Below, in pieces: positions 1-64,000 of a stretch of DNA of 64,000 nucleotides (position 1 is its first letter; every line of letters starts with the position of its first letter). The notes below the pieces were generated by a model that saw only the letters and a list, made by a program, of their open reading frames with translations, was not told the origin of the DNA and ran no database searches. Source of the stretch: Desulfamplus sp. (GTDB lineage Bacteria > Desulfobacterota > Desulfobacteria > Desulfobacterales > Desulfobacteraceae); the NCBI GenBank assembly GCA_015232555.1, contig JADFZJ010000006.1:17272-81271 (forward strand). The letters are read 5' to 3'. The position numbers were made by a program, and so were the translations under genes.

Positions 1-986
1 GTACCATTACCAATAACATCTTCAGAAGAAAATGTATTTTTTAACAAGTAATATAAATATGAGTTTTTGCCTTCTTTGTGGTTCAGTGCTGATAAACCAC
101 GACCAATAATCATTTTGCAATCAGCGATATTCAAGCGACCTACTGGAGCACGCACACTAATAAGAATATCTCCTTTATTGGCAATTCTCCCTTTGGTGTT
201 ACAGTAAACATCTTTCCTTGGATAGCGTTTTCCATAAGTGCCTACACCTTGATTAAATGGTAAACCATCGCCATTCTGATTATAAAATTCTGATGGCGGG
301 CTTTGTCCCATAGTTGCATTAGCAACGTCTCCAATTCTCTTAACCTCCCACCCATCAGGCACACCTTTTACAATTTTGGTTTTTTCATGTTCTGGAAACC
401 TCAAACGCACGAACCACTCACGATAAATCTCTTCCGCCATTTTTTCTAAAATCGCTATTCGGCGGTTGTTGTTTTCGATTAGGTCATCGTAAGCGGTGAG
501 GACTGAGGCAATTTTACGTTGAATTGGGAGTGGGGGAACAGAAACTGGTATTTCATTGATTTTATAAATTCCGAGTTTACCTTGAGCCGCTCCTGCTGAG
601 GCTTGCTGCATTATTTGTTTACTATAAGGGCTAAGCAAAACGTTTATCAAATATCTGTGGAAAATCCCTTTATAATTTGTCAATCTAACGGCATTCTCGG
701 AGAGACTTGCATTATCAAGCTCTTCAGGTACAATACCAACATCTCCGATATTTGCTCCAACGATCGTAATCAGAATATCGTTTTTATTCGTTGTATATCG
801 TTTAATTTTTTCTCTTACAGCCTCTGAAACAAAAACAGGGGCTTCAATTTTTACTTTTCCATTTTTAATATCTCTTGCTCTAATATATGGATAACCATGA
901 GAGGAAAAATTCTCACCTATAGGTAGTCTTTTGCCGCCTTTGATTTCACATAGTTCTTTTAATTTTCGTTGCTTCCAAGAATTCAT
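1..986 (-). CDS. hsdS: Type I restriction enzyme specificity subunit S (HsdS), partial
   Basis: DNA-recognition subunit of a type I restriction-modification complex. Translating from the ATG at 986 gives an open frame of 328 residues that runs off the left edge, so the C-terminus is missing. The protein starts MNSWKQRKLKELCEIKGGKR. It then shows the usual first target-recognition domain (NDILITIVGANIGDVGIV), a central conserved helix (PLPIQRKIASVLTAYDDLIENN, here split for length: PLPIQRKIASVL then TAYDDLIENNNRR), and a second recognition domain with GDILISVRAPVGRLNIAD and IGRGLSAL. Full HsdS proteins are about 400 residues, so roughly 70 are expected beyond the window. It lies downstream of hsdM on the same strand but is separated from it by small toxin-antitoxin-like genes and a palindrome cluster. 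hsdR is not in view. The family call is certain; the target sequence cannot be read from the protein. Confidence 0.93.
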   Translation of the reverse strand, partial: MNSWKQRKLKELCEIKGGKRLPIGENFSSHGYPYIRARDIKNGKVKIEAPVFVSEAVREKIKRYTTNKNDILITIVGANIGDVGIVPEELDNASLSENAVRLTNYKGIFHRYLINVLLSPYSKQIMQQASAGAAQGKLGIYKINEIPVSVPPLPIQRKIASVLTAYDDLIENNNRRIAILEKMAEEIYREWFVRLRFPEHEKTKIVKGVPDGWEVKRIGDVANATMGQSPPSEFYNQNGDGLPFNQGVGTYGKRYPRKDVYCNTKGRIANKGDILISVRAPVGRLNIADCKMIIGRGLSALNHKEGKNSYLYYLLKNTFSSEDVIGNG

Positions 987-1023
987 TAGGTATTTCCAGT
1001 CGATGGGATTCAAGCATTTAAGC

Positions 1024-1135
1024 AGCCGAGCGATAAATCGCACGGCTAAATTTAACAAAGTCCAATAAATTGGACTGCTATAGTTGGCTTCAGCCAACTT
1101 TTATTATGTTAGCCCTGAAATTTATTTCGGGGCTA
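1024..1135. repeat. Cluster of four consecutive palindromes (REP/MITE-like)
   Basis: Four short inverted repeats follow one another with only a few bases between. They lie at 1024-1047 (AGCCG...CGGCT around GCGATAAATCGC), 1059-1076 (AGTCCAATAAATTGGACT), 1082-1099 (AGTTGGCTTCAGCCAACT) and 1110-1135 (TAGCCCTGAAAT...ATTTCGGGGCTA). Three of the four have AT-rich centres based on ATAAAT or its complement. No open frame covers the stretch. It sits between hsdS and the MNT gene and could act in transcript processing or termination, or be a REP-like mobile repeat. Confidence 0.75.
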
Positions 1136-1141
1136 TACTTA

Positions 1142-1456
1142 TCAAGTTACTAAAACGCCGTTCTTGGCATAATCCACAATCAATGATTTTTCGTTTTTCC
1201 ACTCTTCAGGGGTAAATGCTGTGGCTTCAATAGGAGCAAAGACTTGATAAATTGCTTCTGTCAAAATATCAATGCGTTCCCAGTAGCCCATATTGGAAAA
1301 ACTTGGTGAAATGACTATTAAATCAATATCACTATATTCACGAGCAGTATTAGCAGCATGAGAGCCAAACAAGATAAGTTGCTCAACTATTATGTTAATT
1401 GACTCTAACGCTTTCTTGAATTGTCTGATAGTTTTTAAAACTGCGTCTTTATCCAT
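1142..1456 (-). CDS. MNT-type nucleotidyltransferase (MntA-like antitoxin)
   Basis: A 104-residue minimal nucleotidyltransferase. The signature is LILFGSHAANTAREYSDIDL: a GS motif followed after ten residues by DID, the metal-binding aspartates of the polymerase-beta fold. Proteins of this family pair with HEPN-domain proteins, and in the characterised MntA-HepT systems the MNT protein neutralises the HEPN toxin by adenylylation. Here it overlaps the 3' end of the HEPN gene by 22 bp in the order HEPN then MNT, which fits one transcript and a functional pair. Pairing and antitoxin activity are inferred from the family and the position. Confidence 0.85.
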   Translation of the reverse strand: MDKDAVLKTIRQFKKALESINIIVEQLILFGSHAANTAREYSDIDLIVISPSFSNMGYWERIDILTEAIYQVFAPIEATAFTPEEWKNEKSLIVDYAKNGVLVT

Positions 1457-1815
1457 TTCAACACATCCTTGCTTTTATTAAGTATGTTTTTTGTTACTTC
1501 TTCAGTATATACTGCTTGTAATTTTGCCATATCATCAGGATAACGAGTAGCAACGCTTGCGGTATTCAGCTTTATAATAAATTTTTCTAATTCCTGCTCT
1601 GGCTTTTTCCCAATTTTTTCCAACAGATAAAGCAGGTTATGTGTTTTGGGTGGAACTTCTTTAAAACTCTTGTGATAAAAACCTTTCAACGCCTTTTCAA
1701 TGGACAAGTGAGCCATAAAGACAGCATAAAAATAACGCCCGCTGTTTTGCATGACATCGGCTGTATCCATATCGTAATCAGCTTGTTTAAGCCACTCTTC
1801 ATGTTTATCGCTCAT
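1435..1815 (-). CDS. HEPN domain protein (HepT-like toxin partner)
   Basis: A 126-residue protein of the HEPN family, recognised by the N-terminal helix pair ADYDMDTADVM...YFYAVFMAHLSIEKALKG and the later KTHNLLYLLEK and RYPDD motifs. Many HEPN proteins are ribonucleases using an R-x4-6-H motif. I do not see a clear copy of that motif, so the catalytic state is open; this subfamily (PF05168 type) often lacks it. The start overlaps the stop of the HicB-like gene by 4 bp and the end overlaps the MNT gene by 22 bp, so translational coupling along the whole string is likely. Confidence 0.82.
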   Translation of the reverse strand: MSDKHEEWLKQADYDMDTADVMQNSGRYFYAVFMAHLSIEKALKGFYHKSFKEVPPKTHNLLYLLEKIGKKPEQELEKFIIKLNTASVATRYPDDMAKLQAVYTEEVTKNILNKSKDVLKWIKTQF

Positions 1816-2009
1816 TTTGTATCCTTCACTATTCCTCGCAGAATATCTTTCAAACGATCATCAAGAATCAATTCTATTGCCTCTTGCAAACTCTTTTTTG
1901 TCTCTTCGATTGTTTCACCTTGACCATTGGCAGAGGGGATTTCAGGACATATCGCCCAATAACCGCCTTCTGGTGCTTTTTCAATAACTGCTGTCAGTTC
2001 ACCTTTCAT
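1812..2009 (-). CDS. HicB-like antitoxin (solitary)
   Basis: A 65-residue protein with the HicB partial RNase-H-like fold: TAVIEKAPEGGYWAICPEIP, then NGQGETIEETKKSLQEAIEL. HicB antitoxins usually pair with a HicA RNA-binding toxin, but no HicA frame is visible next to it. There is also no C-terminal DNA-binding domain, so it is the short form of the family. It overlaps the TumE-like gene upstream by 4 bp and the HEPN gene downstream by 4 bp. It may be an orphan antitoxin or have been recruited to one of these neighbours. Confidence 0.8.
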   Translation of the reverse strand: MKGELTAVIEKAPEGGYWAICPEIPSANGQGETIEETKKSLQEAIELILDDRLKDILRGIVKDTK

Positions 2010-2356
2010 TGTTTTAACCCTATAATAAATTCCATTACTTCTTCTAAATTTCTCTCTGATGAGGGGTTAATATTCTTTTGTTTTTCTACGTGCTTATGAT
2101 GGGGAAATCCTTGCAGTTGTTTATGGTGAGGGGCATTATCCCAGCCTATTTTTAATTTGTTTTCAAAAGTAAGCCAGTAATAACTGTAGCGTATAAGCTC
2201 TTCACCTTCCCATTGTTCAGTAACTCTTAAGTTAGTTCCGTCTTTTAGCACAATAATTAATCTTAAAGTCTCTTCATCAAACTCTAACGGCACAATACGT
2301 TGCACAAATTTACTGAATTTTTCTTCAATTTCGAGCAGGCGGATAGTTGCTATCAT
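2006..2356 (-). CDS. TumE/DUF6516-like toxin family protein
   Basis: A 116-residue protein with the hallmarks of the DUF6516/TumE family: an N-terminal strand region, RYSYYWL, then IGWDNAPHHKQLQGFPHHKH. The WDNAPHH and FPHHKH motifs are the strongly conserved part of the family. TumE proteins are described as toxin halves of two-gene systems whose antitoxin TumA is an HTH protein. Here the upstream partner is an unrelated 110-residue protein ending one base before this start codon, so the pairing differs from the described one. The family call rests on my recollection of these motifs. Confidence 0.75.
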   Translation of the reverse strand: MIATIRLLEIEEKFSKFVQRIVPLEFDEETLRLIIVLKDGTNLRVTEQWEGEELIRYSYYWLTFENKLKIGWDNAPHHKQLQGFPHHKHVEKQKNINPSSERNLEEVMEFIIGLKQ

Positions 2357-2689
2357 TTATCTGTACACCCCGTAAACTACTATTGCCTGTAGCGAGTCTA
2401 TCTGTTTTTGTGATTTTGCAGCTTCCTTTGTCCAGTGATGCCACATTATATAATCCTCGTGCATTTCATAATCTGCATCATCAGGTAATCCAGATTCTTC
2501 CAATTCAGACAGTTGTTTTCGGTATTTTTCCTCAAAAAACCGGATTTTACTTTGAGCCAAAAAAAGCCTTTTATTAAAGTCAGAGAGTCTGACTGCTGCA
2601 CCATGACTTATTACAGATAATTTCTCTTCATTTGAGAGTAAAATAAATTGACTTTCAATTCCTTCCTGAATATTAGCAATACATTCCAT
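2357..2689 (-). CDS. Uncharacterised 110-aa helical protein, possible partner of the TumE-like gene
   Basis: I do not recognise this protein. It is mostly helical, with a charged central region (FNKRLFLAQSKIRFFEEKYR) suggesting a coiled coil and a MHEDYIMWHHWTKEAAKSQK stretch near the C-terminus. No helix-turn-helix, membrane segment or signal peptide is apparent. Its stop lies immediately before the ATG of the TumE-like gene, the spacing of a two-gene toxin-antitoxin unit, and it is the first small gene downstream of hsdM. By position it could be the antitoxin; nothing in the sequence proves that. Confidence 0.65.
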   Translation of the reverse strand: MECIANIQEGIESQFILLSNEEKLSVISHGAAVRLSDFNKRLFLAQSKIRFFEEKYRKQLSELEESGLPDDADYEMHEDYIMWHHWTKEAAKSQKQIDSLQAIVVYGVYR

Positions 2690-2745
2690 ATAGTTACCCC
2701 ATAATTGATTATTATTTTGTTTATACCATTGCTGAATTAACTAAA

Positions 2746-4869
2746 CTACTCCCCTGCAATCAGCCTGATATTTTTTCCAATTATCATCTCTAATTCATGT
2801 GCTTCTGAATTGAGATTTTCAAACTCTTCATTAAGTGAGAGCATTTCACTGATAAACTCTTCATAACTTTTTCCATCTTCTTCAATCACAACACCAACAT
2901 AACGACCAGAATTAAGCGAATAATCCTGCTCTTTTACCTCGTCAGGAGCTGCCAACTTGCAAAGCCCTGTTACATCTTCATATTTTGCATCAGGAAAACG
3001 CTCATGAAGCCAAGCGATGTGTTCAAAGAAATATTCAGTTGCTTTTGCCTCATTATGCAGTTTATCTAATTCCAATTTGAGAGTTTTCAGGTCTTTATTC
3101 CTGCTCTGCTCTTTCTCAATATGACGAACTTTTTTATCCACCTCTTTTAGCACTTCATGCAATAGCGAAAAGAAAGGGGCGATTGTTTCTTCCATTTTGT
3201 GCTGTGATATGTTGGCATTATCAATATCAGTCAAATTAATCAATGCACTGTAATCAGCATATTTTTTCAATAAATTGTCAGCATCTTTCAGCACAGGCGA
3301 AAAATCAGGGGTATCTTTTCCGTTGTTTTCCTTTAAGAATGCGATGACCTTATTGGCAACCTCTTCAAGTTTAGGACGATGTTCAGTCAATCGCTTAAAT
3401 CCATCTTCAAAATAGCTGTGAACAAGCTCAACAAATGCTTGACGGTTTCCTCTATTAAGACGGCTGATAACAGCGATATTCTGTATCTGCTCCTCTGAAA
3501 ACTCACGGTGTGCCCTGTCAATCTGGGTAAAGATATTGCGTGCATCAATAAAGAGGATTTTGTTATTTTGTTTGGCTTTGTCAAAAAACCAGAGAGTTGC
3601 TGGAAGGGTAACTGTGTAGAACATATTTGATGGAAGGGTTATCATGGCGTAAATCAGATTGTTTTCAATCAGCTTTTGACGAATATCAGCTTCACTGTGT
3701 CTTGCATCTGAAGCTGAATTTGCCATGACCAATCCAGCACGCCCTTTCTCTTTAAGCGAGGTTGCAAAAAAGTTAATCCATAGATAATTTGCATTTGGGA
3801 CAGTTACTATTGCTTTATCTTTTGTCTCTCCTTTTGATTGTGCTTTGGCTTTGGTTTTGTTTCGCGGGATACCGTAGGTATTGAATCTTTTGTCTGCCTC
3901 AACAGATTCAAGGTTTACATCATCAACATTGAATGGTGGATTTGCTAAAACATAGTCAAATTTACCAAAACTTTGATGAATATCTTCATAATATGAGTTT
4001 GCCTGCTTAATTTCTCCTCTCAATCCATTAACAGCAATATTCATTTTTGCAAGTTTAACAGTCCCAAGCGTTTTTTCTGCACCGTAAACATATAGATTAT
4101 AATCATCTTTTGGATTGTTATTAGAGCTATCTTTTTTGTTGTTAAAGCTGTTTTTTTTGTTAGAGCCATTTACAGAGCGTTCCTGAATGAACTGTGCAGA
4201 TTGAACAAACATACCGCCTGAACCACATGCAGGGTCAAAAACTGTTCCATCGTGTGGCTCAATAATTTGCACCATAAGACGAACTACTGAACGTGGAGTA
4301 AAAAATTCACCTCCACCCTGCCCTTCTGCCATTGCAAACTTACCAAGAAAATATTCGTAAATCTGCCCAAACATATCACCTGTGGCGTTCTTGGGAATAT
4401 CAGCGAAATTTTTAATCAGGCGGATAATTGTTGTATTATCAATATTAGCATCATTGCCTTCCTGTTTCCGATTCAGACGGAAATATTCATCTTGAGGTAG
4501 CGTATCTTTAAGTTCAGGTTTGTATTGTTCAATAAGCTGCATTGCGTTTTTTATAGCTTGTGCAATATCGTGATTTTCAGGAAGGTGTAAAAGATGATCA
4601 TAACGAGCTTCAGGAGGCAGATAGAACCCGCATTTCTCAACCGCAATTGCTTCAATTGGCTTTTCACGGCGTGTATCTTTCAGTTTATGATACTCTTCTA
4701 AAATAGATGGTTCTGCCAAACTGTATTTATTGTCGGCAAATTTCAGAAAAATCAGACCAAGAATCGGTGTTGAATATTCGGAGGATTTAAGGTCAGAGTT
4801 GGCTCGCAAGGTGTCTGCTGTTTGCCATAGAGTTGCTTCAAGTTGTTTAAGTGCTTCGGTAGATGTCAT
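2746..4869 (-). CDS. hsdM: Type I restriction enzyme modification subunit M (HsdM)
   Basis: N6-adenine methyltransferase subunit of a type I restriction-modification system, 707 residues. The N-terminal helical HsdM domain (TLWQTADTLRANSDLKSSEY) is followed by the methylase motifs: motif I as FDPACGSGGMFVQSAQ and motif IV as LANPPFNVDD (the NPPF catalytic motif). The C-terminal part is helical and coiled-coil-like. At about residues 235-258 there is an Asn/Lys/Ser-rich insert (SNKKNSFNNKKDSSNNN) between motif I and the next conserved segment, encoded by a T-rich tract at about 4110-4172. This is one of many such inserts in the window. The gene is first in a minus-strand series that includes small TA-like genes and hsdS. 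A GTTC-N4-GAAC sequence at 4907-4918, about 40 bp upstream of the start, could be an operator. Confidence 0.95.
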   Translation of the reverse strand: MTSTEALKQLEATLWQTADTLRANSDLKSSEYSTPILGLIFLKFADNKYSLAEPSILEEYHKLKDTRREKPIEAIAVEKCGFYLPPEARYDHLLHLPENHDIAQAIKNAMQLIEQYKPELKDTLPQDEYFRLNRKQEGNDANIDNTTIIRLIKNFADIPKNATGDMFGQIYEYFLGKFAMAEGQGGGEFFTPRSVVRLMVQIIEPHDGTVFDPACGSGGMFVQSAQFIQERSVNGSNKKNSFNNKKDSSNNNPKDDYNLYVYGAEKTLGTVKLAKMNIAVNGLRGEIKQANSYYEDIHQSFGKFDYVLANPPFNVDDVNLESVEADKRFNTYGIPRNKTKAKAQSKGETKDKAIVTVPNANYLWINFFATSLKEKGRAGLVMANSASDARHSEADIRQKLIENNLIYAMITLPSNMFYTVTLPATLWFFDKAKQNNKILFIDARNIFTQIDRAHREFSEEQIQNIAVISRLNRGNRQAFVELVHSYFEDGFKRLTEHRPKLEEVANKVIAFLKENNGKDTPDFSPVLKDADNLLKKYADYSALINLTDIDNANISQHKMEETIAPFFSLLHEVLKEVDKKVRHIEKEQSRNKDLKTLKLELDKLHNEAKATEYFFEHIAWLHERFPDAKYEDVTGLCKLAAPDEVKEQDYSLNSGRYVGVVIEEDGKSYEEFISEMLSLNEEFENLNSEAHELEMIIGKNIRLIAGE

Positions 4870-4970
4870 CAGTTTCCTGTTAAAATGATATTATTTTTTT
4901 TCTTCTGTTCTTACGAACATAAGCAGCTTTGATGTAATTATTGTTTAATTGAAATTTCTGAATAATAAGA

Positions 4971-5453
4971 TTAATTTAAAGTTGTTATAACCTGTCCCCG
5001 TGATGTAAAAGAAATTCCCTGCTGCCCCTCTGTGCCAATCATAACAGATTCAATAATCGGAGAATTGACAGGTTTGTCAGATTTCCATTCAACCATAAAA
5101 TTTGCACCTGAACCACCTGATTTATCTTTTTGTGGGATAACATATCGTATTGATTCAAGAGGTTTAAGGATAACGGACTTTTCTGCATATTTTTTGAGAA
5201 GTTCCCCTTTTGTTCCGTAGTAATCAGCATAGTTTACTGTGATTGAGTGGTTTATATCGACATTTCTGATGCTCAAGGTAACGGTCAACAGCATGGGCAA
5301 CTCCCTGTCACCTGCGTAAATATGAGAGTATGCAGGGACATAAAGAGTCTGACCTTGTGAAAGAACTATTGAATCATCAGCATGGACAAAAGCTGCGATG
5401 CCAATTGATAAACAGATTGAAATTATAAGAGATAAGGAAAATATTTTTTTCAT
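4971..5453 (-). CDS. Exported DUF3124 family protein
   Basis: A 160-residue protein with a clear Sec signal peptide (MKKIFSLSLIISICLSIGIA, predicted cleavage after FVHA). The mature part contains YVPAYSHIYAGDRELPMLLT, a conserved start of the DUF3124 family, then beta-rich segments including TLSIRNVD and FMVEWKSDKPVNSPIIESVM. The family has no established function and is probably periplasmic with an immunoglobulin-like fold. It stands alone between hsdM and the antiporter gene, with about 75 bp to the latter on the same strand, so co-transcription with the antiporter is possible. Confidence 0.75.
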   Translation of the reverse strand: MKKIFSLSLIISICLSIGIAAFVHADDSIVLSQGQTLYVPAYSHIYAGDRELPMLLTVTLSIRNVDINHSITVNYADYYGTKGELLKKYAEKSVILKPLESIRYVIPQKDKSGGSGANFMVEWKSDKPVNSPIIESVMIGTEGQQGISFTSRGQVITTLN

Positions 5454-5528
5454 AGCGTGCTCTTTCCGATTGATATTTTTATGTGATTAAATTCTTATGA
5501 TTGTTTCATGCTTATAATTGCCTGATTC

Positions 5529-7592
5529 TTATGACGTTTCAGCAAGTTTTTTAAATTCATTCCGCTCATGTTTATTACCAACTACGGCAATTAAATCTCC
5601 TTCTTGAAAGGAATAATCCACCTTGGGGTTGGAGTAAAACTGTTTTTCATGGATAATTCCTACTATTGACGCACCTGTTTTTGTTCTAACTGCCGCATCT
5701 TTGATAGTTCTATTTATAAGAGAGCTTTCAGATGTAAGGGTAACCCATGAGATTTCAAGCATATTTTTTATATTGTTGAGTTTGGCAAGAAGCTGCTGAT
5801 CTTGACTGATTGTTGATGGTTGGTGAGGCTGATGTTTTTTTTGTGATACATCTTCTTCCTTCTCATCATCACCAAAGTGGTAAAATACCTCTTCCTCCTC
5901 CTCATCAAAGTGGTAAATTGGCTCATAAAGCTGCTGTCTTACAGCATCAGTATATTCCTGAATTACTGTTACAGGCATCTCCAAATTAATTAGAGCCTGC
6001 CTTGCAATTTCAAGCCCTGCCTCCATCTCTGGCAGGACAACCATATAAACTCCGTTTTCGTATAGTGCCCTTGTCTGCTCAACGCCATCTGCCCGAACAA
6101 TTATACGTAGTTCAGGATTAAGAGAGTGTGCCTGTTTTACAATTGACTGAGATGTAATAAGAGAAGGTGTTGTAATCAGAAGAAGTTTAGCAGCCTGTAA
6201 TCTTGAGACCTCAAGAACCGTTTGATGTGTCATATCACCATAAACAACAGGAAAATTTGCATTTTTGCACTCAACCATACGCTGGTAATTAAGCTCTATA
6301 ATAATAAAAGGTATAGTAAGTTTTGTCAAAACTTCGGCAATATGCTGTCCAACCCTTCCGCCTCCTGCAATTACAACATGTTGACTCAACCCTGAATTGG
6401 GTATGTTTGCTGTTTGCAAAGGCTCATAATGAAAGAACCGTTTTCTTAGTTTATACAGCGGAGTTGCTAAAGAAGATGCAAAAGGGGTGATGACCATGCT
6501 AACGACTGATATTGCTAACACAAGAGAGTAGATATCTTGGTCAATCGCTTTTGTTGCAACTCCTGTCCGTGCAAGCACAAATGCAAATTCGCCAATCTGA
6601 AAAAGACCTAAACCTACTGCAATTGGAATAATATTGATATATCCAAAAACCATTGACAGAACGAAAAATATTGAGCCTTTCAAAATTCCGATTATAAGAA
6701 CAAGAGATATAATTTTACCCCAATTTGCAAGAAGAAACATGGGGTCAAGAAGCATTCCAACTGATGTGAAAAATAAAAGTCCAAAGATATCCCTTAAAGG
6801 TATGATATCACTTAAAGCCTGATGTCCATAATCAGATTCGCTCAACACTATTCCAGCAACAAAAGCACCAAAAGCAAATGATAGACCAAACAGATATGTT
6901 GCATAGCCTATACCCAAACCTATAGCTGTTATAGAGAGAATAAACAGCTCTCTGGAGTTCCATTTTGCAACATTTCCTAAAATCCATGGAAGTAATTTTT
7001 TCCCAACATAGAGCATTAAAAAAATAAAAATTACAGACTTGATTACAGCAATGCCCAACAATGGCAGACCTGCATTAATGTCACTTAACTGTGGAAGTAT
7101 AATCATCATTGGTATGACTGCCATATCCTGCACAATAAGCATACCAATCATAACTTTGCTTGAGAGTGTTCCGACAAGCCCTCTGTTCATAAGGGTCTTA
7201 AGCGTTACCATTGTGCTTGATAGAGATATCAACGCCCCAAGCCAGATAGAGCTTATCGTTGACCAGCCTAAAAAATATTTACCAATTAAAAAGCCAATAC
7301 CAATGGTCAAAATAACCTGAATAGGGGTGCCAAACAAGGCAATCTTTCGTACAGGTTTGAGTTCGCTTAAAGAAAACTCCAATCCTAATGCAAATAGAAG
7401 AAGAGCCACTCCAATTTCAGCCAAGAGTTCGATGTCGTGAATATCTCCAACCGTAACTCCTCCAGTGTATGGACCTACAATGACTCCTGCAAATATATAT
7501 CCTAAAATTAGAGGCTGCTTTAATCTTTGTGCAATCAATGCACCAATCAGAGCAGCAACCATAATAACTACAATATCAGCGGCTAAGCCCAT
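5529..7592 (-). CDS. KefB-type monovalent cation:proton antiporter (CPA2) with TrkA-N and TrkA-C domains
   Basis: A 687-residue inner-membrane antiporter. Residues 1 to about 385 form the Na+/H+ exchanger domain with about twelve membrane segments ([18 protein letters not shown] and [13 protein letters not shown] are typical). Next come a TrkA-N/RCK nucleotide-binding domain ([18 protein letters not shown]), a linker very rich in Glu, His and Gln ([20 protein letters not shown], about residues 555-600), and a TrkA-C domain ending [19 protein letters not shown]. The family exports K+ or Na+ against protons and is gated by nucleotide or ligand binding at the RCK domain. The His/Asp/Glu-rich linker is not a general family feature and may be another low-complexity insert or a metal-sensing segment. 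Confidence 0.9.
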
Positions 7593-7903
7593 TTATAAAT
7601 AACTCCTTTTTAATCATTAAAGTGTAATCTTTTTTCAATTTTATACTACAACATACAGTAATGTCATCATAAGAGTCAGTAAAGCAGGAATCAAGTAAAA
7701 GTTCATCAAAATCAGAACTGATGTTTGTGCTGTAACCTTTCTGTAACTGCTGCTGTGATATGAGATAATAACGTCAAAAGGTTTTAAGATGAATAGAAAA
7801 TTATGAACACATTATGAATTATGAACACAAAATAGCAATAAGCGTAATCAACCAGAAGTAATCAATCCACAATGTTAATACTCATTGAAAAAGGAGAGAG
7901 TCA
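7593..7903. other. Divergent intergenic region between antiporter and fdhA
   Basis: About 310 bp without a gene, between the minus-strand antiporter gene and plus-strand fdhA, so it must hold promoters for both. A direct repeat TTATGAACACA occurs at 7801-7811 and 7819-7829 (18-bp spacing, nearly two helical turns), about 75-100 bp upstream of fdhA, and could bind a regulator. A GGAGAGAG ribosome-binding site precedes the fdhA ATG. I could not identify a convincing sigma-54 element. Confidence 0.4.
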
Positions 7904-10900
7904 ATGGATTTAAACAGGAGAGAGTTTATACAGGTTACCAGTGCTACTGCTGCGGGTCTTGCAGTAAGCACTCTTGGCTTTGACCTGATGCCGGTCAAAG
8001 CACATGCCCAGATGCTCAAGACTAAATATGCCAAAGAGACCACCACAATTTGCTGCTACTGTGCTGTAGGGTGCGGTGCGATTGTCCACACAAGCCAGCG
8101 GGGAGACGGCAGGGTTATCAACATTGAAGGTGATCCTGATCATGTAATCAACCGCGGTGCTTTGTGCCCAAAAGGCGGCTCAATGAAGCAGTTGGTTGAG
8201 AATGAAAACAGGCTGACACGTCCAATGTATAGAGCTCCGTTTTCAGACGAATGGCAGGCTGTATCATGGGACTGGGCTTTAGAACATATTGCCCAGAAAA
8301 TTAAAGCAACAAGAGATGCCACCTTTGAGACTAAAAACTCAAAAGGTCAAGTTGTAAACCGTACAACTGCCATTGCATCTGTTGGTTCTGCTGCAATGGA
8401 TAACGAGGAGTGCTGGACATATCAGGCAATGCTGCGTGCCTTGGGGCTTGTCTATATCGAACATCAGGCTCGTATCTGACACAGTGCAACTGTAGCGGCT
8501 CTGGCAGAGTCGTTTGGACGCGGTGCAATGACCAACCACTGGATCGATCTTAAAAATAGTGACTGTATTCTTATTATGGGCAGTAATGCTGCTGAAAACC
8601 ACCCAATTTCTTTCAAGTATGTAACAGAAGCAATGCGAAATGGTGCAAAACTGATAAGTGTTGATCCCCGTTTTACAAAAACTTCATCTAAAGCAGATAT
8701 CTATACAGCCTTACGTTCTGGAACTGATATCGCCTTTCTTGGCGGTATGATCAAGTATATTTTGGATAACAACCTCTATAATAAAGATTATACTGTTGAA
8801 TACACAAACGCATCTTTTATAGTAGGCAAAGATTTTACATTTGAGAATGGTCTCTTTTCAGGCTACACCAAGGGAAAAGAGGGGCAGGGTCCATCAACAG
8901 GAAGTTATGACAAAGCTAAGTGGGCTTTTGAAGTTGATGAAAAGGGTATTCCAAAGATGGACAAAACCCTTCAAGATCCAAGATGTGTATTCCAGCTTAT
9001 GAAAAAACATTATGAGCGTTATACACCAGATGTTGTCTCTACAATAACAGGTACATCGCAAGAAGACCTTTTAACTGTGTATAAAACATACTCTGCTACT
9101 GGTGAGACAGGAAAAGCTGGTACTATCATGTATGCAATGGGCTGGACACAGCATACAGTCGGTACTCAGATGATCCGCACAATGTGCATGATTCAGCTTC
9201 TTCTTGGAAATATGGGTGTTGCAGGCGGCGGTGTAAATGCTCTTCGCGGGGAGTCAAATGTTCAAGGTTCAACTGACCATGCCCTATTGTGGCATCTGTG
9301 GCCCGGCTATCTTAAAGGTCCTAAAGCATCACAAGATACCCTTACAGCCTATAACACCAAATGGACACCGAAAAGCAGTGATCCTCAATCTGTCAACTGG
9401 TGGCAGAACTATCCAAAATACGCTGTAAGTATGCTTAAATCCTTTTTTGGAGATAAGGCAACCAAAGAGAACGATTTTGGATATTCATGGCTTCCAAAGG
9501 CAGATGACACGGGAAGTTATTCATGGTTTGACATTTTTGATGCAATGTACAAAGAGAAGATCAAAGGGTTCTTTTCATGGGGGCAGAATCCTGCATGTTC
9601 AGGCTCTAACTCAGGCAAGACAAGACAAGCTCTTGAAAAACTTGAGTGGTTAGTCAATGTTAATCTATTTGACAATGAGACTGGCTCTTTTTGGAGAGGT
9701 CCTGGAGTTGATCCTAAGAAGGTAAAAACAGAGGTTTTCATGCTGCCAGCAGCAGTTTCTGTGGAAAAAGAGGGCAGTATTATAAACTCTGGGCGCTGGA
9801 TGCAGTGGCGTTATCAGGGACCCAAACCTATGGGAGACAGCCGTCCTGACGGTGATATCATTATGGAGCTTTTCAATAAAATAAAAGAGCTTTACCACAA
9901 GGATGCTCCTGTAGCTAACAAAGGCAAAAATAACAAAAAAGGCAAAAAAAGTAATCAAAATAGTAAAGGTGGAGTATTCCCAGAACCTATTTTGAATCTT
10001 AAGTGGGATTATGAGACTAACGGAGCGTATGATCCACATAAAGCAGCAAAAGAGATCAACGGATATTTTCTGAATGATGTAACTATTAAGGATAAGCAGT
10101 ACAAAAAAGGTACTCTTGTTCCTAACTTCACCATGCTTCAAGCCGATGGCTCAACGTCTTCAGGATGCTGGGTTTATTGCAACAGCTATACCGAAGATGG
10201 CAATATGGCAGCCAGAAGAGACACTCAAGATGCACCTAACAATATCGGATTATATCCCAAATTTGCATGGGCATGGCCCCTTAACCGCCGTATTTTATAC
10301 AACCGTGCATCAATGAATCCCAAAGGCGAGCCGTGGAACAAGGATAAATGGGTTGTCAAATTTGCAGGCGAACAAAAAGATGGCAAATGGACAACCACCA
10401 AATGGGAAGGAGATATTCCAGATGGTCCAGCCTTCCCTCTTCAGAATCCTGACGGAACAAAACGTGAAGATGGAAAAAATCCGTTTATCATGCAAAAAGA
10501 TGGATATGGACAGATATATGGTCCAGGACTTGCTGACGGTCCATTCCCTGAACACTATGAGCCTTTAGAGTGTCCTGTTGAGAAAAATTATCTAAGCCCA
10601 CAGATGGTCAACCCGACAGCAGTTGTCTATTCCACAGATCAAGATTCACACGCAACATGCGATCCAAGGTTCCCATTTGTCGGCACAACCTACCGTGTTT
10701 GCGAACATTGGCAGACTGGTCTTATGACACGTCCCCAGTCATGGTTGATGGAGTTGCAGCCACAGATGTTTGTTGAAATGAGCGAAGAGCTTGCAGCATT
10801 AAGAGGCATCAAAAACGGAGAGCGTGTAAAGGTTAGCAGTGCGAGAGGAGAGGTTAAATGCACAGCGATGGTTACTAAACGCTTTAAGCCATTTAAAATT

Positions 10901-11065
10901 GGCAACGGCATTGTTCATCAAGTTGGTGTTCCATGGCATTTTGGATGGAGATGGCCTGACAGCGGTGCTGAAGAGAGTGCAAATCTATTGACTCCATCGG
11001 CTGGTGATCCCAATACCCGTATTCCTGAAACCAAGGCATTCATGGTCAATGTGACCAAACTATAA
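7904..11065 (+). CDS. fdhA: Periplasmic formate dehydrogenase, catalytic alpha subunit, selenocysteine-containing
   Basis: Molybdo/tungstopterin formate dehydrogenase oxidising formate to CO2. The gene is read through an in-frame TGA at 8477-8479 (codon 192). The frames on both sides join as ARI-Sec-HSATVAALAESFGRGAM, matching the ARI-U-H context of FdnG/FdhA enzymes. The same position, 192, carries selenocysteine in Desulfovibrio FdhA. Total length is 1053 residues. A Tat signal (NRREFIQ plus hydrophobic stretch) sends it to the periplasm. A [4Fe-4S] site is formed by Cys50, Cys53, Cys57 and Cys88 (CCYCAVGC...LCPKG). A SECIS hairpin must lie just after the TGA; the candidate apical region is about 8489-8509, but I could not confirm its pairing. 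Residues about 669-691 form a Lys/Asn-rich insert (KGKNNKKGKKSNQNSKGG). The small subunit gene follows 15 bp downstream. Confidence 0.95.
8477..8479 (+). other. Selenocysteine-recoded TGA codon of fdhA
   Basis: In-frame TGA flanked by conserved formate dehydrogenase sequence on both sides. Codons before it encode HQAR-I and codons after it HSATVAAL, continuing for 860 residues without another stop. This is the canonical Sec position of the family. Decoding needs SelA, SelB and SelC, none of which is in the window. Confidence 0.93.
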
Positions 11066-11080
11066 AAGGAGGTGATCAGT

Positions 11081-11800
11081 ATGGAAAAGTCGTTTTTTAT
11101 TGATACAACCATCTGCACAGGATGCAGAGGATGTCAGATAGCTTGTAAACAGTGGCATGATCTGCCTGCTGAAAGCACTAAAAACTTAGGAACATTCCAG
11201 AATCCGCCTGATCTCTCCTTTGTTACCTACAAATTGGTCAGGATGAAAGAAGAGGTTATTGACAATAAGCTGAACTGGCTCTTTTTTCCTGAGCAGTGCC
11301 GCCACTGCATCGAAGCTCCATGTTTGCAGATTGCTGAAAATCCCAAAGCAATTTACAAAGACTCTGATACTGGTGCAATTCTCTATACTGCAAAGACATC
11401 TGACCTTGATGCTGATGCCATTATTGAATCTTGTCCTTACAACATACCAAGAAAAAGAGATGATGGAACTCTTGCAAAGTGTGATATGTGTAATGACCGT
11501 GTGCATAACGGCTTAAAACCAGCATGTGTAACTGCCTGTCCAACTGGCACAATGCAATTCGGAGATCGTCAGGAGATGCTGGATATGGCAAATAAAAGGC
11601 TTGCAGAAGTTAAGGCAAAATTTCCCAATGCCTCTCTTCTCAACCCTGATGATGTAAATGTAATCTATCTTGCTGCACATGATCCAAAGCTCTACTATGA
11701 GTATGCAGTTGCGTCAAACAACCGTGCGGAAAAAGGAATTAGCCGTAAAGTTGCATTACGTAAGATGATGGGACCTTTTGCTTCATTGATGAGGGTATAG
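11081..11800 (+). CDS. fdhB: Formate dehydrogenase iron-sulfur beta subunit (FdhB)
   Basis: Electron-transfer subunit of the soluble periplasmic formate dehydrogenase. It has 239 residues from the ATG at 11081, chosen because AAAGGAGGT at 11065-11073 sits at ideal distance; a GTG at 11072 overlaps that Shine-Dalgarno sequence. It contains the ferredoxin motifs TICTGCRGCQIACK (Cys12, 15, 18, 22), FFPEQCRHCIEAPC, ESCPYNIP, and CDMCNDRV...PACVTACPTG, enough for four [4Fe-4S] clusters. No signal peptide or membrane helix is present, so it is expected to be co-exported with FdhA through the Tat signal of the partner. No membrane cytochrome b subunit follows, which matches two-subunit Desulfovibrio FdhAB that donates to periplasmic cytochrome c3. 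A terminator lies about 100 bp downstream. Confidence 0.94.
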   Translation: MEKSFFIDTTICTGCRGCQIACKQWHDLPAESTKNLGTFQNPPDLSFVTYKLVRMKEEVIDNKLNWLFFPEQCRHCIEAPCLQIAENPKAIYKDSDTGAILYTAKTSDLDADAIIESCPYNIPRKRDDGTLAKCDMCNDRVHNGLKPACVTACPTGTMQFGDRQEMLDMANKRLAEVKAKFPNASLLNPDDVNVIYLAAHDPKLYYEYAVASNNRAEKGISRKVALRKMMGPFASLMRV

Positions 11801-11900
11801 ATTATCTTTTAAAACTGTTCAAATAGGAGTTTAAATAATGTTTATCCTCTTTAAGTTTACCCTATTTAAAGCAGAGCAGAATTAAAGTTTAAGTTTCAAA

Positions 11901-11937
11901 AAATAAGGGCACATTGTATAGTGCCCTTATTTTTTTA
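11901..11937 (+). terminator. Rho-independent terminator after fdhAB
   Basis: A strong 12-bp stem (AAATAAGGGCAC pairing with GTGCCCTTATTT) with an 8-base loop and a run of T. It lies 100 bp after the fdhB stop and before fdhE. Confidence 0.92.
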
Positions 11938-11997
11938 TATTCAACTACCCCATTGATCGCACAATTAAGAAGATCACACAATTAACACGGAGACTTT

Positions 11998-12903
11998 ATG
12001 ACTATAAATAGTCCTATTACGCCAGAGCAGATAAGAAAAAGTGCAGATATGCTCAAACAGACGAGACCAGCATATAAATATTTGATAGATTTTTATGAAG
12101 AGATGTTCGTTATCCAAGAAGAGAGTAAATCTGAACTTGACCTTGATCCTATTATAATTGGACAGGAGCAGATTAAATTGAAGATAGATAAAGGTATTTC
12201 TCTGATTAATCCTGATCAATTTGTAATTGACGTAAACCATGCAAAAAAACTTCTGATAAAAATTTGCAGCATAGCAGGTCAAAAATTACCACACCTGCTC
12301 GATGCATCACAAAATATTAGTGCTGGTTTATCAAACAATAGCTTTAACGCAGAGACTCTATTTAATGCACTGCTCAAAAATGACCCAAAAGCATTGAATA
12401 AAATTGCACAGACTATTAATGTAAATGAAGATGCACTGATTTTCTTTGCATTTGAAGCGATCGCTCCTTCTATTCAAGCATGTTCATCTCAATTATCTTA
12501 CTATCTTAAATCGGACAGTGAAGCTAAACCTTCACAAGAACAAGTTCCATGGAAAAAGGGAACATGCCCAGTCTGCGGCAATATTCCGCAGATGGGAATT
12601 TTAAATCAAGATGGCGAAAAATATCTTGTCTGCTCTTTATGTCTCCATAGATGGAAAACTTCACGAATGGGTTGTTCGCTCTGCCAAAACAGAGAGAAAG
12701 ATAAACAGCAATACTTTTTCAACGAAGAGGAGAAAGAGTATCGTGTTGCTCTTTGCGATAATTGCAAAAAATATATTAAAATAGTTGATTTAAGGGAGCT
12801 TGTAAGAGCTTTTTATCCTCCTTTAGAACAGCTTTGCTCAATTCATTTAGATATGCAGGCGTCAGAGCAGGGATATCAAGGTTTGGTTCAAAACAAGATT
12901 TGA
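11998..12903 (+). CDS. fdhE: Formate dehydrogenase accessory protein FdhE
   Basis: A 301-residue cytoplasmic maturation factor for formate dehydrogenases. The N-terminal half is helical. The C-terminal half carries rubredoxin-like zinc/iron-binding pairs: GTCPVCGNIPQMG, LVCSLCLHRW, GCSLCQN and ALCDNCKKYIKIVDLRE, typical of FdhE. Known FdhE binds apo-enzyme before Tat export and is needed for assembly of active respiratory formate dehydrogenases. It follows fdhAB but is separated by a terminator, so it probably has its own promoter. Its stop lies 83 bp before the GTG of the thioredoxin-fold gene. Confidence 0.92.
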   Translation: MTINSPITPEQIRKSADMLKQTRPAYKYLIDFYEEMFVIQEESKSELDLDPIIIGQEQIKLKIDKGISLINPDQFVIDVNHAKKLLIKICSIAGQKLPHLLDASQNISAGLSNNSFNAETLFNALLKNDPKALNKIAQTINVNEDALIFFAFEAIAPSIQACSSQLSYYLKSDSEAKPSQEQVPWKKGTCPVCGNIPQMGILNQDGEKYLVCSLCLHRWKTSRMGCSLCQNREKDKQQYFFNEEEKEYRVALCDNCKKYIKIVDLRELVRAFYPPLEQLCSIHLDMQASEQGYQGLVQNKI

Positions 12904-12986
12904 CAATAGTTAAAGAGTCCCCCAAACATACCGGAGTTGTTATAAAATTAAAAGTTTTGAAATTAAATGACCAAAGGAGGTTTAAA

Positions 12987-13595
12987 GTGCGTTACCATTA
13001 TTATGTTAGCGTAATTTTAGCTTTAATCTTTACATTAACTTTTACACCATTGTTTGGAATAAAAGATGTTCAGGCTCAACAAAACCAAACGAGTGAAAAA
13101 GAGTCTGCAACTAAGGGAGAATCTCTATCAAACGTTATATTTAACTCTCTTAACAACATCTCTTATCAGCAATATTTAGACGCGGGCGACAAAAATTTTA
13201 AGCTCGCTGACATTAATGCAGATGTTATTCTTGTCCAGATTTTCAGTATGTATTGTCCGCATTGCCAAAGAGATGCACCAAATATGAATAATTTTTTCAA
13301 TCTTATTCAAAAGAGCGAATCTTACAAGGACAAGATCAAATTTATAGGAATTGGTGTAGGCAACTCTGAATTTGAGGTAGAATTTTTTCGTAAAACATAC
13401 TCAGTTGAATTTCCACTTTTACCTGATCAAGACTTTAAAATTCATAAACTTTTAGGTGAGGTGAGAACACCATACTTTATAGGCTTTAAAAAAATCAAAG
13501 ACGGCTCTTTAAAGCTGTTCATGTCAGAATCTGGCGGAGATAGAGAGCCTAAAGCCTTTCTTGAGCAGATTGTAAAGCAGGCTGATATTAAGTGA
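12987..13595 (+). CDS. Exported thioredoxin-fold (TlpA/peroxiredoxin-like) protein with CPHC
   Basis: A 202-residue protein when begun at the GTG at 12987, preceded by AAAGGAGG at 12973-12980. The open frame continues upstream into fdhE, but without a signal. From this start the N-terminus is a classical signal peptide (YHYYVSVILALIFTLTFTPL...VQAQ). The body has a thioredoxin fold with VILVQIFSMYCPHCQRDAPN, so the redox pair is Cys-Pro-His-Cys as in DsbA, within a TlpA-like context (FIGIGVGN, FPLLPDQDFKIHKLL, RTPYFIGF). It is likely a periplasmic thiol-disulfide reductase. Its position after fdhE suggests a role in redox homeostasis or cytochrome/Fdh assembly, but the target is unknown. Confidence 0.82.
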   Translation: MRYHYYVSVILALIFTLTFTPLFGIKDVQAQQNQTSEKESATKGESLSNVIFNSLNNISYQQYLDAGDKNFKLADINADVILVQIFSMYCPHCQRDAPNMNNFFNLIQKSESYKDKIKFIGIGVGNSEFEVEFFRKTYSVEFPLLPDQDFKIHKLLGEVRTPYFIGFKKIKDGSLKLFMSESGGDREPKAFLEQIVKQADIK

Positions 13596-13624
13596 GTGTA
13601 GCCTTTTTATATTTAATCGAAACT

Positions 13625-13652
13625 GTAGAGACGCGGGTCCGTGCGTCTCTAC
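13625..13652. repeat. Dispersed 28-bp palindrome, copy 1
   Basis: A nearly perfect palindrome beginning GTAGAGACGC and ending GTGCGTCTCTAC, followed by TTTTTCTT. Two relatives occur at 17552-17579 and 62287-62314. The T-run downstream makes this copy able to act as a terminator for the thioredoxin-fold gene. Confidence 0.85.
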
Positions 13653-13711
13653 TTTTTCTTATAAACTCTTAATAGTCATACAAAATATCGGTTGCAGGAG
13701 GTTAAAATACT

Positions 13712-14341
13712 ATGTGCTGCTATATTAAAAATGCTGTTAAAGTATCTGTTTTTACTATCTTAATTGTTATTTTCAACATTATGGCAATAACATCAGAAGT
13801 TTATTCCCTCTCTGATGTTTATGGAGATAAAATCTATAATATAGGAGAGTTAAAACCAACAGACAGCAATTTAAAGGTAAAAGTCGGCGATATCGCCCCT
13901 GATTTTACCCTTAAAGCCATCTCAGGTCAGACTGTTACATTGAGTCAGTTCAGAGATAAAAAAAATGTTATGCTCACCTTTATTCCAGCAGCATGGACAC
14001 CAGTATGTTCTGATCAGTGGCCTGGATATAATATTGCAAAGCAGCTCTTTGAATCTCACGACACTGTTATTATTGGAATCAGCATAGATAATCTTCCAAC
14101 TCTCTTTGCATGGACACAACAGATGGGAGCTTTGTGGTTTGAAGTTCTTTCAGATTTCTGGCCTCATGGCAGGGTTGCAGACAGCTACGGGATTTTAAGA
14201 GGGGACGGAGTTGCAGAACGGGCGATCTTCTTGATTGATAAAAAAGGTGTGATACGGTTTATAAATGTCAGCGATATCAATACCCGCCCAGATTTAGGTC
14301 AGATTGTAAAAGCAATGCAGGAGATATCAGAAGATAAATAA
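13712..14341 (+). CDS. Peroxiredoxin (AhpC/TSA, AhpE/BCP-like), membrane-anchored or exported
   Basis: A 209-residue peroxiredoxin. The N-terminus has a hydrophobic segment (VSVFTILIVIFNIMAITS) that serves as signal or anchor. The catalytic domain starts VKVGDIAPDFTLKAISGQTV and contains the peroxidatic site AAWTPVCSDQ with the TxxC motif, then IIGISIDNLPTLFAW and AERAIFLIDKKGVIRFINV. It would reduce hydroperoxides at the cell envelope, which fits an anaerobe's oxidative-stress defence. A GCAGGAGG ribosome-binding site precedes the ATG. With the preceding thioredoxin-fold protein it may form a reductant-peroxidase pair. No obvious resolving cysteine is visible near the C-terminus, suggesting a 1-Cys type. 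Confidence 0.85.
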   Translation: MCCYIKNAVKVSVFTILIVIFNIMAITSEVYSLSDVYGDKIYNIGELKPTDSNLKVKVGDIAPDFTLKAISGQTVTLSQFRDKKNVMLTFIPAAWTPVCSDQWPGYNIAKQLFESHDTVIIGISIDNLPTLFAWTQQMGALWFEVLSDFWPHGRVADSYGILRGDGVAERAIFLIDKKGVIRFINVSDINTRPDLGQIVKAMQEISEDK

Positions 14342-14398
14342 TTACAGTTCCTTGCAGTATAAAGGAGAAACTCAAATTCATCTTCAGTCAGCTTAAAA

Positions 14399-15298
14399 TT
14401 AGGGAGATGAAAGACGCAGCCTGCTTATTATATTTGCATGGCAGTAGTTATTGCACTCATCTAAAAAACTCTCCTCTCTCTTTTTAAGAGCAATCATAAG
14501 CAGTTGAATGCAAAGAGCAGCAACTAAAGCTATCAAAGTGGTGTCAAACGCTACTGCAAGCCCTGATGTAATCTCCTGCAAAGATGTTTTAAGATATTCA
14601 ATTCCCTCATTTTTTATAAGAACAGTTCCAAAACTTCCAATTGCCTGAGAAAGTCCAAGAACTGTTCCTATAAAGCCAAGCACTGGAATTGCCCAAACGA
14701 ATCCTCTGATTAAAGCATAACTCGACTCCATCTGATCTTCGTCATTTTGAGCTTGAGCACGAAGAACCTCTGACACATCAGCTATCAATCCGATATTCTT
14801 AAGGTTTGCAAGAGCACGTTCTATACGGTTGAGCAGTACAAAATGTTTTGGATCATCTACAAGACCATACATTCGAGATAGAATGTCTTTTGCAGTATCT
14901 CTTGTCAATTCAAAATCAGCAGTTTGAGGTACAACCATTAAAAAGAGAGCTTTTTGCTGAAAAATAATCTTTCTCCACTTTATAAACATAATCGAAATAG
15001 ACCAGCATGAGAAAAAAACAATAAAGAACGGAGTGATGCCTCTTTGCAAAAAGAGTTCGCTCATCTTACCTATATTCAAGATAGAGCTTATATCTAAAAT
15101 AAAGGGAATAAAATTAGAAATCTCTTTGTAGTAAAATTGAGGGGCGTAAAAGATAAGAAAGAAGAAAACTCCAAGAAAGAAGGTAAGTGTAAGATTGACA
15201 TCAGTATATTTTCCGCCATTTACTCCGATTTTCTCCTCAATATCCATTTTTTTCCATTGAAGAATTTTTATTAAATCACCATTTCGTAATCTGCTCAT
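14399..15298 (-). CDS. MotA/TolQ/ExbB-type proton channel family protein
   Basis: A 299-residue membrane protein with two N-terminal hydrophobic segments (FLGVFFFLIFYAPQFYY; FFIVFFSCWSISIMF) and the ExbB/TolQ core at the C-terminal half. The core reads GFVWAIPVLGFIGTVLGLSQAIGSF, then GLAVAFDTTLIALVAALCIQ, the signature helices lining the proton path. The family couples proton motive force to TonB-, Tol- or MotB-type partners. No ExbD/TolR/MotB gene is next to it, so the partner is elsewhere. It is downstream of the AmpG-like gene on the same strand (about 100 bp). Confidence 0.87.
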   Translation of the reverse strand: MSRLRNGDLIKILQWKKMDIEEKIGVNGGKYTDVNLTLTFFLGVFFFLIFYAPQFYYKEISNFIPFILDISSILNIGKMSELFLQRGITPFFIVFFSCWSISIMFIKWRKIIFQQKALFLMVVPQTADFELTRDTAKDILSRMYGLVDDPKHFVLLNRIERALANLKNIGLIADVSEVLRAQAQNDEDQMESSYALIRGFVWAIPVLGFIGTVLGLSQAIGSFGTVLIKNEGIEYLKTSLQEITSGLAVAFDTTLIALVAALCIQLLMIALKKREESFLDECNNYCHANIISRLRLSSP

Positions 15299-15401
15299 AT
15301 TGTTTTTAATGCCTTTGGCTTATTTTGAAGTTTAATGAGGCATCTTTTTCGGTAAAAATGCCTTCATATAGTTCTTAGTTAAGCATAATATCTTGATATA
15401 T

Positions 15402-16616
15402 TTATTTTTTACTGCTGATATAAAATGGGAATATTATACCAGGAATCGCAATCAAGGTGCAGAAGATAAAAAATCCTGTCCATCGTATATGCTCTACTAT
15501 AAACCCAGTAGGAGCTGATGCAATTACCCGCGGAATACCCATAAGGCTTGAGAGAAGTGCGTACTGAGTTGCTGTAAATCTGCGGTTTGTCATAGATGCC
15601 ATAAATGCGATGTATGCTGCTGTTCCCATACCGCTGGAGATATTTTCAAACGCAATAACTCCTGAAAGCAGAGGGATACTGTGTCCAACCATTGCAAGCC
15701 ATGCAAAACAGGCGGTTGATAATGCCTGAAGGATACCAAACATCCAGAGACTTCGGTTGATGCCAAGTTTGAGCATAAGAACCCCGCCTGCAAATGTTCC
15801 TCCTAAAGTTGCCCAAAACCCGAATACCTTTACCACAGTGCCGATTTCGGTTTTTGTAAATCCAATATCAAGATAGAATGGTGTTGTCATTGCAGATGCC
15901 ATCGTGTCGCCGATTTTGTAAAAGAGAATAAACAGAAGAATTAGTACAGCTCCGTCTCTTGCAAAATACTCTTTTAAAGGCTCTACTACAGCCTCATAGA
16001 TTGTAGCTGGCTGTCCATCAACTACAGCAGGCTCAGGAGTGAAGACAACAGCGGCTACTGCTGGCAGAAGAGAAGCTGCCATAATCAGATAGACCATTGA
16101 AAATGGAATATGGTCAGCAAGGATAAGCCCTCCGCCTGACGCAAGCAGCATACCAGCACGATATCCATAAATATACATGGAAGAGCCAAGCCCAAGCTCT
16201 TCATCATTTAAATCTTCTCTTCTATAGGCATCAACAATAATATCTTGCGATGCACTAAAAAAAGTTACTAAAAATGCAGTAAATGCAACCAGCCACGGTG
16301 CTTTTGAAGGGCTTGTCAATCCAAGCAGAGCAATTGATAAAATAAGCAACATCTGTGAAACCAGAAGCCAGCCCTTTCGTCTGCCTAAAAATGGAAGTGT
16401 AAAGCGGTCAAAAATGGGTGCCCAAAGAAATTTAAGAGTATATGGAAGCCCGACAAGAGAGAACATTCCGATTGTTGCGAGATCAACTCCTTCCTGTTTC
16501 ATCCATGCCTGAAGCACAGAAATTGTAAGCAGCAGAGGAACACCGCACGAAAATCCCATAATAAGAGATACAACCATCTTTCTGCTTACAATTTTGCTAA
16601 AAATTTTATGTGTCAT
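15402..16616 (-). CDS. ampG: AmpG-like muropeptide MFS transporter
   Basis: A 404-residue major facilitator with about twelve membrane helices. Its features fit the AmpG subgroup: KMVVSLIMGFSCGVPLLLT, WMKQEGVDLATIGMFSLVGL, KFLWAPIFDRFTLPFLGRRK (cytoplasmic loop 2-3 motif), QDIIVDAYRREDLNDEELG, and FENISSGMGTAAYIAFMASM. AmpG imports anhydromuropeptides released from cell-wall turnover for recycling. No other peptidoglycan recycling genes are adjacent. The gene could be cotranscribed with the downstream ExbB-like gene. Confidence 0.88.
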   Translation of the reverse strand: MTHKIFSKIVSRKMVVSLIMGFSCGVPLLLTISVLQAWMKQEGVDLATIGMFSLVGLPYTLKFLWAPIFDRFTLPFLGRRKGWLLVSQMLLILSIALLGLTSPSKAPWLVAFTAFLVTFFSASQDIIVDAYRREDLNDEELGLGSSMYIYGYRAGMLLASGGGLILADHIPFSMVYLIMAASLLPAVAAVVFTPEPAVVDGQPATIYEAVVEPLKEYFARDGAVLILLFILFYKIGDTMASAMTTPFYLDIGFTKTEIGTVVKVFGFWATLGGTFAGGVLMLKLGINRSLWMFGILQALSTACFAWLAMVGHSIPLLSGVIAFENISSGMGTAAYIAFMASMTNRRFTATQYALLSSLMGIPRVIASAPTGFIVEHIRWTGFFIFCTLIAIPGIIFPFYISSKK

Positions 16617-16790
16617 AATTTTATAGATTTCTCACTTTTCAAGAGTTGTGCGGTTCTTCATTGTTATTAAAAACACTGGTATGATTAAAAAAACGATTGC
16701 TTAAATCTTTTTATCAAAATATGAATCAATATAAAATATTTTTTGATATTATTAAGCAGGCAATTATTTTTTACTGCGGGACAAAATTTC

Positions 16791-17528
16791 ATGAATAATC
16801 GAATGGATCAATTACTTCAAAACTACCGCCTTTTGATTGACAAGGTTGACTCATGGCTCAAAAATCTTGATACGGTTCTTGCCTCACAGATGCAGTGCCA
16901 ACCGGGTTGCAGCGAATGCTGTAAAAATTTTACAATATTTCCTGTGGAAGCGTGCTCAATGCATAGTTATATAAAAGAGAATAAAATAGAGATTAGTATC
17001 ACAGATCACCATAATTGCAGGCAAAAACACGATTACAGCGAGCAACAGGAAAGAGAGGACAAAAAAAATTCCTGTATTGCACAAGAGAGAAAAGAAAACT
17101 TATGTGTTTTTCTTGATAGTAACGGGCTTTGCAGAATCTATCCAGCCCGTCCTTTAATTTGCCGAACACACGGATATCCGATTGTTATCAAAACGGACAC
17201 GGAAAACAGAGTTGATTACTGCCCCAAGAATTTTCAGGATGGAGGCTTGAAAAAAGAGTATTTTAAAAGAGAACACCTTATTGACATTGACCATCTCAAT
17301 ACAATTCTATTTTCCGTTAATTCGCTTTTTATGAAGGAGTGCAGGGAGTGCAATCTATTTTCCGTTAATTCACTTTTTATTAAGGAGTGCAAAGAATATA
17401 GTTCAAAAAAGGGCTTAACTTTATCGCCAGTATGGTGTGGTGATAATACTCAATGTTCGAGTAATAAGGATTTATATAGAGAGTTGTTAGATACACGTAT
17501 ATCATTTCAAGATATTATTGAAGTGTAA
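16791..17528 (+). CDS. YkgJ-family cysteine-cluster (zinc/iron-chelating) protein with internal duplication
   Basis: A 245-residue protein from the ATG at 16791. The CxxxCxxCC-type cluster CQPGCSECCKNFTIFPVEA and the later ENLCVFLDSNGLCRIYPARP...CRTHGYP define the YkgJ/UPF0153 family, thought to coordinate a metal or Fe-S cluster; the function is unknown. Between the clusters is a Lys/Glu/His-rich stretch (HNCRQKHDYSEQQEREDKKN). Near the C-terminus a 48-bp unit at 17307-17354 is repeated at 17355-17402, giving LFSVNSLFMKECRECN followed by LFSVNSLFIKECKEYS. An earlier TTG at 16743 is possible, but the ATG start matches the family better. Confidence 0.82.
   Translation: MNNRMDQLLQNYRLLIDKVDSWLKNLDTVLASQMQCQPGCSECCKNFTIFPVEACSMHSYIKENKIEISITDHHNCRQKHDYSEQQEREDKKNSCIAQERKENLCVFLDSNGLCRIYPARPLICRTHGYPIVIKTDTENRVDYCPKNFQDGGLKKEYFKREHLIDIDHLNTILFSVNSLFMKECRECNLFSVNSLFIKECKEYSSKKGLTLSPVWCGDNTQCSSNKDLYRELLDTRISFQDIIEV
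17307..17402 (+). repeat. 48-bp in-frame tandem duplication in the YkgJ-family gene
   Basis: Two adjacent 48-bp units beginning CTATTTTCCGTTAATTC, differing at a few positions and encoding two 16-residue repeats. This is a recent duplication that keeps the reading frame. Confidence 0.9.
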
Positions 17529-17551
17529 TCTTTTTAATTTCAATCCAAACC

Positions 17552-17579
17552 GTAGAGACACACGGACGTGCACATCTCT
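17552..17579. repeat. Dispersed 28-bp palindrome, copy 2 (degenerate)
   Basis: A variant of the repeat at 13625 and 62287: GTAGAGACACACGG followed by ACGTGCACATCTCT. It lies in the 54-bp gap between the convergent YkgJ-family and STAND/BTAD genes, where it could stop transcription from both sides. Confidence 0.75.
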
Positions 17580-17582
17580 TTC

Positions 17583-20500
17583 TTACCGTTTTTTGAACAG
17601 AATCACCTGATTCTGCTTAAAATGGAGTGCCTGAATTTTATTGTATATATTACGTGTTTCTGGATCAGGTTCAACTCCAAGCTCGCTTATTGCAGTCTGC
17701 CGCCACCGTTCATAAAGAGCAGACGCCGCCTTAATCATACCAGCATCAGCATAAACGATCATAAGATTTTGATAAGCCTCTTCATGCAGAGGATCAGCCT
17801 GTATTGCTTTTTTGAGATATTCAACCGCCTGAAATGGCTGCTCCTGCTCCTCATAAATTCTTGCCATAGTCATAAGTATCTCAATATATTGTCTTCTCAA
17901 AGAATCTCGTTTAAGATCAATCCACGCTTGATATGACTCTTCTGCAAGAAAATCCCCTTTGTAAAAAGTTACCGCCTGCTCAAAAAACAATATTGCAAGA
18001 GCCATCTCCTCTCTTGCAAGTTTTTCATAGCCCTGCTGCACAAGGCTTGTAAAGGCATCAATATCTACAGAGACCAATTCAGAATCAAGCGATATCCGTC
18101 CAGCGTCCATTTTGATATAAGAGTAGCCAACCTGCTTGTTGACATCTGGTTCTAAAACTTTTCTGAGACGATGCAGGTTGATTTTGAAATTCTTCTCTCC
18201 AGCTTTCATTGATGCGTCAGGCCAGATGTCGTCAATAATCATATCTTTGGATACATCTCTTGTATTATGACAAATTATTGATTTTAAAAGAAGTTTTGGT
18301 TTGTTTCCTTCCCATATATTGTCAGCAACCATTTGATTTTTAATGCAGACTGAAAACTGCCCTAAAGTTGTTATTACCACTCTTGGCAGTGTGAGCCTGT
18401 AAAGATGTTTTAATCTGTTCATAGCATTGATATCGCCAGCAATAGCAGGGTGTTTGAGCAGAGCTAAAATCTGCATTGCAGGATTCTTCTCTGTAAATCG
18501 GCTCTCTTCTAAAGATGAATTGGAGTTTTTTGACATATCTGAAAGTTGAGATTGATTTGCAATTAAAGGAGATAGAGCATTAAAAAGAGTATTTGAATCG
18601 TCAAAAGAGATTCCAAGAAGCACAATTTCAGAAAAATCTGATGGAGATATCAATGCAAATCGTTCATAGCCCTCTTCAAATGCTCTGTTTAAAGCTGTAA
18701 GAATGTAATCTCTTGCAGATTCTATCTGCTCCTGTTTCCAGCAGAGCAGCCCTAAAACAGCTCTTGTTTCGCACCATGAGATTCCAGATGATAACTTATC
18801 AAAAAAATTATCTGATTTGCTAAGTGCATTTTCTGCATCTTGATACATTTCTTGCTGTATAAGGATTAGAGCACTAAGTCTCTTTGCAGCAAAGAATCGA
18901 GCATCTTCTCCATTTTTTTCATTAAAAAGCGATAATGATTTTTCAGATTCATTTTGAGCATCTTTAAAATATTCAATCTTGTTTTTAAGGTCTCCTGCAT
19001 ATTTTTTTAAACATTCTAAATCTCTTTTAAGACATCCTGAATGGTAATAAACTACAGCTTTAATATGGTGGGCAAGTGCAAGATAAAAGTTGTTACCCGA
19101 AAGAATAGAAAAATCGGAAAGGTGATCTGCAAGGTCTAATGCCTCCCTAAATCTGCCTGTATATATACGGTGCATGGCTTTAAGCTCAATAAATTCAGGA
19201 TATAGAAAAATTAGCCCAAATCTCTCCACATCTTTTTCAGACTCTTCTAAATATCTCTCTGCTTCGTCAAAAGCCCCCTGTTTAAGTGCAAAATCAATTC
19301 TGATAATATAATTAAGAGCACGGTATTCAGGATGAATATCTTCATGGGTTAAAGGCTGGATTTCCCGCAAAAGAAGCTGTGCACCTGAAAAGTTGCCAGC
19401 ACGTACATAGCCAAACGCCATAACAATAGAGGCATTAAGTTCTATTTCAAGATTTCTGATTCTTTTTGCAAGTATTCGGGCGTTTTTGGATGAAGAGAGT
19501 CCTTTGTTAATATCCACCTCTCCTGCAATGTAACCAAACGCTATCTGCTGCCATAAAAGTGCTCTTGCCCAATTAAAATAGGGTTTATCTCTTATCTGCA
19601 AAAGCAGCATCTCACCTTTTTTTATCCACTCGGCAATTTTTGCGGGAGATTTTCTCACAAAAACAGCAGCTTCAATCAGATGTGCAGTTGATAACATACA
19701 GCCTCTTATGTCATTATTTGCCTCAAACAGGTTCAGGGCGGTGAGAAAGTCCTCCACATTTCTTCTTCCCCCCCTTATTCTCCTTGTTACTGTTAGATAG
19801 TAGATGAGCCATGGGTCATTTTTGACAACTCTTTCAGGAAGAGACTCTATCCATGCACCAATATTGGGAAAAAAGCCCTTTACAAGAAGATCAGTGGCAC
19901 ACTTTTTAATCATATCTCCTGCCATTTTATAGTCTTGACCTTCAATGTAGTAGTGCACTGCAAGTTCAATCTGTCCCCGTTTTTCAAAAAAATGAGCCGC
20001 TCTGAGGTTTAAGTTTTTAAGTTCATCATAAGATATCTCCCTGATAAGTGCTTTGAAAAGAAACTGCTTAAACAGAGCGTTAAACCTGTAATAGACGGGG
20101 GCAGCAGATATATCCTGGTGCAGTGAGTTTCCAGGAAGCCGCGTAGAGATAGATGTTTGACGCTGAATGAACAGGTTGCGTTTTTCAAGATAGCTTAAGA
20201 TTTCATGCCCATTATCTGTATCACACAGATGGGCTGCCATATCTTCGTCAATATCATCAAACATAGATGCTCTTATCAAAAAATTTTGTATGTTTTCAGG
20301 CAGAAACGCATAAATTTGGCTGGAAAAGTATTCTAAAGTTTCTGCTGTAAGGTGGGTAGGTATTGATGATATCAGATTGGCATCAGAATGGTTAGTTTTA
20401 GCTGGCTTACCAGTATTAGCTGAATGGACAATATTAATGTGAGAAGATGTTGTATTAAAGGTATTATCTGATTTTGATAAAGATTCTGATATCAGGGCAA

Positions 20501-21230
20501 CACCTCCTGGCCATCCTTCGGTTATAGCGTGAATTTTTTTCACCAAATCAAAAGATATCTCGTTATTGTAATGTCTTTTTAAAAACTGCTCTGTCTCTTC
20601 ATACGTAAATGCAAGCTCTTCGTTTTTAATTATCAGACAGCTATGTTCTATTTTAAGTTTTGAAATGTTAATAGGTGGAAATTCCCTTGATATCAAAAAG
20701 AGCCTGATATTTAATACAGTTGAACATATATGGTTGATGATGCTTTTAATTATCAGATAAGATGGTGCGTTGTTATCAAGAGATTCAAGATTATCAAACA
20801 CTAAAACTACTGGTTCAAGAATTGAAGCTAAAATTGAGATTACAATATCAACTTGACGGTCAATATCTTCGCCAGTTCCAAGTGTTGAGGGCATAGTTTT
20901 AATTTTTTGTCTCTGTGAAAAGGCATTTATCATCAGATCAAAAAGGTTGGTATGGTCAGATTCCCTCTGGCTTAAGTGCAGCCATACAGACGTTACTTGA
21001 GGAGTATTAAATTCTATTTTATAAGGTAATGTTTCTCCTGTTTGCTCTGTTGATTTTAGAGAGATGTTACCTAAATAAGATGCAATTAATGTCGATTTTC
21101 CCTGTGCTGCCTGCCCTTGAACCAAAACAAGGCGTTTGTCTCTGTTGCTGTCAAGCAGGCTGTAAAGACGGTGGCGTAAAATCACATCATGGAACTCTGG
21201 AAGGGCAAAGGTGCTGCCGTTACTCATCAT
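17583..21230 (-). CDS. Large STAND ATPase transcription activator with OmpR-type DNA-binding and BTAD domains
   Basis: A 1215-residue MalT/AfsR-like regulator. The N-terminal NTPase has Walker A GQAAQGKST (about residue 41) and Walker B VVLVFDNLES (about residue 143), then a winged-helix and long TPR-type helical repeats (about 430-900). Near residue 947 starts a second module: VITTLGQFSVCI, an OmpR/SARP winged helix (KSIICHNTRDVSKDMIIDDI...NLHRLRKVLEP), followed by a bacterial transcriptional activator domain (VDIDAFTSLVQ to ELGVEPDPETRNIYNKI). Such proteins use ATP and ligand binding to oligomerise on promoters. I place the start at 21230 (MMSNGST), where ATGATGAGTAA overlaps the stop of the upstream response regulator; a Met at 21260 is less likely. 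The overlap implies translational coupling. Target genes are unknown. Confidence 0.87.
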   Translation of the reverse strand: MMSNGSTFALPEFHDVILRHRLYSLLDSNRDKRLVLVQGQAAQGKSTLIASYLGNISLKSTEQTGETLPYKIEFNTPQVTSVWLHLSQRESDHTNLFDLMINAFSQRQKIKTMPSTLGTGEDIDRQVDIVISILASILEPVVLVFDNLESLDNNAPSYLIIKSIINHICSTVLNIRLFLISREFPPINISKLKIEHSCLIIKNEELAFTYEETEQFLKRHYNNEISFDLVKKIHAITEGWPGGVALISESLSKSDNTFNTTSSHINIVHSANTGKPAKTNHSDANLISSIPTHLTAETLEYFSSQIYAFLPENIQNFLIRASMFDDIDEDMAAHLCDTDNGHEILSYLEKRNLFIQRQTSISTRLPGNSLHQDISAAPVYYRFNALFKQFLFKALIREISYDELKNLNLRAAHFFEKRGQIELAVHYYIEGQDYKMAGDMIKKCATDLLVKGFFPNIGAWIESLPERVVKNDPWLIYYLTVTRRIRGGRRNVEDFLTALNLFEANNDIRGCMLSTAHLIEAAVFVRKSPAKIAEWIKKGEMLLLQIRDKPYFNWARALLWQQIAFGYIAGEVDINKGLSSSKNARILAKRIRNLEIELNASIVMAFGYVRAGNFSGAQLLLREIQPLTHEDIHPEYRALNYIIRIDFALKQGAFDEAERYLEESEKDVERFGLIFLYPEFIELKAMHRIYTGRFREALDLADHLSDFSILSGNNFYLALAHHIKAVVYYHSGCLKRDLECLKKYAGDLKNKIEYFKDAQNESEKSLSLFNEKNGEDARFFAAKRLSALILIQQEMYQDAENALSKSDNFFDKLSSGISWCETRAVLGLLCWKQEQIESARDYILTALNRAFEEGYERFALISPSDFSEIVLLGISFDDSNTLFNALSPLIANQSQLSDMSKNSNSSLEESRFTEKNPAMQILALLKHPAIAGDINAMNRLKHLYRLTLPRVVITTLGQFSVCIKNQMVADNIWEGNKPKLLLKSIICHNTRDVSKDMIIDDIWPDASMKAGEKNFKINLHRLRKVLEPDVNKQVGYSYIKMDAGRISLDSELVSVDIDAFTSLVQQGYEKLAREEMALAILFFEQAVTFYKGDFLAEESYQAWIDLKRDSLRRQYIEILMTMARIYEEQEQPFQAVEYLKKAIQADPLHEEAYQNLMIVYADAGMIKAASALYERWRQTAISELGVEPDPETRNIYNKIQALHFKQNQVILFKKR

Positions 21231-21909
21231 ATTTTGCCTCAACAATAACAGCAATTTCATGAAGCCCTGCCATCTGAAAAAAACGGATATAATTGTATGA
21301 CAGACCGTTCATGGTTATTTGTATTCCCTGCTTACGAGCCTGTTCCATGAAATCAATAAGCCAGTCCATTCCCTCTTTAGCGATAGAAAAGTCTGGAGAA
21401 AAGCAGATTTGAAGAAGCTTCACACCATTTAAGTCCAACTGTTTTGCTGCATAAGATGCTGATGTAAGTTTACCAGAAATTTTCATAGATATCGAAGAAT
21501 CCGAAGTTTTGTTTATAATCATCTCTGATGTTTTTGGTTCACGGTTTCTGATTCTTAGTTCAGCCCGTTTCAAGGCAGATTCCAATGCCCGCTTCTCAAC
21601 AGGCTTGTTGATAAAATCAGAGGCATCAAGGTCAAGAGCCTCAAGAGCCTTTTCCATATCTCCGTGTCCTGTAATGATTATAACCTGTGTTGTGGGATCA
21701 TTAAAGGAGCGTATTTTTCTAAGCACCTCAATACCGTCCATTCTGGGCATTTTAAGATCAGTAAAGACAATCTGCGGCTGCTCTTTGGCAAACAGATCAA
21801 GTCCTGTTTTGCCATCTTCTGCAATAAATACTTGATAACCGTAAGCTGTCAGAAAAAGTTTGAACATTGAGAGCGTTGGTTTCTCATCATCAATAACAAG
21901 TATTTTCAT
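21220..21909 (-). CDS. Response regulator with C-terminal STAS-like domain
   Basis: A 229-residue protein. Residues 1-120 are a receiver domain: acidic pair in VIDDEK, phosphoacceptor Asp51 in FTDLKMPRMDG, Thr in IITGHGD and Lys in FINKPVEK. The remaining 100 residues (SISMKISGKLTSASYAAKQL through WLIDFMEQARKQGIQITMNG) are not a DNA-binding domain. They resemble a STAS/anti-sigma-antagonist-like fold that would make protein contacts. The stop overlaps the start of the STAND/BTAD regulator, so the two probably work together, the receiver passing a phosphorylation signal to the ATPase regulator. No histidine kinase is nearby. Confidence 0.85.
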   Translation of the reverse strand: MKILVIDDEKPTLSMFKLFLTAYGYQVFIAEDGKTGLDLFAKEQPQIVFTDLKMPRMDGIEVLRKIRSFNDPTTQVIIITGHGDMEKALEALDLDASDFINKPVEKRALESALKRAELRIRNREPKTSEMIINKTSDSSISMKISGKLTSASYAAKQLDLNGVKLLQICFSPDFSIAKEGMDWLIDFMEQARKQGIQITMNGLSYNYIRFFQMAGLHEIAVIVEAKYDE

Positions 21910-21928
21910 AATAGGATATCCTTTAAAA

Positions 21929-21951
21929 GCCTGAATATTTAAACAGGCTAT
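21929..21951. promoter_or_regulatory. Inverted repeat upstream of the response regulator, shared with the radical SAM gene
   Basis: AGCCTG-N10-CAGGCT lies 20-42 bp upstream of the response regulator ATG (minus strand). The 17 bases AGCCTGAATATTTAAAC recur exactly at 32934-32950 upstream of the radical SAM gene. The position suggests an operator or a transcript hairpin; the role is not known. Confidence 0.4.
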
Positions 21952-22135
21952 AATGAATGGATGTCATTTAACGCAACGCCCAACATTATCATAGTTTCAA
22001 TTTTCTCATGGTGGAAAAATGATTTAAGATGTTGCCACTGCTTGAATTTTCAAATATTGTAATGGAAAAAAGGCAGCCGTTCCAACATAAAAATTTATTT
22101 TTCAAAAAATAATTGTTGAAAAAAGGAGAGACAAC

Positions 22136-23206
22136 ATGGAATCATCAGCATGGCACCCGGGTAAACTTCTTGCTCTTTCAGGCTCTTACTGGCAGACATG
22201 CACCCTGCATGGAGGAGTCAAACTTGACATTTTTACAACCATTGGAGAGGGCAACTTTACAGCAGGTGAGATTGCAAAAAAGATAGGTGCACCTCTCCGC
22301 AGTCTCTCTATGCTTCTTGATGCTCTTTGTGCAATGGAACTTCTTAAAAAAGAGGAAGAAAAAGAGCAGGAAGATGATAATATAAAAGGAGAACGTCAAA
22401 ATAAAGCTGCAAAAGAGGATCAACAAGAGAAATGGAGATATTCCAATACACAGGTGTCATTAACTTTTCTGTCAAAGCACTCTCCCCAGTATATCGGTTT
22501 TATGATAATGCACCACCACCATCTTGTGGAGTCGTGGTCAAGGCTTGACGAATCAGTTATGACAGGGAAACCTATCCGCACAAGAGCCTCTTTTGAAGAA
22601 GAGGAGAAGAGAGAGAGCTTTTTAATGGGCATGTTCAACATTGCAATGCAGACAGCCCCCGGACTCGTGCCGACAGTTGATCTCTCGGGCAGGAAGAGTC
22701 TGCTTGATCTTGGAGGGGGACCTGGAACTTACGCTATTCACTTTTGCCTGCACAACCCAGAGCTTACAGCAGTTGTGTTTGATCTTCCAACCACTCGACC
22801 GTTTGCAGAAAAGACCATTGAGCGGTTTGGTCAGCAAAATAGGATAACCTTTAAAGATGGAAATTTTCTTACAGACCAGATTAAGGGTAAGTATGATGCT
22901 GTCTGGATTTCCCACATTCTTCATGGAGATTCTCCTTCTGAGTGCGAGCAGACTATTAAAAAAGCAGCCGCAGCACTTGAACCGGGTGGTATGATAATTG
23001 TTCATGATTTTATACTTAACAACAAAAAAGATGCCCCTCTTTTTCCAGCACTTTTTTCCCTGAATATGCTTTTAGCCACAGGCGGGGGGCAGGCATATTC
23101 AGAACAGGAGATTATGAATATGCTTAAAAATGCGGGTTGTAACAATATTTTTCGTACACCATACAAGGGACCTATGGAATCAGGGCTGGTTATTGGAACT
23201 ATTTAG
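22136..23206 (+). CDS. SAM-dependent O-methyltransferase (HIOMT/family 2 type)
   Basis: A 356-residue class I methyltransferase. It has an N-terminal winged-helix dimerisation domain (LDIFTTIGEGNFTAGEIAKK) as in plant-type and hydroxyindole O-methyltransferases. The SAM-binding motif is SLLDLGGGPGTYAIHF (about residue 190), followed by VVFDLPTTRPFAE and DAVWISHILHGD, and EPGGMIIVHDF. The substrate is unknown. A Lys/Glu/Asp-rich low-complexity insert occupies about residues 70-101, inside the dimerisation domain (KKEEEKEQEDDNIKGERQ). An AAAGGAGAG ribosome-binding site precedes the ATG. It starts a plus-strand series leading into aromatic biosynthesis genes, but a link to chorismate metabolism is only positional. 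Confidence 0.85.
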   Translation: MESSAWHPGKLLALSGSYWQTCTLHGGVKLDIFTTIGEGNFTAGEIAKKIGAPLRSLSMLLDALCAMELLKKEEEKEQEDDNIKGERQNKAAKEDQQEKWRYSNTQVSLTFLSKHSPQYIGFMIMHHHHLVESWSRLDESVMTGKPIRTRASFEEEEKRESFLMGMFNIAMQTAPGLVPTVDLSGRKSLLDLGGGPGTYAIHFCLHNPELTAVVFDLPTTRPFAEKTIERFGQQNRITFKDGNFLTDQIKGKYDAVWISHILHGDSPSECEQTIKKAAAALEPGGMIIVHDFILNNKKDAPLFPALFSLNMLLATGGGQAYSEQEIMNMLKNAGCNNIFRTPYKGPMESGLVIGTI

Positions 23207-23276
23207 AAGAGTTGTTATATTTGACCTCCTGCAAACTTGGGTTAGCCCCTTGATTTTATTGGATAAAAATTTAGTT

Positions 23277-23432
23277 ATGCAGGAAGTCTATTTAGATCAA
23301 AATAAAATAAACAATGAGATTAGAGAAAAAATCTTTGATATTCATTTGAGAAAACATGGTAAATTGAGTAAAAGGATTGACGCTATAAATCTGTTAAAAC
23401 AGTTTGATAAATTTAATAAGTTAGGGAGCTAA
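23277..23432 (+). CDS. Possible small hypothetical protein or gene remnant
   Basis: A 51-residue frame starting MQEVYLDQNKINNEIREKIF, rich in Lys, Ile and Asn and helical in character, ending two bases before the DAHP synthase ATG. No homology is recognised and no good ribosome-binding site is seen. The same frame is open further upstream into the methyltransferase gene, so this may be the tail of a decayed gene. Confidence 0.25.
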   Translation: MQEVYLDQNKINNEIREKIFDIHLRKHGKLSKRIDAINLLKQFDKFNKLGS

Positions 23433-23434
23433 TA

Positions 23435-24451
23435 ATGCTTATCGTAATGAAAAAAGGTGCAACTGACCAGAGTGTGCAGCGTGTTGTAGATACTGCTGAA
23501 AAACGTGGATATACTGCCCGACCAATTCCTGGCGGCGATCGTGTCTCCATAGGAATTTTATATAACAAAGGCTCTGTAGATGCGGGTCATTTTATGGGTC
23601 TTGAGGGTGTCAAAGAGGTAATTGCGGTGACAAAACCCTATAAATTGGTAAGCCGTGAGTTTCAGAACGAAAATACAGTTGTAACAGTAGGCAATGTCAA
23701 GTTTGGTGACGGTTCAATGCCTGTGATTTCAGGTCCCTGTGCAATTGAGAGCGAAGAGCAGGCTCTCGCCATTGCAAAAGTTGTAAAGAAAGCGGGTGCT
23801 GTCATGTTTCGGGGCGGTGCTTTTAAGCCCAGAACTTCACCTTACGACTTTCAAGGTCTTGGCAAAAAAGGGCTTGAGATTCTTGCAAAGGTGAGAGACG
23901 AGATTGGTTTGCCAGTTGCAACTGAAGTCATGGATATTGAGAATTTTGATCTTGTTGAGGAGTATGCAGATGTTGTGCAAATTGGGACAAGAAATATGCA
24001 GAATTTCAGCTTGCTTAAACGTGCAGGAAGATCAACCAGACCCGTTATTCTCAAACGCGGCATGTCTGCAATGCTTCAGGAGTGGCTGATGGCAGCAGAG
24101 TATATAATGGAAGAGGGAAACAATCAGGTTATTCTGTGCGAACGAGGGGTAAGAACCTTTGTGCGGCACAGCAGAAACACACTTGATCTTTCTGTCGTTC
24201 CAGCAGTTAAAAAAGAGAGCCATCTGCCTATAATTATAGACCCAAGTCATGCAGCAGGAGTAAGAGATCAGGTGATTCCATTGGCTTGTGCGTCAGTAGC
24301 AGTTGGGTCAGATGGACTTATGATTGAGGTGCATCATAGACCTGAAGAGGCTATGAGTGACGGTGCTCAATCTCTATATCCTGAACAGTTTGAAAAACTT
24401 ATGAAAATGGTGAATAAAATCCACGCTATTACTGGAGGCGAGATTTTCTAA
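23435..24451 (+). CDS. aroF: 3-deoxy-7-phosphoheptulonate (DAHP) synthase, AroF/type I-beta
   Basis: First enzyme of the shikimate pathway, condensing phosphoenolpyruvate and erythrose 4-phosphate; 338 residues. Residues 1-70 form the N-terminal ferredoxin-like regulatory extension found in Thermotoga-type enzymes (MLIVMKKGATDQSVQRVVD). The TIM barrel carries ISGPCAIESEEQA, FRGGAFKPRTSPYDFQGLG, QIGTRNMQNF, ILKRGMSA and IIDPSHAAGVRD, the substrate and metal ligands. The start is supported by GGGAG just upstream. It is followed after 46 bp by aroB, so the two first shikimate steps are cotranscribed. Confidence 0.96.
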   Translation: MLIVMKKGATDQSVQRVVDTAEKRGYTARPIPGGDRVSIGILYNKGSVDAGHFMGLEGVKEVIAVTKPYKLVSREFQNENTVVTVGNVKFGDGSMPVISGPCAIESEEQALAIAKVVKKAGAVMFRGGAFKPRTSPYDFQGLGKKGLEILAKVRDEIGLPVATEVMDIENFDLVEEYADVVQIGTRNMQNFSLLKRAGRSTRPVILKRGMSAMLQEWLMAAEYIMEEGNNQVILCERGVRTFVRHSRNTLDLSVVPAVKKESHLPIIIDPSHAAGVRDQVIPLACASVAVGSDGLMIEVHHRPEEAMSDGAQSLYPEQFEKLMKMVNKIHAITGGEIF

Positions 24452-24497
24452 TCGTTTGTCCTATATCATCTACTTTATTACCGGAGAAAAGAGTATT

Positions 24498-25625
24498 TTG
24501 AAAACCATTCAAGTTCAGGGCAGTCAAGGAGTATCAACCATTTATGTCGGAGAGTCCCTGAGAAATGTCGGTAAATATCTACCAGAAGGACGAAAATGTG
24601 TAATTATTACTGATATAAATGTAAAAAAATATTATGAGCAGGACTTTCCAACCGGTTCGTCTATGCTGCCAATTGATGTTATAACCATCTCCACAGGCGA
24701 GGAGATAAAAACCCTTGCCACAGTGGAGATCATATTTAGGGAGCTGATTGTCATTGGTGCAGATCGCTCCACATTTATTCTTGGTATCGGCGGCGGAATT
24801 GTATGTGATATCACAGGCTTTGCAGCATCTATCTACATGAGAGGGGTTGAGTTCGGATTTGTTTCTACAACTCTTCTATCTCAGGTTGATGCAAGTGTGG
24901 GTGGGAAAAACGGAGTTAACTTTGATTCATATAAAAATATGGTTGGAGTTTTTTGTCAGCCAAAGTTTGTAATTTGTGACACTGCACTTTTGAAAACTCT
25001 GCCTTCTGACGAGATTTCCAATGGATTTGCAGAGATTGTAAAACATGCTCTGATTGCTGATGCCCCAATGCTTGACTATATTGAAGTAAATACCGAAAAA
25101 GCACTTGCTCTTGATAGCCAAGTCATTGCAAGGTTGGTTGAAGATTCGGTAAAACTTAAAGCATCAGTTGTGCAAAAGGATGAAAAAGAATCTGGAGAGC
25201 GTAAAAAACTCAATTTTGGACACACTCTTGCACACGCCCTTGAGAAGCTCAAACCAATTGGACATGGCAGGGCAGTCAGCATTGGAATGGTGGCTGCATC
25301 GTCTTTTTCTGCAAAAAAGGGGCTTATTACTGATAGCGAGTGTAAAAGGATTAGAAAGGTGCTTAAATCGTTGAATCTGCCGATTGATCTTAATGATTTA
25401 GTAAACCCTTTTAACGAATTACTGAATAAATCTGATAGCAGTATGAACGGTTTAAGCTGTTTTATGGATGAAATCTTCAGTGCCATGACTAAAGACAAAA
25501 AAAAAGATAAAGATAAAATAAGTTTTGTTTTTCTTAATGGAATCGGAAATTGCATTGTGGAAAAAATAACATTTAAAGATTTACAACAGCTTTTTATGAA
25601 AAGTAATAAAAGAATGAGGATATAG
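24498..25625 (+). CDS. aroB: 3-dehydroquinate synthase
   Basis: Second shikimate enzyme, converting DAHP to 3-dehydroquinate using NAD+ and a divalent metal. It has 375 residues from the TTG at 24498, preceded by CCGGAGA; an earlier TTG at 24456 has no such site. Motifs: GIGGGIVCDITGFAASIYMRG (NAD-binding), TTLLSQVDASVGGKNGVN, NGFAEIVKHALI, and NFGHTLAHALEK with the metal-binding His residues. The C-terminal region includes an insert rich in Asn, Ser, Asp and Lys (LNKSDSSMNGLS; MTKDKKKDKDKISF), consistent with other proteins in the window. It lies between aroF and the TerC-family gene, 2 bp before the latter. Confidence 0.95.
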   Translation: MKTIQVQGSQGVSTIYVGESLRNVGKYLPEGRKCVIITDINVKKYYEQDFPTGSSMLPIDVITISTGEEIKTLATVEIIFRELIVIGADRSTFILGIGGGIVCDITGFAASIYMRGVEFGFVSTTLLSQVDASVGGKNGVNFDSYKNMVGVFCQPKFVICDTALLKTLPSDEISNGFAEIVKHALIADAPMLDYIEVNTEKALALDSQVIARLVEDSVKLKASVVQKDEKESGERKKLNFGHTLAHALEKLKPIGHGRAVSIGMVAASSFSAKKGLITDSECKRIRKVLKSLNLPIDLNDLVNPFNELLNKSDSSMNGLSCFMDEIFSAMTKDKKKDKDKISFVFLNGIGNCIVEKITFKDLQQLFMKSNKRMRI

Positions 25626-25627
25626 TA

Positions 25628-26338
25628 ATGTTTGAATGGATTACAAGCCCAGAAGGATGGATAGCACTTGCAACACTAACCGCACTTGAGATTGTTCTGG
25701 GTATTGATAATATCATATTTATTTCGATTCTTGTAGGACGCCTGCCTGAACATCAGAGAAATTTCGGCAGAACTGTGGGGCTTGGTCTTGCAATGGCAAC
25801 CCGCCTGATTCTTCTTTTTTCAATTGTGTGGGTTGTGGGGTTGACAGAGCCGTGGTTCTCCCTTTTGGGTCAGGCAATTTCTGGCAGAGATGTTATTATG
25901 ATTGGCGGGGGTCTGTTTCTGCTCGCCAAAGCCACACATGAAATCCATAACAACCTTGAAGGAATAGGTGAGCAGAAGGAGACCTCCGCCGCTGTAAACC
26001 TTGGGGCAGTCCTTTTTCAGGTTGCGATTTTGGATATTGTCTTTTCACTTGACTCTGTAATTACTGCTGTAGGGCTTGCACAGCATATATCAATCATGGC
26101 TATTGCTGTAGTCGTTTCTGTTGCAGTGATGATGTTTGCAGCAAAGGCGATTGGTGAGTTTGTGGAGCGGCACCCTACAATCAAGATTTTAGCACTCTCA
26201 TTTCTGATTATGGTTGGTCTTACACTTATGCTGGAAGGTTTTGATATTCATGTGCCAAAAGGATATATCTACTTTTCAATGGCATTTTCTGTTTCAGTGG
26301 AGATGCTAAATTTAAGGTTACGCAAAAAAAGCTCATAA
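25628..26338 (+). CDS. TerC-family integral membrane protein
   Basis: A 236-residue membrane protein with about seven hydrophobic segments. Conserved TerC motifs are ALTALEIVLGIDNIIFISI-type (here TALEIVLGIDNIIFISILV) and ILDIVFSLDSVITAVGLA, each with the buried acidic residue thought to bind metal. The YoaE/TerC family includes manganese exporters and proteins linked to tellurite resistance; manganese efflux is the best-supported role in recent family work. The gene begins 2 bp after aroB, so it is probably on the aroF-aroB transcript without an evident functional link. Confidence 0.88.
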   Translation: MFEWITSPEGWIALATLTALEIVLGIDNIIFISILVGRLPEHQRNFGRTVGLGLAMATRLILLFSIVWVVGLTEPWFSLLGQAISGRDVIMIGGGLFLLAKATHEIHNNLEGIGEQKETSAAVNLGAVLFQVAILDIVFSLDSVITAVGLAQHISIMAIAVVVSVAVMMFAAKAIGEFVERHPTIKILALSFLIMVGLTLMLEGFDIHVPKGYIYFSMAFSVSVEMLNLRLRKKSS

Positions 26339-26473
26339 AGCTCATGTTTTTCAAAAAAATTTCATACATCTCATGTTTTTGAATACTCCTGCCGATTAGA
26401 TAGACATTAAGGTCGATTTAACGGAGATTTATGATATATATTAGATACACAGTGTAAGAAAAGGGGGCATATT

Positions 26474-27406
26474 ATGAGCAACATATCACAGCTAAACGGA
26501 TCAATTGGAAGATTTCAGAACAGAGGCGATCTTGGACAGTCTGGAAGCCTTTCTGAACGAAGAGAGGCTTTACAGGCATCTCAAAATAAAAATCTTGAAC
26601 TTTCTCTTACCACTAAAGAGGGCGATACTGTTACTTTGAGTGCAGGCTCTTTTACTGAGTTTTCAGCTCTTTCATACGATAAAAGCGGGAGAATCTCCAA
26701 TGGCACTGGAAACGCATCAGCCAGCATAAGCTCAAGGGAGATGACTCTTGCATCTGGCTCTCAATTTACATTTTCAGTTAAAGGAAGTTTAAGTGAGCAG
26801 GAGATGGATGACATTGAGGGTTTAGTCAAATCTCTTGATGAGATAATCAACAAGATGGCAACTGGAGATATGGACGATGCCATGTCAAAAGCACTTGAGA
26901 TGCAGGAAGGTTATGACAGTATATCTGGTTTTGAGGCAGATTTGACATACTCAAGCTCCTACAGTTTTTTATCAGAGGCATCACAACAGACATATTACAC
27001 TGACTCAAATGCTCAAGAGGCTGCAGCAGCAAATCAAACGTCGCTGTTAGATCAAGCTAATGAGGATAATAAGGGTGTCTTAGAAAGCGGTTTGAATCAA
27101 GAAGATGATATCGGACTTGCAGACATTCTCAAAGACTCCTCAAGCAGATTGATGGAGATGATGCTCAAGGAGTTAGATAAATTAAGAGAAGAGAACCAGT
27201 CTGTTGCAAAAAAATCAGCAGAGCCTGTGGATCAGTTGCTTGCCCATCATATTGAACAGCTTGAAAAGATGGAGCAAAAAGATGACGAGCAGATGAATCT
27301 GCTTGATCAGATTACCAATGCTAAAAAAGGTATGGCAGAGGAGTTTTTAAAGATGACACCAGAGGCTCAAGATTTCCGTAAAATAGCCTCATCTTTTTTT
27401 AGCTAA
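26474..27406 (+). CDS. Uncharacterised Ser/Glu/Gln-rich protein (possibly DUF5610-like)
   Basis: A 310-residue acidic protein of unknown function with no signal peptide or membrane segment. Near residue 95 it has FTFSVKGSLSEQEMDDIEGL followed by VKSLDEIINKMATGDMDDAM, a pattern I associate with DUF5610-type proteins, though this is uncertain. The C-terminal half is charged and helical with likely coiled coil (LMEMMLKELDKLREENQSVA; HHIEQLEKMEQKDDEQMNLL). AAGGGGGC precedes the ATG. It converges with the AGPS-like gene and their 3' ends overlap by 4 bp. Confidence 0.6.
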   Translation: MSNISQLNGSIGRFQNRGDLGQSGSLSERREALQASQNKNLELSLTTKEGDTVTLSAGSFTEFSALSYDKSGRISNGTGNASASISSREMTLASGSQFTFSVKGSLSEQEMDDIEGLVKSLDEIINKMATGDMDDAMSKALEMQEGYDSISGFEADLTYSSSYSFLSEASQQTYYTDSNAQEAAAANQTSLLDQANEDNKGVLESGLNQEDDIGLADILKDSSSRLMEMMLKELDKLREENQSVAKKSAEPVDQLLAHHIEQLEKMEQKDDEQMNLLDQITNAKKGMAEEFLKMTPEAQDFRKIASSFFS

Positions 27407-29106
27407 GGCTCAAGCCCCATTGTTCCCCCAGGATTCATAATGCCATTTGGATCAAAGTGCTGTTTTAATGCCCTCAGCACATCCATCTGCTGAGTTCCAA
27501 GATGCCTCTCCATCCAAGGGGCTATCATTTTACCTACCCCATGATGGTGGCTCAATGAGCCACCAAACTTCACAATATTATCAATAACCCCTCTCTGAAA
27601 AGCTCTATATTCATTAATATCTGACATCTTTGCTATAAATATGAAATATAGATTTGTGCCCTGCGGATAAAAGTGAGATGCATGTGTCATGCAGATTGTT
27701 TTAGAACGTTTTTTAATAAAAGCCCTTACACCTTGATGAAGATTATGTATATTATCCCATGTAACACCAGACTCTAATGTGTCGATCATAATACCGTAAT
27801 CATTTAAGTCTTCTCTCAAATATGGATCATTAAATCTTCCATGTTCCCAGTTTTTAACAGGAATAGCTGTCAAAAACATGCCTCTGTTTTGCTTGCAGAT
27901 AGCATCTACCTTTTTATTTACATTTGCGGAAAAATTAGATTCTCCCTCTGTATGTCCAATACATAAACACCGTTTATTGGGTTTAAACCCTCTAAGTTTT
28001 ATAGCATGATCAAGAATTGATCCCTCAACACCGTAAAGTTTTAACGCCACATCACTCTCTTCAGCGTCAGAAATCCTAAAGACAGACGGCATACCAAACT
28101 GACCTTGAGAGATTTCACGGGCTGCATTAACAGCAGATATCCAGTCAGGAAAAATAAATGCAAAACGGCGGCGGTTCTGAGGCATGTGTCTAAAAATCTT
28201 CATAGTTACCCTAACCAGAACTCCAAAAGCACCTTCTGCTCCTTTCATTATATCATTTAATTTTGGACCCGTTGCAGTTGCAGGATAGTCAAGGGTTCTA
28301 AGTCTTCCTTTTGGAGTTACATATTCTTGACTTACAACCAGATCGCAGGCATCTCCATAATATGAAGATTGCTGACCCGAACCCCATGTTGAGACCCAGC
28401 CTCCTACTGATGAATACTCAAACGATTGAGGGAAATGTCCACATGTGTAGCTATATTGCGAATTAAAACGAAGAGGTGCTTCATTAAGGACTTTTTCATA
28501 ATCAGGTCCCATAATACCAGCTTCAACTGTTATAGTCTGATTTGTCTCGTTAAGTTCAACAACATTGTTTATATGTGTCTGCATCACAAGAGAGACACCC
28601 CCTTTTGTACACTGAACCCCGAAATTTACAGAACTTCCGCCTCCATAAACGTAAATAGGAATTTTCTGTTCATTGCAGTAGATTACAATAGCTCCAATCT
28701 CTTCTATGCTTCTTGGGTGCACAACAACATCAGCCACATTGCCAACTAACTGATTGCGAAGAAGCATAGCCTCTTCCATTGTTTTTCCATTTGAGTATTT
28801 AACCCTCTGATAATCATCAGTGCTTACATTAACCTCACCTGCAATGTTCTTGAATGTAGAAATTTGATCTGAAGACAGTTTAATTGGGATATCGCATTTT
28901 ACAGGTTCATTTCCCTCTTTCAGTCGTTTTTGAAAGTCTGCATCTGTCATGGAAAAACTCTGTTTGATCATCCGGAAGAGTCGGCGGTTTGGATGCTTAA
29001 ACTTATCAGATGCTCCCCACTTGAAAATAGAGCGATATGTGCCATTAGCTGGAGGTTTTTCATTCCATTGAGGGTAAAATTCTCTATTTCTAATATTTTC
29101 AAACAT
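27403..29106 (-). CDS. FAD-binding oxidase of the alkyldihydroxyacetone-phosphate synthase (AGPS) family
   Basis: A 567-residue flavoprotein of the vanillyl-alcohol-oxidase superfamily. The FAD-binding PCMH domain spans about 95-290: VDVVVHPRSIEE-type start (VADVVVHPRSIEEIGAIVIY), IYVYGGGSSVNFGVQC, TVEAGIMGPDYEKVL and FEYSSVGGWVSTWGSGQQSS, then MKGAEGAFGVLVRVTMKI. The C-terminal domain ends with GGSLSHHHGVGKMIAPWMER, the triple-His motif of AGPS, and QHFDPNGIMNPGG. In eukaryotes AGPS swaps the acyl group of acyl-DHAP for a fatty alcohol and makes the ether bond of plasmalogens. The close neighbours GlpD and an FGGY kinase place it in glycerol-phosphate metabolism, so an ether-lipid or glycerol-phosphate oxidation role is plausible. 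Activity is not proven. Confidence 0.85.
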   Translation of the reverse strand: MFENIRNREFYPQWNEKPPANGTYRSIFKWGASDKFKHPNRRLFRMIKQSFSMTDADFQKRLKEGNEPVKCDIPIKLSSDQISTFKNIAGEVNVSTDDYQRVKYSNGKTMEEAMLLRNQLVGNVADVVVHPRSIEEIGAIVIYCNEQKIPIYVYGGGSSVNFGVQCTKGGVSLVMQTHINNVVELNETNQTITVEAGIMGPDYEKVLNEAPLRFNSQYSYTCGHFPQSFEYSSVGGWVSTWGSGQQSSYYGDACDLVVSQEYVTPKGRLRTLDYPATATGPKLNDIMKGAEGAFGVLVRVTMKIFRHMPQNRRRFAFIFPDWISAVNAAREISQGQFGMPSVFRISDAEESDVALKLYGVEGSILDHAIKLRGFKPNKRCLCIGHTEGESNFSANVNKKVDAICKQNRGMFLTAIPVKNWEHGRFNDPYLREDLNDYGIMIDTLESGVTWDNIHNLHQGVRAFIKKRSKTICMTHASHFYPQGTNLYFIFIAKMSDINEYRAFQRGVIDNIVKFGGSLSHHHGVGKMIAPWMERHLGTQQMDVLRALKQHFDPNGIMNPGGTMGLEP

Positions 29107-29140
29107 GATAACTCTCCAAATTCTTTTATATTGTTATTCA

Positions 29141-29238
29141 GGAATTTCAATTAACAATAATTACGGCGTAGATGGTTATGTTCTTTTTAAGGAATTTCAA
29201 TCAAAAATTTACGGTGTAGATGCTTATGTTTTTTCTGG
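29141..29238. repeat. Tandem duplication of about 50 bp between the FGGY and AGPS-like genes
   Basis: GGAATTTCAAT at 29141 and again at 29191 begins two diverged copies with a 50-bp period. Shared parts include TTACGG(C/T)GTAGATG and TTATGTT. The second copy includes the last bases of the FGGY kinase gene, so the gene end was duplicated into the intergenic gap. Confidence 0.8.
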
Positions 29239-30825
29239 ATAACCTGTAATATCTCTTATCTCTTCATAAATCTTTTCAAGTGACGGGTATAGCTTTGTAT
29301 AGACTCTGCTGAAAAGATGCTGATAGAGTCGGGCATTAGCAGGATTGGGGTTATATCTCTGTTTGTAATCTACCATTGCTTTGATCGCACTTTCAAAAGA
29401 GTTGTGAATACCAACACCCTTTGCAGCTACAATAGCAGCCCCAAGACCTGATGTCTCAAAGCTGTTGCCTCTTAATACAGGACGGTTGAAAATATCAGCC
29501 GCAATCTGGCATATTGCATCACTTTGAGACCCCCCACCAGATACTGCCAACATCTTAACTGTTGTGCCGCAAGCCTTTTCTATTTTGTTAAGTCCATCAA
29601 GAAGTCCATAACAAAGCCCTTCAATAACAGCACGATAAACATGAGCTTTTTTGTGCACATCACCAAAACCAACTATTGCCCCTTTGGCTGATGGAGTTTT
29701 TAGCCCCGGTCCCCAGTATGGCTGCACAATAAGCCCCATAGAGCCGGGAGAAGTTTTATTAAGCATTTCGTTCATCACAATTTCAGGGGCAACGCCTCGT
29801 GCTGCTGCTGCCTCAATCTCTTTTTGGGCAAACTCGTTTTTAAACCATGTAATCATCCAAAATCCCCTGAAAATTTCAACTTCAAGGTTGTAATGTCCAG
29901 TAATAGGTGCTGGATAAGCAGGCATAAATTTAAGAGGTTCACAATATCTTTTTGTGGTAGTCTGTACTGTTGCAGTGGTTCCAAAACTCAGACTTGCCAT
30001 TGAAGGGTTAAGAACACCCACACCGATTGTTTCACACCCTTTATCAGAACCGCAGGCAATAACAGGAGTGCCTGCATTTATACCAGTTGCAATTGCTGCC
30101 TCTTTTGAAATGCTGCCAATCTCTTCTCCCGGAAGCACAAGCTCTGGTAATTTAGAATGCTCTACAGGACATACCATCATATTCAAAGAGTTCTGTTTTG
30201 CCCAACGCATTAATCTATAGTCAAAAGGGATATGACCAATCTGTGAAGCAACAGAATCAATAAATTTACCTGTGAGCCGATAGTTTAAAAATCCTGAAAC
30301 TTGCAGATATTTGTGAGTCTCTTTCCAGATATCAGGCTGATTTTGGCGTATCCAGTTACATTTTGCTTCACTTTGAATTTTCTTTACAGCCTCGCTCATA
30401 CCAAACATGGAAAGGGCGATTTTCATAAAAGGGTTAGGTTGATATAATGGCTTTGCTTTTCGCTGATCTAACCATGTGATAACTGGTCTTAAAGTTTTTC
30501 CAGATATATCTATATTTATCATGCTGTCTCTTTGGGCAGTAACACCAACTCCTTGGACAGAGTGATACAAATCAGGCTGACGCTCTTTTAAAGCTGATGA
30601 TGCCTTACATAATCCATTCCAAAATACTTCAGGGTCTTGCTCTGCCCACCCTGGTTTGGGGCTTATGTATGGTTCGTAGCTTACCTGCTCTTTGTCTATA
30701 AGCACTCCTTTTGAGGAGAAGAGCATAACCCTTATGCTTTGAGTGCCGCAGTCAATAGATATAACTGTTGATGGTGTATCAGATAGCGAAGATTCTGTTT
30801 TTTGCGAATATGTGTATGATGTCAT
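29224..30825 (-). CDS. FGGY-family carbohydrate/glycerol kinase
   Basis: A 533-residue sugar kinase of the FGGY family. The N-terminal ATPase lobe has STVISIDCGTQSIRVMLFSS and the YISPKPGWAEQDPEVFW motif; VTAQRDSMINID and ITWLDQRK follow. The C-terminal lobe has VIACGSDKGCETIGVGV, LSFGTTATVQ and LAVSGGGSQSDAICQIAADI. The family phosphorylates glycerol, xylulose, gluconate and related polyols. The GlpD gene upstream suggests a glycerol-type substrate, but the sequence is not a typical GlpK and the substrate stays open. It lies between glpD and the AGPS-like gene, all minus strand, with gaps of 65 and 117 bp. Confidence 0.87.
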   Translation of the reverse strand: MTSYTYSQKTESSLSDTPSTVISIDCGTQSIRVMLFSSKGVLIDKEQVSYEPYISPKPGWAEQDPEVFWNGLCKASSALKERQPDLYHSVQGVGVTAQRDSMINIDISGKTLRPVITWLDQRKAKPLYQPNPFMKIALSMFGMSEAVKKIQSEAKCNWIRQNQPDIWKETHKYLQVSGFLNYRLTGKFIDSVASQIGHIPFDYRLMRWAKQNSLNMMVCPVEHSKLPELVLPGEEIGSISKEAAIATGINAGTPVIACGSDKGCETIGVGVLNPSMASLSFGTTATVQTTTKRYCEPLKFMPAYPAPITGHYNLEVEIFRGFWMITWFKNEFAQKEIEAAAARGVAPEIVMNEMLNKTSPGSMGLIVQPYWGPGLKTPSAKGAIVGFGDVHKKAHVYRAVIEGLCYGLLDGLNKIEKACGTTVKMLAVSGGGSQSDAICQIAADIFNRPVLRGNSFETSGLGAAIVAAKGVGIHNSFESAIKAMVDYKQRYNPNPANARLYQHLFSRVYTKLYPSLEKIYEEIRDITGYPEKT

Positions 30826-30856
30826 TTTTATTTTACCGTGACAATGCAGTTCTCAT

Positions 30857-30890
30857 AATTTTAGATTCAAATTCCTAAGCAATAAACAAA
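30857..30890. repeat. Dispersed intergenic repeat, copy 1
   Basis: The segment reads TTTTAGATTCAAATTCCTAA then GCAATAAACAAA. A close copy (TTTTAGATTCAAACTCCTAA then ACAAAAAAACAAA) occurs at 52162-52194. It sits between the glpD-like and FGGY genes. Its function is unknown. Confidence 0.6.
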
Positions 30891-32627
30891 TTATTTTGGC
30901 ACACTATAAGCCCTTTGCCACAACTCACGGTACCTTACAATCTCTTGATTAAAATGGTGATCTTCCCACCCAAGAACATGCTGGCATAATTTTTTTATAC
31001 GGCTAAAATGCTCTTCTCCGCCGCGAGGCAAAATCAAGCCTATTCTAACACGTCTCATTAGAAGATCGTCAAGAGTGTGAACCTGCTCATTAGCTGCTGC
31101 GTATGGAAGCTCTGCCCAGAGATAGTTAGTTTGAGGAATTTGTGTTAAATCTTCTCTCTTTGAATTTTGGATTATCTCAAGTGCACGACTGCCGTATCGA
31201 CCATATAAACGCCTCCACCATTTTGTTGACAAATCGCAACGTGGACAGCTTGGTATGCCGCTATTATTATAACTATCACCTGAATGTGTGTCATAACCCA
31301 AATTGTAATTTGAACCATAACCTAACTTGGAATTTACATTTGAACATTCACCTGAATATAAGTCAAAAATCGGAACATCGACCATTGGCGATTTTTTTAC
31401 TCTCATAAAGGTTTGTGCTGCATTTAAAGTATCTACTGCTAATTTTCGGAATGTGGTGAGCTTTCCTCCAGTAACAGTAACAAGCCCTTTATCTTTCCAT
31501 ACTACATGTTCTCTTGACTCTTCAGATGGTTTTAGCTTGCCAGAACTCAATACGGGTCGAATACCTGCAATACTTGCTATACTATCGTTGATTGACAAGT
31601 TAACATCAGGAAACGCCCATTTAAAGCCCTCCATCAGATACAACACCTCATCTTTTGAGATAACAGGCTCTTGATCGATAGTTAAATTTTTATGGTCAAC
31701 ATCTGTTGTGCCAAGAAATGTTGCCCCTTCCCATGGAAATATAAATACAGGACGGCGATCTTCTGGATGGATAAAACTTATCACTTGACCAATTGGCAGA
31801 CGAAAATGTGGAAAAATAAGATGGCTTCCCCTTAGCGGACGTAAATGCAATTTAGGGTCAGAAGATGGATGTAAATTAGATGCCCATGCTCCAGATGCGT
31901 TTATAACTACAGAAGTTTCAATTATTCTCTCTTCTCCTGAAAAGGTATCTTCAATCAAAACGCCTTTTACAAAGCCTTGCTCGTCTCTTAAAACTCTTTT
32001 GACTTTTGTGTAGTTTAGTGCTTTACCGTTATCTTCTGAATTGTTTGAATTAACTACTGAGATGTTTGAATTACCTGCTCTGATATTTAAATTTATCTTA
32101 TGATTAAGTCTTTTCTGATCCTGTCCTTCATTGATAAGACGTAACACAAGCCTTGCATCATCTACACCAGCATCCCAAAAGCTATAACCCCCTTTAAGAG
32201 ATTTAGATCGGAGAAACGGAACCCTTTTTAAAAAATCGTTTTTAGAGTAGTAGCGATGTTGAATAGAACCAGCCAATAAACTGTAAATGGCAAGACCCGC
32301 TCCCATCATAAAAAAGCCCGGCGATTGCTCCTTAAAAACAGGGGTAAGAAACTCTAAAGGCTCAACAAGTCCAGGGGCTTCTCTTAGCAGCCTCTGCCTC
32401 TCAATTACAGATGTTCGAGTTAAGAGAATCTGACCTTGTTTTAGATATCTTAAACCTCCGTGTACCATTTTGGATGATCGGCTGGATGTGCCCCATGCAA
32501 AATCTTTCTGTTCTAATAAAAGAGTTTGAAGCCCCATGCGTACAGCTTCTCTAAAAATACCTGCCCCTGTTATTCCTCCACCTACAACAACAATATCCCA
32601 ACATTTTGGTAAACTATTAATGGACAT
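30891..32627 (-). CDS. glpD: FAD-dependent glycerol-3-phosphate dehydrogenase
   Basis: A 578-residue membrane-associated flavoenzyme oxidising glycerol 3-phosphate to dihydroxyacetone phosphate. The N-terminal Rossmann motif is VVVGGGITGAGIFREAV. Other conserved parts are TSSRSSKMVHGGLRYL (FAD and substrate contact), GAWASNLHP, LRPLRGSHLIFPHF, FPWEGATFLGTTDVDH and VTGGKLTTFRKLAVD. Two low-complexity inserts interrupt it: about residues 172-202 (NSNISVVNSNNSEDNG) and about 419-460 (NVNSKLGYGSNYNLGYDTHS). The second is encoded at 31245-31370 by imperfect repeats. The gene is first in the glpD-FGGY-AGPS series, whose combined product could supply DHAP or feed an ether-lipid step. Confidence 0.93.
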   Translation of the reverse strand: MSINSLPKCWDIVVVGGGITGAGIFREAVRMGLQTLLLEQKDFAWGTSSRSSKMVHGGLRYLKQGQILLTRTSVIERQRLLREAPGLVEPLEFLTPVFKEQSPGFFMMGAGLAIYSLLAGSIQHRYYSKNDFLKRVPFLRSKSLKGGYSFWDAGVDDARLVLRLINEGQDQKRLNHKINLNIRAGNSNISVVNSNNSEDNGKALNYTKVKRVLRDEQGFVKGVLIEDTFSGEERIIETSVVINASGAWASNLHPSSDPKLHLRPLRGSHLIFPHFRLPIGQVISFIHPEDRRPVFIFPWEGATFLGTTDVDHKNLTIDQEPVISKDEVLYLMEGFKWAFPDVNLSINDSIASIAGIRPVLSSGKLKPSEESREHVVWKDKGLVTVTGGKLTTFRKLAVDTLNAAQTFMRVKKSPMVDVPIFDLYSGECSNVNSKLGYGSNYNLGYDTHSGDSYNNSGIPSCPRCDLSTKWWRRLYGRYGSRALEIIQNSKREDLTQIPQTNYLWAELPYAAANEQVHTLDDLLMRRVRIGLILPRGGEEHFSRIKKLCQHVLGWEDHHFNQEIVRYRELWQRAYSVPK

Positions 32628-32977
32628 TAACTTTTTCTCTCAATTTTTAACTCCGTCAATAACATAACGCTCGTGCCCTAACAGGCACAAATAAAAAAAC
32701 TCAATTTATCAGAGTGTATAATATATGAATAATCGTGCGTAGTAAAATTTAAACTCAAACATTATAATGGAGATACAATCACCATTATTGAAAGTCAACG
32801 CTTGAACCACGATTGTATTGTGCAACAATTAATCGACGTCTGACAGATATGTTTACAATTCCGCCTTTTTACCGTAAAAAGACATTTATTGAAACGACCT
32901 AAACCAGATAGAGTCAAAATAGATAAACATAATAGCCTGAATATTTAAACTTGCTTTAAATCAAGGAGATCGATCAG
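32628..32977. other. Divergent intergenic region between glpD and radical SAM gene
   Basis: About 350 bp without a gene, with promoters expected in both directions. It contains a short hairpin CTTTTTACCGTAAAAAG (32865-32881), a CGTGCC...GGCAC inverted repeat near 32670-32690, and the 17-base element AGCCTGAATATTTAAAC at 32934-32950. Nothing coding was found. Confidence 0.4.
32934..32950 (+). promoter_or_regulatory. 17-bp element shared with the response-regulator upstream region
   Basis: AGCCTGAATATTTAAAC lies 28-44 bp upstream of the radical SAM start and is identical to 21929-21945. In this copy the right half CAGGCT of the inverted repeat is not kept. It may mark a common regulator or a repeat remnant. 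Confidence 0.35.
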
Positions 32978-34183
32978 ATGGTTACAGAAAATCAAATAGA
33001 CCAGACAAGTTCAGTTGATAAAAAGAGAGACAAGAAAGATGAACTATACACAGGCTTTGAACTTGGTCCCATAAGACCTCCAAGTGAAGCATCGAGCCTT
33101 TTAATACGTGTTACAAGAAATTGCCCATGGAACCACTGCCGATTCTGCGGAATTTACAGGGGGAAAAAGTTCTCTCTTCGTCCAGTAAGCGATGTGTTAA
33201 AAGATATTGATATGCTTGCTAAATATGTAGATGAGATAAAAGGTGCAATGATAGAGGCAGAACAAAGGTCTGCCACATCTATCAATATATCAACCAACAG
33301 CTTTGATGACAAAGAGCAGACCGCATTTTATTCAGCTCTCAACTGGGTTAGAAACGGCATGAAATCCATATTTCTTCAAGACTCTAACTCCCTTATCATA
33401 AAGCCTGATGAGCTTGTTGAGATTCTTCTCTATATCAGGCAGAATTTTCCAGAAGTTGAAAGGATTACATCTTATGCACGCTCACACACAATTGCACGAA
33501 TAAAAGACCACGACCTTGAAAGGATTGCAAAGGCAGGATTGAACAGGATTCATATTGGAATGGAGTCAGCATCAGATAAAGTGCTTGAGCTTATGAGAAA
33601 AGGTGTTGATAAGGCAACGCACATCCGTGCGGGACAGAAGGTGAAACGTGCTGGCATTGAGCTTTCAGAATACTATATGCCAGGTCTTGGAGGGAAAGAT
33701 TTATCAAGAGAACACGCTTTGGAAAGTGCTGATGCCTTAAATCAGATAAATGCCGATTTTGTAAGGTTAAGAACACTTGCCATGACCCGTGCTGGTGATC
33801 TGTTCAACGACTGGATTTCAGGTAAATTCAATAAATTAGGAGACAGGGAAACAGCAGAAGAAATTTTACTCTTTCTTGATAATCTTGACGGTATCACCAC
33901 AACCATAAAAAGCGACCATATTCTCAATTTATTTGAGGAGATAGATGGAAAATTTCCGCGGGACAAGGCAAAAATGACAGGAGTTATAAGAGCTTTTCTT
34001 AATATGAATCCACACGAGCAGGTGCTCTATCAAGTGGGCAGACGGACGGGTCTATTTTCACGGTTAAGCGACATGAATGATCCTGGCAGACGAGCTATAG
34101 CAGAGAGACACCGTTCTGATTTTAATGTTACACCTGAAAATGTTGATGTGGTTATGGATGAAATTATGAAAAGGTTTGTATAG
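32978..34183 (+). CDS. Radical SAM protein
   Basis: A 401-residue radical SAM enzyme. The [4Fe-4S]-SAM cysteines are in TRNCPWNHCRFCGIY, spaced C-x4-C-x2-C, which differs by one residue from the canonical C-x3-C-x2-C and is characteristic of a subfamily. The barrel continues with FLQDSNSLIIKPDELVEIL, ARIKDHDLERIAKAGLNRIH (GxxxxxIHIGMESASD), and YYMPGLGGKDLSREHALESA. No B12-binding, SPASM or additional Cys-cluster domain is seen. The reaction is unknown. AAGGAGATCGATCAG precedes the ATG. The gene is monocistronic as far as visible. Confidence 0.85.
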   Translation: MVTENQIDQTSSVDKKRDKKDELYTGFELGPIRPPSEASSLLIRVTRNCPWNHCRFCGIYRGKKFSLRPVSDVLKDIDMLAKYVDEIKGAMIEAEQRSATSINISTNSFDDKEQTAFYSALNWVRNGMKSIFLQDSNSLIIKPDELVEILLYIRQNFPEVERITSYARSHTIARIKDHDLERIAKAGLNRIHIGMESASDKVLELMRKGVDKATHIRAGQKVKRAGIELSEYYMPGLGGKDLSREHALESADALNQINADFVRLRTLAMTRAGDLFNDWISGKFNKLGDRETAEEILLFLDNLDGITTTIKSDHILNLFEEIDGKFPRDKAKMTGVIRAFLNMNPHEQVLYQVGRRTGLFSRLSDMNDPGRRAIAERHRSDFNVTPENVDVVMDEIMKRFV

Positions 34184-34207
34184 GTATGTTATCTGGAAAA
34201 CTATATA

Positions 34208-35071
34208 TCAGTAAACTTTTGGTTTAGAAAAACCTCTACCCATAACATTAAATGTGTTTTCAGTAATCATAAATGCTTCTGGATCAATTGTTATTACAGC
34301 CTCTTCAAGACGTTTAAGCTGGTAATTATGTACAACTGTCAAAAGCATTTTTCTCTCTTCACCGCTATATGCTCCTATACCATTCAGAAAAGTAGCCCCT
34401 CTATGTAACTCTTCTGTAATAACTTTGGCTATTTCTTCGCTGCTGTTTGAAATAATCAAAATCATTTTCCTCTGATTGAACATTGTTAAAACATAATCAA
34501 GAACTTGAGAGGTTACAAAACTTAAGGCAATTGAGTATAGCACAAGGTCAGTTTCAAGGCTGCCAAAACTGCCGATAAAAAGAATCATGTTAAATATAAA
34601 GAAAAATGTCCCAAGACGTATGCTAAACTTCTGGTTCAATATAATGCCGATAATATCCAAGCCACCAAGAGAGCCAAGAGAATGAAGGGTAATGCCTCCG
34701 CCGACTCCAAGAATAGCTCCCCCTGCAAGAATAGCAAGAAAGGGGTCTTTTATCTCAATCTGAAAAGAGAGAATTTCCATGAATATAGAAACAGCTATCA
34801 TTCCACAGAGGCTGTAAAAAAAGAATCGTCTGCTTACAAAAACCCACCCTAATACAAACAGAGGTATATTTATAATAAAATACCAAAGACCTGGTGATAG
34901 TATGCCTGTAAGATAATAAATTAAAAGACATACACCTGAAATTCCCCCTGTTATAAAACCGTGTGGTATTACAATGGCATTTACACCAATACTGAAAATT
35001 AGAGAACCTGTCATAATCAAGGTGAGATTCCAGAAAATCGAGGATATCAGCCGTTTTCTTTCCGCACTCAT
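34208..35071 (-). CDS. YitT family membrane protein (DUF161/DUF2179)
   Basis: A 287-residue protein. About five membrane helices in residues 12-195 include INAIVIPHGFITGGISGVCL-type (here VIPHGFITGGISGVCLLIYY) and ILGVGGGITLHSLGSLGGLD, signatures of the YitT family. The C-terminal cytoplasmic DUF2179 domain contains KMILIISNSSEEIAKVITEE, RGATFLNGIGAYSGEERKML and EAFMITENTFNVMGRGF. The substrate and role are unknown; the family is assumed to transport small molecules. It stands alone, convergent with the radical SAM gene. Confidence 0.88.
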   Translation of the reverse strand: MSAERKRLISSIFWNLTLIMTGSLIFSIGVNAIVIPHGFITGGISGVCLLIYYLTGILSPGLWYFIINIPLFVLGWVFVSRRFFFYSLCGMIAVSIFMEILSFQIEIKDPFLAILAGGAILGVGGGITLHSLGSLGGLDIIGIILNQKFSIRLGTFFFIFNMILFIGSFGSLETDLVLYSIALSFVTSQVLDYVLTMFNQRKMILIISNSSEEIAKVITEELHRGATFLNGIGAYSGEERKMLLTVVHNYQLKRLEEAVITIDPEAFMITENTFNVMGRGFSKPKVY

Positions 35072-35210
35072 TTTTTTATTTATTCCAATATAAATAATTA
35101 GTTCATTTGTATATATTATTCAACATAATAACAATAATGTTGATTCCAACTAAACAAAGGTGAGGCGTATAGCTCTATTCAGAATACAAGTCAAGCAGTT
35201 TAAGATTAAT

Positions 35211-36326
35211 TCAGCATATCCTTGGCAGTTGCTCTCCTGTTAGCATATCGACAATTCTAAAGCCTCCGATAGACGTTTTAAGAAAGACTCCAGATCGTTC
35301 CAATGGTTTATCAGAGTTTTCAATTCCAACCACCTCGCCTATTATTGCAGCATCTTTTCCATATTCATCCTGTCTGATAGCCTCAAGCACTCTGTTTGTA
35401 GATTCAGGTGATACAACAGCTAAAAGTTTTCCTTCATTGGCAAGATAGAGAGGATCAAATCCTAAAAGCTCACACATTCCCCTGACAGAATCTTTTATTG
35501 GAAGAGCATCTTCCCAGATATTTATACGAACATTAGATTGAGATGCAATCTCATTTAAAGTTGTGCCAACCCCGCCGCGGGTAGGGTCGCGAAGCACATG
35601 AACTCTATAATTAAAATTAGATGCTGAGTTACTTGAATCAGTCGGGCATTTATCAGTCGGGCTTTGCTCAATAACTCTTTTATCAATCAGGCTTTGATTT
35701 AAAATCCTTTTTACCATCTGATTGAGCGGAGCAGTATCGCTTTTAATGTCAGAGTCAAATTTAAGATTTTCTCTGCTGCTCAATATTGTAATGCCGTGAT
35801 CTGCAATTGTTCCGCTGATAATTACCTTATCTCCAGCTTTTGCATTGCTTCCAGAAAGATTAACCCCTTTTGGTATTACGCCTAACCCTGATGTGTTGAT
35901 AAAAATTTTATCAGCTTTTCCTTTAGGAACGACTTTGGTATCTCCAGTTACAACAAACACACCAGCCTTTTTTGCAGCCTCTGCCATGCTGTTTAAAATT
36001 ATTTTCAGATCATCTGTAGAAAACCCTTCTTCTAAAATCAACGCAGCACTTATATATTTAGGGTCCCCCCCGCACATTGCAATATCATTGACTGTTCCGT
36101 TTATGGCAAGCTCACCAATATTGCCGCCCGGAAAAAATATTGGATCAACAACATAAGAGTCAGTGGAGAATGCTATGCGGGTTCCAGTTCCAATATTTAT
36201 GATTGCTCCATCATCAAGTCTTGATAGCATATCATTATTAAACAGAGGTAGTATCATCTCTTTTAAAAGAGAATGGGCGATTTTTCCGCCGCTGCCGTGA
36301 TCTAAAAGTATTCTATTTTTATCCAT
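35211..36326 (-). CDS. hypE: Hydrogenase maturation protein HypE
   Basis: A 371-residue PurM-like enzyme. It dehydrates the S-carboxamide on its C-terminal cysteine to thiocyanate, supplying CN ligands for the NiFe site. It starts RILLDHGSGGKIAHSLLKEM and ends with the required PRIC-type tail (QLPRIC), with the cysteine last. It contains FSTDSYVVDPIFFPGGNIGE, VVTGDTKVVPKGKAD and RDPTRGGVGTTLNEIA. About residues 209-237 form an insert not found in typical 335-345-residue HypE. It reads VIEQSPTDKCPTDSSNSASN and is encoded by near-repeats around 35615-35700. The gene is 6 bp downstream of hypD. Confidence 0.96.
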   Translation of the reverse strand: MDKNRILLDHGSGGKIAHSLLKEMILPLFNNDMLSRLDDGAIINIGTGTRIAFSTDSYVVDPIFFPGGNIGELAINGTVNDIAMCGGDPKYISAALILEEGFSTDDLKIILNSMAEAAKKAGVFVVTGDTKVVPKGKADKIFINTSGLGVIPKGVNLSGSNAKAGDKVIISGTIADHGITILSSRENLKFDSDIKSDTAPLNQMVKRILNQSLIDKRVIEQSPTDKCPTDSSNSASNFNYRVHVLRDPTRGGVGTTLNEIASQSNVRINIWEDALPIKDSVRGMCELLGFDPLYLANEGKLLAVVSPESTNRVLEAIRQDEYGKDAAIIGEVVGIENSDKPLERSGVFLKTSIGGFRIVDMLTGEQLPRIC

Positions 36327-36332
36327 AATTTT

Positions 36333-37508
36333 TTACAATCCTTTGTATCTATAATAGGCAGCACAAGAGCCTTCACTTGAGACCATACACGGACCAACCG
36401 GGTGGGCAGGAGTGCACTTTTTCCCATACATCATACACTGTTCAGGTGTTTTCAGCCCCATCAAAATTTGACCACAGGCACAACCAACTGGCTCAGGAGT
36501 ATCTTTAAGTTCAAGATTGAATTTTTTTAGAGCGTCAAAACTTTTATAACTATCTCTTAATCGCATGCCGCTTTCTGGAATATGACCAATTCCTCTCCAT
36601 ACTGAATCAGCAGGCTCAAAAACTTGATTCATAATCTGCACTGCCTTTACATTTCCAAACTGGGATACTGCACGCTCATACCCATTTTCAAGAGCAGGCA
36701 GTCCCGAAATCTGCTGCGTTACAAGCATTAAAATTGCTTTTAAAATATCAAGAGGCTCAAACCCTGCAATAACAGATGGAACTTTATATTTATCAAACAC
36801 GTCTTTATATCCATCAACGCCTGTAATTACAGAGACATGACCGGGTAGAATAAAACCGTCAATTTGAGTCGCAGGAGTCTCCATCAAAGCAGCAAGAGCA
36901 GGAGGTGTCAGCTTGTGGGCAGAGTGTATGGAAAAATTGTCAATGCCACGCTCTGATGCCATTAAAATTGAAGCTGCAACTGTCGGTGTTGTGGTCTCAA
37001 AACCTACTCCGCAAAAAACAACCTCTTTAGCTTGATTAGTTTTATTAGCAGAATTAGCTTGATTACAGTTACAAGTAACTCCTTGATTAGCCGCTGCAAT
37101 CTCCACAGCATCAAATACAGAATAGACAACTCTTATATCTCTTCCGTCTGCCTTCTCTTTTTGAAGAGATGAAAAAGTTCCGGGCACCTTCATCAAATCG
37201 CCGAATGTTGTTAAAATAACATTATCCTGCTTGGAAAGCTCAATAAAAGCATCAATATCCTTCTGGGCAGTAACGCACACGGGACAGCCTGGACCAGACA
37301 GAAGCTCAATAGTATGAGGCAGAACGCTTCTAATACCATGCCGAAATATCGACATTGTGTGGGTGCCGCACACCTCCATTAACCTTAATCTTTTTTTTGC
37401 TTTGATTGAGCCTGAGCTGTGTAAAGCCTCTATTTTCTCTTTAATGCTCTCAATCAAAACCTTTGCAAGCTGGCTGTCTCTATATTCGCTAACGTATTTT
37501 AATGCCAT
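36333..37508 (-). CDS. hypD: Hydrogenase maturation protein HypD
   Basis: A 391-residue scaffold with a [4Fe-4S] cluster on which the Fe(CN)2CO group of NiFe hydrogenase is assembled with HypC. Family motifs: LMEVCGTHTMSIFRHGI, LLSGPGCPVCVTAQKDIDA, ILTTFGDLMKVPG, VVFCGVGFETTTPTVA, ILPGHVSVITG, and the cysteine-rich C-terminus PVGCACGQILMGLKTPEQC...KKCTPAHPVGPCMVSSEGSC. A short insert at about residues 141-161 (CNCNQANSANKTNQAK) comes from AGCTTGATTAG-like repeats at 37025-37085. The gene is between hypF and hypE on the minus strand. Confidence 0.96.
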   Translation of the reverse strand: MALKYVSEYRDSQLAKVLIESIKEKIEALHSSGSIKAKKRLRLMEVCGTHTMSIFRHGIRSVLPHTIELLSGPGCPVCVTAQKDIDAFIELSKQDNVILTTFGDLMKVPGTFSSLQKEKADGRDIRVVYSVFDAVEIAAANQGVTCNCNQANSANKTNQAKEVVFCGVGFETTTPTVAASILMASERGIDNFSIHSAHKLTPPALAALMETPATQIDGFILPGHVSVITGVDGYKDVFDKYKVPSVIAGFEPLDILKAILMLVTQQISGLPALENGYERAVSQFGNVKAVQIMNQVFEPADSVWRGIGHIPESGMRLRDSYKSFDALKKFNLELKDTPEPVGCACGQILMGLKTPEQCMMYGKKCTPAHPVGPCMVSSEGSCAAYYRYKGL

Positions 37509-37593
37509 TAGATAATTTCCTTACCCACCTCTGAATATCACTCTGTTTTTTTAACACTATCAGATAATATTATTATATCTAAAGTTTTGCGTG

Positions 37594-40359
37594 TCACTGT
37601 GCTATATTATGATTATGTTTTTCAGCAATAACCTTCATCTTTGCAATAACCACCTGCCCCAAAGATATTCCTCCATCATTTGATGGCACTCTCTTATGGC
37701 TATATACTGTAAAACCCTTTTTTTCAAGTGCATGAGTCATACCTGTTAAAATCAAAACGTTGTTAAACACTCCGCCGCTTAAAACTACCCGCTTCAATCC
37801 AGTCTCACTGCTCACTTTTTCTGCTGCACAGGCAAAGCTCTCAATAACTGTCTGATGAAATTTGGAGCTGATAGACTCAATCGGAATAAAGTTTTGAATA
37901 TCATTCACAACCTCTTTTATAAGCGGAATAAGATCAATTATAAAAAAATTTTGCTCTTCATCTTTTTTAATATCAAAATCATATCGTTCGCTGCTGTTTA
38001 TCTCTCTGCACTTTGCCTGAAGCTCAATAGCTGCCTGACTCTCAAATGTGATGTTATGTCTGATTGAACATAACGAGGACACAGCATCAAAAAGCCTTCC
38101 ACAGCTTGATGTTAGGGGGCAGTTGATCTTTTTCTTAATCATCTGGACAATAAAATCAATTTTGCTTCCTTTATATTTATTCTCTATAACATTAGTGTCG
38201 TTGTTTATAATTTGCTTTATTGAGCCATTAACATCAGCGGCAGCTAACTTATTATCTGAACTTCCACAAATATCTTTAAATAATGGAATTTCAAGATTAA
38301 AAATATCTTCACCAAAAGCAGCATAAAGATAAGATAGAGCCATTCTCCAAGGCTCTCTTGCAGCAGCATCGCCCCCGGGCATTTCAATATATCTAAGATG
38401 TGCCTTTCGCTCAAAATCTAACTCGTTGCACACCAAAACTTCCCCGCCCCAGATATTGCCGTCAACTCCAAGTCCAGTGCCGTCAAGTGCGATTGCAACC
38501 ACATCTCCAGTAATTGAATTTTCAGCCATGCACGAGACAGCATGAGCATGATGATGCTGAACTGGAACAAAGATTATTGGAGGATTATCTTTAAATTTTT
38601 TATCAGCATTTGGATTAGTCTCAATTTGCTGTTTATCAATCTGCTTTTTCTGCTCTTTAAGAGAGTTTGCAAATACGCTGCTCAAATAGTCAGGGTGCAG
38701 ATCGTGGGCAATAACAACTGTTTCTATATTAAATATTTTTTTTAAATGTTTGATGCTCTGTTTGTAAAAATCAAAGACCTTCTCATTTTCAAGGTCTCCG
38801 ATATGCTGGCTTAAAAAAGCCATATTGCCAGAAGTTAAGCAGACAGTATTTTTGAGACCAGCACCGCAGCCAAGCACTGAAATTTTTTTATCAGCTAAAT
38901 TGATTAATTCAGGTAAAATTATAGGAATTGGTGCATATCCTCTTGAACGCCTGAAAAAACGCGGCACTTTATTTTGCACCTGCATAATTGAATCATCAGC
39001 ACGAAAATAGATATCTCTGTTATGTAGAAGACAATAGTCTGCAATGTGAGAAAAGGCATCAAGAGCATCTTGATTATCAATAGATAGAGGCTCTCCGCTT
39101 CTATTTCCGCTGGTCATAACAAGAATTGATGGTCCCTTTTCAAGTAAAAGATAGTGCAACGGAGTATATGGAAGCATTACGCCTAAAAATGGGTTGTTAG
39201 GTGCAATTTCAGACTTGACTACATATTCACTATTTTTACCTACAAGCGTGCCATTTTTATTCAAGATGTTATTACTTAGATCACTTAGAAAACTCTTCTT
39301 ATCAGTTAAATTACGCTTCTTTTTTGTAAGAAGAACTATAGGGCGGTGATACGACTCAAGAAGCTCTCTCTCCACTAAAGTTATATCAACTAAATGCTCT
39401 ACTGCCTCAACTGAACGAGCCATTAATGCAAATGGTTTGTGAGGTCTATTTTTCCGCCTTCTCAGCTCTGCCACAGCATCGGAATTCATAGCATCAACTG
39501 CTAAATGAAACCCACCAAGCCCTTTTATCGCAAGAATTTTTCCCTGTTTGAGCAACTTTGAGGCTAAATTTAATGCAGTCTCATTGTTTTTGCTCTCACT
39601 GTCCAAATAATCATCTATTTTTTTATTGTTGTCGTTAGCAATTTCTTGACCTGAACTATCTACAAGAGACAGATGCGGACCGCAAACAGGGCAGGCATTG
39701 GGCTGGGCATGAAATCGCCTGTCAAATGGATCGTCATACTCTTTCTGACATTGACTGCACATTTCAAAACTATCCATTGAAGTTTTAGCCCGATCATAAG
39801 GGACATCTTTAATTATTGTGTATCTTGGACCACAGTTTGTGCAGTTGATAAACGGATAGCCACATCTTCGGTCATTTGGGTCTTGGATTTCCCGAATGCA
39901 GTCAGAGCATACAGAGACATCAGGGGATATCAATGTCAATGTTGCTCTATTATCCATTGTATTATCATTTGTTTGATTATCCAGACTTTTTTTACTGTTT
40001 TTAGAAAGTGATGGGTATTCACTACTTTTGGAGATCTCAAAATCTTTATAGTGTGATGGATCAATTGAGCGGCAGTTAATTTCAGAAATAATTGCAAGAG
40101 GCGGTTTTTTATCTATTATATCAACCTTAAATTTCTCTATATTATCCAAATTATCTAAATCATTCTCTAAGCTATTACCTAAAATATCTGAATTATTACC
40201 TAAGTTGGTTTCAATAATAATAGTAACCCCTTTAGCTGTATTGAACACCTCCCCTTTAAAACCGTAATGGTGAGCTAATTGGAAAATAAAAGGGCGAAAT
40301 CCAACCCCCTGAACAACACCGCTAATGTTGAACTCTTTTGCAACAATTGGGCTATTCAT
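37594..40359 (-). CDS. hypF: Carbamoyltransferase HypF
   Basis: Transfers carbamoyl from carbamoyl phosphate to HypE to begin cyanide ligand synthesis. It has 921 residues against about 750-780 usual. Domains in order are: acylphosphatase (ISGVVQGVGFRPFIFQLAHH); two zinc fingers (VCSDCIREI, INCTNCGPRY, MCSQCQKEYDD, ACPVCGPH); a YrdC domain (ILAIKGLGGFHLAVDA; RRKNRPHKPFALMAR; VMTSGNRSGEPL); and a Kae1-like domain (VPVQHHHAHAVSCMAE; IALDGTGLGVDGNIWGGE; RVVLSGGVFNN). The extra length is Asn/Asp/Lys-rich inserts at about residues 45-73, 106-134, 240-262, 350-390, 567-595 and 697-725, placed between conserved segments. All catalytic motifs are intact. It lies 12 bp after hypC and 85 bp before hypD. 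Confidence 0.96.
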   Translation of the reverse strand: MNSPIVAKEFNISGVVQGVGFRPFIFQLAHHYGFKGEVFNTAKGVTIIIETNLGNNSDILGNSLENDLDNLDNIEKFKVDIIDKKPPLAIISEINCRSIDPSHYKDFEISKSSEYPSLSKNSKKSLDNQTNDNTMDNRATLTLISPDVSVCSDCIREIQDPNDRRCGYPFINCTNCGPRYTIIKDVPYDRAKTSMDSFEMCSQCQKEYDDPFDRRFHAQPNACPVCGPHLSLVDSSGQEIANDNNKKIDDYLDSESKNNETALNLASKLLKQGKILAIKGLGGFHLAVDAMNSDAVAELRRRKNRPHKPFALMARSVEAVEHLVDITLVERELLESYHRPIVLLTKKKRNLTDKKSFLSDLSNNILNKNGTLVGKNSEYVVKSEIAPNNPFLGVMLPYTPLHYLLLEKGPSILVMTSGNRSGEPLSIDNQDALDAFSHIADYCLLHNRDIYFRADDSIMQVQNKVPRFFRRSRGYAPIPIILPELINLADKKISVLGCGAGLKNTVCLTSGNMAFLSQHIGDLENEKVFDFYKQSIKHLKKIFNIETVVIAHDLHPDYLSSVFANSLKEQKKQIDKQQIETNPNADKKFKDNPPIIFVPVQHHHAHAVSCMAENSITGDVVAIALDGTGLGVDGNIWGGEVLVCNELDFERKAHLRYIEMPGGDAAAREPWRMALSYLYAAFGEDIFNLEIPLFKDICGSSDNKLAAADVNGSIKQIINNDTNVIENKYKGSKIDFIVQMIKKKINCPLTSSCGRLFDAVSSLCSIRHNITFESQAAIELQAKCREINSSERYDFDIKKDEEQNFFIIDLIPLIKEVVNDIQNFIPIESISSKFHQTVIESFACAAEKVSSETGLKRVVLSGGVFNNVLILTGMTHALEKKGFTVYSHKRVPSNDGGISLGQVVIAKMKVIAEKHNHNIAQ

Positions 40360-40371
40360 TTGCAGTAAACA

Positions 40372-40659
40372 TTAATAGTTAGCATCAGGGTTAGGATCAG
40401 TTACAGTTGGATTTACATTGTCAAGAGTCATAATGTTATTATCCGCAAACTTTAGCATATCCCTCATATCTTGAATAGTCTGATGGGCTGCATCTTCGTC
40501 AATTTTACTTATTGCAAAGCCAGCATGAACAATCACATAATCTCCAAGTTTAACATCATCAAGCAGCATGAGACTTGCATCTCTTCTCACGCCATCAACG
40601 TCAACAACTGCAACACTGTTTTTAATTTCAATAACTTTTGATGGAACTGCAAGGCACAT
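40372..40659 (-). CDS. hypC: Hydrogenase maturation chaperone HypC
   Basis: A 95-residue chaperone that carries the Fe(CN)2CO precursor between HypD and the large subunit. It begins MCLAVPSKVIEI with the essential Cys2. A VDVDGVRRDASLMLLDDVKL segment follows, then DYVIVHAGFAISKIDEDAAH, as in HypC. It is first in the hypC-hypF-hypD-hypE series. The Asn/Asp-rich C-terminal tail (TLDNVNPTVTDPNPDANY) exceeds the usual length. hypA, hypB and hydrogenase structural genes are absent from the window. Confidence 0.95.
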   Translation of the reverse strand: MCLAVPSKVIEIKNSVAVVDVDGVRRDASLMLLDDVKLGDYVIVHAGFAISKIDEDAAHQTIQDMRDMLKFADNNIMTLDNVNPTVTDPNPDANY

Positions 40660-40732
40660 TTTTTTATTATTACTCCTTTATCATGTAAAAAATCTTACCG
40701 TTAATCTCTTTATTTAATAAAAATTCTGTAAT

Positions 40733-40778
40733 AAAAAACCCACTGTTCATCTCTAAAAAGAGGGGAGCAGTGGGTTTG
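40733..40778 (-). terminator. Rho-independent terminator after dsrMKJOP
   Basis: On the minus strand AAACCCACTG pairs with CAGTGGGTTT around a loop that itself can pair (CTCCCCTCTT...AGAG), and a run of six T follows. It lies about 90 bp after the dsrP stop and upstream of hypC, so it separates the dsr and hyp operons. Confidence 0.9.
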
Positions 40779-40868
40779 GATCGTTTGATTTTGATTAAAT
40801 TTTGTAAGTTAGAGGATATTCGTTATATAATACCTTAAAATTTTACAAATTTAACTCAAAAAATATGC

Positions 40869-42026
40869 TTATCCTCTTACCTCTTCTTTAACTGTTGCTG
40901 CAAGTTTAAAAAGAACAGTTAAGATAAGAAGTCCAGTTGCAAGAACGCCAAGGCTTATAACCACCTCTGGAACTGTGGGAGCATACTCTGTAACATGATG
41001 CAGCGGGTTAGGTACAAATCCACCTGAGATCATTCCAAGACTCTTATCAATCCATGTTCCAATAAAGATCATGATGCAGGTAAATGGAAGAAGTGTCTGG
41101 TTGTTTCGAAAGGCTGGAACAACTAAAAGACCAATCCCTATGAACATCAAAATCATTGATGTCCACATCCATGGAACAAGTGCATTGTGTCCATGAAGAC
41201 CAAAGAAAAGATATTGAATGTGGGTCATGTGTCCTGGAATTTTGCTGTAAAATACAACAAAAACTTCGCAGAAGAAGAAGAACACATTTGCAATCAAAGC
41301 GTAGCATACAATCTTTGAAAGGGTCTGAATTGCTTCCCAGCCCGGATCAAATTTTGTGAATTTACGCACAAGGTAGCATAAAAGAATCAAGAAAGAAGGA
41401 CCTGCTGCAAACGCAGATGCAAGAAATCTTGGAGCCAAAATTGCAGTAAGCCAGAATCCTCTTCCAGGAAGTCCGCAGTAGAGATATGCTGTAACTGTAT
41501 GGATACCAATTGCAAATGGAATTGAAAGATAAATCAGCGGTTTTGTCCATGCTGGTGGTTTCACCTGATTTCTCTCTGCTTCCAAAACTTTCCAGCCGAT
41601 AACAATATTAAGGAACAGATAACCGTTAAGCACACACATATCCCAAAACAGCATTGAGTTTGGTGTTGGATACAACAGCACATTGAGCATTCTTACAGGC
41701 TGTCCTAAGTCTGCTACAATGAACATAAGGCACATAATCAGCGAGGCTACTGCAAGAAATTCACCTAAAATGGTGATTCTGTGAAAACGCTCGTAATCAT
41801 GCAGGTAGTAGGGGATAACAACCATAACACCTCCGGCAGCAACACCAACAAGAAAGGTGAAATTTGCAATGTAGAATCCCCAAGATACATCACGGCTCAT
41901 GCCGGTAATCATAAGACCATTCATAAACTGGTCGATATAGACTGCAAAAGCAACTGCCATGACTGTTAGCAGAACAGCTAACCATATCCAGTATTTTTTG
42001 CTTCCTTTAATAGCTATTTCAAGCAT
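40869..42026 (-). CDS. dsrP: DsrP, NrfD-like membrane subunit of DsrMKJOP
   Basis: A 385-residue integral membrane quinol-interacting protein with about ten hydrophobic helices. It begins IAIKGSKKYWIWLAVLLTVM, and further in has GLMITGMSRDVSWGFYIANF and GVAAGGVMVVIPYYLHDYER, typical of the NrfD/PsrC family. It forms with DsrO and DsrJ the periplasm-facing electron module of the complex. The gene is last in the operon, 14 bp after dsrO, with GGAGGGGC ribosome-binding site, and is followed by a strong terminator. Confidence 0.95.
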   Translation of the reverse strand: MLEIAIKGSKKYWIWLAVLLTVMAVAFAVYIDQFMNGLMITGMSRDVSWGFYIANFTFLVGVAAGGVMVVIPYYLHDYERFHRITILGEFLAVASLIMCLMFIVADLGQPVRMLNVLLYPTPNSMLFWDMCVLNGYLFLNIVIGWKVLEAERNQVKPPAWTKPLIYLSIPFAIGIHTVTAYLYCGLPGRGFWLTAILAPRFLASAFAAGPSFLILLCYLVRKFTKFDPGWEAIQTLSKIVCYALIANVFFFFCEVFVVFYSKIPGHMTHIQYLFFGLHGHNALVPWMWTSMILMFIGIGLLVVPAFRNNQTLLPFTCIMIFIGTWIDKSLGMISGGFVPNPLHHVTEYAPTVPEVVISLGVLATGLLILTVLFKLAATVKEEVRG

Positions 42027-42040
42027 ATCTAACGCCCCTC

Positions 42041-42907
42041 CTACATGATATAGTAAACAGAAGGCTCAGTTCCAAGCTCCTGTTTACGTCGGATTGCATA
42101 GTTTTCTTTCAAAAGTGCCCTTACTTCAGATTCTGGATCCTCCAAATCTCCGACAACAATCCCACCTTCTGATGCTTCAACACATGCAGGCTGTAAACCT
42201 CTTTCAAGACGCTCTGCACAAAGATTGCATTTTTCAACAACGCCTTTAGAGCGGACAGGGAACTCAGGATTAATCTTCTCAATAAAAGGTCTTGCATCTC
42301 TGAAGTTAAAACTTCTTGAACCATAAGGGCAAGCTGCCATGCAGAAACGGCATCCGATACAACGGTGGAAATCCATTATAACAATACCATCTTCACGTTT
42401 AAATGTCGCCTTTGTAGGACATGCCTGAACACAAGGTGCATTTTTACAGTGGTTGCAGGTTACAAGAAATGGCAGAGATTTGAATTTATCAGCAAGAAAC
42501 TCATCTTCCATTTCAGGAAAAGCATATTTGTAATGCTCTTCCCATATCCACTTGATCTCCTGAGTCTTGTTGACAGGACGTGTATTGGGATACTTCTTCT
42601 CATCAGGCTTATGATCAAAATCAGGAATATTGTGGGCATTGCGACATGCTGCCACAACACCTTCCACAACTTCATCTGTAATTTTGCTTGTATCAATTAC
42701 CATACCCCACCGTTTGGCTTTCAGAACCTCGGCTTTGGGAGTTGTAACAGGCATGTTACTTACAGCATCACCACCACCAGATGCAATAGAGACCGCTTTT
42801 ATAGCTGGAGCTGCACCAATACCAATGGCGGCCGCAGAGATTCCCGCTGCCTTGAGAAAGCCTCTTCTGCTGCTTTTATTCAGAAAATTCTCTCTTTTAT
42901 TTTTCAT
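42041..42907 (-). CDS. dsrO: DsrO, periplasmic ferredoxin subunit of DsrMKJOP
   Basis: A 288-residue iron-sulfur protein with a Tat signal (SSRRGFLKAAGISAAAIGIG). The cluster motifs are CNHCKNAPCVQACPTKA, HRCIGCRFCMAACPYGSRSF and EKCNLCAERLERGLQPACVE, sufficient for several [4Fe-4S] clusters. It passes electrons between DsrJ heme groups and the DsrP quinone site. The start overlaps dsrJ by 11 bp and dsrP follows 14 bp later. Confidence 0.95.
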   Translation of the reverse strand: MKNKRENFLNKSSRRGFLKAAGISAAAIGIGAAPAIKAVSIASGGGDAVSNMPVTTPKAEVLKAKRWGMVIDTSKITDEVVEGVVAACRNAHNIPDFDHKPDEKKYPNTRPVNKTQEIKWIWEEHYKYAFPEMEDEFLADKFKSLPFLVTCNHCKNAPCVQACPTKATFKREDGIVIMDFHRCIGCRFCMAACPYGSRSFNFRDARPFIEKINPEFPVRSKGVVEKCNLCAERLERGLQPACVEASEGGIVVGDLEDPESEVRALLKENYAIRRKQELGTEPSVYYIM

Positions 42908-43298
42908 TGGTTACCTCCTTTGGATCAGTATGGCACTCCCAGCAATAAGGATTAACTGAGGCGTAGTTATGACATTTATCGCAGAACTTGGCTTTATCAG
43001 TGTGACAACCAAGACATGAGTCTTCACCTGTAGAGAGGCTCATGCCAAATGTTTTTCCATTGGTGCTTTTATACATTCTGTCAGAATTTCTCACCACTGA
43101 AGTTCTCCAGTCATTGAGAATAGTCATGTGGTTTGCTCTCATGTCATATTTATCAAGAACACATTTTTTTGCAGCTTTTGCTTTTGCTGATAGCTCTGCC
43201 TCTGGTGCTGCATTGGTGCCGCCAATGTTGAACCAGAAGGGAAAGAGTGCTGCTGCAACAAAAACAACAAGCCCTGCAATGATTGCATTTTTACTCAT
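42897..43298 (-). CDS. dsrJ: DsrJ, triheme cytochrome c subunit of DsrMKJOP
   Basis: A 133-residue protein when started at the ATG at 43298 (MSKNAIIAGLVVFVAAAL), where ATGAGTAA overlaps the dsrK stop by 8 bp. A longer frame to 43361 lies inside dsrK and lacks a signal. The N-terminal hydrophobic helix anchors it in the membrane with the rest in the periplasm. Three heme-binding CxxCH motifs are present: CLGCH (95-99), CDKCH (106-110) and CWECH (119-123), as expected for DsrJ. One DsrJ heme is known for unusual His/Cys ligation. Cys46 in KKCVLDKYDM could be that ligand. Confidence 0.95.
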   Translation of the reverse strand: MSKNAIIAGLVVFVAAALFPFWFNIGGTNAAPEAELSAKAKAAKKCVLDKYDMRANHMTILNDWRTSVVRNSDRMYKSTNGKTFGMSLSTGEDSCLGCHTDKAKFCDKCHNYASVNPYCWECHTDPKEVTNEK

Positions 43299-44940
43299 CT
43301 TCTTCCTCCTCCATACCGGGCAGTGGATCACAGCGAAGGTCAGTCTCTCTCTCTTTCTCACCTGGAAGAATCAGAGCATTACCAACCAGCTCATGGATAC
43401 CACTAACTGTTACACCGGGAACCCAATACTCCATCAATGTTGAAAGGGCAGCTCTGTCAATCGCACAGATTGTTCCAAGTGTATTGACGCCAAATTTCTC
43501 GTGAACGTATTTAACTGCATTGGCACGGGGTAAACCTCCTGCCATTCTCAGCTCAATATTCTCACCAGCATTAAGACCTGAACCGCTGCCGCAGCAGAAT
43601 GTCTGTTCTCTAATTGTGTTTGGCGGCATCTCAAAGAAGTTATCACATACATTTTGAATCACATATCGCGGCTCATCTAAAAGCCCCATACCTCTTGATG
43701 TATTACATGAGTCGTGGTAGGTCATAATACGATTTGCATTTCTACTCTTGTCAAGCTCAAGTTTGCCGTGTCTGATAAGGTCAGCAGTAAACTCAGTAAT
43801 ATGAACCATCTTTGTTGACTTTGCATTCTCAAATTTGGTTCCAGTAATCGGGTTTACAGGCTCTTCAAGGAAATCTGCAGGACCGTTCATTGTATCCATG
43901 TACTGATGGATTACCCTCCACATGTGGCCGCACTCTCCGCCAAGTATCCACTTAACGCCAAGACGGCGTGCCTCTGCATACATTTTAGCGTTAAGCCGTT
44001 TCATGGTCTCATGCGAGGTGAAAAAACCAAAGTTTCCACCTTCAGATGCATAAGTACTCCATGTAACATCAAGTCCATATTTATCTTTCAAATATTTGAA
44101 AAGAATCAGATAGCCTTGACAGGTGTATGTTCCAGGATCTGCAAACACATCTCCAGAAGGAGTTATAAAAAGAATGTCAGCCCCTTTTTTGTTAAACTGA
44201 GGTTCTACATTAACGCCTGTAATCTCTTCGATATCGTCAGTAAAAAACTCAAGCATCTCTTTGAACGCATGAGGCTGGATTCCAAGATGGTTACCAGTCT
44301 GGTAGCAGTTAGAGACAGGTGTTGCAATCCAGTCAATGTTGAGTCCCAAAAGGTTGAGAAGCTCTCTTCCCATAATTGTGATCTCAGCAGTATCAATACC
44401 ATAAGGGCAGAATACTGAGCAGCGGCGGCACTCTGTGCACTGAAAGAAATAATACCACCACTCTTTAAGCACATCCAGCGTCATGGGTCTGCCACCAGAT
44501 AGTTTTTCTCCACCGGGTATCATCTTGAGAATCTTTGCAGCTTTAGTAAAATCATTTCTATAAACTGATCTTAAAAGCTCGGCTCTTAGAACTGGCATAT
44601 TTTTGGGATCACCTGTTCCAAGAAAAAAGTGACACTTATCAGCACAAGCACCGCAGCGAACGCATATATCCATGAAAACCTTGAAAGTTCTAAACCTTTC
44701 AAGACGCTCCTTGATTCCGTTATGAATTATCTCCTGCCAGTTTTCAGGCAGTTTCCAGTCATCTTCAATAGGATTCCATGTTCTTGCATTAGGCAGTCCT
44801 AAAGTTTGAACACTCTCAGCTTTTGCTGCATAGCAGTACATACCTGGTCTTATATGCACTGGAGCATCCATCCAGTTGCCAGAAGCAGGTGTGTGATCTA
44901 TCCTGTCCAACAGCTCGTCAGGTTTAAGTTCTTCAGACAT
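43291..44940 (-). CDS. dsrK: DsrK, HdrD-like catalytic subunit of DsrMKJOP
   Basis: A 549-residue cytoplasmic Fe-S protein related to heterodisulfide reductase HdrD. Two ferredoxin motifs, CVRCGACADKCHFF (about residue 92) and CTECRRCSVFCPYG (about 168), precede CCG-type domains with GGECGHMWR, YHDSCNTSRGMG and FCCGSGSGLNAGENIE (about 447), which hold the catalytic noncubane cluster. DsrK is thought to reduce the DsrC trisulfide formed in sulfite reduction. The C-terminus is acidic (GMEEEEDE). The gene is 3 bp after dsrM and overlaps dsrJ. Confidence 0.96.
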   Translation of the reverse strand: MSEELKPDELLDRIDHTPASGNWMDAPVHIRPGMYCYAAKAESVQTLGLPNARTWNPIEDDWKLPENWQEIIHNGIKERLERFRTFKVFMDICVRCGACADKCHFFLGTGDPKNMPVLRAELLRSVYRNDFTKAAKILKMIPGGEKLSGGRPMTLDVLKEWWYYFFQCTECRRCSVFCPYGIDTAEITIMGRELLNLLGLNIDWIATPVSNCYQTGNHLGIQPHAFKEMLEFFTDDIEEITGVNVEPQFNKKGADILFITPSGDVFADPGTYTCQGYLILFKYLKDKYGLDVTWSTYASEGGNFGFFTSHETMKRLNAKMYAEARRLGVKWILGGECGHMWRVIHQYMDTMNGPADFLEEPVNPITGTKFENAKSTKMVHITEFTADLIRHGKLELDKSRNANRIMTYHDSCNTSRGMGLLDEPRYVIQNVCDNFFEMPPNTIREQTFCCGSGSGLNAGENIELRMAGGLPRANAVKYVHEKFGVNTLGTICAIDRAALSTLMEYWVPGVTVSGIHELVGNALILPGEKERETDLRCDPLPGMEEEEDE

Positions 44941-44943
44941 CTA

Positions 44944-45951
44944 TTACGCCTCCTTATCCACTGGAAGTCCAGCTTCTATCATTTTCTCTCTGAAGTGATC
45001 CTCATACTGCTCATAAGTATGAATATCTACAGCATAGTTCCAGGGGTTAATGTGTCTTTTTGCACGGGTATTATTTGCCATATTTCTTGTCGGGCTAAGA
45101 AATATGCCGCCAGCGTGCATAAGTTTACTCATTGGGAAATAGGCAAACAGCACACTTACCATAAAAACATGAGCATAAAAAAGCCCGCCGACTCCAGGTG
45201 GAATAACAGGATTAAATGTAACCAAACCCATTGTAAATTCCTTTACACCTGTGATGTCAACTTTTGTGAAGTATCTCATGGCAATACCAGTAGCAGCAAT
45301 TCCAATAATTAAAAACAGAGGAAAATAGTCAGCAGCAAGAGAGATATAGCTCACCTTTGCATCAAAGATTCTTCGAGCAAGCAAAAATAGTGCTGCTCCA
45401 AGAAGAACAATACCAGAGATAAAAACACCGGGAAGACCAATCTGAACAATACCATCAACATATTCAAGAAATGTCAGAAAGGCAGGCACTGGCTCCAAAA
45501 AAAATCTCAAGTGGCGTAAAATAACCACTAAGAAGCCATAATGGAATGCAAGTGCACCTAACCATAGAAAAATTTCCCATGAATAGGTAAGTTTGTTGTT
45601 CTCATCTGTGTTGAATGCTGCTTTGGTGTTCCTGAAAAGAGACCTGAAAAGAAAAATCTCAAAAAGCATACGGATAAAAACGCCTAATGCTGTATCAGGA
45701 TTATCAATGCGATTCTGTTTAATCCACGGAAGCGATTTCTGCTGTCCGCAGGTTGTGGGAATTCTGAATGGAACTGCTGAGTTTGCCCACCCTATTACAC
45801 GAGTTACAAAGCCCCAAATAAAGGCAATAACCGCAAGATAAGGAATGACAATCCCAAAGAACCACTCAAGTCCGGCTCCCTCAACCCCTGCATACGCCAA
45901 CAGAAAGAGCAGGAACACTCCTGCCAGGGGTAACATGTACTTTTGATTCAT
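44944..45951 (-). CDS. dsrM: DsrM, NarI-like cytochrome b subunit of DsrMKJOP
   Basis: A 335-residue membrane protein with two short N-terminal hydrophobic helices (LAGVFLLFLLAYAGVEG; GIVIPYLAVIAFIWGFV). Five to six membrane segments of the nitrate reductase gamma (NarI) type follow (WLGALAFHYGFLVVILRHLR; LFYAHVFMVSVLFAYFPMSK). His residues in these helices would bind two b hemes. It exchanges electrons with menaquinone and DsrK. It is preceded by an RsbRD_N-like gene 55 bp upstream on the same strand. Confidence 0.95.
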   Translation of the reverse strand: MNQKYMLPLAGVFLLFLLAYAGVEGAGLEWFFGIVIPYLAVIAFIWGFVTRVIGWANSAVPFRIPTTCGQQKSLPWIKQNRIDNPDTALGVFIRMLFEIFLFRSLFRNTKAAFNTDENNKLTYSWEIFLWLGALAFHYGFLVVILRHLRFFLEPVPAFLTFLEYVDGIVQIGLPGVFISGIVLLGAALFLLARRIFDAKVSYISLAADYFPLFLIIGIAATGIAMRYFTKVDITGVKEFTMGLVTFNPVIPPGVGGLFYAHVFMVSVLFAYFPMSKLMHAGGIFLSPTRNMANNTRAKRHINPWNYAVDIHTYEQYEDHFREKMIEAGLPVDKEA

Positions 45952-46006
45952 ATTCCAACCACCTCACAATTTTTAGGTTATCATAAAAATAATATGACAA
46001 CCTGAT

Positions 46007-46606
46007 TTAAGATTTGTTTGAGCCAAGGAGTTCTTCCTCCGTAAGCTCAGTTACTAAACCTGCCCTCTCAAAGGCACTGTGAATACGTCTTTTGGCTTCA
46101 GTTGCCTTTAAAAGGAATATATTTTCCCTACACTTCATAAACCTGTTAAATGCAGCAAGGGCAACAAGATCAACCGTGTGATCAAAGGCGATATATCCAA
46201 ACTCCTCACGATCAAGCGGGTCATTGGTATCATGCAGCTCTTTAACTATAGATTTAACAATGGTTTTTAATTCAAATACAAATGCCACAGCCTGAGAGGC
46301 AGTAAAGTTCTGAACAGCTCTAATGCGGATTATCGGGTCAAGTGCGTTTTCAATCACATTTTGATTAGCATCAATTTTATTTACTGCATAGTCTTGAAAA
46401 TCAAGTTCAGAGGTCATACTTATAATTAGTTTTAATGTATTCTCAAGGCTTTGGAGTGTTGCACTCCCTACTGGATTATCAAATTTATTTTTAGCTTTTC
46501 TAAAAAATCGGGCAGTATCTTCAGGGTAAGATTTGATGGTAAATTCAAACCACTTCTTTAAAATTTCTTCTCTGTTGTGTTCAAGCTGCTGGGTAATATC
46601 CATCAA
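46007..46606 (-). CDS. RsbRD N-terminal-domain-like protein upstream of dsrMKJOP
   Basis: A 199-residue all-helical protein. It starts DITQQLEHNREEILKKWFEF and contains FTASQAVAFVFELKTIVKSI and YIAFDHTVDLVALAAFNRFM, matching the RsbRD_N/globin-sensor-like family that I know as a frequent neighbour of dsrM in Desulfobacterota. It has no catalytic or DNA-binding motif. A regulatory or assembly role for the Dsr complex is inferred from synteny only. Likely first gene of the operon; the 180 bp upstream to the peptidase gene should contain the promoter. Confidence 0.8.
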   Translation of the reverse strand: MMDITQQLEHNREEILKKWFEFTIKSYPEDTARFFRKAKNKFDNPVGSATLQSLENTLKLIISMTSELDFQDYAVNKIDANQNVIENALDPIIRIRAVQNFTASQAVAFVFELKTIVKSIVKELHDTNDPLDREEFGYIAFDHTVDLVALAAFNRFMKCRENIFLLKATEAKRRIHSAFERAGLVTELTEEELLGSNKS

Positions 46607-46786
46607 TTCATTCCATATAATAAATGTAATACTTTACCTATTCAAAATAAATAACCATAATCCATTTAACTTAGGCGATATAACCATACTATTGTTTTAT
46701 GTCAAGGATAAAAGCAGTTACGTAATATCGGGATAGTTTAATCTCAAAGTAGTTTTATATTTCTATTGATTTATATTGGCATGGCG

Positions 46787-48283
46787 TTATATCAGAGATA
46801 AAAGTGGCAAAGATTCCATTGAAAAGAAGTGGTTTATTACCTGAAATAGCATAAATGGATCTGCTGAACCTGTAATTTCACGAATTGAGTGCATCGCAAG
46901 GGTCGGAGCACCTGCATCAACAGTTTTAATGCCCGTAGATGAAGATATGATAGGTCCAATTGTACTTCCGCACGGCATATCACTTCGCATCACAAATGTC
47001 TGCATCGGTATGTCAGCACGCTTGCAGATATATCTAAAAAGAGCCGCAGATTCACAATCAGACGCATATCTCTGGGAGCTATTCGTTTTTAAAACAGGTC
47101 CTTGATTCAAAACAGGCGTATGGCTTGAGTCATAAAGTTCAGAATGGGCAGGATGAACAGCATGTGCATTATCTAATGATATCATAAATGATCTGGCTGC
47201 TGAGCGGACTCGCTGTTCAGTGTCTGGAATAAGCCTTGAGAGGACTGAGTTAAAAAAAGAGCCTTTAGCACCAGCAGCAGTATCACTTCCTACCTCTTCA
47301 TGGTCAGTGCAGACAACCATACAAGGTGGGGCAAAACCTCCTTGAGTCGAAGTAAAATCAACAGAAGCATTATCAGAATAAACACGTAAAATACTTTTAA
47401 GAGCGACATGGCAGGAGAGAAGATTATCTAAACGCGGAGCAGAGATTATATCTTGATTAACTCCTGTAAAAAAAGGGGGCTGTGCATCAGAAAAACTCAT
47501 GTCAAAGTCAAGCAGCTCTTTGATATTAATGTTTGAATTTTCTTTGATAACCTGTTCTAACAGCATTAACCTGAATGATTTAGAGGTGCTTGAATTACTA
47601 AATGAATCTGGTTCTCTGATAAAATCATTAGATTCTTGCTGAATTGAGCCATTCTCTAAATCTTCCAAATGACTGTGGCTGTATATTGTAAAAAGAGGAG
47701 GCATATCAATCTGGGGATTTAGCACTCTTTTTGTGTTTGCCTCACGGTCAAGATGGATAGCAAGTGAAGGAATAGTTGCCACTGCAGTATCATAATTGAC
47801 AAGCAAGGTGCGGATAAACTCTTTCCCATACTCACCAACACCAGAGATGTTAACAATATTATCTTTATCATTATCCTCATCAGTCACAAGCACTGTGACC
47901 CGTCCAGCAAGATTCAATCCCCTGTCAAACCAACTGTTAAGAAGAGCACCACCATAAACCTCAACTCCGAGACGCACCATTTCATGGCTCTGAATCTCAG
48001 GCGTTGGTTTTACCTTAAGACATGGACTGTCCGTATGTGCACCGACAAGTTTAATACCACTCTCCCATGGGCAGTTGTCTCCGGTTAAAAATGCAATAAT
48101 CGAAGAGCCGTTTCTGGTGGCAAAATACTTTGAATGTGGCTTGATAAACCAGCTATCGTGCTCTCGAAGCTCAACAAATCCACCATTGGAGAGAGAGCGT
48201 GCCATATTTGCCACAGCATGATATTGAGTGGGTGAATTTTTTATGAAGCTGAAAAGTTCCTCGTTATATTTATCGCAATACAT
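46787..48283 (-). CDS. M18 family aminopeptidase
   Basis: A 498-residue dinuclear zinc aminopeptidase of the M18 family (aspartyl aminopeptidase/ApeB-like). Metal and catalytic motifs: KLVGAHTDSPCLKVKP (His/Asp), LDNLLSCHVALK, VVCTDHEEVGSDTAAGAKG (Glu pair), ISLDNAHAVHPAHSELYDSS and MPCGSTIGPIISSSTGIKTV...GAPTLAMHSIRE (His). Typical length is about 430 residues. A Ser/Asn/Glu-rich insert at about 204-234 (DLENGSIQQESNDFIREPDS) adds to it. It is cytoplasmic, removing acidic N-terminal residues. It lies between the dsr operon and an alpha/beta hydrolase, same strand. Confidence 0.93.
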   Translation of the reverse strand: MYCDKYNEELFSFIKNSPTQYHAVANMARSLSNGGFVELREHDSWFIKPHSKYFATRNGSSIIAFLTGDNCPWESGIKLVGAHTDSPCLKVKPTPEIQSHEMVRLGVEVYGGALLNSWFDRGLNLAGRVTVLVTDEDNDKDNIVNISGVGEYGKEFIRTLLVNYDTAVATIPSLAIHLDREANTKRVLNPQIDMPPLFTIYSHSHLEDLENGSIQQESNDFIREPDSFSNSSTSKSFRLMLLEQVIKENSNINIKELLDFDMSFSDAQPPFFTGVNQDIISAPRLDNLLSCHVALKSILRVYSDNASVDFTSTQGGFAPPCMVVCTDHEEVGSDTAAGAKGSFFNSVLSRLIPDTEQRVRSAARSFMISLDNAHAVHPAHSELYDSSHTPVLNQGPVLKTNSSQRYASDCESAALFRYICKRADIPMQTFVMRSDMPCGSTIGPIISSSTGIKTVDAGAPTLAMHSIREITGSADPFMLFQVINHFFSMESLPLLSLI

Positions 48284-48374
48284 TTATGTATACCCCTGAG
48301 TATAAATTCGACAACTAATGATTTTGGGCTGTAAAATGTTTATATTTCCAATAATGTTCAAAATTATTTTTTTC

Positions 48375-49154
48375 CTATTCCTCTGCTTTTTCCAATCTGT
48401 CAATAAACTCTGAAATCGCATCTATCACAAGTTCAGGTGCGTCTTGATGTGGAGAGTGCCCGCAGCCATCTATCAGAAGCTGTTCAGCTTTACCTGATGA
48501 TTTAGAGACAATTGAGTTTACTTGGGCAATAGCTCCATACTGATCGTCTTTTCCCTGAATTACAAGCAAAGGCACATTAACTGATGGCAGAAGATACTCT
48601 ATATTCCAGTGTTTAAACCAATCACTTAACCATGTAGATGACCATGCCTTAAATATCGAATCTGTCTTCTCTCCATGCAACTTGAAAAGCCCTGACAGCT
48701 TGCCTGCTGCAAAAGCAGCATTTGCTTTGATTATGCCATCAATAGTCATCTGATCTACAAAAACATGTGCTGCTGCTGTGACAACCCCTTTCAGATAATC
48801 AGGTCGTTCTGAACCGTATATAAGGCTTATACTGCCGCCATCAGAGTGTCCAATCAGGATAAACGGTTTATCAGGAATAATCGCATCGATAAGTTCTGGA
48901 AGTTCATTAAGAGCATATTCATGCAGATAATTAACCGTTCTGTTACGTATCAATGGTGAAGATTTACCATATCCTGCACGATCATATGCGAGACCAGGAC
49001 AGTTTGTTTTAGCACAAAGATGATTATGAAAATTTTTATACATTGCAACACAACCTAAACCTTCATGAAGAAATATCAAATATGGTTTAGATTTATCTCC
49101 ATCAATTAGCTCATAGTAAATTGTCTGTTTGTTAGAAATTGTAATATTGCTCAT
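48375..49154 (-). CDS. Alpha/beta hydrolase
   Basis: A 259-residue hydrolase. The oxyanion region is LIFLHEGLGCVAMYKNFHNH, the nucleophile elbow FILIGHSDGGSISLIYG (Ser in GHSDGG), and the catalytic acid and His are in VIQGKDDQYG and DGCGHSPHQDAPELVIDAIS. The GHSDGG elbow is common in esterase/thioesterase-like hydrolases of unknown substrate. No signal peptide. The gene is 90 bp upstream of the M18 peptidase gene on the same strand. Confidence 0.87.
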   Translation of the reverse strand: MSNITISNKQTIYYELIDGDKSKPYLIFLHEGLGCVAMYKNFHNHLCAKTNCPGLAYDRAGYGKSSPLIRNRTVNYLHEYALNELPELIDAIIPDKPFILIGHSDGGSISLIYGSERPDYLKGVVTAAAHVFVDQMTIDGIIKANAAFAAGKLSGLFKLHGEKTDSIFKAWSSTWLSDWFKHWNIEYLLPSVNVPLLVIQGKDDQYGAIAQVNSIVSKSSGKAEQLLIDGCGHSPHQDAPELVIDAISEFIDRLEKAEE

Positions 49155-49204
49155 CTATAGTTTTCCAGATAAATAGTGTTTTAATATTTTAAATAGCCTC
49201 TCAA

Positions 49205-49336
49205 TGGGGTTAAAATTTGACCAGCTTTTATTATTGTCCCATATTTTGTTATTGTTCTTTAACAGATAATAAACTATCTCCCAATTGATGCCAATTTATT
49301 TTTTTTGACCAGTCGGTTTTATAAATTTTAACCCCA
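49205..49336. repeat. MITE-like element with 14-bp terminal inverted repeats
   Basis: TGGGGTTAAAATTT at 49205-49218 is matched by its exact reverse complement AAATTTTAACCCCA at 49323-49336, about 130 bp overall, in the gap between divergent hydrolase and pgi genes. TTGACCAG occurs near both ends. No transposase frame is inside. The size and structure suit a miniature inverted-repeat element or IS remnant. Confidence 0.5.
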
Positions 49337-49395
49337 ACGGAGCCTTTTTCACCTTATTAACTGTTTAAATTAACCAAATAGAGGAGAAAATTACA

Positions 49396-51075
49396 ATGCT
49401 AAAAAACATCAACCCTGCAACTACATTAAGCTGGAAAAAACTTTCAGACCACTATCAGACAATGAAAGATGTTCACATGAGGAAATTATTTGAGCACGAT
49501 CCAGATCGATTTAACCACTTTTCAATAAAATGGAACGATATTCTGGTCGATTTTTCCAAAAACATTATCACGCATCAGACACTTGAGCTATTACGCCAGT
49601 TGGCAGCAGAGACTTATCTAAAAGATGCTATCAGTAAAATGTACTCAGGAGAGAAGATAAATGGGACAGAAAATAGATCAGTTCTGCACATTGCCTTAAG
49701 AAATATATCTAACACTCCAATTGTTGTTGATGGGCAAGATGTAATGCCAAATGTAAACAGAGTACTTTCACAGATGGAGCAGTTTTCAGATAAAGTGAGG
49801 ACTGGAGAGTGGATAGGTTATACAGGAAAACCAATCGAAAGCATTGTCAATATTGGAATTGGCGGGTCAGATTTGGGACCTGTCATGGTTACAGAGTGCC
49901 TTAAACCATACGCTAACTCTAAAATATCTGACAAAGAGAATATTTCATTCTATTTTGTATCTAATATAGATGGAACGCATATCATGGAGACACTGCAAAA
50001 GGTAAATCCAGAGACAACACTTTTTTTGATTGCGTCTAAAACCTTTACCACTCTTGAAACTATGACCAATGCACATACTGCAAGAAGATGGTTTCTTTCA
50101 CATTCAGGAGATGAGAAGAGTATAAAATACCATTTTGCAGCAATATCCACCAATGTAAATGCTGTGGAGAAATTTGGGATTGCCCGTGAAAATATGTTTG
50201 AGTTCTGGGAGTGGGTAGGAGGACGATACTCTCTTTGGTCTGCCATTGGTCTTTCAATTGCGTGTGCTATTGGTTTTGATAATTTCAGAGAGCTTCTTTC
50301 TGGTGCTCACGACATGGATAACCATTTCAAAACAACCCCACTTGATCAAAATATTCCAGTAATTCTTGGGTTGATTGGCATCTGGTATATCAATTTTTTT
50401 GGAGCAAAGACAGAGGTTATCCTTCCCTATGATCAGTATATGCACAGATTTCCTGCATATTTTCAGCAGGGTAACATGGAGAGCAACGGAAAAACAGTTG
50501 ACAGGAATGGGGCAAATATTAATGGGTACTCTACAGGTCCTGTAATCTGGGGGGAATCTGGCACAAATGGACAACACGCATTTTATCAGCTTATCCATCA
50601 AGGCAGCCAGATGATTCCTGCTGATTTTCTTGTCCCAGCAATCAGCCATAACCTTGTAGGCGAACATCATAATATTCTCTTATCAAACTTTTTTGCACAG
50701 ACTGAGGCTCTTCTAAATGGCAGAACCCTTGATACGGTTACTAAGGAGATGAAAGCTAAGGGAAAAAGCGACGAGGAGATCGCAAAAATTGCACCTCATA
50801 AGGTCTTCATAGGCAACAAACCCACAAATTCAATACTATTTAAAAAGCTGACACCAAGAACCCTTGGAAGCCTTATTGCCATGTATGAGCATAAAATTTT
50901 TGTTCAGGGGGTCATCTGGAATATATTTAGTTTTGATCAATGGGGTGTGGAATTGGGAAAAGAGCTTGCCAATAAGATACTTCCAAAGCTGGAAAATGAT
51001 GAATTTATTACCCTGCATGACAGCTCAACGAATGGACTTATCAACACATTCAAGTCTATGCGTATTTTTGCATAA
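49396..51075 (+). CDS. pgi: Glucose-6-phosphate isomerase
   Basis: Interconverts glucose 6-phosphate and fructose 6-phosphate. It has 559 residues, the length of the long bacterial/eukaryotic type. Signatures: [89 protein letters not shown] (catalytic His) and [18 protein letters not shown] (catalytic Lys region). A GAGGAG ribosome-binding site precedes the ATG. It stands alone on the plus strand. Confidence 0.97.
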
Positions 51076-51440
51076 CCCTCATGCCTTACAGTGAAGCTCT
51101 ATAGATGATTCTCCCTAACTTTAATAGAAAAATTAGAGATTGAAAAAAAATCAACGAAATAAAAAAAATGTTATATTTGCTATTGCCTTTACATTTATCT
51201 TTTGCTATTTTTTACTAAGTAAAGTTATGAATGTATTTGTTTTATACTTGAAAAAGAAGATGTAAAAATAATATCTTATAAAATTGTAGATATTTGTCTT
51301 GTATTGTATACAATTATTAAAAATAAAGGGGGTATGTGCAAAACAAATATGGGTCAAAGAATATAAATTACTTATAATAATGAATGATGTTTTAAATACT
51401 AATCAAAAAAAACAATGTAAAACATAAAGGAATAGTGAAA
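51076..51440. other. AT-rich intergenic region between pgi and HTH-REC gene
   Basis: About 360 bp, very AT-rich, with no open frame of note and no recognisable RNA gene. It should contain the promoter of the HTH-REC regulator. I see no clear terminator for pgi in it. Confidence 0.4.
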
Positions 51441-52052
51441 ATGAGTAAAAATCCTGATATTCTGACAATTCCCCAGGCAGCAAAATATTGTGGCGTAACC
51501 CGTATGAGTATGTGGCGATGGGTTAAAGCTGGAAAGATAAACTCTTTTGTAACTCCAGGTGGTCATCACAGAATAATTAAATCTGATCTTGAAAAATCTC
51601 TTAAAGCCCAGGGCATGAAGATGATGATAAGACAGATTGATGCACCAGCACGAGTTCTGATTGTTGATGACAATGAATTAGTTGTAAAAGGGCTTGAAAA
51701 ACTTTTTCTTGAAGAGTCTTTTGAAGTAGAAACAGCAAAAGATGGTTTTGAGGCTGGAGTAAAGGCAAAACAGTTTAATCCTGATCTGATTATACTTGAT
51801 CTTATGATGCCTCAGATGGATGGTTTTGAGGCTTGTAAGTTCCTGAAAAACAATGACTCAACATCACACATCAAGATTCTTATTCTTACTGGTCATGCTT
51901 CTAAAGAGAATATGAATGAGATCATGGATGCAGGAGCAGATGATTATATGGAAAAACCTGTTGACAATGCTGAGCTTGTTGATAAATCAGAAGACCTTTT
52001 AAGAGACTTGCACTGGATTAAAGAGCATATAAGAAGCAAGCGTAGAAGATAA
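51441..52052 (+). CDS. MerR/excisionase-type HTH fused to a response-regulator receiver
   Basis: A 203-residue protein from the ATG at 51441 (a GTG six bases earlier is also in frame). Residues 5-55 are a helix-turn-helix of the excisionase/MerR type (ILTIPQAAKYCGVTRMSMWR; WVKAGKINSFVTPGGHHRI). Residues 66-188 are a receiver domain with VLIVDDNE, phosphoacceptor Asp in LIILDLMMPQMDGF, Thr in ILTGHA and Lys in YMEKPVD. The order, DNA-binding before receiver, is the reverse of most response regulators. No kinase gene is adjacent. A terminator follows. Confidence 0.88.
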   Translation: MSKNPDILTIPQAAKYCGVTRMSMWRWVKAGKINSFVTPGGHHRIIKSDLEKSLKAQGMKMMIRQIDAPARVLIVDDNELVVKGLEKLFLEESFEVETAKDGFEAGVKAKQFNPDLIILDLMMPQMDGFEACKFLKNNDSTSHIKILILTGHASKENMNEIMDAGADDYMEKPVDNAELVDKSEDLLRDLHWIKEHIRSKRRR

Positions 52053-52084
52053 TCAGACAGCTTTTTATACGACAAAAATCAAAG

Positions 52085-52116
52085 AGGCAGACTTGATGTA
52101 GCAGTCTGCCTTTTTT
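52085..52116 (+). terminator. Rho-independent terminator after the HTH-REC gene
   Basis: AGGCAGACT pairs with AGTCTGCCT over an 8-base loop, followed by a run of T, 33 bp after the stop codon. Confidence 0.92.
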
Positions 52117-52161
52117 AGTCGATAATGAGTTGTTATCAATAAGTAACTTGGCTGCAATTAT

Positions 52162-52194
52162 TTTTAGATTCAAACTCCTAAACAAAAAAACAAA
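52162..52194. repeat. Dispersed intergenic repeat, copy 2
   Basis: Similar to 30857-30890: TTTTAGATTCAAACTCCTAA then ACAAAAAAACAAA. Located in the promoter region of the CoA-disulfide-reductase-like gene. Confidence 0.6.
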
Positions 52195-52242
52195 GGATAC
52201 CTATATTTCCTAAAGTTTCATAAAAATATCAATGGGGGCTCT

Positions 52243-53712
52243 ATGAAATTTGTAATCATTGGAGGAGATGCAGCAGGAATGAGTGCTGCAAGCAGGGCAA
52301 AAAGAAATAATCCTCAGATGGAGGTAACTGTCTTAGAAAAAACTCAAGATGTCTCATACAGTGCATGTGGTATGCCCTATAACATCGCTGACCCTTTACG
52401 GGATATGGACGATCTGATTGTAAGAAAAGCAGATGTTTTCAGACAAAAAAACGGGATAAATCTTCTTACAGGACATAGAGTTGATAAGATCGATCCTGTT
52501 GCTAAAACAGTCTCTGGTGTCATTATCCCCTGTTCTACTTCTTTTTCTGATTTAGATAATACAAATTGCACCAATAGCAATCAAACCGAGGGTTATCAAA
52601 AATTTTCATATCCATTTGACAAGCTACTTATTGCAACAGGAGCAACACCATTAATTCCAAATATTGAAGGTGTCAATCTTGAAGGTGTCATGCCTCTTAA
52701 GAGCCTTGAGCATGGAAGAGTAATCAAATCTTTTATTAACTCTAATTTATATTCAAAGCCTGTAAAAAAAGCTGTAATAATAGGCATGGGATACATAGGT
52801 CTTGAGATGTGCGAAGCATTAAGGGCACGCTCAATTGAAGTAGCTATGGTTAAACCGAGCAGCCGTTTTTTACCTTGGATGGTATCAGAGCTTGCAGATG
52901 TTGTAAAACAAGAACTTAATACAAATAGTATCAAAATATATAGCGGTTATGATATTCAAAGAGTTGTGCAAGCTGATAAGAATGAGAATAAAAAAGCTCA
53001 AAGCAATGGAGGCAGCCCCCTTGCTGTTATATGCAAAAACTTAAGCTCAAGTGAAGATTTAACCTTAGATGCTGATATTGTTATTGTGGCTTCTGGTGTT
53101 AAGCCGTGCAGTCAACTTGCTGTAGAGGCGGGGCTTGAAACAGGTATATCAGGTGAGATATCAGTTGATAAGGCTCTTCAAACCTCAGATGATAATATCT
53201 ACGCAGCAGGAGACTGTGCTGATGCCTTTCATATTGTAACTGGCACAAAGTGCTGGATTCCATTAGCTTTAAGGGCTAATAGGGCAGGATGGGCAGTTGC
53301 AGATAATGTGTGCGGTATTGAGACGTTTCTGCCAGGGGTTGCTGGAACTGCTGTATTTAAGGTGTTTGAACTTCAAGTTGCACGTACAGGACTTACAGTA
53401 AAAGAGGCTCTTAACTCTGGTTTTGATGCAGTTGAGGTGGTAATTCAGACAAGATCAAAGGCACATGCCCACCCTGGTTCTCAGACAATTCATGTTGCAA
53501 TATCAGGAGATAAAAAGACTGGAAGGCTTATCGGAGTTCAGATGGTTGGAAAAGATGGTGTAGCACACCGCATTAATGCAGCGGCTGTAGCACTTCATGC
53601 AAAGATGACAGTAGCAGATTTTGCCCAGACAGATCTTGCTTATGCCCCGCCATTTGGTCCTGTGTGGGATCCGCTTTTGACTGCTGCCAATCAACTTCTC
53701 AAAAAATTATAA
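52243..53712 (+). CDS. FAD-dependent pyridine nucleotide-disulfide oxidoreductase (CoA-disulfide reductase/NADH oxidase-like)
   Basis: A 489-residue flavoprotein. The FAD motif is FVIIGGDAAGMSAASRAKRN and the single redox cysteine lies in VSYSACGMPYNIADP, as in CoA-disulfide reductase, Npsr and NADH oxidase. The NAD(P)H motif is AVIIGMGYIGLEMCEALRAR, and IYAAGDCADAFH is the second FAD contact. The dimerisation domain contains GTAVFKVFELQVARTGLT and ends LAYAPPFGPVWDPLLTAANQ. No rhodanese domain is fused. An insert at about residues 96-120 (SDLDNTNCTNSNQTEGYQKF) lengthens it beyond the usual 440-450. In sulfate reducers such enzymes may reduce polysulfide, CoA-persulfide or oxygen; the substrate is not determined. 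GGGGGC precedes the ATG. Confidence 0.9.
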   Translation: MKFVIIGGDAAGMSAASRAKRNNPQMEVTVLEKTQDVSYSACGMPYNIADPLRDMDDLIVRKADVFRQKNGINLLTGHRVDKIDPVAKTVSGVIIPCSTSFSDLDNTNCTNSNQTEGYQKFSYPFDKLLIATGATPLIPNIEGVNLEGVMPLKSLEHGRVIKSFINSNLYSKPVKKAVIIGMGYIGLEMCEALRARSIEVAMVKPSSRFLPWMVSELADVVKQELNTNSIKIYSGYDIQRVVQADKNENKKAQSNGGSPLAVICKNLSSSEDLTLDADIVIVASGVKPCSQLAVEAGLETGISGEISVDKALQTSDDNIYAAGDCADAFHIVTGTKCWIPLALRANRAGWAVADNVCGIETFLPGVAGTAVFKVFELQVARTGLTVKEALNSGFDAVEVVIQTRSKAHAHPGSQTIHVAISGDKKTGRLIGVQMVGKDGVAHRINAAAVALHAKMTVADFAQTDLAYAPPFGPVWDPLLTAANQLLKKL

Positions 53713-53745
53713 CAGGTAAAAAGCTATCTCCTTACCTGTTTTTTG
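53711..53745 (+). terminator. Rho-independent terminator after the flavoprotein gene
   Basis: AACAGGTAA pairs with TTACCTGTT, followed by a T run, beginning at the stop codon of the gene. Confidence 0.88.
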
Positions 53746-53862
53746 TAATATTCTCTATCGTCAGTTCAAACTCTGGTTTATATGAAAGTCTTTTAACTGA
53801 CTTTTACTTCTCGTTGTGTCAATAATTGCATATCCGTTATATGGGTAATCAATCTATAATGG

Positions 53863-54669
53863 TTACCCCAGCTTATTCTCCTCAAGAGCTTCTTTATGAA
53901 AATCGTATCCAGACAGCCCCTTACCAGACAACGATACATCTGAATCTTCACTGCCATCGCCAAAAAATTCGGGATAAACCTTAATGCACTCTCCAAGAAT
54001 TTGATCAAATGGAAGATCAGCAAAATGTCCACGATCTGCAAGATACTCCATGTGTCGATTTCCTTTAGTGTCAAACTGATGAAACAGCGAATCATTAACA
54101 CCGTCAAACTCTAATGGTTTTATATTAAAATGGGTGCACAAAGTAAGATTAAATGCGGGTGTAGCCTTAACCCACTTGTTGTTGAAAAAAAGCTCAACAT
54201 AACCGTGATACATAAAAACATCAGTTTGCATTAAAGTTCTTAAACGGCTTGTTGATATATGATTTTTAACATCAGCAAAACCAAGCCGTGCAGGAATCCC
54301 CTCAAAACGGGCAACAGCAGCAAGAAGAACAGCTTTTGCAACACAATATCCTGACATTTTTTTGAGTGTAGAACTTGCTTTGAAATTTACCCTATCGTTC
54401 TTGAAATCATAGGGGTCATAACGTATTTCGTCCCTGACAGCGTAGTATAGTGCTATTGCCTTCTGCTTATCGCTGTCTCTGCTGCTGCATCTTATTCGGG
54501 CAAACTGAGCCACTTCTGGGATATCATAATCCATGAAATATGTGGGTTGAAGATAGATTTTCAGCTCTTCTTTTGTTGTTTTCAAATCATCTTCCTTGAT
54601 TATACTTTTGTTTTTGTTATAATTTTGATTACTATTGTCATTAATATAATTATCACTATTATCAGTCAT
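53863..54669 (-). CDS. Transglutaminase-like cysteine protease-fold protein
   Basis: A 268-residue protein with a transglutaminase-like core. The conserved helix is IALYYAVRDEIRYDPYDF. The catalytic Cys is in KMSGYCVAKAVLLAAVARFE, the His in FMYHGYVELFFNNKWVKATP, and the third position is in ATPAFN, where Asn or a nearby acid would complete the triad. The N-terminus is Asn/Lys-rich (NDNSNQNYNKNKS), another low-complexity segment. No signal peptide. It lies 5 bp after the crotonase gene, so it belongs to the megasynthase operon. Its role there is unknown; some such proteins hydrolyse amide or thioester bonds. Confidence 0.8.
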   Translation of the reverse strand: MTDNSDNYINDNSNQNYNKNKSIIKEDDLKTTKEELKIYLQPTYFMDYDIPEVAQFARIRCSSRDSDKQKAIALYYAVRDEIRYDPYDFKNDRVNFKASSTLKKMSGYCVAKAVLLAAVARFEGIPARLGFADVKNHISTSRLRTLMQTDVFMYHGYVELFFNNKWVKATPAFNLTLCTHFNIKPLEFDGVNDSLFHQFDTKGNRHMEYLADRGHFADLPFDQILGECIKVYPEFFGDGSEDSDVSLSGKGLSGYDFHKEALEENKLG

Positions 54670-54674
54670 ATAGT

Positions 54675-55496
54675 TTATTTCCCGGAAAAAACAGGTTTTC
54701 TTTTTTCAACAAACGCAGTAACAGCCTCCATCAGATCATTAGATGGAATGATATTGCTGCTGATTGACGCTACATATTTAAGACCATCATCAATAGATTT
54801 TCCAACTCCATAGTTGAGTACATCTTTTGATGCCTGAACTGCTAAAGGAGACATGGTTGCAATTTCCATTGCCAATGCCGCTGCCCGCTCCATAAGGATA
54901 TCAGGGGTATCATAAACGTCATTGACCAATAAAATCTCCTTTGCACGCCCTGCTGTAATATTACGAGCAGTATATGCAAGCTCACGGGCATGTCCTTGTC
55001 CAACAATAAGAGGGATTCTCTGCAAAACACCTACATCTGCAACAAAGCCGACTGCCGCTTCACGTAAAGAGAAGAGTGCATCTTTTGAGCAAATACGTAT
55101 ATCACAGGCAGTTGCCATATCAAGACCAGCTCCAATACAATATCCATGAATAGCAGCAATTACAGGTTTTCGACACCGCTCAATGCACGACATACTATCT
55201 TGAAGATTATAAATTTTAGAGAGAAGTTTCCATTTAATGCCTCCTTTCTGGCTCTGCTCCATAAGCTCAGGCAACTCTTTGACCATCTCCATAAGATCAA
55301 TGCCAGCAGAGAAGCAGGGTCCTTTGCCAGCAATAATAACTACTCTTATATCAGGGTCTTTATCAAGATCATCAAATATGGGTATGGACTCTTTCCATGC
55401 AGGCGGATTCATGGCATTTTTTTTATCGGGACGATTCAAATACACCCATGCAACTGGAGGCTTTTTATCAACACTGTAAAACTTATAATTATTCAT
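54675..55496 (-). CDS. Crotonase-family protein, dienoyl-CoA isomerase-like
   Basis: A 273-residue enoyl-CoA hydratase/isomerase. The oxyanion hole is formed by GPCFSAGIDLMEM and IHGYCIGAGLDMATACDIRI. The segment FSLREAAVGFVADVGVLQRI contains the Glu and the ADVG Asp typical of delta3,5-delta2,4-dienoyl-CoA isomerase (ECH1), rather than the Glu pair of a hydratase. It is placed 4 bp after the megasynthase gene, so cotranscription is very likely. A double-bond isomerase beside a KS-CLF-AT-DH-DH enzyme could set the position of double bonds in the product, which is an inference from position. Confidence 0.85.
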   Translation of the reverse strand: MNNYKFYSVDKKPPVAWVYLNRPDKKNAMNPPAWKESIPIFDDLDKDPDIRVVIIAGKGPCFSAGIDLMEMVKELPELMEQSQKGGIKWKLLSKIYNLQDSMSCIERCRKPVIAAIHGYCIGAGLDMATACDIRICSKDALFSLREAAVGFVADVGVLQRIPLIVGQGHARELAYTARNITAGRAKEILLVNDVYDTPDILMERAAALAMEIATMSPLAVQASKDVLNYGVGKSIDDGLKYVASISSNIIPSNDLMEAVTAFVEKRKPVFSGK

Positions 55497-55500
55497 GACG

Positions 55501-58500
55501 CTATATTCCTTTTAATTTGTAAGGTTTGGCACTTTCACTCCAAAATAGTTCTATTTCTTTGCGGGACAACCCGACAATTCTCATTCCCATATTTTTGTAA
55601 AGCACAATCCTGTGATCATCAGAAAACATGTGTGCATTTGCAATAACGTATGGTTCATAATTATCTTGACCTGCCCGATTTTTAGTTCGAGTAATGTTCT
55701 GTTTAATAGAGTTAGATTCAACATATTTATATCCAATCTCTTTAATTTCAATCTCATATCGTGCCTTTTTAGTCTGTGTAGTTACAGGACCTCTGCACTT
55801 TAAATCGCTTTCAATACCTTGGATTACATCATAAAAAGGCTCGTCCCGCGTTGATATCCACCCTATTCTCTGGGTAAAAATACGTACGGCATGAGCACAG
55901 CACTCATACATCAAAGTTCCGGGCATGACCATATCATCAACAAAATGGCAGATCAAAAACCAGTCATCAGGATAGATGTCAGCCTCTGCACTGATAAAGC
56001 CCTTTCCAAATCTTCCGCCAGCCGGGTTAAACTCAAGAACCCTATCAATCAGGTGCATTCTGCTGTTATCGTTTATTTTTCCGCCCTGATATATTCTACT
56101 GCCCGGAAGACGTAAATTCTTTCCAAGCAAAATACCATCAAATTGTCTACCAAAACATGCACCAAGCTCTCCTCTTCTTAAACTCTCCACTTGAGAGTCT
56201 GAATAGCTCTCTTTATGAAGTGCTACTACTGGGGAAAACAATGTCTCTTCTGTCTGTTCGATATAATACTTTATTTTATCTCTATTCTCTTTTGTAATAA
56301 TTTCAGTATCTTCTTTTTTCAGGATAATTCCGCCTGAATTTTTAACCTCATCAAGAGTAAAAAAACCAGCACAGCCATCACACATAGAAATAAGAAGCTC
56401 AGGGGTGTTGTCAGCATTGCTAAGATTACTAAAATTATTAGCCAAATCGCTCTTTTTAGATTTGATAAATCCCTTATAGTGAAAAAAGAAGAGATATATC
56501 TCACCCTGCTTTAGGAATCTATCAATCTCAATATGATACTCTATTGTCTCCCCTGGTTCTGGCAGAGTTCTATGAAAGGTTACCTTAGCATCAAGAAGGC
56601 GATAACGCCGTCTGCCTTTAACAACATGATCAATTCCCAACCAAGAACACAAAAAGAGATCAGCCTGTCCAGCTTCGATTGATATTGAGACTGGAGCTTT
56701 TCCGCCGTCCAAATACCAAGCACCCTCTTTTACGTCATGCTGAGTTATGATCTTACCTGACTTTAAAGAGAGCATCTCACCTTGAATATCCATGATTCTA
56801 TCAACAAGCATAAGCGGCTCGTCTGGAAGGCGGACTCTGACATGATAGGTATCAATAATATCAAAAGCCTCTCCAAGCACTTTGCCGGCAGAACCAACAG
56901 CAAACTCCATGCACATATCTCTGTCAAGAAGATGTTTTGTTGATTGTGGAGGTTTTGCTGATTGTGATGATATAGATGATTTTGCTGCTATAACAGCCTC
57001 ATTCTCTATTTGATTTACATTTGGTGGATTTACCTCAATGTATGACAAATTTTCTGGTGGAATATTTACAATATTTGATGCAATGTTGGTTAAACAGGCA
57101 AACTGCTTTTCTAACTCTAACATTGTATTTTCAGAAAATTCTAAAAATTTTGTGTGGGCATCTGCTGTAATTTGTGCACATTGAGCAGCATAATTAAAAA
57201 TATTAGGAATTTCAGGAATATGAGGTATATCAGATACGATCTCATTTGGTTCTTCCTGTAAATTGGATAAATTTACAAGAGATGTATCTTCTATAGATTC
57301 AGCAGATTCAGCCAAATAAGATTTGGACTCTCTGCTCTTTAGAGCTTCCGCATAATCAGCAAGAGTATTAAATGCTCTGATAAGGCTTATCTCCTCATCT
57401 TCCTCTTTTGAGCTTGAAGATAATGAAACAGCAAGATGCTCTTTATCTCCAAGAATTTTTCCTACTGCACGGGTGCAAGATGAGCCGGGTCCAATCTCTA
57501 TAAAAACTCTTACTCCGTCATTCCATGCGTCATTTATAAGCTCTGTGTAGTCAAATCCATAAAGTGCCTGATTTACGATAGAGTCAGCAGTTGCCTCTGT
57601 TTCTGGCGTATATTTTCTGCCTGAAAAACAGCTGTAAAAATCAATATCTTCAGGCGGATTGCACTCAAATCTGTGCAAATCTCTATATTCATCTTCATAC
57701 GCTTTAGCAACTGAGCAGTGAACTGTTACCACGCCGTCAAGATACATTGCTCCGCAGCCAGTCTCTTTGATAAACTCCTCAACCTGTTCGGAACTTCCGC
57801 CGATTACGCACTCATCAGGAGCATTGACAATCAGAAGATATAGTTTGTCATATTTTCCTGATTCATAGGTTTTACCTTGTCCTAACTTATCTACTTGACT
57901 AAATTTATTTGGCTGTCCTGATTTATAAATCTGATTTGATGTAATAGATTGATAAGATTTAATAATACTTTCTACAAAATCTCTGCTTCTATTGACAGCA
58001 GCTACTCGCCAATCTGCTTTTTCATCATCTTGAAGCTGCCACGATTTTCTTGCTGCAATGCACTCTCCAGCAAGTTTTGTGGTAAAAAGATCAGATGCTT
58101 CCATTCTTCTTAACATATCTTCAGGATCGTTCCAGACACGTAAAGAGAACAATCCAGCAGTTTCGCCTAAGCTGTGACCAATGCAGGCATCAGGTTTTAA
58201 CCCAAACTTTTCAGCAACACGGGTCATCAGAACACCAAAAGAGACCTGACCAAAGATCATGTTGTGCGAATGGCTGCTGATATCTTTTGAGGCTCGATCT
58301 TGCCAGCCATATTTCCACGATATCAGCTTTGGATAGTAGATAGATGGCAGCATTCGTTTACTTAAAGATGCACCAGATGCGTCCATATCACGTAAAATAT
58401 CTGCAAACATAACGCCGATTTTACGACCCATTCCAACAAAATGGTTGCCTGAACCGGGATATAAAAAGGCAATTTTACCAGCTTGTTTGAGTTGTTTGAT

Positions 58501-61500
58501 TTTATCGGCGATTTGAGATTGAAACTCTGTCAAATATTTAGATTCTGATTTTATAAAATAATCGTATTTTGACTTTGACAAATAATCATATTTTGAATTT
58601 GCTAAACAATCAGACTTTGAATTTGCTAAATAGTCAGACTTTTTGTTTGAAGAGTAATCAGATGAAATCTTAAGCTCTTCAAGCACAACATGAGAAGCAG
58701 TTCCTTCAGTAGAAGAGATTGAAGCTGCAACCGCTGTCCGTCTATCTTGTAAACTCTCCTTAATCCAGAACGCTGGAAATTTTGGAAAATAAAACGGAGT
58801 CTTACTCAAATCAACGGTGCTGAAATTTGCTGCTTGAGATTGAACTACTGTAGATTGAACGGCTGGAAATTCAAGTGTATTAGATTGAATTGCTGGAGAT
58901 TTCAGTGCAGGAGACTCAAATTTTGCTATCGGAGGAATAATTTGATGATAGATTGCGAGGGCAGATTGAATAATTGAGATTAAACCAGAAACAGCGTGGG
59001 TATCTCCAATAATTGAAGAGCTTGAGCCGATTGCACATGAGAGGGGTGCTGGATTTTTACTCTCTGTTTTTAATGAGTTGTTATCATTAGAAAAGTCAAA
59101 ATCTCTATTTATAATTTTATTAAATACTGATGATTCAATATTATCTTCCAAAGGATCACCGCTGCCGTGTGCCTGATAAAGTCCAATATCAGCGATTGAA
59201 ACACCTGCACAATCAAGAGCGTTTGAAAGAGAGTTAGAGTAAGTTTCTATTGCAGATTGAACTTTCAGAGTCTCATCATCATTAGAATCAAATCTCTTCT
59301 CCAACCCGCCTGAAGCTGTGCCTATACCTTTAATAACAGCGTAAATTTTATCACCATCTTTCTGTGCCTGCTCAAGAGTTTTTAGAACTATTGCAGCCGT
59401 CCCTTCAGATGGAAAAACTCCTTTTGTTCTGCTGTCAAACGGTGCAGATGTTTCATAAGATGATGCGTAATATCTCAATATCCTATTTAAAGTGTCCTGC
59501 CTGACGTCTCCAGCCATATCAACAGAACCGCAAAGAAAGATTTTTGTCTCGCCTCTGCGTAAAGATTCAACGCCAATCTCAAGAGCCTTTATTCCAGATA
59601 ATGCACCAGCAGAGACAGTAAAACACGGTCCGCCAAGTTTAAACTCTCTTGCAACTCTGCTTGCAACAATGCCTCCAAGTGCCCCAAGCGTTCTCTCTGA
59701 TGTGAGAGGCGGATAGTTATTGTCTAAATTTTCGTTTATATTCTTTGAATTGTAGATTTTACTCTCTAACTTATCATTTCTGCTGTCTGACTTGTCATAG
59801 CTGCTGCCTTTATTTTTAGACTCTTTCTCTATGATTCTCCATCTTATGTGAAAATTGGTTGCACCATAATCAAACTCAATTCCAATGGCTGCACCAAAAT
59901 CTGTGCGAAGCTCTCCCTTTTCAGGTCTTGGAGATATTCCAGCATCTTTTATTGCACCCATTGCAGCTTTAAGCATAATCAGGTGTTGTGGCAGCAGATC
60001 ATCTATCTGGTTTGGCGGAATATGAAACTCTCCTGGATATGTGGTCAACGCTTTCATCCAGAGACCATTTGAATTATCGTTAGATGATAAATCTGACAGC
60101 TCATTATTATCTGCAAAGATTGTCTGCTTAAAGCCGTCCAGATTCATTGCAGCAGGAGTGATAACTTCCATTCCAACAATTGCGATAGATAAAGATGAAT
60201 TTGATTGAGACGTTTCAATTTCTTCATCTTGAAACTGTTCGGATAAAATATTTGAATCTGTTGAAACAGGTTGCTTTAATTCATTTGGGCTTGATTTCTC
60301 AGCATCTCCTGACTCTTTTGATTCAGAAAAATAGATTGAAAAATTATCTTTGCAAAACTCCTCAACAAGAATATGAGCATTGATTCCACCAAAACCAAAC
60401 GCACTAACCCCTGCCCGTCTTGCTAAAGATTTATTTTTATCTTTATCTTGCGTCAGAGGCATCGGCTTCCATTCGTCTGGTTCAGTTTGAACATAAAATC
60501 CAGTTGTATAAAGCGGACTGTCTGGAGTTGGTTCGGAAAAATTGAGAGAGGGAGGCAGGAATTTTTCATTGATTGCAATTAAGGTCTTGATAAATCCAGC
60601 AATACCAGCAGCAGTTAAAAGATGACCTGTCATGGATTTTACAGAACCAATAGCACAACCTTGTTTAAATTTTTTTGAACCAAGATTTTTATACGCTGCA
60701 AGATTTTTATCCTCTGCATGGTACTGGGAAACTCCTGAATCTTGAGACAATAGACCAGCATTCTGCCAGACAGATACCATTGATTTAAGCTCTATGTTGT
60801 CGCCAACTGGTGTCGCAGAACCGTGGCACTCAATATATTGAACATCACAAGGAAGCCAGCCAGCACTTGAGTAAGCAGATTGCATTGCACGAATCTGACC
60901 TTCTGAAGCTGGTGCAACAAGATTGCCTTCAATGTCGTTTGACCAGCCTGCACCGCAAATCACGCCGAAAATATGATCTCCGCATGAAACTGCATCTTCA
61001 AGACGCTTCAACACCACAACGCCTGCACCTTCGCCAACAACAAGACCATCTGCATTTTTATCAAACGGCGAACATCTGCCAGACGGAGATAATGCCCTAA
61101 GCTGTGTAAAGCCGATTTGAGTATAAAGAGAGTCTGCACAAGAAACTCCGCCTGCAACCATCATATCAACCCTGCCAGATATAAGCTGTTCAGATGCGAT
61201 TTTTATTGCATAAAGAGAAGATGCACATGCAGCATCAAGCGTAAAACTTCCGCCGCCAAGACCCATTGCCTGAGCAAGAAGGGCAGCAGGAAAAGAGAGC
61301 ATTTTAGCAGCAAGAGCATCAATGTTGGTGATATCAGGAGGAATGCCGATAAAATTCTTATCAGAAATAAAATTCGTATCAGAATGAGAGATTGCACCAT
61401 TGCGGGTATAGCCTCTTTTACCTTCCATGACGATCTGCCAGGCAAGCTCTGATGATTTTGCAGTTGGAAGAGCAATTGCAGCCAGCACAACGCCAGCTCT

Positions 61501-61854
61501 TTTTCTTATCTCCTGATTAGCAAAACATTGGCTTAAGGCTTCTCTTCCTGAATTAAGAACCATCTTGTGAAGAGGGTCAAGCTCAAGCAGCAAATCTTTG
61601 TCCACCAAGAATCCTTCAGGGTCAAACTCAAATCCTGCGACAAGACCTGCCCTTTTAGAGCAGGCTGAATCTGGTCTATAATCTGATGAAATTACATTTT
61701 TAGGGTTTACAATCCAGCGATCATCAGGAATATCAACAATTGACTCTTTTTTTTCCATGATATTGCGTTTAAATTGTTCAAGATTGATTGCACCCGGAAA
61801 TATACCAGACATTCCAACAACAGCAATTTTTTGCATAACCGCTCTTTTATTCAT
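55501..61854 (-). CDS. PUFA-synthase-like megasynthase with KS-CLF-AT-DH-DH domains (PfaC/PfaB-like)
   Basis: A 2117-residue iterative fatty-acid/polyketide synthase. Order: a ketosynthase (about 7-505), active Cys210 in FTLDAACASSLYAIK, His residues in IECHGSATPVGD and KSMTGHLLTAAGI; a chain-length-factor-like KS (about 560-1085) with the Cys lost (FTVSAGALSGIKALEI); an acyltransferase (about 1165-1500) with GHSLGE near residue 1226; and two FabA-type hot-dog dehydratase domains (about 1650-1850 and 1885-2110), e.g. PDEPLMLVDRIMDI and CHFVDDMVMPGTLMYEC. No ACP serine motif, KR or ER domain was found, so a partner must carry the acyl chain. PfaC is KS-CLF-DH-DH; here an AT is inserted, as in thraustochytrid subunit B (KS-CLF-AT). 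Linkers carry Ser/Asn/Lys-rich repeats. The start may be 61854 or the Met at 61836. The crotonase gene follows 4 bp later. Confidence 0.9.
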   Translation of the reverse strand: MNKRAVMQKIAVVGMSGIFPGAINLEQFKRNIMEKKESIVDIPDDRWIVNPKNVISSDYRPDSACSKRAGLVAGFEFDPEGFLVDKDLLLELDPLHKMVLNSGREALSQCFANQEIRKRAGVVLAAIALPTAKSSELAWQIVMEGKRGYTRNGAISHSDTNFISDKNFIGIPPDITNIDALAAKMLSFPAALLAQAMGLGGGSFTLDAACASSLYAIKIASEQLISGRVDMMVAGGVSCADSLYTQIGFTQLRALSPSGRCSPFDKNADGLVVGEGAGVVVLKRLEDAVSCGDHIFGVICGAGWSNDIEGNLVAPASEGQIRAMQSAYSSAGWLPCDVQYIECHGSATPVGDNIELKSMVSVWQNAGLLSQDSGVSQYHAEDKNLAAYKNLGSKKFKQGCAIGSVKSMTGHLLTAAGIAGFIKTLIAINEKFLPPSLNFSEPTPDSPLYTTGFYVQTEPDEWKPMPLTQDKDKNKSLARRAGVSAFGFGGINAHILVEEFCKDNFSIYFSESKESGDAEKSSPNELKQPVSTDSNILSEQFQDEEIETSQSNSSLSIAIVGMEVITPAAMNLDGFKQTIFADNNELSDLSSNDNSNGLWMKALTTYPGEFHIPPNQIDDLLPQHLIMLKAAMGAIKDAGISPRPEKGELRTDFGAAIGIEFDYGATNFHIRWRIIEKESKNKGSSYDKSDSRNDKLESKIYNSKNINENLDNNYPPLTSERTLGALGGIVASRVAREFKLGGPCFTVSAGALSGIKALEIGVESLRRGETKIFLCGSVDMAGDVRQDTLNRILRYYASSYETSAPFDSRTKGVFPSEGTAAIVLKTLEQAQKDGDKIYAVIKGIGTASGGLEKRFDSNDDETLKVQSAIETYSNSLSNALDCAGVSIADIGLYQAHGSGDPLEDNIESSVFNKIINRDFDFSNDNNSLKTESKNPAPLSCAIGSSSSIIGDTHAVSGLISIIQSALAIYHQIIPPIAKFESPALKSPAIQSNTLEFPAVQSTVVQSQAANFSTVDLSKTPFYFPKFPAFWIKESLQDRRTAVAASISSTEGTASHVVLEELKISSDYSSNKKSDYLANSKSDCLANSKYDYLSKSKYDYFIKSESKYLTEFQSQIADKIKQLKQAGKIAFLYPGSGNHFVGMGRKIGVMFADILRDMDASGASLSKRMLPSIYYPKLISWKYGWQDRASKDISSHSHNMIFGQVSFGVLMTRVAEKFGLKPDACIGHSLGETAGLFSLRVWNDPEDMLRRMEASDLFTTKLAGECIAARKSWQLQDDEKADWRVAAVNRSRDFVESIIKSYQSITSNQIYKSGQPNKFSQVDKLGQGKTYESGKYDKLYLLIVNAPDECVIGGSSEQVEEFIKETGCGAMYLDGVVTVHCSVAKAYEDEYRDLHRFECNPPEDIDFYSCFSGRKYTPETEATADSIVNQALYGFDYTELINDAWNDGVRVFIEIGPGSSCTRAVGKILGDKEHLAVSLSSSSKEEDEEISLIRAFNTLADYAEALKSRESKSYLAESAESIEDTSLVNLSNLQEEPNEIVSDIPHIPEIPNIFNYAAQCAQITADAHTKFLEFSENTMLELEKQFACLTNIASNIVNIPPENLSYIEVNPPNVNQIENEAVIAAKSSISSQSAKPPQSTKHLLDRDMCMEFAVGSAGKVLGEAFDIIDTYHVRVRLPDEPLMLVDRIMDIQGEMLSLKSGKIITQHDVKEGAWYLDGGKAPVSISIEAGQADLFLCSWLGIDHVVKGRRRYRLLDAKVTFHRTLPEPGETIEYHIEIDRFLKQGEIYLFFFHYKGFIKSKKSDLANNFSNLSNADNTPELLISMCDGCAGFFTLDEVKNSGGIILKKEDTEIITKENRDKIKYYIEQTEETLFSPVVALHKESYSDSQVESLRRGELGACFGRQFDGILLGKNLRLPGSRIYQGGKINDNSRMHLIDRVLEFNPAGGRFGKGFISAEADIYPDDWFLICHFVDDMVMPGTLMYECCAHAVRIFTQRIGWISTRDEPFYDVIQGIESDLKCRGPVTTQTKKARYEIEIKEIGYKYVESNSIKQNITRTKNRAGQDNYEPYVIANAHMFSDDHRIVLYKNMGMRIVGLSRKEIELFWSESAKPYKLKGI
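58541..58660 (-). repeat. Five 24-bp tandem repeats encoding octapeptides in the megasynthase
   Basis: Five consecutive 24-bp units, e.g. TATTTTGAATTTGCTAAACA then ATCA at 58589-58612, in the linker before the AT domain. On the coding strand they give SDYSSNKK, SDYLANSK, SDCLANSK, YDYLSKSK and YDYFIKSE. A degenerate unit follows (SKYLTEF). The repeat keeps the frame and makes a flexible spacer. Confidence 0.9.
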
Positions 61855-61949
61855 AGTAAAGTTTTATTGTAATTGTAGTATCACAAGGGGAGAGTTGAGG
61901 AGGGGTGAAAAAAACTAAATTAAAGCCAAAATTGAGCTAAACAGTATGT

Positions 61950-62246
61950 TTATAAACTTTTTACTTTTTTCCACAAAACATATCCTAAATTAAATTTATC
62001 AACAAGAACAGATGCACACGCAAGAAGCCTTGCAGATTCAGTTGAAGATAAGAGTGTAAATGATCGGCGAGCATGAAAAAACATATCGTGAAAACGGTTC
62101 TGCTCAAATGCTGCAACCGCCCGATTATAGTGATAGACGGCATCATCTTTTATATCAATAAGCTTCCCAAGTTCAGTTTTGCAGCTTGGACAAATCCTTG
62201 AATCTTCTAACTGTGCATTACATACGGGGCAAAGTGGTGTAGTCAT
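61950..62246 (-). CDS. Small zinc-ribbon protein with TPR-like helices
   Basis: A 98-residue protein. An N-terminal zinc ribbon (LCPVCNAQLEDSRICPSCKT) is followed by helices resembling a TPR unit (YHYNRAVAAFEQNRFHDMFF; HARRSFTLLSSTESARLLAC). It lies between the GrpE-like gene and the megasynthase gene on the same strand. No direct function is known. By position it could assist the GrpE-like chaperone module. Confidence 0.7.
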   Translation of the reverse strand: MTTPLCPVCNAQLEDSRICPSCKTELGKLIDIKDDAVYHYNRAVAAFEQNRFHDMFFHARRSFTLLSSTESARLLACASVLVDKFNLGYVLWKKVKSL

Positions 62247-62286
62247 AAAAAACCTTTAATAGTTTGTCGTATTAAAATAGTTTACC

Positions 62287-62314
62287 GTAGAGACGCACGG
62301 ATGTGCGTCTCTAC
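62287..62314. repeat. Dispersed 28-bp palindrome, copy 3
   Basis: Palindrome starting GTAGAGACGCACGG and ending ATGTGCGTCTCTAC, a near-perfect inverted repeat, in the gap between the GrpE-like and zinc-ribbon genes. The best conserved of the three copies in the window. Confidence 0.88.
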
Positions 62315-62334
62315 TACTCAAATAAATTTATTGA

Positions 62335-63234
62335 TTATGATGAAGGGGTCGGAGGTTCAGCAACAACAACTTTTGCAAATCGTAATACCTCCCTGCCTCT
62401 AACAAATCCGCCAGATACAGTTTGGACTACCATTCCATTTTCAATTCCATGAACAAATTTTGTCTCAACAACTTTCATTGTTTCAGAATTAAAAGGCACA
62501 TTATCAGTTTGGATTGGTTCAATATCCATCATAGATAGTGCTTTATCAAAACGGCTGATTGCCATTTCATATCCCTCACATATTATATGGATATCTTTAG
62601 GTGGACGGCGGAAGAACCCTTTCCTTTGGGACATCGCTACGCTTTTTCTATAACCGTCTATTAAGGCATCTCTTACATCAAAAAAACAGAATGCAGATTT
62701 TCTTTCGCTGTTCATGCGGATATTCTGCTCAAGCTGTGCAATCTGATTAGTTTTCTCCTTGAACAGAGTGTAAATTTCACCATACTCATCTGTAACGCCT
62801 TTAACACTGTTAAGTGCTGTTACTGTCCTATTCTGATCCTTGTTGTAAAGTTTAATCTCCTGACGAAGTGCTGTAAATTCACAGAGCATGGTATAAAGAT
62901 CACAGGTATCAGGTGTTGCCGTCATTACTGGAGGCTTTTCTGAAGGTATCTCAGAGAGCCATAACTGGAAATCTTCAAGAGCTTTAATTTTCCATGATGC
63001 TTCAGTTACAGGTTCAGCAGCAGCAATCTCTTCATGCTCAGGCATGGCAGGCTTATTAAAAGAGAGCTTGTTTCTTATAAAACAGATTAATGAAATAAAT
63101 CCATTTTTAATTGGAATTAAAATTTTCTGCTTTGAGAACAAAAATATGCTTTTTATAAGGTTTTTAATGAACTCTAATGCTCTTTTTATAAACATGGCTG
63201 TTCTATCAAAAAGTTCACTTGATTTAAAATTCAT
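62335..63234 (-). CDS. GrpE-like nucleotide exchange factor with N-terminal membrane-proximal region
   Basis: A 299-residue protein. The C-terminal 60 residues match the GrpE beta domain (VETKFVHGIENGMVVQTVSG; GFVRGREVLRFAKVVVAEPP). The middle is a long helix region with likely coiled coil (LYTMLCEFTALRQEIKLYNK; FKEKTNQIAQLEQNIRMNSE), as in GrpE dimers. The N-terminal 60 residues are basic and hydrophobic (KNLIKSIFLFSKQKILIPIK; NGFISLICFIRNKL), not found in housekeeping GrpE (about 190 residues), and may bind membrane. It is probably a paralogue serving a dedicated Hsp70 rather than the DnaK system, since dnaK and dnaJ are absent. The gene is upstream of the zinc-ribbon and megasynthase genes. 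Confidence 0.75.
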   Translation of the reverse strand: MNFKSSELFDRTAMFIKRALEFIKNLIKSIFLFSKQKILIPIKNGFISLICFIRNKLSFNKPAMPEHEEIAAAEPVTEASWKIKALEDFQLWLSEIPSEKPPVMTATPDTCDLYTMLCEFTALRQEIKLYNKDQNRTVTALNSVKGVTDEYGEIYTLFKEKTNQIAQLEQNIRMNSERKSAFCFFDVRDALIDGYRKSVAMSQRKGFFRRPPKDIHIICEGYEMAISRFDKALSMMDIEPIQTDNVPFNSETMKVVETKFVHGIENGMVVQTVSGGFVRGREVLRFAKVVVAEPPTPSS

Positions 63235-63440
63235 ATCTCATTATCCTTTTCTTTTGTCTTTTTTTGTTTTTGTTTGACAAATAATAAACATTGATAGTCT
63301 AAGAAACCTTCTGTTTTTTTAATTAAAAACAGATTCTGGAACTTATCCTTTTTTTTAGTAAATATTTCAAGTTTTTTAATGATATAGTCAATACATAGAT
63401 TAAATTTTTCCAAAATAACACTATTTTTGAGGTTGCCTAA

Positions 63441-64000
63441 TTGAAAAAACATTATCAGTTGTTAAAACCATATATTGTTGAATGCAGATTGCAGATTATT
63501 GGGGGTTTTGTATCCCTTCTTATTGTCGATATTTTACAACTATTTATTCCAAGAATTATAAAATGGGTAATTGATGGTATCTCTTTAATGTCAGTCTCAA
63601 AATTAGAACTATTTAAATATACTTTTTATATTATAGCATCAGCAATGTTAATAAGTATTTTTCGTTTCTTCTGGAGATACATGATAATGGGAGCTGCAAG
63701 GCGGGCAGAAGAGGGTATAAGGGAGCATCTTTTTAACCATATCCAAACCTTACCAGCCTCTTTTTTTGATAAAAATACTGCTGGAGATATAATGGCACAT
63801 GCAACAAATGATATTACAAATATTCGTATGGCTTTAAGTATGGGGCTTGTAGGATTGACAGATACTATTGTACTTGGCTGTGCAGCCATTATTTTTATGG
63901 TTTATATCAATTTAGAGTTGACAATATTAGCACTTCTTCCCATGCCGTTTATTGCCGTATTCACAAAAATATTCAGCAAAAAGCTATTTGAGTCTTATCT
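63441..64000 (+). CDS. ABC exporter (MsbA/LmrA-type), N-terminal part
   Basis: The open frame begins at the TTG at 63441, preceded by GAGG, and runs off the right edge (186 codons visible). It reads KKHYQLLKPYIVECRLQIIG, then hydrophobic helices (GFVSLLIVDILQLFIPRIIK; FYIIASAMLISIFRFFWRYM). Then comes the ABC-exporter coupling segment GAARRAEEGIREHLFNHIQT, LPASFFDKNTAGDIMAHATN and DITNIRMALSMGLVGLTDTI. This is the transmembrane domain of a half-transporter with fused ATPase. The ATP-binding cassette is beyond the window. The substrate is unknown. It is divergent from the GrpE-like gene. Confidence 0.88.
   Translation, partial: MKKHYQLLKPYIVECRLQIIGGFVSLLIVDILQLFIPRIIKWVIDGISLMSVSKLELFKYTFYIIASAMLISIFRFFWRYMIMGAARRAEEGIREHLFNHIQTLPASFFDKNTAGDIMAHATNDITNIRMALSMGLVGLTDTIVLGCAAIIFMVYINLELTILALLPMPFIAVFTKIFSKKLFESY

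Follow-up and report, generated by a model that had tools for sequence, protein, structure and literature searches.

Fused pfaBC subunits are a familiar part of PUFA-type synthases. The accessible text of Shulse and Allen (2011) assigns the arrangement KS-CLF-AT-DH2 to the pfaBC of types C and D and reports pfaBC fusions in types H, I, and L. Domain shuffling also has precedents, as far as the accessible text of these sources goes: the order of the DHs is swapped in Pseudoalteromonas sp. DS-12 (Shulse and Allen 2011), and in type D the KR is separate and the AT fused (Shulse and Allen 2011; PMC4882568). With regard to products, available excerpts relate that Geobacter bemidjiensis, which has a type I pfaBC cluster, makes C31:9 (PMC3098273; PMC4882568), and that the Pfa-Ole link in Shewanella is genetic (PMC6463001).

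Here, we consider a gene of this kind in a 64,000-nucleotide stretch of DNA from Desulfamplus sp. (the window). The reading that we prefer, at a probability of roughly 77%, is that pfaBC (KS-CLF-AT-DHa) acts in trans with pfaA1, pfaA2, and pfaD in an iterative PUFA-type synthase, that the acyl product is passed to OleABCD and becomes a polyene hydrocarbon, and that the crotonase and transglutaminase-like (TGL) genes following pfaBC are bystanders. The features concerned are as follows.

62335..63234, minus strand: GrpE-like protein, listed as context for pfaBC; in two relatives within the genus, G005 and G007, pfaBC has a homologue no more than 3 kb upstream
55501..61854, minus strand: fused pfaBC subunit, 2117 aa, of a synthase of the PUFA type (secondary lipid synthase)
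60343..61830, minus strand: KS domain (residues 9-504) with the active-site Cys motif at 207
58666..60216, minus strand: CLF domain, residues 547-1063, KS Cys motif pattern unmatched
57418..58494, minus strand: PfaB-like acyltransferase, residues 1121-1479, GHSLGE motif at 1226
55570..56928, minus strand: DHa, one predicted FabA-type dehydratase with a double hotdog, residues 1643-2095; H1970 and E1984 are presumed to be catalytic
55497..55500, minus strand: 4-bp spacer that, with the unconserved last pfaBC codons, marks the presumed rearrangement junction
54675..55496, minus strand: crotonase (ECH) with dienoyl-CoA-isomerase residues, member of a separate Pgi-RR-CoADR-TGL-ECH block, 273 aa
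53863..54669, minus strand: transglutaminase-like protein (TGL), member of the same separate block, 268 aa
52243..53712, plus strand: CoA-disulfide-reductase-like flavoprotein (CoADR), below the family cut-off, adjoining the TGL/ECH block in the genus
49396..52052, plus strand: two ORFs, 49396-51075 and 51435-52052, found flanking the TGL/ECH block in relatives within the genus; we take them to be Pgi-like and response-regulator-like (RR), respectively

The large gene and its scattered partners

The three minus-strand ORFs lie where an earlier note on this DNA had placed them, and their length and conservation go far beyond chance; on that evidence, the 2117-aa gene is real. Pfam matches in its product cover two ketoacyl synthases, one acyltransferase, and one FabA domain, and, in agreement with the earlier note, no ACP, KR, or ER. 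The pattern of the KS active-site Cys motif has a single match, as is expected of a KS followed by a CLF. The acyltransferase scores above the cut-off for Acyl_transf_1, is matched by the ATc HMM, and reaches 79 bits with TIGR02816 (pfaB_fam), which is below the cut-off of 144. Of the domain order first proposed, KS-CLF-AT-DH-DH, the KS, CLF, and AT are borne out by Pfam and motifs, but the “DH-DH” stretch is, as modeled, a single FabA-type dehydratase made of two hotdog folds (AlphaFold2 mean pLDDT 84.6; PDB matches, FabA).

Judged by sequence, the large gene is a pfaBC subunit, KS-CLF-AT-DH, of the PUFA-synthase kind of Shulse and Allen (2011). The suggestion that its architecture was undescribed is not supported, as types C and D already have KS-CLF-AT-DH2 in the accessible text of that paper. 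The kind carries two FabA-type dehydratases (DH2) on pfaBC, a trait that the window chain lacks. Its nearest named relatives are Desulfamplus loci.

A fused PfaC/PfaB-like subunit had been expected to work with partner proteins, and the proposed search for ACP, KR, and ER located candidate genes for all three in the same genome. The ACP and KR are on contig C28, where pfaA is split over two adjacent ORFs, pfaA1 (KS-AT-ACP2, with 2 ACPs) and pfaA2 (KR-DHb). The C28 pfaA reaches 870 bits with the PfaA model, below the cut-off of 1010, which is put down to the split. The ER is encoded by pfaD at C31:47403-48800 (597 bits, cut-off 449). C31 also carries oleA, while oleB (72% identity) and oleC (70%) are on C33 and oleD (58%) is on C97. 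Synthase and ole genes together are spread over five contigs (C28, C31, C33, C73, and C97), and pfaBC adjoins neither oleA nor pfaA in the window genome. An orphan synthase devoid of partners is ruled out by the presence of pfaA, pfaD, oleA, oleB, oleC, and oleD. We also considered the 3909-aa synthase on C62 as a partner of pfaBC, and rejected it because it holds NMO, KS, AT, two ACPs, KR, and a PKS-type DH on a single chain.

Crotonase and transglutaminase-like neighbors

The crotonase begins 4 bp after pfaBC (55497-55500) and is itself separated from the TGL gene by 5 bp (54670-54674). Its best solved relatives in the PDB are the Delta3,5-Delta2,4-dienoyl-CoA isomerases 1DCI and 2VRE, which we take to be from rat and human, respectively. 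The alignment retains the acidic residues that correspond to rat D176, E196, and D204, all three presumably catalytic in dienoyl-CoA isomerase, so that both the spacing and the residues are as the earlier note described. The third protein is likewise transglutaminase-like, with a Transglut_core match above the Pfam cut-off. Its alignment has an invariant Cys and His in 13/13 and a Thr at the usual Asp site; a sequence search of the PDB returned no match at E<=1, and its fold model, built on a two-sequence alignment, has a pLDDT of 41.5.

Could these genes form a dedicated three-gene operon, in which the crotonase would move double bonds in what the synthase makes and the transglutaminase-fold protein would act on the same product? 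Co-translation in the window genome is suggested by the two short spacers and by a purine-rich AAAGGA shortly before the crotonase start, and the retained isomerase residues would suit such a role. In relative G020 the crotonase lies tail-to-tail with pfaA, ~110 bp apart, and the named locus L057 has, beyond ole genes and 4.9 kb downstream from pfaBC, a relative of TGL at 53% identity. Against this, the two genes are grouped with CoADR, RR, and Pgi genes in genus relatives, and the three-gene order, looked for in relatives, is not conserved. A close crotonase orthologue and pfaBC are both present in 18 relatives and are apart in 18/18, on separate contigs in 17 (draft assemblies, in which the distance is often unknown) and 2.0 Mb apart in G024; the three-gene set therefore resembles a join in the window lineage. 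For the 50 relatives in which the 3' part of pfaBC is visible, the matches listed include no close crotonase or TGL orthologue beside pfaBC, and at the 63 named loci that leave 1200 nt or more of sequence behind pfaBC, neither gene occurs in the 3 kb downstream of it (0/63). Please note that the two samples overlap, since six named loci are contigs of genus relatives. Moreover, dienoyl-CoA isomerases use CoA esters, whereas a PUFA-type synthase works on ACP esters. We thus regard the operon as very unlikely, and the claim that the two genes belong to the synthase is not upheld; the comparison of gene neighborhoods points to bystanders, probably put beside pfaBC by rearrangement.

The crotonase as a general pfa neighbor was also rejected: at loci L051 and L052, the crotonase ~6.5 kb from pfaBC is a 33%-identical paralogue. 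At L051 (the same as G004), MutS-like and amidase-like genes lie between pfaBC and the paralogous crotonase.

Placement of the dehydratases

Outgroup pfaBC chains carry two FabA-type dehydratases each, whereas the window pfaBC has the first (DHa) only. The second, DHb, sits on the KR chain of C28, and the KR-DHb chain is found in six genus genomes, that of the window included. Among 80 named loci, DHa and DHb share one chain in 66. The pfaBC chains of the other 14 are without DHb, and these comprise six titled Desulfamplus (of which L054 also stops at a contig end), Desulforapulum L108, six more that stop at a contig end (0-2 nt left), and L122, which has a frame break inside DHa, 188 nt from a contig end. 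In a tree of hand-picked loci (20 outgroup loci and 5/6 KR-DHb chains of the genus, limited to domain pieces of about 300-520 residues), DHb apparently made one relocation, from pfaBC in the outgroups to pfaA in the window's family of sulfate reducers. In the window genus pfaA is split, but it is also split in G023, outside the genus, and so the split alone is no genus marker.

The PKS-type dehydratase (DHpks), presumed to act in the saturated steps, is missing behind the KR in the window KR chain and in five other genus KR chains (6/6 read). A domain search with the domain of a family relative as query (E<=1e-8) gave matches in 0/10 genus genomes versus 44/58 genomes overall; of those 10, only six show the KR chain that would be expected to carry it. 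Apparently, then, DHpks has been lost within one genus. The titles and abstract openings of the papers listed by our searches contain no description of the relocated dehydratase or of the three-gene set; this coverage is of text, and type S of Shulse and Allen may show a relocated DH.

Scattered genes and an undetected dehydratase might also be expected of a decaying system with little or no product. The five contigs and the DHpks result, read with the same six KR chains in mind, fit this explanation, and an accessible part of a 2016 review (PMC4882568) says that the pfa genes of Desulfobacterium autotrophicum may be remnants. Decay is nevertheless improbable in our view: the frames are all open, the KS, AT, both ACP, DHa, and DHb motifs are intact, and the KR-DHb chain recurs across the six genus genomes.

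A more speculative proposal, which we hold to be doubtful though somewhat less so than decay, makes use of both dehydratase changes. With the PKS-type enzyme lost and an isomerizing FabA-type dehydratase directly behind the KR, each KR-reduced chain in Desulfamplus would meet a dehydratase that forms cis double bonds, and the product would be richer in double bonds than those of relatives; a trans-acting dienoyl isomerase joined to pfaBC could then be recruited and correct bond positions.

Probable product and comparison with described systems

The gene order in relatives bears on the product. Where the 3' part of pfaBC is visible, oleA comes directly after pfaBC on its strand in 40/50 relatives, among the matches listed, at a median gap of 6 bp (maximum 854). 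The probable product is therefore a polyunsaturated acyl chain destined for hydrocarbon synthesis by OleABCD. Of 63 named loci that extend 1200 nt or more downstream of pfaBC, 36 have oleA in the first 3 kb there; of 55 that extend 3000 nt or more upstream, 32 have pfaA in the 3 kb before pfaBC. The adjacency is missing from 10/50 relatives, again among the matches listed: oleA was not found in G004 and G005, and it is on a contig separate from pfaBC in G007, G020, G031, G040, G045, G052, G055, and G057, where the G031 pfaBC match is incomplete and the G052 and G055 contigs end shortly past pfaBC. Outside the 50 are G027, with an N-terminal pfaBC piece only, and G002, G006, G014, G039, G047, and G054, with no pfaBC 3' part among the matches listed.

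In the synthase that we favor, the subunits would assemble with growing chains riding on the pfaA1 ACPs. KS and KS-CLF would elongate these chains and KR would reduce them; DHa and DHb, both FabA-type, would dehydrate and isomerize so that cis double bonds remain, PfaD (ER) would reduce those steps that end up saturated, and the PfaB-like AT would transfer or release the long chain. OleA would then condense the polyunsaturated acyl chain head-to-head, and OleB, C, and D would most likely turn the result into a long hydrocarbon, a polyene of the same kind as hentriacontanonaene. The pfa partners and the four ole genes agree with the earlier suggestion of an unsaturated lipid or hydrocarbon made independently of oxygen. 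Titles and abstract openings of the papers listed by our searches yielded no report of a polyene or polyunsaturated lipid from the window genus.

The product could instead, or in addition, be a membrane PUFA (EPA-, DHA-, or ARA-like, or shorter). A similar subunit plan, with split pfaA and pfaBC, appears in available descriptions of the ARA/EPA type D cluster of Bacteroidetes, and oleA is unlinked to pfaBC in the window genome. All four ole genes are present, however, and the linkage in 40/50 relatives (matches listed) also speaks for a hydrocarbon, so we rate this alternative as rather unlikely, if the strongest of those considered.

The preferred reading would give a seemingly “orphan” synthase its place in a pathway to polyunsaturated hydrocarbons whose genes are scattered, within a genus that we take to comprise magnetotactic, anaerobic sulfate reducers. 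It would also amount to a natural domain-swap experiment, with one dehydratase moved between subunits across the family (to which Desulfobacterium autotrophicum HRM2 possibly belongs, as we assume) and another apparently lost in one genus. Such natural variants could test how two dehydratase classes set double bonds in PUFA synthases, which is not fully understood. The pfaBC synthase kind is already known; what appears newer is that pfaA carries the second FabA-type dehydratase in the family of the window.

Among described systems, type S of D. autotrophicum HRM2 may already show the relocated DH, the comparison being with text that gives no architecture. The hybrid PKS-NRPS lipid cluster clade that includes Microcystis (PMC13291983) resembles the window system in its split pfaA and fused pfaBC; unlike the window chain, its pfaBC is without CLF, and the accessible text makes no mention of a DH moved behind the KR. 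As that text gives this pfaBC one or two DH/I domains, a one-DH pfaBC has precedent. The window crotonase, a candidate isomerase, shares all three acidic residues of Delta3,5-Delta2,4-dienoyl-CoA isomerase and is without a conserved synthase link.

Type D (Psychroflexus torquis, Ulvibacter), as the accessible text of Shulse and Allen (2011) presents it, has pfaA1 (KS-AT-ACP5), pfaA2 (KR), and pfaBC (KS-CLF-AT-DH2), and thus the same split pfaA and fused pfaBC. The window system differs in having one FabA-type DH on pfaBC and the second on pfaA2 behind the KR, 2 ACPs rather than 5, scattered genes, and ole genes. Of the deltaproteobacterial types I, K, and C (Geobacter, Desulfococcus oleovorans, Desulfatibacillum alkenivorans), the same partial source gives C and I a pfaBC fusion, as in the window, and calls K similar to I. 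Type C pfaBC is KS-CLF-AT-DH2, in contrast to the window chain without DHb, and type I in G. bemidjiensis is accompanied by ole genes and C31:9; the window genome, too, has ole genes.

The large gene and its two small neighbours

The three open reading frames that an earlier note proposed as a novel lipid operon lie where it placed them, with spacers of 4 and 5 bp:

55501-61854 (-), pfaBC, fused KS-CLF-AT-DH subunit of a PUFA-type synthase, 2117 aa
54675-55496 (-), crotonase, 273 aa
53863-54669 (-), transglutaminase-like protein (TGL), 268 aa

The 2117-aa protein carries KS, CLF-like KS, AT, and FabA domains (Pfam, NCBIfam), and the same scan found in it none of the ACP, KR, and ER domains said to be missing. 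In the naming of Shulse and Allen 2011 (PMC3098273, in excerpt) it is a pfaBC fusion. The combination had been thought undescribed; it is largely known, since in that excerpt types C and D have pfaBC [KS-CLF-AT-DH2], types H, I, and L also have pfaBC fusions, and type D has a split pfaA (pfaA1 [KS-AT-ACP5] and pfaA2 [KR]). PfaB is described in part of PMC12895367 as a long-chain terminal acyltransferase. A profile scan of pfaBC from L187 (genome G010) and L108 (Desulforapulum) showed no AT domain between CLF and the first FabA-type dehydratase (DHa). An Acidobacteria pfaBC chain (L122, 9707-15616) has a frame break inside DHa, 188 nt short of the contig end.

The second protein scores over the cut-off of NF004794 (NCBIfam), and its best structurally solved matches are Delta3,5-Delta2,4-dienoyl-CoA isomerases, in line with the isomerase function suggested for it; three acidic residues, which we take to be catalytic in those enzymes, are kept. 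The third matches Transglut_core (Pfam), as expected. Its family keeps Cys and His in 13/13 aligned members, and the alignment, read by eye, has Thr at the usual Asp position (motif WxKATPxF).

The three genes are not conserved as a system. Crotonase and pfaBC are apart in all 18 relatives with both, among the matches listed (separate contigs in 17, 2.0 Mb in one; draft assemblies hide some distances). In the four relatives from the window's genus, Desulfamplus, that have both small genes (G001, G003, G007, and G008) crotonase and TGL adjoin, away from pfaBC and near CoA-disulfide-reductase-like genes or genes presumed to be RR (response regulator-like) or Pgi; the same genes flank the pair in the window. 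Outside the genus, crotonase and TGL are on separate contigs in 10/10 relatives with both, by our own reading of the match lists. A GrpE-like gene lies within 3 kb upstream of pfaBC in two genus relatives and likewise in the window. Because the genus pfaBC proteins are alike up to about "IELFW" and diverge over the last dozen residues, and no pfaBC-like sequence was seen by eye upstream of five relatives' crotonases, we read the junction as lying in the last pfaBC codons or the 4-bp spacer. In two outgroup relatives the crotonase neighbours a radical-SAM/TRAM protein (a polyprenyl synthetase is next in one), a setting that does not suggest a role serving a lipid synthase.

Against the small genes being bystanders, the spacing suggests present co-translation with pfaBC. 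In L286 (G020:C47) a close orthologue of the crotonase stands tail-to-tail with pfaA, the only other such juxtaposition noticed, and in L057 (14562-15272) a TGL relative (53% identity) follows pfaBC by 4.9 kb, behind ole genes.

Partner genes and likely product

The check for synthase partners elsewhere in the genome (3.82-Mb assembly of 106 contigs, in which the window is C73:17272-81271) succeeded, and hydrocarbon pathway (ole) genes are also present:

C28, KS-AT-ACP-ACP protein, then directly KR-FabA protein
C31, pfaD
C31, oleA
C33, oleB and oleC
C97, oleD

With the PfaA model, the C28 pfaA reaches 870 bits, short of the 1010 cut-off. The parts, scattered here, often lie together in relatives.

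The same genome holds a 3909-aa single-chain synthase (L009, 5145-16874; G000:C62) with an NMO-type reductase, several KS, AT, two ACPs, KR, and a PKS-type DH. It adjoins two ORFs, one with TPP and POR_N domains, which we assume to resemble indolepyruvate ferredoxin oxidoreductase. Another five ketosynthase matches, in long open frames (G000:C51:50172-76424), are probably a separate polyketide cluster.

Among the matches listed, the 3' part of pfaBC is visible in 50 relatives, and in 40 of them oleA comes directly after it in the same orientation (49 tallied plus G052, counted as a miss). Of 80 named loci, 63 extend at least 1200 nt downstream of pfaBC, and 36 of these have oleA inside the first 3 kb; 55 extend at least 3000 nt upstream, 32 of them with pfaA inside those 3 kb. 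Six of the loci (L092, L051, L054, L052, L053, and L112) are contigs of G001, G004, G005, G007, G008, and G009, so these six are not independent of the relatives counted above. Geobacter bemidjiensis has ole genes and a type I pfaBC cluster and produces hentriacontanonaene (PMC3098273, PMC4882568), and in Shewanella this product depends on the Pfa synthase (PMC6463001), according to the portions consulted. Given these precedents and the pfaBC-oleA linkage, the pathway most likely yields a polyunsaturated acyl chain, which would pass to OleABCD. The broad lipid guess was sound.

Moved and missing dehydratases

Three dehydratase states were read with domain profiles built in this analysis. In order-level outgroups, pfaA ends KR-DHpks (PKS-type dehydratase; 3/3 fetched) and pfaBC ends DHa-DHb, DHb being the second FabA-type dehydratase (3/3). 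The named loci agree: DHa and DHb share one chain in 66/80, and the 44 chains with KR include DHpks in 42 and DHb in 0. Nine genomes of the same family, Desulfobacteraceae, that fall outside the genus share with G051 a pfaA ending KR-DHpks-DHb (10/10 fetched), and pfaBC chains from across the family, those of the genus and the window among them, carry DHa and no DHb (13/13, of which some are truncated 5'). Genus members have a split pfaA whose second half holds KR-DHb and lacks DHpks (6/6 fetched, own genome included); G023, of another genus, has a likewise split pfaA with DHpks kept.

The domain between KR and DHb in G016 pfaA is PS-DH (Pfam). Searched with at E<=1e-8, it matched 44/58 genomes and 0/10 genus genomes, four of which also lack a visible KR-DHb chain and say little. 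A divergent PKS-type DH is present in the window's genome, inside the 3909-aa synthase.

A tree of 66 hand-picked domains splits DHa from DHb at 100/100, in agreement with the marker motifs HFVDDMVMPG (DHa) and HFYQDPVCPG (DHb) in the window's genome and locus L089. The family's 14 pfaA-borne DHb form one group (100/100); with G051 (15 in all) they group at 83/85, among 20 pfaBC-borne DHb. This placement fits one relocation of DHb from pfaBC to pfaA; that G051 shares it is moderately supported. The window's DHa model (mean pLDDT 84.6) has two hotdogs, strands and helices being read by eye, and matches FabA structures and one fatty-acid-synthase chain.

In the available sections of two reviews (PMC9702510, PMC9667614), FabA-type DHs perform dehydration and isomerisation to cis bonds, and the PKS-type DH serves steps afterwards reduced by ER. 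The moved and missing dehydratases are the part of the case worth following. The literature consulted in part has earlier examples of pfaBC chains with one DH and of split pfaA genes, and figure 1 of Shulse and Allen may already show the relocation for type S.
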